Below, in pieces: positions 1-64,000 of a stretch of 64,000 bases of DNA. Numbering within the stretch: position 1 is the stretch's first letter; each line of letters starts with the position of its first letter. The notes beneath the pieces were generated by a model. That model was not told where the DNA came from and did not search any database. It was given only the letters and a program-made list of their open reading frames with translations. The stretch is from Nereocystis luetkeana (lineage: Eukaryota; Sar; Phaeophyceae; Laminariales; Laminariaceae), in assembly GCA_031213475.1 (NCBI GenBank), contig JARUPZ010000021.1:5184438-5248437 (forward strand). Reading direction: 5' to 3'. Position numbers and translations under genes: made by a program.

Positions 1-196
1 CCATACGACTCCTTCAATACGGCTCATCAATCGAAAAAAGGAAGAGAAATAGATAGAATGAAAAGCACGGAGAATCAGCGCAAGAAAGAAAAAAAACAAA
101 ACAAAAAGAAGAGAAGAGAAGACAAGGGAAGACCACGTTCGAACCAGCTGCACCAGTTGGTGGCACTACAGTAGTAGTATAGTCATGTTCTACTTC

Positions 197-938
197 CTAG
201 TCGGCTTGGTGCCTTGCTACCCTGTCTACCATTTCCTTCCTACTTTCGTCCACCGCAGTTTCCCTTCTACTCCTGTTCCCCCCCCTCTCCGCATTCCCTT
301 GGTCGGGTTTTCTGCCACATCTTCCTGTTGCCCCCCCCCCCCCCCCGCCATTCCCTTGGACACCATCCACGGCGGATGCGCGGCGCTGCCTACTCATCTC
401 AGCCTCAGCCTCGTGCCACCTCACCATGAACCGTTCGGCTGCTTCAAGGATCCCCCGGTACCACTTCCCCGCCTTTTTTGCTGGGGTGGACCACAACGCG
501 GTCTCAACTCGAAACACCAAGGGGGCAACTTCCGTTGACCCTTCGGTGGCTCGGAACTCACTAAGGCCTTCGACTATGCATCTATGCCAAGTCGTAAACT
601 GTCCGCCTGGTTTCGGGTTCTCCCCACCAGCCGTCGTCCCGAACATTGCCCGACTGGGTAATCGCTCCTTGCTTTGCCGTACCACGCCCCCCGCGAAAAA
701 GAGCCGTTGTTTACGAATGGTCGTTTCGATGCTCTTCGCAACGTGTCATCTTGAGGGCCTTCGCGTACGAGAGGGTGGCATGGTCAGTACGAAGTCGACG
801 CTGGAAGCCAATGACTCGCAACAGGACTTGGTGACGAGCCGTTCGAAGCGTGGCAAAGTGTTCCGCTCTGAGGGTCCACGTCACAACACCCGTACAGCAG
901 GGTAGACAACACCCACCCACGCCACTACCTGAATGCAA
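197..938 (-). pseudogene. Non-LTR retrotransposon ORF, C-terminal fragment
   Basis: The minus strand holds a frameshifted coding relic. The upstream part (938 to about 711) contains RTARHQVLLRVIGFQRR and LSYAKALK. After a frame change near 720-740 it continues through IETTIRKQRLFF, a QSKERLPSRAMFG stretch, and KWYRGILEAAERFM. Arrays of this type follow the reverse transcriptase domain in non-LTR retrotransposons (LINE-like). No RT catalytic block is visible upstream, so I infer a 5'-truncated copy. The family assignment is by recognition only. The 3' part overlaps C-homopolymers. A short diverged relative of its 3' end lies inverted at 1490-1610. Confidence 0.55.
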
Positions 939-939
939 T

Positions 940-1814
940 TTTTTTATCTTCCTGCATGATTACCATTTGAAACCCCGTATCATACGAGTACGCGCGATCG
1001 CGAGTATTACACAGAGCTTGCAAAGATTAATTTCGACGAAATCCTCGATCCCACCAACATCTCACATCTGTGTGTGTGTTTTTTTTTTCAATATTACAAG
1101 CACATCCCATACCTGGTACCAGGTACAGGGTACAGCGGTGCAGCAATCCATACGTGGTTGATGGCTTATTGTTGTTCTTCTCACGTTAACTCATCGCCTC
1201 AGGTCATAATGTGGCCTCTCGTCTTTTGTGGTCTCCGGATCATCCGACAAAATGAAGCGCGTTCTCTTGGCGTATCTACGCGTGCAGAATAAACAACACC
1301 TGCCTACTTTTTTTTTTTTTTTTTTTTTTTTTGTTTTTTTTCTTTTTTTCTTTCTTGCGCTGACTCTCCGTGATTTTCATTTCATTTTTTCTCTTCCTCT
1401 TCCTTTTCTGATTGATAAGCCGTACTCAAGGAGCCGTGTGGCGTGGTTGGAAGACGAACCTGCTCTGCTCGGCTCGTATTGTCTGACGCCAAGGGGCTGG
1501 GCATAGTTGACGAACGCAGGGCGGAGACGGCAGTCTGGGTAGCAAGGTACCAGGCGGATTAGCAGGGAGAACCTGGCTATACTACTCGTACCACAAGCTG
1601 CTGCCGCCACCTAGAAGGTGCTTTGGGCTTTGGTCTGCCTGTTATTTCCCCTTTGTTATTTTTCCTTGTTACTTTCTCCTTGGTTCTTTGTCTTACTCTG
1701 TTCACAAGCAGTGGTGTCTTTTGTTATTTCTTCTTTTTTCCAGCTCGTTCTTTTTCAAGTGTAGGCCACCTCGCCTGCGGGGGGGGGGGCACGACAGATT
1801 GTTTCTCTTAGATT
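940..1814. other. Non-coding; poly-T and an inverted LINE-tail relic
   Basis: No gene is supported. There is a T-rich tract at 1308-1360. At 1490-1610 lies a + strand sequence related to the 3' end of the retrotransposon relic at 180-260 (shared GTAGCAAGGTACCAGG-like text). TACCTGGTACCAGGTA, two overlapping TA-flanked palindromes, sits at 1110-1125. Confidence 0.45.
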
Positions 1815-2125
1815 TTGCTTTCATTTTTCTTCTTTTTCTTTTTCGACTTGTCTACCTTGTTTTTGTTTTCTCTTTGATTGTTTCTTTTCGTTTCACTATT
1901 TCATAGATTGCGTATGTCGTGCCTGTCGTATCTAGTATGATGACATGGCTTTGCATTGCCCACTGCAGTTCACACTGCACACGTGGCAACGTAGTATCTC
2001 TGTGGCGTAGCTTTGTGACCACAGAACTTGTATCTCTTCTAGGATGGAAGAATCGGCACGGACACTGGTTGTGCTGGATGTCGACGGGTAGAAAGAACGG
2101 TTTAATGTGAAGAACACACACACAC
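1815..2125 (-). repeat. Dispersed ~310-bp repeat, copy 1
   Basis: This matches 4605-4925 in inverted orientation over its whole length, and also the split copy at 34710-34781 plus 35788-35900. It includes a (CA)n tract at 2111-2132. At 2043-2044 this copy has a plain TA where copy 2 has TATTAATA and copy 3 has TATTTTA. No terminal repeats or ORF identify its class. Confidence 0.75.
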
Positions 2126-2427
2126 ACACACACGACTTGAAAAAAAATGAGGTCACATACACGAGAGGCTAAAGGGCCCCATTTTTGAAACCTGGAAAAA
2201 TGGGGAAACACCCAAAACGGGTACACCGGGTCCGTTTTCTCTCAAGAGCAGGTTTACCCCACGATCAGTGCGATTGGTCAGGAACAAATCGCGTACCCGT
2301 CTTTTCGAGGGGAAACGACCCGGGTATGTACTACACGTGAACGGCTGTCATGCTTGGCTTTCCAACCTTTTGTTAGTTCCACTGTAGCCTGTAGTGTGTA
2401 TTAATAGTGTGTGTTGTGTACCTGGTA

Positions 2428-2532
2428 TTACGGGGGACCATAGTTAATAGGACCTATGGTATACATAAAAACCTAAATATTTAACCATTTTTACTAACAA
2501 TATTTGGTCCTATTAACTATGCCCCCCCGTAA
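2428..2532. mobile_element. TA-flanked MITE (Tc1/mariner-like), copy 1
   Basis: A 105-bp near-perfect foldback with termini TTACGGGGGACCATAGTTAA and its complement, flanked by TA on both sides. The left TA is also the right TA of a TACCTGGTA palindrome at 2419-2427, so the element inserted into that motif. Confidence 0.9.
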
Positions 2533-2534
2533 TA

Positions 2535-3780
2535 GTGTGTATGTAGTGTGTGCCGGCTGCGGCTGCCGCTGCTCTGTTCGCTCGTTTGTTTCTTCCAAGC
2601 TCGTCCACCTCCCACTGCCGTCTCCTTCAAAGTTGTGCTGTGAGCTATTAGTGCTTGTATAGGGCATCAAATAGGTACACGCTGAAACCAAGTAGAACAC
2701 ACACGCCTCTGCCGACAGAACTCCGCTTATTAAGGGTCATTCTTATCGGAGAGCTTTTTGTCCAAATTTTCGACATTTGTTTCGCGCAATTTTTCAGTCT
2801 TCCATATTTTCCTGTTTTTTTTTTTCCAAATATTGGAATGTTAACGAATTTGATATTTTTGGTCCTGGAGAATTTCACGAATGGTGACAGAACGCCTCCG
2901 TATTTTTGATACACATCTCCAATTATTTCCAGACTTTGGAAATTATGGAAAAAACGCTCTCCGATAAGAATGAACCTAACACTCTGGACCCGCTTGGCAC
3001 CGTCAATGCGAGCAGACCTGATGCCACCCGGAGCTGAACCCTCGCCCAGTCTAAACCTCGGTATGTACGTGAACTTACGCCGGCAAGTGTGTGGGTCATC
3101 ATCATTCCTCAGAAATGAGTTCGACGGGCTTTTTATTTACAGCTGCTTCTTTATGTCCAGCTGTCTGATAACTCGCGGGGGTGTCCGGCCTTCGGATACC
3201 GTTGGTGCCCGTGGGTTGCCTAGTGCGTTGATCAGGCGTATTTCGAGACACAACAAGTGCCACAAATCGTGATACCTGGTACCTGGTATTGTTTTTCTTT
3301 AGTGAAAATCTAAAAGAAAATTGGCGTCATGAATCGTGATTTTTTTCGTCATGAGATTTCGACTTGATTTAACTCTGCACCCGTTTTTTGGTTACGGGTT
3401 AGTCAGGAATCAAGACTCTGTACGTATGGGCATTACGTTCGTTTCCGATTTCCGATACGTTCACACGTGTACCCAATTTTGCAGACATGGTCAGGTTTTC
3501 TTCGAATTGTTGAATTATTCATATTTTTTCCCCGAATTTCCCGTTGGGTGGGATAAATCGATGAATCATGAATCGATCCATCTTCACCCCGGTGGTATCT
3601 TCCTGCAGCATGCAGCAGTATCATGCAGATGTGTCAGTCGTTATACGTACCCTCTATTACGTACCAAGGTACGTATAATACATACCCGCAGCCATGTTAT
3701 ATTCTGTACTTCAGTTTGCACATTGATTTCATATTGTGTGCGCTTTCTTCGTCTCGTGCATGCGTGTACTTTTGTACAGC
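2535..3780. other. No gene recognised
   Basis: Unassigned AT-rich sequence with short ORFs that resemble no family I know. Double palindrome TACCTGGTACCTGGTA at 3273-3288. Confidence 0.4.
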
Positions 3781-3784
3781 CGGC

Positions 3785-3870
3785 TTTCGATTTTTTGTAG
3801 TTTTTCGGATCTTTCCAGGGCTCCAGCAGCTTTGTGTGACCACGGACTCCATCGTCAGAGAGTTAATTAA
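3785..3870 (+). repeat. Dispersed repeat pair, copy 1
   Basis: Shares about 85 bp with 5650-5735 (a stretch around CAGGGCTCCAGCAGCTTTG and GACCACGGACTCC). Each copy is followed by GTGAG(A/G)ACAACAACAAC and a CAA run. A weaker relative lies near 22085-22160. The family is not identified. Confidence 0.6.
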
Positions 3871-3984
3871 TGTGAGGACAACAACAACAATATCGTATAC
3901 CTGGTACCTGGTATACTGCTATTGATAGCGTCGGAGCTTGCCATTCGAGAAATTGGCTGACGAGATGAACAGAACTATACAACA

Positions 3985-4212
3985 AACTCATCGGGTGTGT
4001 TCTAACCCCCCCCAGAGAGCATGAACCCTCCATGCGACTCGCCAGACACCTCACGGCGCTTCGCGCGTGGTGCAAGCAATGTCTGCCTGGTCGGTGAAAA
4101 CCCGACATGCTCCGTCTCGGCATTGTAGGGATGCGAGGGTCTATGGTCATAAGACTACGGCCATGCATGATATCGAGTACATCTCTCCTATCGAGTACAC
4201 CCCCCCCCCCAG
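3985..4212 (+). mobile_element. Poly(C)-tailed short element (type B)
   Basis: The core runs from CATGCGACTCGCC through GGTGAAAACCCGACATGCTC to ATCGAGTACA, then C10. The same 3' end is followed by a C run in copies across the window, while the 5' end varies. Confidence 0.75.
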
Positions 4213-4218
4213 AGAGCA

Positions 4219-4567
4219 TTTTTTTTTTTTTTTTTTTTTTTTCCATCCCATTCATTATCTTCGCACATCTTCTCTCTCTCCTTCCAACTCGTAACTCAGA
4301 TCCGGGGTCACATAGCAGGCTCTTCTCCCCCCTTCCCGCTACGGTACGTGCCTTCATTTTTTATCGCGAGAAGATTTCAGCCTTTTCTTCCCTCGTCGAC
4401 TCGCATCGAATTGTGCCTACCCACGCTGCAAGGCGCTCTCAACAATTGAATCCCTTTTTTTTATTTTTGCAAATAAAGTCAAAGTCCGACCCTCCTATAA
4501 TAGGGCTCGAACCCAGGACTCAAACAAGTAGAATTCGAGGTTAACCACTTGAACCACCGGGGCGACC
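4219..4567 (-). mobile_element. tRNA-derived SINE, copy 1
   Basis: Read on the minus strand, it begins GGTCGCCCCGGTGGTTC. It contains a pol III A box (TGGTTCAAGTGG) and B box (GGTTCGAGCCC), a ~250-bp unrelated body, and a 3' A tract (plus-strand T run 4219-4242). It matches 47923-48257 along its length. The head lacks a pairing acceptor stem, so it is not a functional tRNA. TATAATA here replaces TG in the other copy. Confidence 0.85.
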
Positions 4568-4604
4568 GGTACGAACCGAATGGAATATTATTTGCCGCAT
4601 GAAT

Positions 4605-4925
4605 TGTGTGTGTGTTCTTCACATTAAACCGTTCTTTCTACCCGTCGACATCCAGCACAACCAGTGTCCGTGCCGATTCTCCAATCCTATTAATAGAAGA
4701 GATACAAGTTCTGTGGTCACGAAGCTACGCCACAGAGATACTACGTTGCCACGTACCTGGTATGCAGTAAGCGCAGCAGTGGGCAATGCAATGCGATGCC
4801 ATTATACTACAGTAGTAAATACGACAGGAACGACATACACATTCTATGAAATAGACGAAAGGAAACAATCAAAAACAAAACAAAAACAAAGAAGACAAAT
4901 CGAAAGAGATGAAGAAAAAAATGAA
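4605..4925 (+). repeat. Dispersed ~310-bp repeat, copy 2
   Basis: Inverted relative of 1815-2125. Against that copy it carries three clean micro-insertions, each at one dinucleotide: TATTAATA at 4688-4695, TACCTGGTA at 4754-4762 and TACAGTAGTA near 4808. Confidence 0.8.
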
Positions 4926-4929
4926 TTGG

Positions 4930-5410
4930 AGTTGATTGGTTTTGGGAAACGAACAGATTCAGTGCAGCCCGAGAAAAACAGAGTATCTAGGAAGAGGAAG
5001 AAGAAGTGTTGCACCTCTTTTTCTTGTTTGGGAGGACCGAACGGCCCGACCGAACGGGACCAAATAGCATATTATTTGATGTAGATGGACACCACCGAAG
5101 ATGGATGTGGACACCAATTTGCTTCGGCATGTGCAAATTATACCGTTCGTGCCGATTCGGCGATTCGGCTGGCGAGGCCCAGGATTCTGCATTCTGCATG
5201 GACCCACCCACGTGTTTTTAGATAGGAACGGAACGAATGACCACGAACAGCCTCGTTCCGTTCCGCTCGTTCCCATGCTTTTTGGTGAGAGTTAAGACAA
5301 GTCAGCAAAGGTGCCACGAGGACTCTTACACTCGTACGCGCTTTCACCTTTCACCCCTTGCCAGACAGCAACTACTTGCCTTGACTTTCTTGGACTGACA
5401 CCAAACTGTA
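4930..5410. other. No gene recognised
   Basis: Unassigned. It contains the imperfect palindromic stretch GGAACGGAACGAATGACCAC (5224-5243) and short shadow ORFs only. Confidence 0.4.
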
Positions 5411-5413
5411 CTA

Positions 5414-5526
5414 TCACGGGGGACCATAGTTAATGGGACCAATTTTTTTTAGGAGAAATGGTTAAATATATACCTGGTAGTTTTTTTATGTACACCACAG
5501 GTCCTATTAACTATGCCCCCCCGTAA
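5414..5526. mobile_element. TA-flanked MITE, copy 2
   Basis: Termini TCACGGGGGACC / CCCCCCGTAA with TA on both sides. Internally ATATATAG-T7 of sister copies reads ATATACCTGGTAG-T7, an exact 7-bp insertion converting TA to TACCTGGTA at 5471-5479. Confidence 0.9.
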
Positions 5527-5644
5527 TAGATCTTATTGATAGTGTGGAACACTCGCCCCTCCATCCTTGTCTCCTGACATCTGTCTTTGCTCAGTAAAAG
5601 ATGAAGGGTTGATCATTGATACTGTATTTTGAGGCAGCCGAATT

Positions 5645-5745
5645 TTCGTTTTTTTTTTCGTTTTTCGGATCTTCCTAGGGCTCCAGCACCTTTTGTGTGA
5701 CCACGGACTCCTTCGTCAGAGAGTTAATGTGAGAACAACAACAAC
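5645..5745 (+). repeat. Dispersed repeat pair, copy 2
   Basis: Matches 3785-3870. It precedes AACAACAAC runs as in the other copy. Confidence 0.6.
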
Positions 5746-5891
5746 AACAACAACTGGTAGTTAATAGTGATTTTTTTACCGAGGTATTTCCTTCACTCGA
5801 GATGTATTGGAGCCTGTATTGGAGCCTGTCCTGCGACCACGGACTGCATTGTATTATGGCGATGACTTGATGTGAGAAAAAAAACAAGGAA

Positions 5892-5893
<2 letters not shown>

Positions 5894-5923
<30 letters not shown>

Positions 5924-5925
5924 GC

Positions 5926-5965
<40 letters not shown>

Positions 5966-6003
5966 GCAACAACAGCAACAACAACAACAGCAAACAACAA
6001 CAG
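5894..6003 (+). repeat. (CAA)n microsatellite
   Basis: About 36 triplets of CAA with a few CAG interruptions. Long poly-Cys/Leu ORFs on the other strand are artefacts of this tract. Confidence 0.95.
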
Positions 6004-6215
6004 TAGTGAATATTCCTATTAATAAGGTAGCTATTCGGGCACTCCGGTTGGCTAAAGGTGTATTTATATGCGGCGCCATCAACCTCGAGTATTTCCGAGT
6101 CATAGCATCCCGAGCCGGCCGTATTGATGGAGTATTTCCAAGCACAGCATCCAAGCCGGCCGAGTCAAGCTGCAGTATTGCCGAAGCACAGCATCCAAGC
6201 CCTGACCTCTGGCTT
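6003..6215 (+). repeat. Dispersed repeat pair, copy 1
   Basis: Related to 36488-36640 (shared GGGCACTC..TTGGCTAA and CACAGCATCCAAGC). TATTAATA at 6017-6024 is absent from the other copy, which has TG there. Confidence 0.7.
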
Positions 6216-6217
6216 AA

Positions 6218-6316
6218 CCCTTTTAGAACTCCAGTCCCGTTTTGGGGACATACCAGTCAAATTCCAAGTAGTTTGTCCCAAATTGCCCCCAAAACGAGAC
6301 TGCAGTCCTCAAGGGG
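6218..6316. mobile_element. TTAA-flanked MITE (piggyBac-like), copy 1
   Basis: A foldback beginning CCCTTTTAGAACTCCAGTCC and ending with its complement, flanked by TTAA at 6214-6217 and 6317-6320. CCC...GGG termini with a TTAA duplication are the piggyBac pattern. Confidence 0.85.
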
Positions 6317-6324
6317 TTAAGGCT

Positions 6325-7390
6325 AGGGTTCGGGTCTGAGGGTCGTCTTCAGGCCCCACACATAATAATCCCCGTGCAGATTGACCGTCAATGTGTGATC
6401 ACCTCTCAACGAACTTGCTGTACATACGTACGTATATACCTGATACGTACGTACAGCCTTGGCCTTTGCCAAAAAAGGACCGCGCAACAACAATCCGTTT
6501 GCAACCTCATTTTTTTTTTTGTTTCGTGCGAGTATGACAGATGGAAGGTAGGTTTGTTTTGCGGGGCGTTTTTTTTGGGGGGGGTCGCCTACGGATTTTT
6601 TTTTTTTTTTTTAAGTTTTTTTTTTGTGCTCCGCGAGGAAATCGAGCCAGCTCTCCTTGAAATGAGTTTTCTACTTTCACTTCGTTCGTACTACTCTCGG
6701 AAAGGTACCCACATCAGTTTCCCGCTTCCCGAGAGTCTCGGTTGCGAGATTTTCGGACTGCTGTGATACGTACGTACTAGGTAGCTCATTTGTTTTCAAT
6801 TTTATTGCTGGGGAAAAAAAATAGTTTGATCAGACAGAGCCGCCATTTCGTTCGATTGCCACTTTTTCTGACCGGGCAATTGAAAAGTGAGCTGACGAAA
6901 ACTCCGAAATTCTCGCAACTGCGCAACTGCGACCCTTGGGAGGCGGGAAACTGATCTCGGCGCAACAGCGGTAGCACCTCTCCAAGAGCAATCAGACTGA
7001 TCCCCGGGAAGAGCCGGCTATGTTTCTCGTCGCTTTCTTTCGTTCACGGGGCTAAAATTTGGTCGAAATCAGAAACAAAAACTCCGTTTGCAACCTGAAA
7101 AAAAAAGAAAAAAGTCCCGCATGACAAACGGCCCACTTGTGGACGTATCCGTTTGGTTCATGAAAATCGTACCAGCACCGGGTATCGGGTGCTCGTAATC
7201 GTGCGTACCTGGTTGGCGTTTTGTGTGTATAATAAAGGCAGCCTCTCATGTGTACGCGTGCATATCAGTTTTGCGGACGGGTATATACCCTACATGCCCG
7301 CGATGATGAGGGAGCATGCCGTGTGACATTTTTGTGTTTTTTTGTACTCGCGACCAGCTGCTCGCGACCCCAAACTCCTTCACCTCGCCC
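6325..7390. other. No gene recognised
   Basis: Unassigned sequence with T-rich tracts (6598-6625) and TACGTACGTA-type palindromes near 6425 and 6450. Upstream exons of the + strand gene may lie here but none can be supported. Confidence 0.4.
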
Positions 7391-7391
7391 C

Positions 7392-7475
7392 CCCCCCCCC
7401 CTTCCGTCTCGAAAGGGATGCGTGGTCAATGGACTAAGGCAAGCAACAAATGAATACGCCCCCCCCTCCCCCCCC
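7392..7475 (+). mobile_element. Poly(C)-tailed short element (type A)
   Basis: CTCGAAAGGGATGCGTGGTC, then GGCAAGCAACAAATGAATACG and a C-rich tail. The 3' portion is alignable with the type B element (GGGATGCG, ATGGTCA, GAGTAC, C run). Confidence 0.7.
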
Positions 7476-7557
7476 CCCTTCCCACCAAGGCAATATATAC
7501 AAATGGGTACCCCCCGCCCTCTCCCTGCCCCCCCCCCGCCCCCTCTCCTCCCCGCAG

Positions 7558-7701
7558 TACTGCGCCAAGAGGCAGGCTAAGCTGGAGGACGAGCAGGCCG
7601 TGAACGCTGAACTGATTCAGTCCATCGCCGACCTCACGCGGTCGAGGGCGGAACTGGTTAAGGACCTGGAAGGGCTGCAAGCCAAGCTCAGGAGCCTCGA
7701 G
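7558..7701 (+). CDS. Exon: coiled-coil segment
   Basis: Preceded by a long pyrimidine tract and CCCCGCAG, followed by GTGGGG. Encodes 48 residues rich in Glu, Lys, Leu and Ala (QAKLEDEQAVNAEL, LVKDLEGLQAKLRSLE), with no stop in frame. Codon-like GC-rich composition contrasts with its flanks. Confidence 0.65.
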
Positions 7702-8717
7702 GTGGGGCGCAGCTTATTTAATGGGTCCGCTCGGGTCGGGTCGAGTACTATTACGGGGGACCGTAGCAAATAGGACCAAGTATTGTTAATAAAAATAGAT
7801 GAATATATAGTTTTTTTGTGTGTACCGTAGGTCCTATATACTATGGTTCACGCCGAGTGGCGATGGCCTGATCCGACCCGCGAGAGTTTGGAAACCTCCC
7901 AACTCGACTCGGCCCGACGAGGCCGGCCTTGACCCGTGAAGTTTCGAAAACGTGCCAACCCGACCCGCGGGTCGGGTCATGGCCGGTGGAGAGCCCTGGA
8001 TTTAATTTTCTAATGAACCCCTTTTAGGAGCTTTAGAAGGAAGGTTGACAATTTGTCGATAAAAAAAAAAGAAGTGACGATTGTTATCGGAACTAAGTAG
8101 CATCGACGAACTGTTGCTTTTCTTGATTTCTGTGGCCGAGAAATGTTTTCTCACGCAATTGCAGTCATTCCCTCAGCCGCGGTGACGGTCCCGCCCACCC
8201 TATACGCTGAAACAGTCCCGCCTCCCGCCCATTAAACTCCCCCCCCCCCCCGCTCCTAAAACGAAAACAGTCCCGCTCCCTGTCCATTGACTCCCACCCC
8301 CCTCCCGTCTCGGAAGGGATGCGTGGTCAATGGTCTAATGACTAAGGAAAGCAACGAATGAGTACGCCCCCCCCCCCCCCTCCTTGCTCCTGACCAATGA
8401 CCTCCCCCCCCGCCCCCGCGCCCGCGCCCGCGTCCGTGATCCGTCAAGGGTCAAATGACCTAAGCAGGCAACAAATGAGTGCGCACCCGTGCCCCTTGAC
8501 CCGCCCCCTCCCCTCCCCTCCCCTCACCTCTCCTCTCATATCCCCTGATCCCCCCCCACCCTCCCTCGACCCTCTCATGTGTGCAGCATGGTGGAGGCGT
8601 ACCGCAGCCGGCGCCGCCAGACCCGGACGGCCACGGCTCCGGAGGGGGCGTCGCTGCAAGGCCTAGTCCCTTGGACGCCGCCCGGGTACCTTCGTCATCG
8701 GTGTTGTCGTCAGCGTC

Positions 8718-8757
<40 letters not shown>

Positions 8758-8945
8758 ACTGCTGCGACTGCGGCGATGGCGGAGGCCTCCAGCGGGCCGG
8801 CGGCTGCTACCGCTGCCCCTCGGGGGGGCGGTGGGGGTGGTGGGGTGCCGTACGCGGGTACGAGGGCGGAGCTTGACGCCGCTACGCTGGAGGCACGGCA
8901 GGCCCGCCAAGCGAAGGCTGCCGGTGGTGGTGGTGCTGCTGCAGC

Positions 8946-8985
<40 letters not shown>

Positions 8986-11900
8986 CAACAGCGCCCTGGC
9001 CTAGCTTTCGAAGGCGACGGTGTTGGTGTTGGTGGCGGCGGCGGCGGCAGCTTGGCAGAGAGGCGAGGGGACAGACAAGACTTCGCGAGCTTGTCGGCCC
9101 TTGTGAGGGTGGGGCAAGCCCCCCCCGCCGCCGCTCTTGGGTCGAAGAAGCTAAGACACGCGATCGAGAGCGCGATGAACGTTAGCGCTGCCACAGTCGC
9201 GGCCAAGTTCGCTCTGGCGATAGCCATGTCGCGCCGCATGAACACAGCGGCGACGGCGGCGGAAGCCGCTTCGGCGGCGGCGGCGGCGGCGGCGGCGCAG
9301 AGTGGTGTCGACCGAGGATTTCCAAGGGCGGTGCATAGACCTGAGCGGCGGCAGCTGTCGCACTCGGAGCCGCCACGTGTGGAATTGGAGGCGCGACAGA
9401 GTCGGCGCGATGGGGAGGTGGTGATTGCGGTGGCCGCGGCGGCGGCAGCAGCGATGAAAGCGGCGGCTGCAGCGGCGGAGGCGGAGGCGGTGGCGGAGGC
9501 GGAGCGGGGGGAGGCGATGCCGTTAACCGCGATGGAGCAAGAAGAAGAAGAAAAAGACGAGGAAGAAGAAGAAGAAGGAGAAGAAGAAGAAGCGCCTTTT
9601 GACGCGAAAGCTCCCTTAGCGTCGTCCTTCGAAGCTAGTCAGGGCATCGGACGGGGAACGGGAGGCGGGGGAGGAGGGGGCGGGGGGTTGGGGACGCGGT
9701 CGTCGATCCCGTCGCTTTCGATGATGCAACGGAGAGACTCTGCCCCTGCGGTGTGTGACGTGGGTCTTGGCGGCGGGGTTGGGGGTGGTGGTGGTGGTCG
9801 GGGGGGGGGTGGGGGAGAGAGAGGTGTTTTTCCGTCCTCGACCCCTTCGTCGTTGTCGGGGCCCTCGTTACCTTCCGCGGACGTGCCCGACGGTGGGTCC
9901 TCCGGGGAGGCTGGCGGGTTGCAGTGCGGCCCCGCCGCGGTTAGGAGAAGAGGAGACCAGCAGTGCGTGGTGAGTCAGAGAGGGGGGAGGGGGGGGGGAG
10001 AGGATGTACTCGATAACCTGCATGACCGTAGTAGGTGGGGGGGGGGGGGGGGGGGGGTGCTCATGTCAGCAAAGCCGTAGTCGTATGACCATAGAACCTT
10101 GCATCCCTTCAATGCCGGGACGGAGCACGCCGGGTTTTCACCGACCAGGCAGACAGTGGAGGGGGGGGGGGGGGGGGATTTGTTGCTTGGCTTGGTCGTT
10201 TGACCATTGACCGCGCATCCCTTTCGAGACGGAAGACGGGAGGGGGGGGCGTGAGAGAAGGTGGGAGGCGTGGTGGTGGTGGTGGTGGTGGTGGTTGGAA
10301 GAAATGTGGGACAGTGGTGGGGTGGATAGATGGGGGAAGAAAGATGAAACGTGTTCTGTATCAGATAGAGGACGGGAAGAGCAGGGGATGGGAGGGGCTG
10401 GGGGGGGGGTGTTGTGTGACACATTTTGTGGCGGGTGGGAGGGCGATGATATTATCTTCGTGATTCGTGGGGTTCGGCGAGGAGGGGGGAAGCATGTTGA
10501 CCCGCTTGAGACTTTTTAGAACGGAAAAAGCCGCACGATATAGATAGGGGGTTGGTCTATTCAATTGGTGTCGAGGCGTTCTACGATAGAGGTTCGACCA
10601 AATATTTTCTGAGGCTCCTTCCTCACTTGAGGAGCTCCATACTTAGACACCCGAAAACTGCCTTCAGCGAAAATCACACTACATCTCGATGAATAATCCC
10701 ACGACCCAAGTATACAAAAACGTCATCTTTCGAAACTAGATTGGCATGCCAAATTTTTTGGGTTCAGGGACCCCGTCGTTCAGAGAGCATTTCGACTAGT
10801 ACGGGGGACCGTAGTTAATAGGACCAAAATATTGAGTAGTAGAAATTGTTAAATTTATAGTTTTTTTCATGTATACCACAGGTCCCGTTAACCATGGTCC
10901 CCCGTAATAGCGGAAATGTTGCTATTTCTTATCGTAGAACGCGTCTGGTCCCGAGAGGTACAATGGTTGAACGCAAGGGGTCGCACACGGCACGGGCGCA
11001 ACGACAACCACTGTACAGTGTCCAACCCCGGTTACATCTCTGGGCGCCAAAAAGGGGGGGGGGGGGGGGGGGGGTTCAAGGTGTCTTGGTGACACCACTA
11101 TTTCGGGGGGGGCATAGTAAATAAATAGGACATACGGTACACCCAAAAATCTACTGGTACATATTTCCCTATTTTTTATGAAATATTTGGTCCTATTTAC
11201 TATGGTCCCCCGTAAGTAGGGGGGGGGGGGGTACTCGATATGAGATATGTACTCGATCTCATGCATGGCCGTAGTCGTATATGACCATATAGACCCACGC
11301 ATCCCTACAATGCCGAGACGGAGCATGTCGGGTTTTCACCGACCAGGCAGACATATGCTTGCACCAAGCGCGAAGCGCCGTGAGGTGGAGGGCGAGTCGC
11401 ATGAAGGGTGAGCTACATCCCACTAAGAACCGCTTGTGAGGCGGGCGTGCACATGGAGGACAGCTTTAATAGGTTTATTTAATTTCCGGTATAGCCACTT
11501 CCAGAGACAGCAAATGGGCCAAGCGATGGTGTTCTTGTGCATATGTGTTTGTGTGTGTGGTCTACAGTGGTATCCGCGAGCGCGCGTGTGCGTATGTGTT
11601 TCGTGAATCGGCTGCGCCTGACAGGTCTTTTCGTTGCTTTCGCATCACGCATCGACAGTATCCGACCCCGATTATATCTCTGGAGTGACGAGGAGGAGGG
11701 GTTAAAAAAGGTGTCCTGGTGCCACCACCGTGGGGGGGGGGGGGGGTGAGGGCGAGGGCGGGGTGTTAGTGTTCTTCGTAGGTGTCTGTGTGTGCTCTAC
11801 AGTAGTATCCGCGAGCGTGCGCGCGTGTGTGTGTCTTGTGGGTCGGCTGCGCCCGACGCGTCTTCGTTTGCTTTCACACACCGGGCAGATCACCGATTCC

Positions 11901-13196
11901 TATTTCCATGGCCCCAGATATTTGTAGGGGAAGCTAGATTCCTGGAGGGCTGGGGAATGGCGCAGTATGTGCTGGCAGTGGCAATCTACTGATTGACCTG
12001 GCCAGTATATTCGCCGATAGTTTTTATCTCACGTATGCCCAAGAAACACGCCATATTGTAGCACGAAAACCCACTCGCGAGGAGAGAGTAGAGGGGAGAG
12101 GCAGTATACTGCTGCAATCCAGTATACTGGTTGGTTTTGACGACAGTATATTTGCTACTGACTGAGTCAGCCAGTGCCCAGCCCAAGTAGACTCCTGATA
12201 TCTATGATCTAGGTCATGTCGCTGGGGGGGTGGTCATCTGATCCGTACGACCCACAACCGTGGTAAACGTTTATTTGCGTTCGGTCTGCACCGGGCGGGT
12301 TCCTGCTACAACCTCTCATGGTAGCATATGTAGAATGTTTATGATCTAGATCGTAGTTTTGTTCAATGATGTGTACATGGTTTACTTCGCGGATGTACTG
12401 GTAGATGATCTTGTAGGTCGTAAACTGTGCGATGTCTGCATGGTTGTGCGTCGCGGATGTACCGCAGATGCTCTACAAAGTGGATCGTGATCTGCGGGGT
12501 GTCTGCAGGGCTGGCTTCGCGTTGCGTTGTCTTCGTTCGTGCGATGATGTCCGTTCGAATATGTCCGTTCGTTCGCCTTCGTGTAACATATCCGTTGAAT
12601 AGTACCAGGCACTGCATATATTCCCGTTCGCTCGATTTTTTTCTTGTAATATGTTCATTCCTTCCGCTTCGTGTGAGACGTCCGTTTGCCCTACCTCCGT
12701 TCGTTCGGCGTCGTGTGAAACCCCCCCGGTCCCCTATATAAGGACGTTTTGTATGTTCATTACTATGTGATCCAAGCCTTTCTTATTGAAACCCCCTCTG
12801 TGCCCTATATAAGGACGTTCTGTGTGTCTGTTACGCAATCCAAGGCTTCCTTATATTTTGGGACAGAGTGGCTTTCCTGCTATTGTAGCATATCCGTCCG
12901 TTCGACTCCGCGGAATGCGTCCGTTTTAGCGCGTCTGTCGCGTTCGACTTTTCGCATTACATGGCCGTTTCAAAAATGTGTCGGTTCGTTCGTTCGTTCG
13001 TTCGTTCGTTCGTTCGTTCGTTCGTTCGTTCGGTGGTTTTCAGGTCCGATCGAGGCACGTCCTGCAGTGCTTCCTCTGCGGGCAGTACCCGACGAAGGTT
13101 AACAACGGCCGGGCCGTTGTGTTCTGCAGCAGCTGCCCTCGCAAGGCTTGCCTCTCGTGCCAGGAGATAAACGTCTCCAAGGATAGGAAGGACTGG
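7558..13196 (+). CDS. Coiled-coil / PHD-like zinc finger protein (partial gene, 3 exons seen)
   Basis: Three exons join without breaking frame. 7558-7701 gives 48 residues of heptad-like coiled coil. 8587-9969 gives 461 residues of low complexity: poly-Ala, poly-Gln, Gly runs and a Glu tract. 13044-13196 gives 51 residues with C-x2-C, C-x2-C, C-x4-C-x2-C spacing and a late Trp, a PHD-like pattern with Cys where His is usual. Acceptors are CAG and donors GTGGGG, GTGAGT and GTATGT; all junctions are phase 0. I infer a nuclear chromatin or regulatory protein from the finger, but no specific function. The N-terminus, the last zinc ligands (expected just after Trp) and the stop were not found; the gap at 16787 may hide sequence. 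That the exons form one gene rests on order, phase and spacing. Confidence 0.6.
7723..7998. mobile_element. Short hAT-like element, copy 1, split by a MITE
   Basis: Right end GAGAGCCCTG (complement CAGGGCTCTC). The interior is rich in GGGTC/GACCC. Flanks TATTTAAT (7715-7722) and GATTTAAT (7999-8006) agree at 7 of 8 positions, as expected for an 8-bp hAT duplication. The TA-flanked MITE at 7751-7854 is nested inside. Confidence 0.7.
7751..7854. mobile_element. TA-flanked MITE, copy 3 (nested)
   Basis: Starts TTACGGGGGACC after TA; the right end is degraded (GGTTCACG). It lies inside a GGGTC-rich hAT-like element. Confidence 0.85.
8295..8495 (+). mobile_element. Two poly(C)-tailed type A elements in tandem
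   Basis: 8295-8385 carries GTCTCGGAAGGGATGCGTGG and GAGTACGC, then C14. 8405-8495 is a more diverged copy with AAATGACCTAAGCAGGCAAC and GAGTGCGCACC. Confidence 0.65.
8587..9969 (+). CDS. Exon: low-complexity Ala/Gln/Gly/Glu region
   Basis: Bounded by TGTGCAG and GTG|GTGAGT. A 1383-bp stop-free frame translates a (GCT)n run as Ala near 8720-8760, (CAG)n as about 15 Gln near 8948-8990, Gly runs, an Ala/Glu helix-like stretch near 9420-9510 and an acidic block near 9535-9590. Between them lie ordinary sequences such as KKLRHAIESAMN and KFALAIAMSRRMN. Long minus-strand ORFs here are shadows of the repeats. Confidence 0.6.
10003..10250 (-). mobile_element. Composite of poly(C)-tailed elements, types A and B
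   Basis: On the minus strand a type A core (10245-10180) ends in a C run, followed by a type B core (GGTGAAAACCCGGCGTGC, 10145-10080), another C run, and a terminal TATCGAGTACATC plus C-rich tail. Confidence 0.65.
10576..10942. mobile_element. Foldback element (GCGTTCTACG ends), copy 1, interrupted
   Basis: Ends GCGTTCTACGATAGAGG and CTTATCGTAGAACGC are inverted repeats. The interior matches 18036-18277 inverted. A TA-flanked MITE is inserted at 10799-10907; the other copy shows the empty site. Transposase class unknown. Confidence 0.8.
10799..10907. mobile_element. TA-flanked MITE, copy 4 (nested)
   Basis: Flanked by TA at 10797-10798 and 10908-10909. The related sequence at 18066-18075 reads CATTTTAGGCGG without it, giving an empty target site with a single TA. 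Confidence 0.93.
11101..11215. mobile_element. TA-flanked MITE, copy 5
   Basis: Degenerate left end TTTCGGGGGGGGCATAGTAA, right end CTATGGTCCCCCGTAA; TA at the left. Confidence 0.85.
11219..11525 (-). mobile_element. Poly(C)-tailed type B element, long copy
   Basis: One of the longest copies. On the minus strand it runs from the CTGGAAGTGGCTAT region through AGCGGTTCTTAGTGGG, GGTGAAAACCCGACATGC and a duplicated GAGTACAT end to C13. Confidence 0.8.
11530..11925 (+). repeat. GT-rich duplicated segment
   Basis: Two diverged copies (about 11557-11665 and 11790-11885) share TCTACAGT(A/G)GTATCCGCGAG, followed by a TGTGTGTGTC-like stretch and GGTCGGCTGCGCC. A third relative lies at 10990-11095. 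No coding potential recognised. Confidence 0.55.
11930..12720. other. No gene recognised; intron-like
   Basis: Contains CAGTATACTG palindromes (12093, 12119), GATC-rich text (12205-12400) and several CGTTCG-rich stretches. It lies between two exons of the zinc-finger gene. Confidence 0.4.
12724..12870 (+). repeat. Tandem duplication carrying TATA-like boxes
   Basis: CCCTATATAAGGACGTT occurs at 12732-12748 and again at 12803-12819, within a ~71-bp duplicated unit. Each copy could be a TATA box, but no transcript start or downstream ORF is evident. Confidence 0.6.
12983..13031 (+). repeat. (GTTC)n microsatellite
   Basis: About 12 uninterrupted GTTC units directly upstream of the zinc-finger exon acceptor. 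Confidence 0.95.
13044..13196 (+). CDS. Exon: Cys-rich PHD-like zinc finger
   Basis: Acceptor GGTTTTCAG, donor TGG|GTATGT. Contains CFLCG, FCSSCPRKACLSC and ...KDRKDW. Spacing C-x2-C-x14-C-x2-C-x4-C-x2-C, then Trp 13 residues on, as in PHD fingers where W-x-C-x2-C follows; those last ligands would be in the next exon, not found. GC-rich and stop-free. Confidence 0.65.
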
Positions 13197-13259
13197 GTAT
13201 GTTGCGGGGGGGGGGGGGCGGGCGGAGAGGGAGGGGCGGGGGGGGGGGGGGGGGGGTAG

Positions 13260-13735
13260 AGGAGGGGGGGTGTACTCATGTTTTGCTTGCCTTAGTCATA
13301 TGACCTTTAACCGCGTGTCCCTTTCGAGGCGGAGCGGGGGGGGTAGACGGGGGGGGAGGGGGGGCGGGGCGTTCTCATGTGTTGCTTACCTTGATTCATT
13401 TGACCGTTGACCACGCATCCCCTTCGAGATGGAACAACATGCCTACTCGTAATAGACACGTCCAATATTTTGGCGCTCATGTTTTTTTTTTTCCATATAC
13501 TTGATATCACAAGCATTCGAAAAATGTTCATCTTGCCCCCCTTTTCTTTTCTTTTTTCTCGGGGGAGAGGGCGTACTCATTTGTTGCTTGCCTTAGGCAT
13601 TTGACCATTGACCACGCACAAGCGCTTCTACCCGGACGTGGGGAGGGGGAGGAAAGGGTGGGGGGGGGGGGGTGGGAGGGGGGGGGCGGGGGGGGTTCTC
13701 ACGTCATGCCGGGACGGAGCAACGTCGGGTTTTCA
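13260..13735 (-). mobile_element. Cluster of poly(C)-tailed elements
   Basis: Three type A cores (about 13265-13335, 13375-13435, 13565-13615) and a type B fragment (13700-13735, CCCGACGTTGCTCCGTCCCG on the minus strand), separated by G runs of 8-20. Confidence 0.65.
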
Positions 13736-13737
13736 CC

Positions 13738-13880
13738 TCTATAGTGCCGGCTGCCCGCTATAGTGCCTGTGGAATCGCTTGGAACAGATGGGATTAGCTA
13801 TTAATAGTGTGGTAGTGTGGTAGTGTGCGGAGTATATAGTGCCGGTTGCGGCTATTTTATGGTACCGGCATCGCTGTCCG
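13738..13880 (+). repeat. Dispersed repeat pair, copy 1
   Basis: Aligns with 42420-42550 (GCCCGCTATAGTGCCT, ACAGATGGGATTA, GTGTGCGGAGTATATA). TATTAATA at 13799-13806 stands where the other copy has two bases. Confidence 0.75.
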
Positions 13881-13884
13881 GCGC

Positions 13885-14339
13885 ATACACCGGCACTATA
13901 CACAAGAGAGACCACCGCTACTGCTGTACAGCGAAGCTAAAAAATCGCGGCGCGGGATGTTTGTAACAGTCGTCAATTCGTGTGCGTCGGTGGACCCCCG
14001 TCGGTAGGTACGTACGGGTCAGTCGGTCGGTCGCTTCAGCCATCTGAGAAGGAAGCCCCTTCTTTGGCACCGCCGTGTCATTTCGCCATCTCGCATTCGC
14101 TCGAGAAATGTATTTCATGTCCAGGCGGTTGGGAAAACCGGGGTGGTGCTCGTTTATCCCCCGCCGCCCTCCTCTCTGTCGCCGCTGTTGGACATGAGTA
14201 GAACCCCCTTCTTCCTTGGTCGTTTTTTTTTTTTTTTTTTTTTCTCGTAGGTGCAAGGGCGCGATATGTACAGCGTTTATTTTGAGATTCCGATGTGCAG
14301 AGAGTGCAAGGAGGGACGCGATGACGAGGTGAGGTGACG
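13885..14339. other. No gene recognised
   Basis: Moderate GC sequence plus a T20 tract at about 14225-14244. The overlapping ORFs lack family features. Confidence 0.4.
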
Positions 14340-14870
14340 TGTGTTTTGTATGTGTGAAACGTGAAATGTTTTTTGTGTGTTGTGTGCGTTTTTTTGGGGT
14401 TGCGTTCTCCGTGTTGTGCGTGTGTGTGCTGCGTGTGTCGTTTTCGTGTTTGTGTGTGCTGCACGTGTTGTGTGTGCTGTATGTGCTGCACGTGTTCTGT
14501 GTGCTGTATGTATAGTGATGCATGTGCTGCTTGTTGCTGTGCGTGTTGTAAGTGATGTGCGTGTGGTATATGCTGTGTGATTTGCTGTATGTGTTGTGTG
14601 TGCTGTATGCGCATGTAGGTGTTGTATGTGCTGTATGCGCTGTATGTGTTGTATGCGCTTCATGTGTTATACCAGGTACGTGCTCTGTGTGCTGTATGTG
14701 TTGGATGTGCTGCGTGTTGCTCTATGTGATATGTGTGATGTATGTGCTGCATGTGATGTATGTGATGTATGTATTGCATGCGTTGTATGTGCTGTATGTG
14801 CTGTATGTGTTGTATGTGCTGCATGTGCCACATGCGTCGTATTGTGTGGTATGTGCCGCCTGCGGTTGTG
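14340..14870 (+). repeat. TGTGCTGTA-type minisatellite
   Basis: About 500 bp of imperfect TGTATGTGCTG / TGTGTGTTG units. Val/Cys-rich ORFs in all frames are artefacts. Confidence 0.85.
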
Positions 14871-14921
14871 GTGGAACTCGTACGTGTTTTATGTGTACAT
14901 GTTGTCTCTGTGTTTCACGGG

Positions 14922-14949
14922 TTATATATATATATATATATATATATAT
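14922..14949 (+). repeat. (TA)n microsatellite
   Basis: About 13 TA units followed by TTCCAGGTAC. Confidence 0.95.
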
Positions 14950-15211
14950 TCCAGGTACTCCATCAGGTGTGCGTTGTATTTTGTTGTCTGAGTCGTCTGC
15001 GTGTTCTGTCCGTCTCGTTTCCCTTCTGTACGGCTGGGCACTGGCAGCCTCAAATCCGTAGACATTGTACTTGCTCCGTCAGCAGTCTTACTAAATTGCA
15101 CCAGTATACTGGTGGTCGCGTAGGCGCATACCAGTATTTAACACTTATGATATTTGTATGTCACTCAGTCGCTCCTACCCTTGGTAGCGGAGAGCAGTAG
15201 GCCCTCACCCG

Positions 15212-15425
15212 CGGTCACTCGACACGAAACTGGGTGCTGGTATAGTACATGAGCACCTGGTATGCGCGCGGGGGGGGGGGGGGGGGGGGGGGGGAGGGGT
15301 TGCAAGCAAATTCCGCGCCAGGTTCATCACACAACACAAAACTGGGTGCTGGTATAGTACATGAGCACCTGGTATGCGCGCGCGGGGGGGGGGGAGGGAT
15401 TGCAAGCAAACTCCGCGCCAGGTTC
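15212..15425 (+). repeat. Tandem duplication with G runs
   Basis: Two ~105-bp units share ACTGGGTGCTGGTATAGTAC, GAGCACCTGGTATGCGCGCG, a G run (30 then 11) and TTGCAAGCAAA. The GGTGCT...AGCACC part can form a hairpin. Confidence 0.85.
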
Positions 15426-15659
15426 GGTACCTATGGGCTCGAGCTTTATTTTGATCAATTCGCCGGAGGAAAAAAACAAATACATAAAAAAACAGCGATC
15501 AAAGCACCCAAGAGAGCACGAGACTCTCCTCGTCTCTCATCTCTCTCCTCTCCCCTCTCTTCCGGAAAGGTATGTTGGTGGGGTTTGCTTAATAGTGCAA
15601 TAGTACACAAGGTAGGGAGTTTTCTCACACCTGTGTATAATGCGTAATACCTGCACCGG

Positions 15660-15732
15660 GCATCAAAATCTGCTGGCAGCATCAACCAACTGGCAGGCTC
15701 AGTCGGCAGATGGTTGGTCACTACCAGCAGAT
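15660..15732 (+). repeat. Imperfect hairpin
   Basis: CTGCTGG pairs with CCAGCAG and ACCAACT with ATGGTTGGT across about 70 bp. Confidence 0.5.
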
Positions 15733-15795
15733 CCACTACGGCCAGCACAATTACTGTGCCAGCGCTCAGCTCTGCCGCTCTGTCTGTGTGCTCTA

Positions 15796-15901
15796 TTACG
15801 GGGGACCATAGTTAATGGGACCTATGGTATACATAAAAACCTATATATTTGACCATTTTTACTAACAATAATTGGTCCTATTAACTATGGTCCCCCCGTA
15901 G
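15796..15901. mobile_element. TA-flanked MITE, copy 6
   Basis: TTACGGGGGACCATAGTTAA at the left, complementary right end, TA on both sides. Confidence 0.9.
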
Positions 15902-15964
15902 TATATGCCGTCGTTTACTCCGTCTGTTTTCTCTCCCTCCCCCCCCCCCCCACCTCACATTTTC

Positions 15965-16164
15965 CGGGGCTGTTCGTTGGTCGGGTCTAGCGCCAACGGG
16001 TAAGCCGGGTCGGATCGAGTAAGGGCGGCTCGGTCCGATCGGTGAGGGTTGAAAACCTCCCGACCCGACCCGACCCGACCCGACCCGACCCGACCCGACC
16101 CGTTATATGTTCAAAAACTTCCTGACCCAACCGCGGGTCGGGTCCTGACACGTGAGGAGCCCTG
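15965..16164. mobile_element. Short hAT-like element, copy 2
   Basis: Ends CGGGGCTGTTCG and GAGGAGCCCTG; the interior has about nine CGACC pentamers (16055-16100). Flanks ACATTTTC (15957-15964) and CGATTTTC (16165-16172) share 6 of 8 bases. Confidence 0.65.
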
Positions 16165-16596
16165 CGATTTTCGGGTTAGTACATAGCACCCCCCCCCCTG
16201 AGACGATTTTTCGAAGCAATCACACGAGCACGGTTGTGACGGCGTTGTGGCGATGTCTCTCCTCGAGATCTTCCCATGGTATGTAGACGCATCGCTTGGC
16301 GTTTTGCACCTTTTTTCCCCCGCACTGTTCCAAGAAAAAAAAGAAAGAAAGAAAGGTGTTCCGGAGTTCGTTTCGAGGCAGCGTTATTCGGTACCCTTTG
16401 CCGTTGGCACCACCTCCATGAGCGAGCGAGCTCAGCCCGGACCTCCATTACATTGGAAAAAAGCATGAATAACACCTCAAGAGGAAGAATTGGCACGCCA
16501 GACATACGCCAGTATTGCACCACATTGACCAATCAGTGCCGCTGCAGAACGCGCTCGGGAAGAGTTACCGCGGTTTCAGGCTCAACTATACCTTAA

Positions 16597-16686
16597 CCCT
16601 TTTAGCACCGCAGTCCCATATGCGGGGACAAAGCACTCAAATTCTAAGTAGTTTGTCCCCAAAACCGGACTGGGGTCCTAAAAGGG
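16597..16686. mobile_element. TTAA-flanked MITE, copy 2
   Basis: CCCTTTTAGCACCGCAGTCC ... CCTAAAAGGG with intact TTAA on both sides. Confidence 0.88.
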
Positions 16687-16786
16687 TTAAAAGACGCGGC
16701 CAGAAAAATACTGGAGAAATCGCACGATGCCAACAACGTCGTTTTGGCGGCCCATTTTCCTTTTACGAGGCATATGCCAAGGTAGA

Positions 16787-16886
16787 NNNNNNNNNNNNNN
16801 NNNNNNNNNNNNNNNNNNNNNNNNNNNNNNNNNNNNNNNNNNNNNNNNNNNNNNNNNNNNNNNNNNNNNNNNNNNNNNNNNNNNNN
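16787..16886. other. Assembly gap (100 N)
   Basis: Exactly 100 N, the conventional size for a gap of unknown length. Confidence 1.
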
Positions 16887-18035
16887 CCCCTCCCCCCCCC
16901 CCCTGTTGGTGATGTGCGTGGGGGTTAGAACGGTGCTCTTGTTGCCGTGGGTTAGGGGTTTTCCGCTGTAAGGGGGGGTGTGTGGTGATGTGGTGGCAGG
17001 AGTTTTGCCCTCGAGAGAGGGACGGGGGGGGGGGGGGGGGGGGGGGCGTAGATAATCAGGATCGCGCTGTTTGGCACGTACTTAGCCGGACGAGCGCGAG
17101 GGCGAGTAAAAAAATGTTGATAGGAATTATGGCCATCGATTGGATCTCCTAATGAGGAATGTATCCCGCCGCCGTCGGAAGTGCTACGTGATCACGGGGG
17201 GGGGGGCTCGAACCACATCAACGACGAACGATGCCTGCTCGAAACAAAAAAACGATACGTACCCGCTCTGTTCCAATTTTTAAGTACCTTTCGCATATGA
17301 ATACTCGTTCTAAACGAACTTTGTCTTGCGGGGTACTGTAGATACCTGGTGAACAGGCGTTTTCTTTCCTGCGTCCGCACACGAGTGGCGCGGAAAGAAG
17401 ATTGGTCGCCATAAGCGTAGGGGCTAAAAGTTGCCAACAAGCCCTTGATTTCTTTTATACCCCAAACCCTCGCCGCCAAATGCGCTAGGCAATTGGAAAG
17501 ACGATTATTTTTTGAGGCAAAAAAGTTGCCATACCCTTTCGTTTGTTTCGCTCAAGACCGACACATGACGACGCGAAATATCGCGTGGAAATCAGCTTTT
17601 TATGCCAGATCTTCTTCTTCTTCTTCTCTTGTGTAGCCAGTCAGTAATTCAGTCCCCACACCGATATTAGTGCCTGTTCTCGGGAGATATACCGACGCAC
17701 GAATCGCGCTCAAAGCAGCTTTTAACGAATATTGCCGCCAACGCGTTGAAAAAATGGCGACAATTCACTCCTTCTGGAGCACGAGAAGAAGTTCGTCGCA
17801 TACCGAGGAACACATACCACAGTAGCAAGCGGGACACTGATGAATATCCTTGCATGTGGCAGTAGCAAAGGCGCCCTATCGACGCGAATCGACTGGTGCA
17901 GCATGAGCTGGGCGAGCTCCCCAGAGCCCGTAAAAGAGATGGTCTCCGTTGGTGTGTCGAGTATCGGTGATCTCGAAGAGGAGACGAAGGGTGGAGTAAG
18001 AGTGTGTGCGCGGGGCACGGTCATCGACCACAGAT
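16887..18035. other. No gene recognised
   Basis: C- and G-homopolymers at both ends, then unassigned sequence. It may hold 3' exons of the zinc-finger gene; none could be identified. Confidence 0.4.
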
Positions 18036-18277
18036 GCGTTCCACGATAAAGGTAGCACATTCCGCCTAAAATGTTTTCTGAATGACGGGGTCCGTTAACC
18101 CAGAATCGTCGGAAATGTCAATCTTGTTCGGAAAAATACTTCTTTGTATACTTGGGCCATGGGTTTATCCATCGAGACGCAACTTGTTTTTTGCTGAAGT
18201 CAGTTTTCGGATGAGGTATGGAGCTCCTTACGTGAGGGGCCTCAGAAAAGTTAGAGTGAACCTCTATCGTAGAACGC
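18036..18277. mobile_element. Foldback element (GCGTTCTACG ends), copy 2, uninterrupted
   Basis: Ends GCGTTCCACGATAAAGG and CCTCTATCGTAGAACGC are inverted repeats. It aligns with 10576-10942 minus the nested MITE, so it preserves the empty TA site near 18070. Confidence 0.8.
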
Positions 18278-18289
18278 CTCCACAGCTCG

Positions 18290-19009
18290 ACCAAAAAACT
18301 AAAAACAGAACAAACGCCGGGTCGCCCTCTTCGGGAACCTGTAAACGCAGCGTGACCCTTGAAACATTTTTTTTTATCGGGTAAACTCCATGTTTATACG
18401 CACAGTACGTACGTACGTACGTACAGTAGTAGAACATGTTTACTTGGGGTTCCTCTCCACTAGAAAACCGTGTAGGTTGAACCCATATTCTCAATCGCTA
18501 CCAAATATCATCACCTGGCTGGCTACCGCGTAACCTTAACACGAAAATTATTCATATGTAACCTACTATCTGGTACATCTCTATATGCAGACTGAATTGT
18601 ACCTGGCCCGCGTTTAGTAGTAATAAAGTACGTCTGCCCGATCGATTTTCTACCCGTAACTCCGCAGAACCACCACAGCTACGCCACGCTCGCCCCCCCG
18701 CAGTCAAGGCCTTCGTGCAAAAACATTGGAAACCCCTTCCTTCCCAACGAAATCGAAACATCGGACTCGAAAAAAACATGAATTTAAAAACTTCGGAATC
18801 GGAAAACATTACGTCCGAAAAAAACGCCAGACCCCGTTTTTTTGTTTTCGAACATCGAAATGTGATCAAAACCCCCCATCGAAATCGAAACACTAAAAAA
18901 CAAATCGAGATTGATTTTTGCTCTGACAAAAAACCGACAAAACATAAAAAACACACAGTCAAGCCAAAAACGCAAGATGCATACAGAAGAAAAAAACTTG
19001 AGAAAAAAA
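18290..19009. other. Intergenic region between convergent genes
   Basis: (ACGT)n at 18408-18423, then CGAAAT/CGAAAC-rich sequence (18720-18910) of low complexity just downstream of the HPPD stop. No poly(A) signal can be chosen with confidence. Confidence 0.4.
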
Positions 19010-31491
<12,482 letters not shown>

Positions 31492-31658
31492 CTGCAGAGG
31501 CGTGGCGAGGGGAGGGGGGGGGGCGAGGCGGTGCAAAGCCTTACAGCAGTGTTTTCGACTTGCCCTAGCCCGTCACAATGGTTGACAGACCACAGACACT
31601 ACCAGGCACTAATAACTCATCATTGAATGGCATCTATTGAACTTCTCATGAACATCTA

Positions 31659-31763
31659 TTACGGGGGACCATAGTTAACAGGACCTATGGTACACATAAA
31701 AACCTATATGTTTAACCATTTTTACTAACAATATTTGGTCTTGCTAACTATGCCCCCCCGGAA
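31659..31763. mobile_element. TA-flanked MITE, copy 10
   Basis: TTACGGGGGACCATAGTTAA and CCCCCCCGGAA ends with TA on both sides; upstream of HPPD. Confidence 0.9.
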
Positions 31764-31769
31764 TAGATT

Positions 31770-32710
31770 CCGAGAAAGTCCTCAGGCGGTCGGGGGCAGT
31801 GGTTGGGTATTCTCAACTGTCACGCATTTTTGAACCATTTCGCCGAATCAGGGCGCCAGGTATAATTACAGCCCTCAGAGCCTGGTGCTGCCAACTCCTA
31901 TTGCGCTTTCGCTTGTTACCGTGAGGGATGGACACAAACCAAGACTGCCACGAAGCAAGAATGGCATCGCACAACAGCCGCGGCAGCGGAGTCGGTAGCA
32001 GTGGTGGTGGCCGCAGAGGCGGCGGTAGCGGCGGTATGTAGACGGGCGGTAGGGGCATCCCCATCGGCATCAGCAGCAGCAGCAGCAGCAGCAGCAGCCT
32101 CAGCAGCAGCAGCAGCATCAGCAGCAGCACCACCAGAAGCACCAACATCAGGATCAGCATCGGCAGCAGCAAAAGTGATACCAGCATCAGCATCAGCAGC
32201 ATCGGCAGTAGCAGCAACGGCAGCAGCAGCGGCGGGCGGCGGCCGAATGCCTTTGGGCACTCGTGAGCGAAAAATCATACCAGGTACCGCCTAACACCAC
32301 AGCCCAGCTTGCTACCTGCTGCAGACCTCCGGAATGCCGCACGTATACTATTTACACCCTGCCTATTGTCTATTGCTGGCCTCCATATGGGGTGCTCTCG
32401 ATTCAGTCGCAACGACCGTTACATACTCAACATATGATACGATGCTGGTATGCTGATGCCGAGAGCGACATGGAACTGTAACCGGCCGCCTGCGGTCTGT
32501 ACTCGTATTATTAATAATAGTGTTTAACATGACGAGACAGGTACGGGAGTACCGCTGTACGAGACGAAAATACAGGTGAACATAAGTTGTGCAGTACCGC
32601 TGCAAGCCCTTCGGCGCACTCGTCAAGAGAGTAGAAGGGAGGAAGGAACACAACCGGCCGGACATCCAACGCGAGCACGACCTACGACATTGCGGTACTC
32701 CATCTTTATG

Positions 32711-32748
<38 letters not shown>

Positions 32749-33000
32749 TCATGATGGGGGTCTGTCATGTTGGTTGTGCGCGTACTTACTTTCTACGCCA
32801 GACCGAGCTGGCTGTTTCTCTGCTTCTGCTTCTGCTACTGCTGCTGCTTCAACTGCTGCTGCTGCTGCTGCTGCCGCTGCTGCTGCTGCGGTTGCCGCGT
32901 GGCGACGTCGAAGCCGCCTCGATGTCACCTCTCGCCGGGAGCAGCGACTGTGTCTTGGCAACGAAGCTGCTGCTCTAGGAGGTGTTGCGGTCGATACAAA
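31770..33000. repeat. CAG/CTG microsatellite-rich region
   Basis: CAG/CAT-rich tract 32060-32235, (CTG)n 32711-32748 and CTG/CTT-rich 32815-32900. Poly-Ala, poly-Leu and poly-Gln ORFs here are artefacts. TATTAATA at 32509-32516. Confidence 0.8.
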
Positions 33001-34556
33001 ACCGCACTGCTGATGGATGAACGGCGCGGCCTGAGGACTGCATGCCAAAGTCAACAGCAGCGCAGCGCTGAGGTGGTGGGCTTTCCCCGTTGCAACCATT
33101 TCTTTTCGCGAGTTGGTGGGATTTGACGACGCCGAATCCAAGCGTACGTCAAACTCAACGATTCCCTGTTTCCCAGGCCGCTGGCTTGGAGTCTCAGCGA
33201 TGCAACTCGGACACCAGAATGAGAGAAGGCCAATGGAGATGTAGTACCACGAAAGCTCTGTAATTCTGCCGCGTGTGGCATTCGAAGGAGTTCCATGTAT
33301 CCCTGAGGCGTGTACATGAATCTCGGAGGTGGATGGTGGTGATTCTCTGCCACAGCTTGTGGCAGCCGCGGCAGGAAAGCATCTAGCTCTAATACCATGG
33401 TGAGTCTCCTCTGAAGGTGGTGGCCACCGGGGATGAGCCCAGTATCTGCTTGTGCAGAAATCGGTGGTTGCTCGTCCTCGTTGATATTCGACGATCGCGA
33501 CGCATCCCCCCCACTGAAAAAGTATTGGTTGCTTGCGAGGGACAGGGAGGTACCACGACGATTCCGCTTGATCGTCGCTTAGGGTATGCTAACGGGACAC
33601 CATCCGCTGCTAGTTGCCCAGCCGCAAGCGCTCGCTTAGGAAGATGGAAAGATGCATGGCTGTGTACTTTGCAATTCGTCCCATCTTCCCTTACTCTCAC
33701 TGAATCCACCTTCACAGAACGAAGGCCATTTTTGCTGGGGTTTGGTACAAGTGTCCCACTACGCCGTCCGTGCTGCAGCAGTACCAGATACCTGGTACAG
33801 GATTGTGGCGTGCGTGAGAGCTGAGAGTTGCCCACTTGACCCAAAGAGCACAACGAGAAACGAAAACATTGCACGAAAACGCAGCAACTTGTGGATGCCG
33901 CCGGACGCGGTTGAGATAACACGCCAGGCGCGCTCCTCTCCTGGAGTGGCAGTGTCGTGACAGGAGTACGTTGTCCTGCACTATTTCCAAGTAGTTTGTC
34001 CCCAGAAACCTCGGTGCGATTTTTGAGATGTTGCTACTATGTGATTCAAGGATTGCCTGATGAGCCCGTGTCGACCGTAGACCTTGTCACCGGGCCTGTG
34101 GCACGGGGCAAGCAGAGGCTGCTTTGGGTGGCGAGCAAGGTGATGCAATTGAAGAGGATGGAAACCAGTACCAGAGGTCCCCCGTTGCTTGTGTTTTGCT
34201 GCTGTTGTTTGTGTTGTTGTAGCTTTTACCCCTCATCAACTTGCCACTCGCGTTCAAACGCAGGCGCCACACGTACCTGGTACGTACGAATACCATACGC
34301 CCCAGTATTAATATTAATATTAATAGTAGGAACGGCAGTATGGGCGCGTCAACGAGATTCACCGCCGTACGTGGGTAGTAAGAGCAAAAGCCTTGCAGGG
34401 TACAATAAACTCCTTTTATGAGACCATCCTTGAATAGCCTCGCGCGTAGGCTATCCTGCACGATCTAGTGCGCGTGGCGCTCTCCGCTGAGCACGACTTA
34501 TCTATCCGAGTTTCTCATCGATCCCCAAGAAGCAAGCCTTATCTTCTCGATGCTTG
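33001..34556. other. No gene recognised
   Basis: Several open frames on both strands (for example 33389-33922 minus), none with recognisable domains. A fragment AAGTAGTTTGTCCCC of the TTAA MITE lies at 33988-34005. Tandem TATTAATATTAATATTAATA at 34306-34325. Confidence 0.4.
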
Positions 34557-34561
34557 ATTGA

Positions 34562-34636
34562 CCCTTTAAAGACTGCAGTTCCGTTTGGGGCCGAACCACT
34601 CAAATTCAAATTCTAAGTAGTTTCTCCCCCAAAGGG
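34562..34636. mobile_element. TTAA-type MITE
   Basis: CCCTTTAAAGACTGCAG ... AAAGGG followed by TTAA; internal deletion on the right arm. Confidence 0.75.
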
Positions 34637-34709
34637 TTAACAGGTTCGCATAGACTACGTACGGTCCTGGTAGATGCTGTACTGGTGCTGCACGACGGGA
34701 GCTATTGTG

Positions 34710-34781
34710 GATTGGAGCCTATGCGTGTGTTCTTGACCTTGAGCCTGAAACCGTTTTCTCTACCCCTCGACATCCTCCAGC
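34710..34781 (+). repeat. Dispersed ~310-bp repeat, copy 3, left part
   Basis: TGTGTTCTTGAC...CCCCTCGACATCC matches 4610-4660. The rest follows the hAT-like insertion at 35788, so the repeat was split by that insertion. Confidence 0.75.
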
Positions 34782-35787
34782 CAGTGTTGTGAACCGAAGG
34801 TGAAAAGTGGCTTGGTCGGTTTTTCGGTTTTTCCCCTAAACGTCGGTCGGTTTCGGTCGGTTTAAACCGAACAAAACCGAAACCGAAACCGAAGATTTCT
34901 CGACCGGTTTCTCGGTCGGTTTCTTCGTCAAACCCAATTAAATGGCCAGTGTTTCGAACGGTTCGATGTGCATGTGTTTGCATAATGTGACGTATGATCG
35001 TATGGTGTCACATGGCCCTCCTGCGGTACCTGCGTCTGCTGCGCCAGACGGTACAGGCCGACATGGGCCATCATACTGGTACGTCAGACGGGGCCCGTCA
35101 GACGTGCTAATATTGTGCAGCAAACCACAATTACAGATACAGCAGTTAGTTGCTGCAATATAAACCTTTTTGTAGGATTGTGAACACACAACTTGCAGCA
35201 TACAGCTAACGCCATGAGCCATGTGGAAATCTACGTTGCTCAAGGTGGGGCTGTGAAGACGAAGAAGCATTATTATTGTAGGCAGAGGGCGACTGTGGCA
35301 GTGCGACAGCAGTGCTGCAAACGAGGAAGCCAGCACTGCCGTTTGCATTCGACATGATTTGTCCCTCGCAGTCTCGCGGTGCACAGTGCCTGCGCCCTGT
35401 GCGGCAGCTGCTGCCTGCTGCCACTGCTGTGCTTCTGTGTGCCGTGCTGCTATACGTACTGCTATGCTGTTGCGAGATGTGGGCTGCGTGCTGGCTATGG
35501 GCTGTCTGCTGGCTGTGTCGCGTGTGGCGAGCCGCCTTCACCACTGTCCTGGAATATCATCAAGGATAAAGTACACCGTGTGGCGCATGTATTCCAAAAT
35601 TATAAAGGGGTTTCCATACAGATATGAAGTCTTTATTGGGGTAGAGGACAGGGGAAAAATACCGACCGAGAAGAACCGAGTCGGTTTCCGGTCCCGGTTT
35701 ATTTTTCTAACCGAAAAACCGACGTTGGAAAAACCGACAAAAAGCCGACCGAAAAAATCGAGTTTCGGTTTTCGGTTCACAACACTG
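34782..35787. mobile_element. hAT-like element, 1006 bp, 8-bp target duplication
   Basis: Terminal inverted repeats CAGTGTTGTGAACCGAA are identical for 17 bp. CCTCCAGC (34774-34781) is repeated exactly at 35788-35795. Subterminal regions (to 34930 and from 35640) are rich in ACCGAAA/CGGTTT motifs in inverted array. The 0.7-kb centre has short ORFs with no hAT transposase features, so it is probably non-autonomous. Confidence 0.92.
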
Positions 35788-35900
35788 CCTCCAGCACAAC
35801 CGGTGTCCGTGCCGATCCTTCAATCCTATTTTAGAAAGATACAAGCTCTGCGGTCACGAAACTACGACACAGAGATACTGTTAATAGTAATACATTGTTG
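35788..35900 (+). repeat. Dispersed ~310-bp repeat, copy 3, right part
   Basis: CCAGCACAACCGGTGTCCG continues the repeat after the hAT-like insertion. TATTTTA at 35828-35834 sits where copy 1 has TA and copy 2 TATTAATA. Confidence 0.75.
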
Positions 35901-35904
35901 TACA

Positions 35905-36485
35905 GTGAAGAAGGGGGGAGAGTGGTGCGATTCCATGTGCACGATATGCTCTATATATAAAAGAGTGGGTGACCTTCAATGGTCGACACTACGTATATAC
36001 CAGGTATATATTATCGACGCTGCCCCCGCTTGATTGGCACGCTGACCCCAAGCCGACCTCATCCCACCTGGACCTGATTCTTCCAATCTGACCCTGGGCA
36101 AATAATTCGTAGCCGCCGCAAGATCCCACTTGGTATTTGTTACCCTAATCTCACGCCCACGTCACGGACCTATGTAGTCACCTAGTCCACTAATATCAAG
36201 GGTTTCCATTACACCAGACGGTCACAAAAAAACGGGAGCAACCCTAAAACCAGGACTTTGAATATAGTATAGTGGCTTATTACCTGTGATTTTCTCCACA
36301 GTTTCGTGTCTACAAAATCTAGACAGCAGTTTCGCGAAACATTTGCCGGATACGACGAAGTTATTCTCTCTTAACTTCGAGTATCATACAAAATGACGCG
36401 TATACCTGGTCTAACCCAGGGTATACTCTTAATACAAATCCCGCACCGCTGTGTGTGCTGCTGTCTGTGCCCGGTAGTGGTCAAG
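35905..36485. other. No gene recognised
   Basis: Unassigned. TATACCAGGTATATA at 35999-36013. Confidence 0.4.
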
Positions 36486-36487
36486 GG

Positions 36488-36640
36488 TTAATGGTGAATA
36501 TTTCTGAGGTAGCTATGCGGGCACTCTGATTGGCTAAGGGGTATATGCGGCTCAATCAGCGCAGATCCTTTCCAAGCCACAGCACCACAGCATCTCGATC
36601 AGCCTAGAGTCTTTCCAGGCACAGCATCCAAGCATTGATC
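36488..36640 (+). repeat. Dispersed repeat pair, copy 2
   Basis: Related to 6003-6215; lacks the TATTAATA present there. Confidence 0.68.
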
Positions 36641-36644
36641 GCCG

Positions 36645-38190
36645 ACATTAGGTTGGGGTTGGATTGTGTGTCGGGTGGGTCGGCTTTTGGCGCACGGTCA
36701 AAAACCCCGTAAATATTCATTGATAGGTTCGTTCAAGGTGACCACCACTTGCCGTTGCGCCTCAATTTTTCAACATCAACGTGGATCCAAACCGAAGGTT
36801 TCTTGGCGGCAACTCTGTAGTTGGTTTCACGATATTTACGATCGTACCTGGTGCGTGCAGGCTGTGCGTACATACGATACCTGGTATTCCGGTCTGGGTA
36901 ACGTATGTTATGGGCGGTTGGCCTCTGGGACGTGTTTGACTTACCTGAAGTATCGGGGGTGTCGCAAGTAGTAAAGCGGGAACGTCATCACATCAGGCGT
37001 GTTTCGATGATGTGGTGTCAGGACGCGGTTCGACGAAGTGTGGTAGATCTGAAAATTGGATGATGATAGTGTGGTCGCGATTGCGTCTCCCGGTGAACAC
37101 TGCTTTCTCAAAAACGCAAAAGCACCGTGACTGTCGTCAAGGCCAGCGCTTCAAGCGCGGGTGCTGCTGTTGTACCGCTGCTGTCGTTGTACTGTGTGCC
37201 GTGCCTGCACGGTTGCTTTTGAAATCCCGAGGAAGCATGGGTTTGCATCGTCTTGCCCCATGCAGGCAGTATCCTTGAGTTGGTGGAATTCAACGTCAAG
37301 AAGTTCTTCAATAAGCTGTCGATAAAGCGACAAGGATGACATGAAAACCCACAGGACCACATCAAACACGGCTGTGCTTCTATGTCTGTCTTGCCCGGCA
37401 ACGAGTCATGGCGGTAGGGGCCGCGGGACTGTCTCCTCGTGCAGAACATCAATAGGCGGATTCAATCCGTCGCGACATGACCACATCGACTGGGGGGTTC
37501 TGTATAATAAGTTGGCTCGCTCGTGAGATCGTGGTTCGTTCTCTCCCATTTCTTAGAACGACAGGAAATATTGCGCACACACTCCCGCACACACCAAGGG
37601 GGACTACCCGTGGCGGCCACAGAGGTTGAGCTTGACGTGCGACTGCTACTGTACCCGTGACTGCCACAAAATAGAGAGCTTGAGGTCTGGAAGGACGGCG
37701 TGACAGCGACAGCAGCTGAGCGAAAAGCTGAAATTGTGGTGTCTCCGTGGTCCTGCGCGGGCTGGCTCGACGTCGCGGAATGCACCCCCTTTACAAAAAA
37801 AGCCAGCTCGTGCGACTTGGAACTCCCAGAGCAAGCGTCACAGAGCCCGGCCGGGTCTGAAGCTTGTGCCGTGGTGTACATGCGGGCCCCGCAGCCGAGA
37901 AAGCGAGAAAAAAACCGCGGCCGGAAGAGAAAATATTTCCAATGTGCCAAACACGTGCATTTCACAGATACTCGCGTACACATACCTGTTAATGCATACG
38001 TCCTCGTTCGTAGTGTGAGTACGTAGCTTCCCGTAAATTGTACCTGGTGGTCTGGTGATTCCCACAGGTACTATTGACTTGTGGCAGCAGTGCTACCGAT
38101 ATCTACGAACAGTAGTATTGCTTCATCGCAGACCCACGAGAAGGAAACGTGCGTGTTGCTAGCAAGAACATTAGTTTTTTTTCGGGTCGC
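36645..38190. other. No gene recognised
   Basis: A minus-strand open stretch (37369-37151; SLYRQLIEELLDVEFHQLKD) looks protein-like but matches no family I recognise. It is flanked by stops in all frames and could be a decayed transposon ORF. Confidence 0.35.
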
Positions 38191-38195
38191 TTGAA

Positions 38196-38563
38196 GCCCT
38201 TTTAGAACTGCAGTCCCGCTTAGGGGGACAGACTATTCAAATTCTAAGTAGTTTGTCCCCAAGTCGGGACTGCAGCCCCAAACGGGTTGTACAACGGTCG
38301 AGAGCTCGAGGTTGAACAAGGACTTTTTTTCACAATCAAGATTCTCAGGCTTGCTCAGAATACAGTACTCGTAGGTATTTTGCTGTAGGCGGGCCAGTAA
38401 TTCAACCAATTTTGATATATTGATACCGGCACCCCCTCTCCCAAGATAAAGGCCGTCATCAGCAATGCTATTCACCCTTTCGGGAGTGCAGTCGCGTTTT
38501 GGGAACACACCACTCGAATTCTAAGGAGGTTGTTCGCAAAATCGGGGCTGCTGCCCTAAAAGT
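38196..38563. mobile_element. Two TTAA-type MITE copies
   Basis: 38196-38287 (CCCTTTTAGAACTGCAGTCC to GGACTGCAGCCCCAAACGGG) and a more diverged one at 38475-38563. Confidence 0.78.
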
Positions 38564-38649
38564 GCCAGTAGGCGGCGAACGTACATGGTGATCGTTATTC
38601 ATGGTTGTCTTGAACATGCGAGGGTAAATTGTTTTTTGGGTCTCGACGT

Positions 38650-38840
38650 GGGTTCTGATGTTGTGATTGCCTTGCCCCGACACCTCACGGCGTTTCGCGC
38701 TTGGTGCAAGCAAGGAATGTCTGCCTGGTCGGTAAAAACCGGACGTTTTCTGTCCGGGCATTTTAGGGATGCGAGGGTATGTGGTCATGCATGATATCGA
38801 GTACATCTCTCCTATCGAGTACCCCCCCCCCCCCCCCCCC
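38650..38840 (+). mobile_element. Poly(C)-tailed type B element
   Basis: ACACCTCACGGCGTTTCGCG through GATATCGAGTACATCTC, ending in C20 at 38821-38840. Confidence 0.78.
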
Positions 38841-38844
38841 TAAT

Positions 38845-40395
38845 GATATCATGTACTCGTGCTCGTATATGCCAGGTGTACGGTCTATCACATACCAGGT
38901 AGTATATACCGTATGATATACACGAGGTCTGTATTACCATCAATCGTATGCGACTTTCGTCCGGTATTGCACTACTTCCAAGTAGTCCCCGTGGGTGCTC
39001 TGATGTCAATCTCGAACGGGACAGGTGCCAGCGGTTGTATGTGCGGTGTATGATACGTTCCTTCCTGTACACGAGTTGTATCGTTTCCGGTACTAACCCG
39101 CCGGATGATGAGATATCGCCCCCATTGAACGATTTTCAGATCTGATTTTCCCCAAAACATGCCCTGATGGCCTTTGGGGTACACACATCGAGAGCAGTGG
39201 CATTGTGTAAATATGTCGACAGACGCGCGGTTCGACGGTTACACTGCCCATTGGTCGAGAAAACTAGCTTGGGAGATGCGTCCGAGGGGGTGTGTTAAAA
39301 TTGAACCCTTCTAGGACTGCAGTCCCGTTTTGGGGACAAACTACTTGGAGTTTGAGCAGTTTGTCTCGAAAACGGGACTGCAGTCCTAAAAGGGTTCGTT
39401 CACCCCGTGCACTAAATACTGCGAGTTTTTTTCCACTCCGTTCATGAGTGCAGTCGTTATTCTCACGACGTGGGTTTCAGGTTTACAGTGTTTTTTCGAC
39501 GTTACACATCGTGCAGCTGTAGTCCGTGGCCACATTGCATGGCTTGTGTTGCACCTCTCTCTGGAGTCAATCATCAGGACGGGTGGCGGGGGGGGGGGGG
39601 CGCTGGGTGTGCTGCTTAGTGTTGGACATCGTGACGAAGGTTTGTCGAGATATATTGAAGTTTCGATATCGTATCGTACGTGTTGAGCCCTCCGGTGTAT
39701 CAGAGACACTGAACGAAAGCTTCCATGTATCAGATGTCGAAGTCGTATCGATTACGTTTTTACGTAATATCGTCACCATTATCGCCTCGTTCGATATCCA
39801 GGTACAGTGGTGACGATGCCGCTGTGTACAAAACATGTACATGGGAGTAACGGTTTCATGTGGAGACAGCACGGAATACACATACTGATGCTTGCTCGAT
39901 GTCCTTATTTTTTGGGCACTTGTTGTTCCGATGCGGTTGGTTGGGCACCAACAAGAGACATGGCGGTGGCATGCGAAGAAAAAGCACGAAACTCGTACTC
40001 GCACTGTGCCAGGTGCTACAGCTCACGCGATGCCCGTACTTTCTGCCGTTTTTTTAGAGAACGGGGACGGGGTGTGCAGGTGTCGTTGTGTACAATCGAG
40101 ACAAACACGCAAGACAGACAGTATTATGGATAACTCTTTTACGCTATACCCCGACTTTTTGCTGTTGGCTCTGGTTGGCGTGTACCTGGCTTACTCCGTT
40201 GCCTTCCTTCCGTACGTCGGCGTTTTTTTTTTGTTTTTGTTTTTTTTCGTGAGGGTTTCCTTGCTTTGGTGGAGGCAATACACAACGAACACTCTCATGC
40301 TTACGCGGTGCCTCCCAACCTGTTGCCGTCGTGTTCGCTCCTGACTTTTCCGTTGTCTGGTCGCTATTTTTTGTTTTTGTCTCGCCGCCTCACCG
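38845..40395. other. Upstream of eL14 exon 2; first exon not located
   Basis: Contains a TTAA-type MITE (39305-39394), GATAC/CGATATCG-rich text (39640-39790) and T-rich tracts. The eL14 ATG exon should be here or further upstream; I cannot choose one. Confidence 0.4.
39305..39394. mobile_element. TTAA-type MITE
   Basis: Nearly perfect foldback: CCCTTCTAGGACTGCAGTCC and GGACTGCAGTCCTAAAAGGG. Flanks TTGA and TTCG are decayed TTAA. Confidence 0.83.
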
Positions 40396-40401
40396 TATCA
40401 G

Positions 40402-40503
40402 GGTTTCACTCGCTTTGTGGAGATCGGGCGCGTGGTCCTTGTCAACTACGGCCCCTGCGAGGGCAAGCTTGCCGTCATCATCGACGTAGCCGACAACAAC
40501 AAG
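40402..40503 (+). CDS. RPL14: eL14 exon 2
   Basis: 34 codons between CCGTATCAG and AAG|GTGTGT. Begins [11 protein letters not shown]; homologues start one to three residues before this, so an initiator exon is missing. Confidence 0.93.
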
Positions 40504-42623
40504 GTGTGTTCAGATAGGTCGGGGAGGCTATATCGGAATCGGGGGTTGGATGCGATACCGACAGACGAACGATGTCGTCGGTACAAGTTCGATAGTTGAT
40601 ACCTGGTACATGGAAGCTTGCGTTCGGTGTCTTTGATACCAGGTAACATGAAAGCTTTTTGTTCAGGGTCTTTGATGCATCGGAGCTTTCGTTCGGTGTC
40701 TTTGATACATCGAAGCTTTCGTTCGGTGCCTTTGACACATGCAAGCTTTCGGCCAGCGTCGGCATTAAAAGTGAAAACCACGGGAATGTCGGGGGGGGGG
40801 GGGGGGGGGATGGAGGGGCGGGGAAAACACGCTCGGTACGATGTATCGAAACTTTGATATCTCGTTACGTCGATCTGTCTGATATCCATCACTATTAATA
40901 GTGTATGGTACCTTTGATTGTTTGTGGTGAGCGAAAAGACGATACACTGGTGTACACTCACGGCGTGCGGTGGAGATAGCCCCAACCCGGGGAAGTCATC
41001 GTCTCCGGCCGGGTAGTGTGGGATTTCCGCGAATTACCCACTCCATTGTCGTTTCACCGGCGCTGCAAAGGCGATATGTACGTGACCGGGGGACGACCGC
41101 AAACACTCTCCATCTTTTGCTTGTATTGTCGACACTAGTGTCCGAACAACAGACACGGGTACTGGTACTGGTACTGGTATGCGCTCGTAAGCAAGCCTGC
41201 GCCACCTGCAGCAGGGTAAGCACGCAGTAGCCCAACACTTGTTGGCATGTGTTCGGCTGTCGGCCGGCCCCCTGCAGGGTAAGCATGTACGCGGAAGGCC
41301 GAACACATCTTGAGACGTGTTTGGCCGGTGGCCTCATGCAGGGTAAGTAGCCGACCATATCCTGGAATGTGCTTTGACGTGGTGGCCACGTGCGGGGTAA
41401 GTTCGCGGAATCCGACCAGAGGTTGGGATGAGGTTGTGGCTGATGGATCAATAAGATGCCGGCCGTCGTATCATGAATGCCCACGTTCCTCTTGGCCTCG
41501 TTACTGGTCGCACGCGATGTGTTGTTGTCGATACACCCTCCCTCGTGGAAGCGTTTTTCCGATGTGAAGGTTTTGGTGTCTTTTGGTGATGTTACCTCGT
41601 TTTCTCCTGAAGGCGAGGTGGGCGAGCATGTCAAAATGTGATTGCTTTCGTTGGTGCTTTTTGTTCGTATTCTTTTACTATTATTACGGGGGACCATAGT
41701 TAATAGGACCAACAAGTGTCAGTAAAAATGGTTAAATATGTAGGTTTTTATGTAAACCATGGGTCCTATTAACTATGGTCCCCCGTAATAGTCTGCAGTA
41801 GTATCGGCGGTATCTTGGTGTGGTTCCTGGCATATATACCGGCTACCAGTATGTTTTTTTTTTTTTTTTTTTTTTTGTGCAGAATATCTTTTGGTGTTTT
41901 ATCTTTCGTAGGAACCGCTGCTTTTTTGTATTATTTTTGCGAGGATGGCGGCCATTTTTGTTTTTGTTCGTTTTTTCAGCGAGGTATTCCTGCAACAAGC
42001 TGCTTTATTGCTTCTTTCACGTTAATAACAGGCTCCTCTTCCCTTTGTTGGCGTTTTTTTTTTTCTTGACGCAATTGCCTTTTTTTCACGTTTCCACTTG
42101 TTTGGTTGACGTATCTTTCTTTTCCTTACGTTTCCGTTGTTTTTCCTTGACGCACGATTTCTAGTTCCTTAATGTTTCGTTTATTTACGCGTTTCCTTCT
42201 TTTCCCTTCTCTTTTCCTCACGTTTCCTGTCTGTATTGTTCGTTTCTTTGAACATGCTTTTGGCAGGCCCTCGTCGACGGACCCGACACCGGCGTATCCC
42301 GGCAGTTGATCCCCTTCAAGCGCTTGTCTCTGACCGACTTCACGCTTCCCATCCAGCGCAACGCCCGCGCCGGCACCATCTCCGCTGCGTCGAAGGTAAG
42401 GAGAGAGAAAACAGCTGTGTTCCCTCTATTATGCCGGTTGCCCGCTATAGTGCCTATGGAATTGCTCGGTACAGATGGGATTAACCCGTGTGGTAGTGTG
42501 CGGAGTATATAATGCCGGTTGCGGCTATATATAGTGCCCGTATAACATAAGTATGGTATTAACGTTTCGCTCTTCCTGTCACGCTCTCACGGCTCATTAC
42601 ACGTAATGCAGTAACGCCCATGT

Positions 42624-42667
<44 letters not shown>

Positions 42668-44487
42668 GCTGTTTTGCTTGCTCTCATCCGTGCCCGCTTT
42701 GCTCCTCCTCTCCCTCCGTCTCTGTCGGCGGCAGGAGCTGGACCTGATCGCTAAATGGGATGCGTCCTCGTGGGCGAAGAAGAGGGCGAGGAAGGTCACG
42801 CGCGCGAGCATGACCGACTTTGACAGGTTTAAGGTGGGTTCATCCGATCAGTCCTGTAGCCCTGCATTCCCCTTGTGGGGAAAAAAAAAACACTCCGGGT
42901 TAAAATCAAGCCTAGGTTTCTGTACACTGCAGTACTGAAACGGGTAATCCCCCCCTTTCAAGTATTGCAACCCATTTTCGTTGGAAAATCTACTTGGAAT
43001 TAGTGTAGGATGGTTTTTCCAGTCAGCACGTACGTACAAGACTTTTTTTTTTTTTTGTGTGTTGGAAGTCTATTCTGTATCGAAAGTTCGATAACATGTG
43101 CAGAGCGTGGAGTGCTGGTGTGCACGGCTCGGCTTCGAAGATTTCGCAGTACGTGCGTGGTGAGTGAAGGGTTGAGCGGGAGGGGGTTTGGTAGGGGAAG
43201 GAAGGAATACTAACGTGTTGAGGGCCGTGAATGCGGTTGGGATTTTGATGGGTTTCGCGTGTGTGTTTGCGGGAGGGGTGGGATGGCGGCCTCCTTCTGT
43301 TGTGCCGGTATTTTTTTTCAGAACAAGTGGAGCGGGCGGGGTTTGCCGCCTGTGCTTTTACTACGGGGTAAGGAGGAACCTCTGCTGCGTTTTGTGTTCT
43401 TCGGCTTTTCCTACTGTCCTGTATTTTTCGCTGTGGTCCGTGCGTCGAGGCCGTTTGATTTTCTGTCGAGAAAGGTACCGCCCTGCGATGGCTATTTGGC
43501 TCGGCACAAACGACTCTGAGATTCAGACTTTGAGTGGCCCGGAGTGGCTAGAAAACCCTTCCCTCCCGACCCCAGCCCCCCCGACCTCCTCACCCGAAGC
43601 TGTTCGCGTTACGTTGACTCTTCGGTGGCGTGCCCATGAATCAGCGTTGCAGGCGATTTTTTATTGATCTTAGTAGGATTTGTTGCTGTCCGTCCAAAAA
43701 CAGAATCTAGCTCTTCACAAAAACGCGGACAGCAGGTCATCGATCCCACTTCGTGATCTAGATCCTTTAGGCCAGATGTATCCCTGATCTGTACGTATTA
43801 TCTACCTGGTAGCTCATATTTCCGGGTGAAGAGGTACGACCTGCATGATCTACTATTAGGCCATGTTTCCTGGGTCGGATCTGTACTCTACAGATCGTTG
43901 GATCTGTACTATACAGATTCCGTTGGATCTGTACTATACAGATCCTGCCCAGCCTCTGACAACGGCAGGTTAGGCTTTCCTGGATTGTATCTGTGCTATA
44001 CAGATCGTTGGATTTGTACTATAAAGATCATGCCCAGCCTCTCATAACGGCAGTTTAGGCCATACAGTGGATAATCTAGATCGTGATCCGTCCGAATAAC
44101 CCCAACCTTTGTACGTAGCATTGTGTTAAAACCACACGACCGCCTTTGGCGACACATGCACTTGGAAATGGTGTGGGACAATGTTCGCAGTGGTTGAAGA
44201 GCGTCACTAGCAAAGGCGAAAAACGCCTGCGTTTGCTTTGCAGACCCCGAAAATGACTACGGGTGGCGAACCCGTAGGTTTCCCCCCGCTTTTTTGTTTT
44301 CGAAGAGACCCGTTTCCTAACACTGCCGCCGCTGCTGCTGCTGCTGCTGCTGCTGCTGCCGTTTTTTATTTTTTATTTTTTTTTCTCTTGTCCGGTTTTG
44401 TTTCTGCACCCGCAGGTCATGGTCGCTCGCAAGCAGAAGAGCGCGATCATCGCCAAGAAGGTGGCCGAGCTCCAGGCTGCCGCATAA
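40402..44487 (+). CDS. RPL14: Ribosomal protein eL14 (60S L14), exons 2-5
   Basis: Large-subunit cytosolic ribosomal protein. Four exons (40402-40503, 42267-42395, 42735-42833, 44416-44487) join in phase 0 to 133 residues and TAA. Family hallmarks in order: [44 protein letters not shown], the Trp-rich [19 protein letters not shown] and a basic C-terminus. Length agrees with the usual 130-140 residues if the missing first exon holds only Met and perhaps a few codons. Introns of 1.8, 0.3 and 1.6 kb hold minisatellites, a MITE and GATC-rich repeats. Oriented away from HPPD. Confidence 0.95.
40618..40760 (+). repeat. 31-bp minisatellite, about five units
   Basis: Unit approximates GAAGCTTTCGTTCGGTGTC plus TTTGATACATC. 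The first unit carries TACCAGGTA (40637-40645) where later units have TA. An inverted relative lies at 39690-39740. Confidence 0.85.
41210..41415 (+). repeat. ~60-bp tandem repeat with donor-like GCAGGGTAAG
   Basis: GC(A/G)GGGTAAG recurs at 41212, 41275, 41339 and 41392, within units sharing GTGTTCGGC/GTGTTTGGCC text. Lies in eL14 intron 2. Confidence 0.8.
41684..41788. mobile_element. TA-flanked MITE, copy 11
   Basis: One of the best-preserved copies: both 20-bp ends intact, TA on both sides, in eL14 intron 2. Confidence 0.93.
42267..42395 (+). CDS. RPL14: eL14 exon 3
   Basis: 43 codons between TTGGCAG and [32 protein letters not shown], then [15 protein letters not shown]. Confidence 0.95.
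42420..42550 (+). repeat. Dispersed repeat pair, copy 2
   Basis: Aligns with 13738-13880; lacks that copy's TATTAATA. Confidence 0.75.
42621..42669 (+). repeat. (GTT)n microsatellite
   Basis: About 16 uninterrupted triplets in eL14 intron 3. Confidence 0.95.
42735..42833 (+). CDS. RPL14: eL14 exon 4
   Basis: 33 codons between GGCGGCAG and [28 protein letters not shown] and MTDFDRFK. Confidence 0.95.
42840..43730. other. eL14 intron 4, unassigned part
   Basis: T-rich tract at 43043-43056. The ORFs show no family features. Confidence 0.5.
43735..44090 (-). repeat. GATC-rich dispersed repeat with palindromic units
   Basis: GGATCTGTACTATACAGATC or a variant recurs five times (43878-44030), and GCCCAGCCTCT plus ACGGCAG twice. 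Flanks are the inverse of the 45740 copy. Confidence 0.8.
44333..44360 (+). repeat. (CTG)n microsatellite
   Basis: About nine CTG triplets ahead of the last eL14 exon. Confidence 0.9.
44416..44487 (+). CDS. RPL14: eL14 exon 5 (C-terminus)
   Basis: Acceptor CACCCGCAG. 23 codons, [19 protein letters not shown] and three Ala, then TAA at 44485-44487. Confidence 0.93.
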   Translation, partial: VMVARKQKSAIIAKKVAELQAAA

Positions 44488-44489
44488 AC

Positions 44490-45735
44490 CTTGCCTCCGT
44501 TTCAACCATCGTGTCTTGAAAAAACACGACGGGCGAAAAAGACCGGATGGAAGGAGGGAGGGAGGGAGGGAGGGTGTTGGGGGGTTCCAACCCCGCAACC
44601 CTTAAGCCCGAGTCGCTGCAGCGGGGGTTGTAGGCGCAGACGAAGCTACAGCATAAGCCCGATTGGCTTTGCAGTCCGTCGCGGTTTGTCGTCGATGTAA
44701 GCACCGTTGCGTGATGGCGGAGGGCGCGTCTCCTCTTTTGGTCGGCAGGAATAATATTTTTTGTTTTCTGTTGACGCCTCCTGCGCAACCAAAACCTATG
44801 GGTTTGTTGGACGGCCGTCTACGGGTGAGCTCGGCCGTTATAGCTGGGCTGGCTGTTCTCGCTGGTTTTGCGAGAGCCCGCCGACCCCCTTGCCGTCGTC
44901 TTTGCCGCAGCGATGAGGGGTTGCGTTGCTTTCTTGTGTTGACCCTGCCACGGTTTTAACAAAAAAAAATCGAACAAGCTGAAAGAAAAACAAAGCCGCT
45001 GGCGCGTGCACCCTCCTGCCTGCCCCGTTCCCGGCATGGATTTGTGTCCGTGATATATGGGCGAAGCCAAGCTGTGCGTACGCGTCTGCTTCCCAGTATC
45101 TCTTGTGTGTGTGTGTTTTATCGGGTTTTGTCCCGCGTACTGCTTTTTGAAAATACAGTAGGTCTTCGCAAGCTGTTGTAGAGCATTCCCCAGTTACGAC
45201 CATCAACCACTACCTCCACTACACCATGAATTTCACCACCTCGGTAGTCTTTCGCAGCTCATTGGGTTAACGCCCATTGCACTATTTTTTTTGTCCTCTC
45301 TCGTACTTGCTGGAGTCGCACGCTCCATCCGCATTTGTATGTTCCAGCGACCCTGAAATAGTGTTTTTGTTCCTCCGAGCGATAGGACGAAAAAGAGATA
45401 CCCTTCGCCTGCCTGGGACACGAGCTCGCCGCGATAGTGCCCTCGCCAATGGCTTCAGTACGCAAGACGTATTTACAGTGGGTGCCCCGACCGAAGAGAG
45501 GGAATGCTTGAGAGAATAGTAAACCAGATCGGCTAATACCCCCCCCCCCCCTTCACTTGTAAACTACTGTACTTATTTTTCCGACTATCGTGTATAAGGA
45601 CGCTATTCGTACAGTAAAGAGAGGTCTTTTCAGCCTGTGCCGCATCTCCGAAGTCGGAGTGCCCGCTGTATTGTTCAGTTGAGCCGCCTAGCGGAGGGCC
45701 GTACTCTGCACCATCTCACCCCTCGCTCAGATCGA
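44490..45735. other. 3' flank of eL14; no further gene
   Basis: (GGGA)n at 44550-44573, C12 at 45539-45550. No domain-bearing ORF. Confidence 0.45.
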
Positions 45736-45739
45736 CACC

Positions 45740-46000
45740 TATCATGATCTAATGTATGACATCATCTACAGCAGTAGCTCCTAACCTGCCGCTGTTGAGA
45801 TGCTGTGCAGGGGATCCGCGTATTCATACAGATCCAACCCAGGAGACAAGTTTTGCTGCTACTGCTGCTGCTGTAGATCACGCAGGTTGCAGGACCCCCA
45901 CCCGGTAGAACATGAGCTACAGCAGTAGATCGTACAGACCAGGAATACGTACGTCTGCCCTGAAGATCTAGCGTAGATCATGAAGTGGGGAATCGATGAT
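45740..46000 (+). repeat. GATC-rich dispersed repeat, copy 2
   Basis: CAGATCCAACCCAGG and TAGATCATGAAGTGGGGAATCG align with 26870-27030. GATC clusters also occur at 46280-46340 and 46610-46660. Confidence 0.7.
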
Positions 46001-46388
46001 GTATCCGAGCTTGTGTTCTTCTCCACCGGCCCCTACTATGGCCTGTGGGGGCTCTACACTAAAGCGACAGCCCCTCTTCTCCTGATTTCTTTCAACGCGC
46101 CCACATCCTCCAAGTGGTCCGCTCTTTTTACGTTGGTCGTCATCCATCCGACCATGTACAGCGCACATTTGAATCGGATCACATCGAATCGCCTCCTCTT
46201 TCGCTATTTTTGTTGCGTTGTATTTGGTGGATGCCGCCACCCGTTGAAGGGCGCGAGCAAACATTTAACAAGTTGGACGGATCCGATCAGAGTAGATCAG
46301 GTCAGATCAGACCAGATCTCCACTTCACGATCTAGATCTTGGTGGTCAGATAGAAAGCTGGCCCGTATGATCTTCGCGTATCGTTGAA

Positions 46389-46471
46389 CCCTTTTGGAAC
46401 TGCAGTCGAGTTTCGGGGACAAACTCCTCGAATTGTAAGTAATTTGTCCCAAAACGAGACTGCAGTCCTTA
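46389..46471. mobile_element. TTAA-type MITE, 3' end lost
   Basis: CCCTTTTGGAACTGCAGTC and AACGAGACTGCAGTCC arms; the final AAAAGGG is missing. Confidence 0.75.
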
Positions 46472-46479
46472 TACTGTAC

Positions 46480-47920
46480 CAGATATTAAGTTTCCGGGTG
46501 GGAATTGCACATACACTGCGGTAACCTGCATGCCCCATTTGATATGTTTCCTATACGAAAGTTGGATACATGGGTACTATTCAGATCCTGGACACCATCT
46601 TACACCGTCAGGTAGGGATCCAGGTGATCTAGATGATCTATCTGTAGATGATCTATCTGCCCGACGTGCAGATAATTTTTCAGAGGCCGCCGTGGAAGCT
46701 ATACATACGTAATGATGAGGTGGGGAATGAAGCTGGGCCGGCAGGGCATACATACTGTGTTCCACACACAGCTTATACTCGTACTCACCGTCGATAGACA
46801 CCTCTGATGGCAGCTTCATGTTTGTTTTAGGTTTCTGCAGCCTGTCCTCGCAATACAAATGCCAATAAGGGCGTGAACTTGGCGTCGAGGCTCAATTTCC
46901 TCCGTTGCCACCATGAGCCAGTGCTTACCACTTATTCGATACTGTACTTGGTCTGATTGGCTCAGGGCCAGAGTTAGGGTTGCTCTGATTGCGTCAGGGA
47001 CAGAATAGGGCTAGGACTGAGCGGCAAATAACGCTCTGCTACTCGTCGGCAAGTACCAACCTGTCAGGTATTGCGATCTTTTTCTTTGCGGATGACATTT
47101 GCTTGTGTTCTTTGTGTGCGGGATATGATATGGATGATGCCGGAAACACACGAGAAATACTAAATACTGTACATGTAGCACCTACCGTATACCTGGTAGC
47201 ACTTAAGATACAACACCCCCCCGTACGGTTTTCAAAGCTGGGCTTCTCGACAACGGGGAGGGCTTATACGCCGAGCGATGCGTCTATGCAACCTTTTAAG
47301 TAGTAGACGAAATCTTTCCCAAGCCACCATTACCATTTTCGTTGTGTATGCTCCCCATGTTACCGAGGGAACCGGGTCTGAAATTCGTCCCAGGGGATAT
47401 GTTATTTTGCGTTATATACGGTACGTACTAACTGTATGTAATCCCTGTAGACGAATGGCGACACCATTAGACACACGCATTACTGCTGCAACACCCTCTC
47501 GGCGTGCAGCGAGAAACGTGGAAGAGGAAGCACGGGCATACAACGGTTCGTATATAGGGGGACACAACGCGGAGAAATAAGTACCCGGTCAACCGACAAA
47601 GGACGGCCCGACCGGCCGACCGGTGAATCGCTGACCAATCGTTTTGAACAGTGAATACCGACCAAATGATCCCGCCGCGTTTTTTTCGTGTTCTAGGTTC
47701 CAGGGTTCTGGCGTGAGCCCGGCTCGCCTTCGCAATAATACCGCGGCTTCTAGGTAGTCTAAAGAAAACCCGAACCATCCCAATGCGTCAAGGCCTACAT
47801 CTGGGCACCGAACACGCGCGGCGAACGAGGCGCCCCTTCGAACCCGGCAGGTAACGGATTGGTGTAATCACGGGCACTATTAATAGTAGAAAGAGGTCTC
47901 ATGTCTCATCTTTAGTCTAT
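46480..47920. other. No gene recognised
   Basis: Unassigned; the short ORFs lack family features. TATTAATA at 47878-47885, just before the SINE. Confidence 0.4.
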
Positions 47921-47922
47921 AC

Positions 47923-48257
47923 GGTCGCCCCGGTGGTTCAAGTGGTTAATCGAATTCTACTTGTATGAGTCCTGGGTTCGAGCCCCAGGTGGGTCGGACT
48001 TTGACTTTATTTGCAAAAATAAAAAAAAAGATTTCAATTGTTGAGAGCGCCTTGCAGCGTGGGTAGGCACAATTCGATGCGAGTCGACGAGGAGGGAAGA
48101 AAAGGCTGAAACATTCTCGCGATAAAAAGGAAGGCACTTACCGTAGCGGGAAGGGGGGAGAAGAGCCTGCTATGTGACCCGGATCTGAGTTACGAGTTGG
48201 AAGGAGAGAAAGAAGATGTGCGAAGAGAATGAATGGGATGAGCAAAAAAAAAAAAAA
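47923..48257 (+). mobile_element. tRNA-derived SINE, copy 2
   Basis: A box TGGTTCAAGTGG at 47934-47945, B box GGTTCGAGCCC at 47975-47985, body shared with 4219-4567, poly(A) tail 48244-48257. No clear target duplication. Confidence 0.87.
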
Positions 48258-48259
48258 CT

Positions 48260-50405
48260 TGACGCGGAACAAACGCTCGTCGTCCCTCTTATCATGGTTG
48301 CTGGGTTTCCAAGGAGCCAAAAGAAGCAGCTAGGGCTGAGTGAGCATTCTACAGAGGGGCGAGAGCCCTCTTTATGGCTCAACAGCGAATTTGCCTGGGA
48401 GATTTACAACGGTAGCGCCCGGACGAGAGGCATGGCGAGACTAAAAAACCGGCGGCCTATATCTCTACCCTGTCTACGACTACGAGTAGTCCTGGAGAGC
48501 ATGGGGACGAAAAAAATAGTAATACGAGTACTGCCGTCGCGAGGCAAACGATCGTTGCCTGAAATAAATGCCAAAAACACAGCTGCTGCTTGCTTGCTCT
48601 GCGAGGAACATCCGATCGTTGGTGTACAGTAGTAAAGTTGTCTGACACTGGGAAGAGCGGGGTATGAACCTCACCCCTGCCTGAGCCACACGTCGATAGA
48701 CAGTACCAGGAAATATTCATGGCGAGACGCAATAATAGCGGCAGCAACGACCCCTTGTACTACAATACAAGCAATACTTGTTTTACTGTAGGTACAGGTG
48801 TTGAAACCCTAGTACTGCACAGTGGTGAAACATGCATGTAACTCTACATTAATTCCAAGTAATTAGTCTCCAAAACAGAACTGTGGTTGTAAAGGGGGTG
48901 GATCTATCTTTCAAGTATTCGCGAGTACGTACATGGCAGTGGAAGCTTCGTCACGATAAATGTTACGGCTACTGCTCCTGATGCTGCTCCTGCTGCTGCT
49001 CCTCCTGCTGCTGCTCCTGCTGAATGAAGCGAGAGAAACACCCAGCACATACTGTAGGACTCGGAACACTCGACCACAACTTTCTCTGCAGAGCCACGGC
49101 GAAATACAAATCATGCCCAGCCCCAACAGCAGCAGAAAGGGTTGACCGAAATACACGCTGTGTTGATTCCCTTGCGCTACTCGTACTTGTTCAAGTAGTG
49201 GCAGCAGAAGACTCGCTTCGTATGTATGGTAGATGTCGTAGCCGCAGGAGTAAAAAACAAGGGGATAGAAAATTCGAAGCACAGACAAAACTGCAACATC
49301 AAATCAACCCTGCTCTATTCCCAAGTGGTTTAGACCCCCAACGTTTAGGTGCGCTTGTGAGCAGGCCTCTAGACCACACTCTTTCGTCTGAACCCACGCC
49401 GCGACGGTACCACGCCGAGACGCAACGACAGGAAGCGCCGACCGAGAGGTACAGGCCTTGATTGATCCCCTCGCACTATTAATATATCAATCTTTCGAAC
49501 CGCACGTATGTAGCAGTAGTAGAAGCCTCGCCAGATGTGACGAGACGTCTGCAGCAGGGAGACGTTCGGCCGGATTCGAAGCACCGTCGACTTTTTCCAG
49601 TAACAACCAACACAAAAAACGAAATAAGCCCACTCTACGACTTCCAAGTACCTGGTAGTGTTTTGTCCCCATGAAGTAATGACAGGTGCGGCTGCTACTA
49701 CGAGGGAACATATGCTAGTAGTCAGAACCAAACATGAATATTATGGTGTGCAAACATAGGAGCGTACCTGGTTCTCGGGTCCATCATGGGTTCTGACTAT
49801 TATCGCCCCCCGTATCAAAGACCTACCCATCCCTCCACCCCCCGATTTGTAGTATTTACTACTCTGACCGGAAGTGTAAGAAGCGTTTTAACATCAATGT
49901 GAAGACGAAACACTCCTCACATTTCGGTCCAGAGGGGTACTTCGTCAAGCGATATATGGATCAGAGCCTACTATTATTGAGAACCGGGTACTGGGCATGC
50001 CTTACTCTCGCTAGGAACAAACTCGCGCCCTGGTGGGTACCTTGTAACTGTCGCCAACTATGCGCTCTGCTCCGGCTGGTGTGGAATGTATGGACAGAAC
50101 AAAATCAATGGGAGATGTTCGCTGATCAGGTGGTGCCGCCGGACTGTCCGGGTTTTTTCTTTTTCGAAAGTTATCGTCGTACGCCTGTCCTTATTTCACT
50201 CTGGAACTCTAAGGGATACCCTTTACTATCAGCAGTTTCAGGCACTCCCCCTTTTTCAGCGCTACTACTTCTGCACGTATCGGAAAACTAAGGAAACGTT
50301 AGCTGCGAACCGACCTGGTAAGTCCTGCTCACTTTTTGCTGTAAACATCGAACTTGAAGACACAGGAAAGGTGTGTACGATATGTGTCTTCCCCCCTCCA
50401 AGCGC
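48260..50405. other. No gene recognised
   Basis: Contains half a TTAA-type MITE (48853-48898), CTG/CTC repeats (48975-49020) and a dispersed repeat (49705-49800, partner of 25700-25812). A shifted open stretch at 49900-50370 (NCRQLCALL, YYFCTYRKTKE) matches no family I recognise. Confidence 0.4.
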
Positions 50406-50409
50406 CCGT

Positions 50410-50800
50410 ATGTTGGAGGTGTCTTTTTTAAGAGTAGGGACAATGCTCCGTATCGAAATATATGCGTTGTCAATGATCAAATGACTAAGGCAAGCAACAC
50501 ATGAGCACCCCCCCTCCCCCTGACCGTTGAAAACCCGACGTGCTACATTCCGCCATTGTAGGGACGCGAAGGTATATGGTCACACGACTACGGATATGCA
50601 TGATAGAGTACATCACCCCCCCCCCCCCCCCCGCCTCCGCCCCGCCCTGCCCACCCCCCCTCCACCACCTCCACCCCGCCGCTTGGTACAATCATTGCTT
50701 GTCTGGTCAGTGAAAACCCGACGTGCTCCGTCCTGGCATTGCAGAGATGCAAAAGTCTACGGTCATAGGCCATGCATGACATTAATATACCCGCTTCCCC
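50410..50800 (+). mobile_element. Three poly(C)-tailed elements in a row (A, B, B)
   Basis: Type A 50410-50520 (extended, TGTTGGAGGTGTC), B 50525-50640 starting at TTGAAAACCCGACGTGC and ending in C16, B 50695-50800 starting TCAGTGAAAACCCGACG and ending in C-rich DNA. Confidence 0.72.
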
Positions 50801-50956
50801 TCCCCCCACCCCCCGCCCGCGCCCCTCCAAAAAACATCATGACACCATATTATCGCGGAAGCTCGCTCGCCGTGACGAGCATGAGCGCCCGTACCAGAAA
50901 AACGGGAGGAGCCCTCCGATTTCTGTTCGACCAGCCGCCGCCCCAAGCACCTCCTT

Positions 50957-51293
50957 GGCCGAGCACCCGTGGAAGCTGCCCAGAGACTCCTCGAAAAGAG
51001 CGGATCGAATGCGATAGTGAAGCGGAAACAGCAGCCAAGCGTCAGAAAAAGCGAACGAAAGCCGCCAGGCGGGAGCCTGCCGAGCGCGCAGAGCTGGAAG
51101 CTCTCACGAAGAGGCAGAAGAGGCGCCGATCTTCTACGTGAAATCTTTCCAGCTCTGCGCTCTCGGCCTCCTCCCGCCTGGCAGCCATCTTTTGCTCTTT
51201 TTGACGCCTGACCTGCTTTCTTCGCTCCTCTACCGCTTTTCAATCGTCTCTTTTCGACGAGCCTCAGGGTCGCCTTACGGATGGTCGGCCATG
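50957..51293. repeat. Long inverted repeat (~145-bp arms)
   Basis: TGGCCGAGCACCCGTGG... (50958-51105) is roughly the reverse complement of 51147-51293, with a ~42-bp spacer. GCCAGGCGGGAG and GCGCAGAGCTGGAA are shared. Both arms encode Lys/Arg/Glu-rich stretches, perhaps copies of a coiled-coil exon. Arms are diverged. Confidence 0.75.
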
Positions 51294-51431
51294 GCGGCGG
51301 TGAGGGCGGCGGCTTGTCGAACAGATAGGAGGACGGTTGGCAATAACGGTCGCTATGAGGAGCAAGGCAGAACACGTGAGAGTCAAGCTACGGGTATAGA
51401 GGTAGAGGCGGGATGCATGCTACGATAGATA

Positions 51432-51536
51432 TTACGGGGGGCCATAGTTAACAGGACCAAATATTGTTAGTAAAAATGGGTTAACATATAGGTTTTTATG
51501 TATACCATAGGTCCTGTTAACTATGTTCCCCCGTAA
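51432..51536. mobile_element. TA-flanked MITE, copy 12
   Basis: TTACGGGGGGCCATAGTTAA ... CTATGTTCCCCCGTAA, TA at the left; the right flank ATA is shifted by one base. Confidence 0.9.
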
Positions 51537-51638
51537 ATAGATGGGTTTCTGACCGCTTTTCGCTCTTGAGGAGCTCTATGATACTCCGCCCAAACGAGCC
51601 TGACTAAGACAAACATGAACGTTCAGCCCGATGAATAT

Positions 51639-51841
51639 TGCTATGCCCCACGGAAGAGTAACCTTTTTTATGGTTCCGAAAATGGTACTTGCTATGCCCC
51701 ACGGAAGAGTAACCTTTTTTTATGGTTCCGAAAATGGTACTATCAATAGCAATCATAACCCACGATGGACCAAAACAAAAGGGCGTTCCTCGGGATTTTT
51801 TCTTCGGGATTTTTTCTTCGGGATTTTTTCTTCGGGATTTA
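51639..51841 (+). repeat. 51-bp duplication and 15-bp tandem repeat
   Basis: TGCTATGCCCCACGGAAGAG-led unit occurs twice (51639-51689, 51690-51741). CGGGATTTTTTCTTC is repeated four times at 51791-51841. Confidence 0.92.
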
Positions 51842-51849
51842 GTTACCCC

Positions 51850-54800
51850 GGGACTAAACAGTACTATTGGCATGGAATGTAGCCATCGCGAGATGTGTTT
51901 GTGTGGTAACGGGATTTACACGTTTCCGTGGTGTGGGAGTGGGATATTGTTACTTGTGCAGGACGTGTTTGTGCGGGCACGGGAATTCACATTTATCACC
52001 AGACCGCGGGTTTTCTGGCTGGATTCGACTGCCGTGGGCTAAGGTCGGCTACTGGTAGCTGATGCAGAAGTCGAACTAGCTTTGTTCACGACCTTCTTCT
52101 ACTCTCGTTGCGGTAGGCTAGTGTATCCGGTCACACTGGCGGTGACTACCGCCTTTCCTCTTGCTTTCTCCCTCAGTCCACGGCGGCGGGTGCTCTCGTC
52201 GTTCCCAGTCTCGACGGCGATGGTCGCGTGCTGCACCACCTCCACACGACTACCGTTCTCATATTTCTCATCTGAAACTGTCTCTGCGGCGGCTGCCATG
52301 AAATCTGTCCGTACTGCAGCCGCTGTTGCTGCTCCTCCTGCCGCTCCTGCCGCTGCACCCGCGTCCTCTGCTGCTGCTGCTGCTGCTGCTCCTGCGGCTG
52401 CTTCTCCTTCTGATGCTCTTGCCGTCGCCCGTGCTGCAGCTCCTGTCCCGGCCGATGCTCCTGCCGCTACCCCTGTCGTGGAGGCAGACCCGAGGGCCAA
52501 AACGATGCTCCAGGACTCAAAGCTGTAAAACATAATAAGGGGGTCTCACCCGGGATTGACCATGATCAATCTTGGGCCATGGTTCGCCTGACACCCCCGG
52601 AGGCCATGGCGCCGACAGCTCCTCCCTCTGGCCAGCCCTTCCGCGGATCAGCCTCCGCCTTTTCATTTCACCTTCGCGTTTCACCCGAGGCTCAGACATG
52701 GGCGACCGAGCCCCCCCTGCATCAAGTTTGGCGAGCACCCGGGATGTAGACACCATGGAAGACACCAAGGTTATCAACCTGAAGGGGGTGGACACCAGCG
52801 TGGCGGTCGCCAAGGCCCAAATGGCTTCAAGTGATGTGATATCGTTGAGGGTATATAATTGGGAAGAGAAACGGGGGACGAGGAGGTTTAGAAGCCTATT
52901 CAGCCTCCCCGCTCGTCCAGGCGGAACGTAGTGTTGCTCTTCTTCGTATAGCACCTGCTCCGATTGACTGCGTGCCTGCTGTTGCCGCGGTGCCCTCGGT
53001 AGCTGCGCCGGTGGTAAGTCCTGTTGTTGCACCTAACGTGAACTCTCCGGTCGTCGGCATGGCTGGTAGTCAGCAACACGAGTTGCCGCGCTCTAGACGC
53101 AGAGCTGCCATACTTATGCACGTAAGGACTCAAGTGAATTAATACCTATCCCTTCCCTACCCTTCGCCTCTGATCACAATGTTTCCGAAGAAGTGGTATA
53201 TTTCAGCTCAGCTTTGCGTTGCGCTGTATCAAGTCTACGTAGCATGTGTTCATCCGCACTCCTCTTGGTGGACCCGAGGTCGGGATCAATGCCCTCGAAC
53301 AACGTGTTTTGCTCGCTGTCCGATCTGCATACCCTTAGCCACCGTCGCTAAAGGCGATTGATTCTGGCGCCTTGAAGCACGGGGGCGGTCTACAGGACAA
53401 ATGCTACCACGGGACGGACGTCCTGCACTATGCTACACGTATACTCTGTAGTACAGGTTTGAGCAAGGCGACACCTTCTAGAACTTACTTGTCGGAACTG
53501 CATTCTCTGGCTGCTAATGTAAGATGCATTGCCCATAGTGCTCCGTAGGATGGTGCAGATTGCAATCAAGGCGGGAGTGGATGTTCAGTTTGCCAGGTTG
53601 CGTGCACAGTTTTTTTCGGGGGAGGAATCTACTAGCTTTTCCGTTTGATAGTGTCTATGAGATTATGGGGTCCTTGGACGACCTAGCTCTGAACCAAACG
53701 AGCGCGACAGCTGGAGAGGTGGAACGACGTTGGCGCAGATGACAGGATAGGCTATGCCAATGCGCGAGAGCTCGTACCAACTGTATAAAGAGAAACGCAT
53801 GGAATTACGACGGTAGGTTTACCCCCTTTCCGGAAGCGCTGCGGCCGTCTTTTCCCTTGCCCCGCTCTGCAGGCAGAGCCCATGCGAGTATAGTTACCGA
53901 AGTGAGCAGGCCCATCGTGACAACCACCCGCTGAAGTGCGGTCGAAGCTGCATACTACGTTGCCGCTCAGCCCCAAGAGGCAGGATACAGTCTGCCCTCG
54001 AATGGTAAGATCATTGACAAACATTGCCGCCTCCCAGGACGTCATGGAATATATTGCCGCAAATCACCGTTACGCGCCAACCCTGGGGCACCGATTTGCG
54101 CACCCCCCGTCGATGGAAACAGTACGATTGATCGTCCGAGCTGCGTTGTTAGTCGGATTAGTCCCCCGATTGAAATGCAAGCGCGAAGCGGCAGATATGA
54201 GGCGAGTATAGCAGTAGAGTACAGGAAGGGAATATTCGGAGTAGTTGGGATAGCGAGACGAGCAAAGTGAGAGTGGTCGCCCCGGCCCGTTTCTGTCAGT
54301 TCCTCGTTGACCCTCATCTTCTACCCAACGGCAGAGACGACAATAAAATAACTTTCAGCGACTCTCGACTAAAACGCCACTGAATCTACACAACGAGCCT
54401 CCTCAACTGTTCATCTTGCATCATCACCGTGTACAACATACCTTCGTCCGACACATTTGTTTCGGCTGCGATTGATTGCTGAAAGGTGTTTCAGTAGAAA
54501 TTCGCGGGCGGCGGTCGCACAACTCGCCATTTTGATGCGAACGCCCGATGCTCGCACTTTATTCAGCCGTAACACGCATGTATACCGGCTGCCAGGTGCA
54601 GTAGTATCATATTCGAGGTATCGAAATGTAAAACTCTGTGCGTACATAGTTACGGCGCATTTGAAAACCGGACAATTCAGGCCGAAATTTCTGGTTGACC
54701 GTCAAATTGGGTCATACGTCGGGAACACAGCGCACTATGAATTCTGATCTGCATGTATGTAGAGCGCTGTAACGCCTGGATATTCCTTGAAAGGCGTATG

Positions 54801-56930
54801 TATACCGAGGTGTGCCCTCAGCTTCAGGAGTGGCGGGCACGCCGTTCGGCTGGGAGAACACTCGTACCGTTGTCCTTTCCAGCCTCCCGGCGCTATTGCG
54901 CCGCTTTTTCAGCATGGAAAATGGGGCCCATACTCGAAGGATCGGTTCCTTCCCACCCACACCGAAATCCACGCGTCTCCCGCGAACACAGTAATTTATA
55001 ATTTGCGCTGCTGTTCCGATTTTTGAAAACCAGACCGGACCACACCGTAGGACACAAAACATCATGGAACCGCGCCATAGGGCTCACGACCCACGAAAAA
55101 CGGCACCGAACCGTGCCGTAGGGCACCAGACATCATGGAACCGCAATGTACGGTTCACCACATGTATGTATGTGGAGAACTGCTACAAACCGCACCGTAG
55201 GAGTGCCATCGGAACGCAACAGCGCCGTGTGCACTATATAGAATATATAGAAGAGCAGGTGGCCGGGGCCCCTCCCCCTTGTGGGCGAAAACAGGGTATT
55301 TTGGGGACATTGACTAATGAGGCACACTACCACACGACTTCCTTCTGGGGGGAGGCCGGGCATGCTGTTCTCTGCTGCGTCTGACACACAAAGAAGTATT
55401 ACATCATTGTATATATATGACAGCTTTGGCTTCTTTGCAGGAAGCGCTGCCAGTTAACGAAGGCGGGAGTGCTTCGCACCGTAAGCCTTTCGTAGGGTGT
55501 GGCTGCGGTGTTGAACCTGCGCCACCGTTAAATCTCGTGGAGTCTGTATGATGCACGCTCAACCGTATCGTAAAAAACAACTCTTCAATAGACAGCCACA
55601 CCGATACACCGTACGACCCTCAAGACATGATGTCCGTACCGCAGCGTATGGTATAATTGTTGAACAAAATGAAAACCTGATCGCACCGTAAAAAGAGAAA
55701 CCCGCGCCGCACCGCGCGGCACCGAAGGGTTTTAGCGAATGTGAAAACCGCACCACACTGCACCGCATCGCACCGCGCTATACGATCCCCAAATATTATT
55801 AACCTCACATAACAACCCCGAATTATTTCGGAAATGTCTATCCTCAAACGCGTTGCGCTTCTACCCCGTGCACACCCTTGGCAGAGAGGAATATTACTTC
55901 TCATCCGATAGCGAATGCCAACAAAATGTAAACAGAGTCGTATCTGTCGATAGAGAGCACTACATGACACAACGCTTGTGACACGTTCGAGACCGCACAC
56001 TCTAATGGCTAGGCCGATACTCCGGCGGAAGAGGTTTCACACGGCATGGAACACGAGTCGTAGAGAAAAACGTTTGAGCAAGGACAAACCGACACAACCG
56101 CGAAGAATATTCGCAAGCGGTTCTACACCTCTGGAGTAACACAGCAAGACAGGTGCCTCCCCCCCCCCCCCCCCCCCTGTACATTGTGGATGTAAATATA
56201 TCCTTGTGGAGACATTGAACACTTTACAGTAAACCCCGGAAGGTGTCGACAACCTCTATATTCGGTACTTCTACAGTAATGTTGTGTTATATTGTTCACC
56301 GTCTCCACAATGGCGTTTTTACGCCCTCATTGCTCAAGGGGAGGGTCCCGGCAACCATGTGAAGCACCCTCCTCACGGGCTGGTTGTGAGCCGGCTGGCC
56401 TTGCACCTGCATCACCATACCGCCCAGCTGGTTCACGACCGTCCGAAGGCTGCTGGTGCCTGGGCCGCCAAGTCGTTGTGGCGTCATGCCTGCGGTGTCT
56501 GGACATCCATGAAGACCGGCGACCGCTGTGGGTACCGCGGGGCCAGCAGAAACCGAACCGGCCGGACGCGACATTTCCAACAGAAGTTAAATAGCGCAAG
56601 GAACTCGTCTTGACACGCTGAAGGAAACGCTAACCGCACCACCAAGTCTCGGGTCGTCGCGAACCCTTCGCGGGTTGCAGCACTCTGATATGGGATCTCC
56701 CGCTGGCATCGTTCTGTGCACAATCAAAATAAAAAATGGACCATGATGCCCGATGAGCGTTCGGAAGCGTGTAAACGCGTCATCGTGCCATGGTACCGAC
56801 AGAGGGTAGTCGTTTTCGCATCAGTATCAGCATAAGCATGTTGCCTTAAATCAGGCAATTCCTATCCTCAACTGCGGAAACCCACCACGTGCGCTATCGT
56901 CCCCCAGCGAGGGTACCGCCAATTTCGTGA
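51850..56930. other. Probable decayed mobile DNA; no gene assigned
   Basis: Open stretches exist but cannot be identified: an Ala-rich frame 52280-52520 (+), MEDTKVINLKGVDTSVAVAK near 52755 (+), SPVVAPNVNSPVVGMAGSQ near 53020 (+) and TPFGWENTRTVVLSSLPALL near 54840 (+). 55060-55780 is rich in ACCGCACCG/CGGTGCGG words. C19 at 56158-56177. Confidence 0.35.
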
Positions 56931-56939
56931 GGACACCAT

Positions 56940-59190
56940 CAGCACTGGGCCACTGAAAGAACTCGTGGGCGACCACAGGAGCCGCTTCGACAGACCTTGC
57001 CGGGGCGAGCTGCTACAGAGCTATCAAATACACCTTCACATGTGGCGCGAGAGGGGCAACTGCACGAGCCTTGCATTCCGCCATGTGTTGGACAATGTAT
57101 CCCGCCATGACAGGGGAAACAAAACGAAACGTCTGGGACTATCGTACCCGGCACGATCGAAATATATTGCGCAAACACGTCGGTCCCAGTGGAACCGGCA
57201 CAGTCCTACTGGGAGAGAAAGGGCAGTGCCTCCCCGGTCAAGGGGGGTCGCGAGACCGATGCCGTACATGCCATGGTGTCCACGTTGAACGGGCCCATCT
57301 GTGTCTATAACACCCTGAACGCTGCGGGCGCAGTACGAGTAATGGCTTCTTGTGACGGCCGCGAGATTGCATCCGCGATTCCCCTTTTCCGCCTTCGGGA
57401 TCCACTTCAACGATAACATGAAGTAGTATTAGACCTGCAGCTCGAACAGCTTCACCCCCGCAGCGCGTGAATCTCACAGTTGCTAGCACGCCCGCGGTCA
57501 AGCGCTCGCCTCAACACGGCCGGGTGTTGCGTACAAAACTGCCTTAAGAGGTGGTAGGCGCCTTGAATCTCCTTCTGGTTGATATTATTCGCCAACCAGT
57601 TTGATGGGAACTCCCCCCACGTGGGGAAGGTTCTGGCGGCCGTGTTGACCATGCCCCCATGCGACGGAAGACGCATCCGACGATCCTTTCGTCAAGGAAG
57701 CCAAGAAATGCCTTGCCCGTTGCCACAGCCCCTCTTGCGAGGTGGCCGTATTGCCCAGCCACTGCCTGAACTCGCCTCACAGGCTAGCCCGTGAGTCTTG
57801 CGTAAGGTCGACGGTGCACCGACCTGACTTCTCGAGGCCCGCGACCACCGCAAACCTCGCGTGCGTCCACAGCGATGCCGGATGAATAGCCACCGGCATG
57901 CTCATTCACTTTCCTGCGATCTGCTGAAGCGTACGGAAAGATAGCTGCCCCCCCGTCCACGGCTGCTCGCAGCAACCGCTGCAACTTATCCAGCTTCTCC
58001 TGCGGCACTCAGAAGGTAGCAGTGTCCGAGTCACACACCAGACCGGGGTGTTGCTGCTGCCTAGTTGGCCGGAGGTCACACCTTTTTGCCCACGGGAATT
58101 CACCGCGCAGGAACGACACCGGCATAGCTACGTGCTTCGCCTTTCTCACCGCCAGCCATTGGTCACGTGTCGCTTGCCCGTGGAAGGCCCGGAAGTTTCT
58201 GAGCCACAGTTCATCGAGCTGAGCCAACGCCGGAATCCCCTTGGAACGAAGATAGGCTGCCTTCGCCTCACTGAGGGCGTGGTAGCACCATAGATAGGCC
58301 CAAACTGAAGCCGGAACGCAAAACACACCAACATTACTCGATGCCGCCGTTCGAAAAACCGAAGTGTGGCCTGGATGATGAGCGCAGGAGATCGTGGTGA
58401 CAAGCGGAGGAGACATCCAGCGAGGTAATGAAACATCCCCGGAGGCTCCTGCTATAGCAGAGGAGGTGACGCTAGCCACCCGCGTCGCCGTATCCATCGA
58501 AAATGGGATCCTCTTTCACCGCTTATTTTACGGCCTCGCGTCGTAAAGTTTCCTCGGTTTTGTCTATTCAACCGACAGCGCCATGACCAAGCGGGGCCGT
58601 GACGGCCCCCCGGGCCCTCGGACGTCAGCCCACTTCGCGACTCACCCACGATCGACGAGGGCCTGCACCTCGGCGTCCACAAAACTGGCATAGGCTGGCC
58701 GAATATGGTTTTTGAACACCGCTCCAGGGAACCGGCCCACGACGTACGAAGAGTCGATTGACGGGCCCCTGTACTCCCTGAGGAGATGGTCATGGAGGCC
58801 CACCCCTTCGCGTAAGTACGACACCAGCGTGCCCCGATACGGGTGGCCCTGCAGGATAATGTCGCGCAAGAGGTCCACATGTCGGCGGACAAAGTCCGGC
58901 ACGAACTGCCCCCCGTTGGCCCCCCGCATCCCATTCCGGAACATCCCACGGCATACGTCGCAACGGACCTTGTATGAGATCACGGGCGACGTCCGCAACA
59001 GATGGCCACAGCCCGGCAACGGCGGGCAGAGCGTCCGAGCGCACCCGCTCACGTTCGACGGCACCAAAAGGCAGCGCGGCGCGGGGAGAAGAATGGGCCG
59101 CATATGGGCGTGGCGCCTATCGGGGCGCTGGAACCAAACGTCGGCTACCACCAACAGTGCAGCGTGGTGAAGGATGTACGGATACATACA
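56940..59190 (-). pseudogene. Reverse transcriptase / RNase H polyprotein relic
   Basis: A minus-strand retroelement polyprotein broken by stops and frame changes. From upstream: FVPDFVRRHVDLLRDIIL and FKNHIRPAYASFVDAEV (58860-58640); stops near 58650, 58580 and 58540; a palm-like CFITSLDVSSA block in one frame near 58430; then, in another, SEAKAAYLRSKGIPALAQLDE, where the YLDD-like catalytic box is damaged (about 58215). RNase H-like pieces follow (NTAARTFPTWGEFPSNW, NNINQKEIQGAYHLLRQFC; 57660-57530), and then LKWIP near 57415. Order RT then RNase H suits an LTR or DIRS-type element. No long terminal repeats were found. Nonfunctional. Confidence 0.75.
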
Positions 59191-59194
59191 AATA

Positions 59195-59814
59195 AATCAC
59201 TACAGTAAACTATAGGGAACACTCCTGCCAATGAGGGTGCTGCGATATGTCGGGTCCCGAAAACGAACCGACGTGCGGACGCCGGTTGAAGGCCTTCCAC
59301 TCAAGTTTGTATGACGTTACAAGGAGCGCGCGAATTCTTGCGTGTACATTGCGGCGAGATAAATCGGTTCCACGTAGGGGCGGGAATGTTCCACCCTTCC
59401 TTGTACGTGCAGCATTTTTTTTTTAGTTTTTAGATCAACGTTGAAGAGAAGATGCTGTGCATCATCTGGGCGGGTCGCCCAGAAAACATGACGATTGCAC
59501 AGATACTGGCAACGCAACTCCAGGCGAATCTGCAAGTATGTCAACACAGCGAGCATGAAATTGTTGACAACAAGTTGCGTTGGTGTCTCGAGTAAGTTAG
59601 GTCCGTCACCACAAACAAGGAAAAAAACAAGGCACGTTGGCGACAGAGCGAATGTGGGCGTGTCGTGAGCCGTAACAATACCCGAGAAAATCCGGTGAAC
59701 CAATAGTAACGTGAGCCAAGCGAATCATTTATATTCTCTCCCCTCCCCCCCCCCCCCCCCCTCCCCGACGTCCAACGGGCGCACTCCATAGCCAAAGCCT
59801 GAAGACAGGTGCGC
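59195..59814. other. No gene recognised
   Basis: A 128-codon minus-strand frame (59317-59703) has no recognisable domain. C19 at 59744-59762. Confidence 0.4.
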
Positions 59815-59817
59815 TAA

Positions 59818-60629
59818 GGGCCGGTCTTAACGAGGGCTCAAAAAACGAAAAAAAAACGAAATAAAACGAACATACTTTCGTTTTTTCGCAAAAAACAGCA
59901 GGTTGAGTCCTAACGAGGGCAAAAAAAACGAAAAAACAAACGAAACAAAAATAAGAAGCTGAGTCGAATTTTTACGCGGTGCAATTTTTCGGAATGACTC
60001 AGCCGCCACAGCACGTGGTTCCCGACGATAGCGCTCGACAGCGACGGTGGATAGACACAACTCGCACACGTAAGGCACCCTCCACAGCAGGCGGTTCTCG
60101 TGGTCCAAACCGCTCCCTATGGAGTGCTCTAGAACTTGTGTATCGGCCATCGCTGTTCGATGGCAGGCGTTTGAATGTTGAGTGGGACTCATGTCGAAAA
60201 TTTACCTCCACAGCCACTTCCCGATCCCCCGGTTTCTTACGAGGGCACCCCATGGTGATTCCGTACACGTATGTGCTCGCGCCGTCAGCAGATAAGCCGC
60301 GTGGCAGCCACATGCACTACCTCGGCCATCGTGCGCTTGCCAACCGGTCGTAGAAACTTTATCGGAACTTCATCCCAACGCTTTGAGCTCCTCCTATGTT
60401 CCTCTTCGACCCTGGGTATCCCATATTATTCCGTTTATTTGGCACCCATTTTTTTTTTAAGTCCTCTGGGACTTAAAAAAAAACAAAATGTGAAAACGGA
60501 GGTATCGGGATCTCTACTTCTAAATTTTATAATTTAACCAATAAAACTCACGTACTCTTTAGTTCTGTTTTGCTTTTTTTTTCATTTCGTTTTTTTTTTC
60601 GTTTATTTTGCCTTCGATAAGACCGGCCC
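59818..60629. mobile_element. PIF/Harbinger-like element, 812 bp, non-autonomous
   Basis: Inverted ends GGGCCGGTCTTAACGAGGG and (complement of right end) GGGCCGGTCTTATCGAAGG match at 17 of 19. TAA is duplicated at 59815-59817 and 60630-60632, the 3-bp target typical of PIF/Harbinger. Internally A/T-rich AACGAAA repeats near both ends, a strong hairpin AAGTCCTCTGGGACTT in T/A runs (60448-60484), and only short ORFs. Confidence 0.82.
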
Positions 60630-60634
60630 TAAAG

Positions 60635-61695
60635 CCGCCCACGAAGGGAGCACAACATAAACCAAACTCTAAGGCTCTTACGGGTCGCAACCATGTAACC
60701 CATGTGGAGTAAAGGTAGGCAAGATGATCGCATAATAAAAATTGACGTGAGCCGGGTGAAACCCACGCTAAGTCCTGGGCCAACACCGGTCTCTTGTCTC
60801 AACATAATAACGGAATCCCGCGGCAGCGCGGTGACTTCATGGAACAGAGGCTTCTTGCGGAACAGCCGAGCGGCCGTAGCCACCTACCTCACGAGCTTTG
60901 CAGATTCTCACGGGGTAGTCGGCGGTCGCAAGCAACGTAGCACATACAACATGTTTCCCTGGTCAAGTCCATCCTCGGCCTGTACATATATATGCATGCT
61001 TATTACTGCTGCCATACTAATACGGCCTGGCCGTGTCTGCACTGACGAACTATAATACTACATAACTTTTAATAATGCCTGGCGCACCACTACTACGTAC
61101 GAGTATTGGTCTACATCAACCTTTTAGTGTTTGCTCTATTCATCCAACGTTTGTTTGTCGAATGTTCCCGTGAAGTACTACTCCATAATTTGCCTGCGAC
61201 TGGCGGGTGTACGGCCATTGCGCTAAACGAGGCACGACGTTGGGTGTTCAACAGTATCATAGATCTCGCCATTTTATTCCTCCGGTGTAGAAGGCCTGAC
61301 GAACCACGATTTGGTTGCACATACGCTAAATGCCTGACACACCACGAATGGTTTTATCGACCTTTTAGCGTTTTCAACCGTTTCGGATTTCTCCTAAAAT
61401 CGCACTATTTGTCCGACAGTAGTGGGATATCTTCTGAAATAGCGTTATTTATCCGACTTTAGTCGGATTTATTATACGTTCTGACCTTGAAGGCTTGGAC
61501 TATCGATTCGTTGTACGTTCAACCTATATGGATTTCTTCTGAAATATATATACCAGCTATACGTTTTGTCCTTGACGGGCTAACGCACGACATTTGGTTG
61601 TGTACTATAAATATTAATAATATACTCCACCCTGTAGGGCGTCTGACGTGTAAATACGCCTATTAATAGCTTTCTTTGCAGGTGTATTAATAGCG
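60635..61695. other. No gene recognised
   Basis: Unassigned. TATTAATA at 61612-61619, 61661-61668 and 61685-61692, three copies within 81 bp. ATTTATCCGACTTTAGTCGG-type repeats at 61395-61470. Confidence 0.4.
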
Positions 61696-61699
61696 GCCC

Positions 61700-62364
61700 A
61701 TCCAACGCCCAAGTACAAAACGGCGTGTACACTAAATTGGCAGATAAACGAGCGGGCAAGACTCGAGTGCCTCGTATACTCCAAACAGCAGCACGGGCGA
61801 AACCGCTCCGTGGCTTGTTTGAAAGACATGAGATGTAGGACCTGCGCGTCTCAAGACCGCGATACGCAGCTCGCAAAGTTAGGTATTAGCCACTCAATCG
61901 GTTGTACTCACAACTGACGTAGGATTAACTATTATTAGAGCGAGCGACAACACATCGTCAAACGCTCATACGCGATGGCGTGTGCGCTATTTCGCGGAGA
62001 AACGAGCGGGCCAGACTCAGGTGCCTCGTGTACGGAAAAACCGAAACAGCAGCGACGGAAAAAACCACTATTATGCGAAAAGAGCAAGCGAGTGTTCAGC
62101 GTCAAACGCTCAAGTCCACAACAACAGCGTGGGCACTAATTCAGCAGAGAAACGAGTGGGTGGGCCATACTCAAGCAACTCCAGACATACTCCAAACAGC
62201 AACGGCGGACAAAGCCATTCCTTGACAAGAGCGAGCGAGCGAGCGAGCGCGCAGCCTCCAACTCCCATGTACACTACGTACGGCGTGTGCTCTAGTTTAG
62301 CACAGAAACGAGCGGTTCGGACCCACGTGCCTCGTATACTCCAAACAGCAGCAACAGCAGCAGC

Positions 62365-62445
<81 letters not shown>

Positions 62446-62585
62446 TGAAGCCACTCCGTGACCCAAAGATAGCGAGAGCGGAGCGTCCAATGCTCAAGTA
62501 CACAACGGCGTGTGCCCGAAATTGACAGATAAAATCACGGGCACAGTCGTACCAGGCTATGGGCGTCGTATATTCCCTAACATCA
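61700..62585 (+). repeat. ~150-bp tandem array with one CAG-expanded unit
   Basis: Five diverged units begin near 61707, 61958, 62104, 62256 and 62487. Each has (C/A)AACGCTCAAGT-like text, CGGCGTGTGC, AGA(A/T)AAACGAGCGGG and TATACTCCAAACAGCAGC. Confidence 0.82.
62344..62443 (+). repeat. (CAG)n microsatellite
   Basis: About 33 triplets, nearly pure after three interruptions, lying at the CAAACAGCAGC position of the 150-bp unit. Confidence 0.95.
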
Positions 62586-62587
62586 AC

Positions 62588-62735
62588 GCGGCATCCACAA
62601 AACGTAGCCGATGCCCGATTGGGGTTGGGGTTGGTCTGGCTCGCGGCTGACGCAACGGCTCCTCGAGAGGAGTCGCGGCGTCCACAAACGTAGCCGATGC
62701 CCGTTTGGGGTTGGGATTGGTCCGGCTCGCGGACG
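62588..62735 (+). repeat. ~89-bp tandem duplication
   Basis: CGTAGCCGATGCCCG(A/T)TTGG, GGTTGGT(C/T)(T/C)GGCTCGCGG occurs twice (62607, 62691). Confidence 0.85.
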
Positions 62736-62739
62736 ACGC

Positions 62740-63630
62740 GGTGGACTCCGGGACTGGAGCTGTCGCGTCAGCCGGAGGCGTCGGTGTCGGCGTCGAGCGC
62801 GCAGGCCTAGGCATACTCATCCTACCTCTCGAGAACGTTTCGTGCCCAACTCTGCTCACATGGTTTTGGGAACGAAAATCAGGATTGATCGTGAGCGACC
62901 ATTCCATATTACAAATTACGGACCTTTTTGATGACACCCATCGTATATAGTTTCATGATTTTGTGCCAAGTCATTTCCTCCGGTGTAGTCGCCAATTTTA
63001 CTGCCGTACTCTGTGGGTTTACTTTGCGAATACTGGTCAAAGCGTTGCTCCTGTGCGGTTACTACGCATTGCACGTGTGTGCAATAGCAGTTGTAGCAGC
63101 AGCAGGAGTAGCAGTGGCACTACTATTGTAGTATCAACAGCAGCAGCGGCAGTAGTAGTAGCAGCAGCAGCATGGCCCACCTGCTGGGAACACCATTGTA
63201 TCGGTCGACACAAGACTTGGCTCTCCTTCCGGAGACTCGAGGAACAACCGGGCGCTGTTCAACAGAGCTCTATATGTTCAGCATGCGTCCTTCATCTATG
63301 ATGTGCGTGCTATTAAGAGGTATTTATTTGTGCTGTGTCGACTGCGTAAATAATCCACAGCACGGTTGAAGAGAGCCGGGAACAAGTACGAGTGTTGAGT
63401 AGGAGCTTAACAAGGGCGCGGGGACGGGGGGGGGGGGTTGAGAGGGGTGAATGCAGTACTCATAGTACTGTAGTAGTGAGTAGATATATAAGGAGAGGGG
63501 GGGGGGAGGGTCGGAGCTGCGGATAGTAAATTAGTAGTACCGGGTAGGAATACCTGGAGGGCTGAGGGTCAATATCACCTCCGTCATGAAGAGGGCTTCG
63601 GACAATATTGGTAGTAGTAGTGTAGGAACA
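62740..63630. other. No gene recognised
   Basis: CAG/TAG-rich tract 63080-63175 and G runs near 63425 and 63500; no domain-bearing ORF. Confidence 0.4.
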
Positions 63631-63635
63631 GATAG

Positions 63636-63945
63636 ATGGAGGGGAGGGGTGTACTCGTTATCATGCATGGATGGGCGTAGTCGGACGACTATAGACCCTC
63701 GCGTCCGTACGATGCCGGGACGGAGCATGTCGGGTTTTCACCGACCAGGCGGACATTCCCTAGTACCAAGCACGAAGCGCCGTGAGATATTCGGCGAATC
63801 GCCGTGAAGGGCGAGCTGCATCCTACTAACAGCCGCTTTGGCGGACTTTATTGCATATATATGGAGCGTCGATTGATTTATTTTGTGATCCGTTGTGACC
63901 ACTTCCGGAGACAGCATGAGGCTACTCCCTTGTTTGTGTCTTACC
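63636..63945 (-). mobile_element. Poly(C)-tailed type B element, longest copy
   Basis: On the minus strand: TGCTGTCTCCGGAAGTGGTC, AAGCGGCTGTTAGTAGGATG, GGTGAAAACCCGACATGC, AACGAGTACACCCC. Extends furthest 5' of all copies and shares that region with 11440-11520. Confidence 0.8.
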
Positions 63946-64000
63946 ATAAACGCTACTAATACGATCATTCCCCTTGTACGGAGTAAAGGCCCTCCACCCC

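Follow-up and report, generated by a model that had tools for sequence, protein, structure and literature searches.

A palindromic word scattered through the genome of Nereocystis luetkeana is a probable excision footprint of a TA-duplicating MITE

Introduction

Why does a dispersed repeat of Nereocystis luetkeana carry the palindrome TATTAATA at a point where a related copy carries the dinucleotide TA? The question is raised by positions 4688..4695 of the window, the 64-kb stretch of DNA that was analysed (C21:5184438-5248437). An earlier note had interpreted this word, and similar differences in three other repeat pairs, as footprints left behind by the excision of a MITE present in the same window. 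Such footprints of TA-type MITEs are already known, and footprints in general are mostly examined one locus at a time. In the present case, the scars are 6-bp insertions scattered over the genome, which seems to be a countable archive of excisions. One assembly could thus yield the history of transposition, the choice of target, and the end joining of the host.

We searched the assembly of 465,085,209 bases in 1,987 contigs, and a 264-kb sample that consists of the window and one 10-kb stretch per megabase from the first 10 Mb of contig C1 and of contig C2. All the states compared below are those of paralogues within one assembly, in which an inherited scar is not always separable from a new excision.

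Results

The MITE is 105 bp long, begins with TTACGGGG, ends with CCCCGTAA, and has TA on either side. Including both TA dinucleotides, it measures 109 bp in 21 of the 39 copies from the 264-kb sample and the first loci, and its 12-base inverted ends are exact in several copies. The exact end TATTACGGGG occurs 60,645 times in the genome, compared to 864 occurrences of the reversed control. By hand count, the first 100 of these ends listed, all of them on C1, form 29 facing pairs separated by 75-107 bp and 42 single ends. This corresponds to about 0.71 MITE copies per exact end and, provided that the remaining genome has similar proportions, to about 43,000 copies. None of the viral contigs searched for the MITE end carries one.

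Within the window, sequence comparison places the 105-bp element with TA on both sides at positions 2426..2534, and further copies with the TA duplication at 21248..21356, 21449..21557, 41682..41790, and 51430..51538. Two diverged copies are located at 5412..5528, with empty sites of the form ...CTA-G... in L009 and L019, and at 10797..10909, with MITE-less related sequence in L004 and L021. Because paralogues without the element carry a single TA at the site (L020 compared to L015, and window position 5412 compared to L009 and L019), the target duplication of the MITE is TA. The duplication is also evident in a SINE family, the filled site of which reads TCC-TA-[105 bp]-TA-GGG and the empty site TCCTAGGG. 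The element is short, has terminal inverted repeats, and is present in a high copy number, as is characteristic of MITEs. Assignment to the Mariner/Stowaway type of rice was rejected, since those elements have the end consensus CTCCCTC, as given for rice Mariner in Table 1 of PMC4423477, and the ends here are TTACGGGG. The piggyBac type, which duplicates TTAA and leaves no footprint, disagrees with an empty site of TA and a remaining scar of 6 bp.

The word TATTAATA is far more frequent than expected. For about one word expected in 64 kb, the earlier note had estimated about 15; the count is 16, compared to a mean of 0.47 and a maximum of 3 in shuffled sequences. The enrichment, which the note had proposed to check genome-wide, holds for the whole 465-Mb assembly: TATTAATA occurs 93,112 times and the reversed word ATAATTAT, which has an identical composition, 10,689 times, making it about nine times rarer. 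The excess amounts to about 82,000 sites, with copied scars counted in. The 264-kb sample contains 45 copies of TATTAATA, whereas 1.3 are expected from a second-order Markov model. Equal abundance of other AT-only 8-bp palindromes, named in the note as a possible objection, was not observed: these words occur 1-14 times each in the sample, with the exception of the TA microsatellite words, which occur 60 and 66 times. Only poly-C and three CAG-repeat words rank above TATTAATA in over-representation in the sample.

The repeat family of site 4688 provides the first series of states at one TA. The pair described in the note differs by a clean 6-bp insertion: the copy at 4688..4695 contains TATTAATA, and its window partner at 1820-2124 on the minus strand is empty and reads TA. 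The first look for family members returned 2,980 candidates, of which 40 matches were scored, and 20 of these, taken for spread of match length, were aligned. The site ATCC-TA-GAAG is occupied by TATTAATA in 13 of the 20 copies, by TA in four, and by TATAATA, TATTTAATA, and TGTTATTAATA in one copy each. The query bears the scar, so that copies chosen from the 40 best matches lean towards it, and the proportion of 13 in 20 overstates its share; many of the 13 scar copies may also share one inherited scar. The left flank of the site joined to a MITE end was matched 20 times, and not at all in the control. A script recognized the whole MITE between complete flanks in 13 of these 20 filled-junction copies, eleven in one orientation and two in the other. 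A fourteenth filled copy (L102) was identified by eye, and in the other six the right side is decayed, changed, or missing. The presence of both orientations means that the MITE inserted at this TA at least twice. A second site of the family, CATAC-TA-GATACG, contains TATTAATA in two of the 20 copies (L040 and L041); the first site of L041 is empty.

The second series of states is found in the SINE family. The SINE copy at 4219-4567 carries the variant TATAATA at 4496..4502 on the plus strand, whereas the copy at 47923-48257 reads TG, a difference of 5 bp. The contrast drawn in the note is thus present, but TG is probably a mutated TA, because members of the family ordinarily have TA here. A pattern of the SINE flanks with at most 30 bases between them has 1,108 matches, and among the 100 listed, 99 read TA and one reads TATA. 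Another pattern, which catches both the scar and the MITE at the SINE site, identified 25 places, 19 of which read TATTAAT, five TATTACG, and one TATTACT. The TATTAAT group comprises 13 SINE copies with TATTAATA, including L080, whose right flank has one changed base, one copy matching on the left side only (L081), and five non-SINE places. Among the TATTACG places, two are SINE copies that hold the whole 105-bp MITE and a second TA, in opposite orientations (L069 and L070), and three are non-SINE, as is the single TATTACT place. In L081 (C27:8333188-8333650), the SINE left flank and TATTAATA are followed by unrelated sequence, which possibly reflects a rearrangement or an excision in which the right flank was lost.

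The SINE scars occur on the common background and on backgrounds, distinguished by alignment columns, that are also seen in empty or filled copies. The background of A205T with a long T run is common to the filled copy L069, 227A>T is common to the empty copy L085, and 47C>A to three empty copies. The backgrounds favour more than one excision, with recurrent mutation and gene conversion as other possible sources, and several independent excisions from the SINE site are likely. A SINE subfamily with one inherited scar was considered, since the first seven empty copies had a run of eight T and most scar copies a run of seven. This linkage was an artefact of selection, as five further empty copies have seven T. 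The ratio of scars to filled copies at the SINE site, 13:2, is above what the genome-wide counts suggest, and was counted against the footprint model.

One TA is thus seen empty, filled, and scarred at two of the four sites of the note, those of the 4688 and SINE families. At these filled and empty sites the scar reads TA-TT-AA-TA, that is, a few terminal bases between two TA, as in footprints of Tc1/mariner elements. We infer that the states probably arose in the order TA, filled, scar. The other two pairs of the note are less clear. The alignment of TATTAATA at 6017..6024 with TG in the paralogue 36488-36640 is plausible, but the pair is diverged. At 13799..13806, TATTAATA corresponds to CC in the paralogue 42423-42528 (from 42420 in the note), but the window copy has an additional 8-bp tandem unit, GTGTGGTA, next to it, so that the aligned gap is 14 bp and the pair is weak evidence by itself.

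Further copies of TATTAATA in the window are located at 2399..2406, 19 bp to the left of a MITE copy, at 22661..22668, 25834..25841, 40893..40900 (in the context CAC..GTG), 47878..47885, 49477..49484, 61612..61619, 61661..61668, and 61685..61692. In the 288 kb searched, paralogue matches were found for 16 of the 45 sample sites, and the matches span the site in eight of the 45. The partner has TA at three of the spanned sites (4688, and sites in L018 and L027 with differences beside them) and TATA at one (L014), and four are unclear. Since TATTAA accounts for one of the 22 six-base indels in the all-against-all list of the sample, the evidence from paralogues comes mainly from the 4688 and SINE families. 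In a repeat unit at L027:4371 (TGTTATAAGGATTACCTTGGGCTGGG...), one copy contains TATTAATA and four listed partners in L027 and L023 do not. The window also includes a long low-complexity open frame with runs of Q, A, G, and E (8581-10080), which is probably not a normal gene. A Pfam scan of ten window ORFs returned nothing at E 0.01, and ARAGORN detected no tRNA in the window.

The flanks of the scar resemble those of the MITE. At bases -3 to -1, the frequencies of T, A, and C are.57,.53, and.55 for 53 MITE ends and.50,.53, and.56 for 94 TATTAATA flanks, compared to.28,.28, and.19 for all TA. The preferred target of the MITE is therefore TAC-TA, and TATTAATA exhibits the same preference. After the removal of microsatellites and MITE ends, and with each site counted once, the mean flank score of 42 TATTAATA sites is 1.95, whereas that of 984 other TA-N4-TA sites is -1.61, and none of 20,000 random draws reaches the observed sum. 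Among the eight best words in the ranking of TA-N4-TA flanks, the prominent ones are TTAA and the microsatellite words of TAG/TAC. For TTAA, z is 10.6 if the palindrome is counted on both strands, and about 7.5, lower by the square root of two, per single site. The agreement of flanks, which is predicted by the footprint model, is an independent test of it, because the preference was derived from MITE ends and was not used to define the scar.

We conclude that TATTAATA is very probably, with a probability of about 0.92, the excision footprint of the 105-bp TA-duplicating MITE. The most serious alternative is that the majority of TATTAATA words go back to few excisions and multiplied when a small number of scar-bearing repeats, such as the SINE and the 4688 repeat, were amplified. 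The scar in 13 of 20 copies of the 4688 family, chosen as they were by likeness to a scar-bearing query, and the 2,980 first-look candidates are consistent with such copying. Nevertheless, only 16 of the 45 sample sites have a paralogue match in 288 kb, no listed spanning partner has TATTAATA, and the SINE site exhibits about 13 scars, on several backgrounds, against 1,108 matches. We therefore consider amplification an unlikely source of most of the words.

Deletion of the near-palindromic MITE during replication, by hairpin slippage and with no transposase involved, could be envisaged since inverted repeats, of which the element largely consists, are unstable, as is also stated in PMC1925063. 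However, slippage from one TA copy to the other would regenerate one TA only, the uniform two-base remnants suggest a fixed cut, and the other end products examined are scarce or show little enrichment, which makes this origin very improbable. Least credible of all is a regulatory or structural motif, or an effect of AT-rich composition, unrelated to the MITE. A perfect palindrome composed of A and T only might be expected of such a motif, but the roughly ninefold rarity of the reversed word and the far lower counts of other AT palindromes in the sample, TA microsatellite words apart, argue against it. Moreover, the word TATTAATA acts like 6 bp inserted at TA and has the flank preference of the MITE, and the filled, empty, and scar states of one TA contradict a motif at two sites.

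Based on the excision-footprint interpretation, a mechanism can be proposed. The MITE inserts at TA, preferably within TAC-TA, and duplicates the TA. A Tc1/mariner-like transposase would then cut two to three bases inside each MITE end. After a cut at two bases, the TT 3' overhangs would be filled in from both sides, leaving TATT and AATA, which would join into TATTAATA. After a cut at three bases, the TTA overhangs would anneal by their self-complementary TA, and the filling of one base would give TATTAATA as well. The note's claim that two bases remain per side thus predicts the observed TA-TT-AA-TA, but the annealing of three-base overhangs by TA:TA yields the same product. We lean slightly towards annealing because one product dominates. 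The host would join the ends with little loss, so that one sequence prevails. Each scar has three TA dinucleotides open to new insertion, and some scars were copied together with an amplified host repeat, so that excisions are fewer than scars.

Other conceivable end products were examined. TATTATAATA, the blunt product of a three-base stagger on both sides, has no genome-wide excess (2,133 compared to 2,705) and was rejected, although the second site of the 4688 family has it in one copy (L035). For TATTAAATA, the sample shows slight enrichment (5 compared to 0.9), and its flanks are not MITE-like. TATATA, TATTATA, and TATAATA were rejected as general footprints, since their excess in the sample is about two- to threefold and their mean flank score is not MITE-like. 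TATAATA, which the note had derived from three bases left on one side, does occur at both family sites (the window SINE, L049, and L039), but its excess, 59 compared to 21 in the sample with both orientations counted, is modest.

Several words are nested. Positions 32506..32519 read TAT-TATTAATA-ATA, as would result if a scar went through another cycle at its central TA, and three overlapping TATTAATA words at 34306..34325 fit repeated cycles at an outer TA or a short tandem expansion. A MITE copy in L104 has TATTAATA inside itself, and in L023 a MITE end lies directly on a scar. The nested words fit the re-use of TA dinucleotides within scars; the cases are few, and that at 34306-34325 is explicable by short tandem growth.

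The autonomous relative with MITE ends that the note had suggested looking for was not found. A DDE_3 profile search of the genome gave no matches, with 30 candidates scored, and a DDE_1 search gave 28 matches. None of the ten DDE_1 loci examined with about 1.4-2.2 kb on each side (L109-L118) has TTACGGGG ends of its own, although ends lying farther away would have escaped notice; at L110, an ordinary MITE copy adjoins the DDE_1 match. Because these searches identified no autonomous partner, the Tc1/mariner label that the note had applied to the transposase is given only by the TA duplication and the inverted ends. One DDE_1 match belongs to a pogo-like element, L115:409-2386 (within C7:10116700-10120800), the 516-residue ORF of which has a long acidic tail. 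The ends of this element read TA-CAGTACCGGCCCGCTAGTAAGAAAC, with TA on both sides. It was rejected as the parent of TATTAATA, since its CAGTACCGG ends would fit insertions of the TACAGTA type instead. Such an insertion is present in L039, and related ones are present in L033 and in a window copy; the L115 element would fit them.

A second TA-bounded word, TACCWGGTA, is commoner than TATTAATA, with 182,395 occurrences in the genome compared to 1,744 of the reversed control, and 87 compared to 2.4 in the 264-kb sample. In the sample, 87 of 94 cases have A or T as the central base, and the flank preference of the word, determined from 184 flanks, is unlike that of the MITE. With 6 of 33, it constitutes the commonest class of seven-base indels in the sample. 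Within the 4688 family it takes the form of a 7-bp insertion, some copies having A and others T. Examples in the window are located at 4754-4762 and 3898-3913, and the word sometimes forms tandem pairs spaced 7 bp. TACCWGGTA looks like the scar of another TA element, but the 264-kb sample showed no resident parent. The search for a parent among inverted pairs with such ends returned only pairs of the word itself at varied spacing, the strongest other words starting with TACC have at most 12 copies in the sample, and no parent was noticed among the large insertions listed.

Scar words could reveal elements that have since been lost, and TACCWGGTA is a candidate. We give even odds to the broader proposal that TATTAATA and TACCWGGTA are TA-bounded scars from at least two independent transposon systems, together amounting to about one scar per 1.7 kb and resulting from stereotyped repair. 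The TACCWGGTA element would have been excised about 100,000 times, or its scars copied, before it all but vanished, and scars would chain through the added TA. If this is true, few words of the sample other than microsatellites are more over-represented than the scars. At CACA-TA-GC, where TA is the state of most other copies, the SINE copy in L053 has TACGTA, and the sample shows an enrichment of about 36-fold for TACGTACGTA; TACGTA/TACGTACGTA is perhaps a third small TA-bounded insertion.

Discussion

What appears to be new is the scale and uniformity of the scars, as a result of which a footprint ranks among the most over-represented words of a genome. In the sections of the open-licence literature consulted, we found no account of a footprint word in excess across a whole genome. 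Footprints of Sleeping Beauty and Tc1 have the form TAC(A/T)GTA and result from a short 3' stagger. They share with the scar described here the arrangement of TA, terminal bases, and TA, but the MITE ends here start with TTA, and four bases separate the two TA in the most frequent product.

Stowaway MITEs of grasses, which belong to Tc1/mariner, are likewise short inverted-repeat elements with a TA duplication, and the sections of PMC1925063 that deal with them describe footprints of a few terminal bases between two TA, with several states per site. The grass footprints vary at one site, whereas one product dominates here. In the brown alga Ectocarpus, Mariner-Tc1 elements are similarly abundant and mostly non-autonomous, with almost 12,000 copies; the words 'footprint' and 'excision' are absent from the main text of PMC12477816.

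Excisions of DNA transposons in rice were likewise read as cut-and-paste events from filled and empty states (PMC4423477). In that study, only eight of 94 excisions, across all superfamilies, left just the two target copies, and the rest were accompanied by flanking deletions, filler, or both. Whereas deletions and filler prevail in rice, the Nereocystis genome contains one short scar word at up to about 10^5 places.
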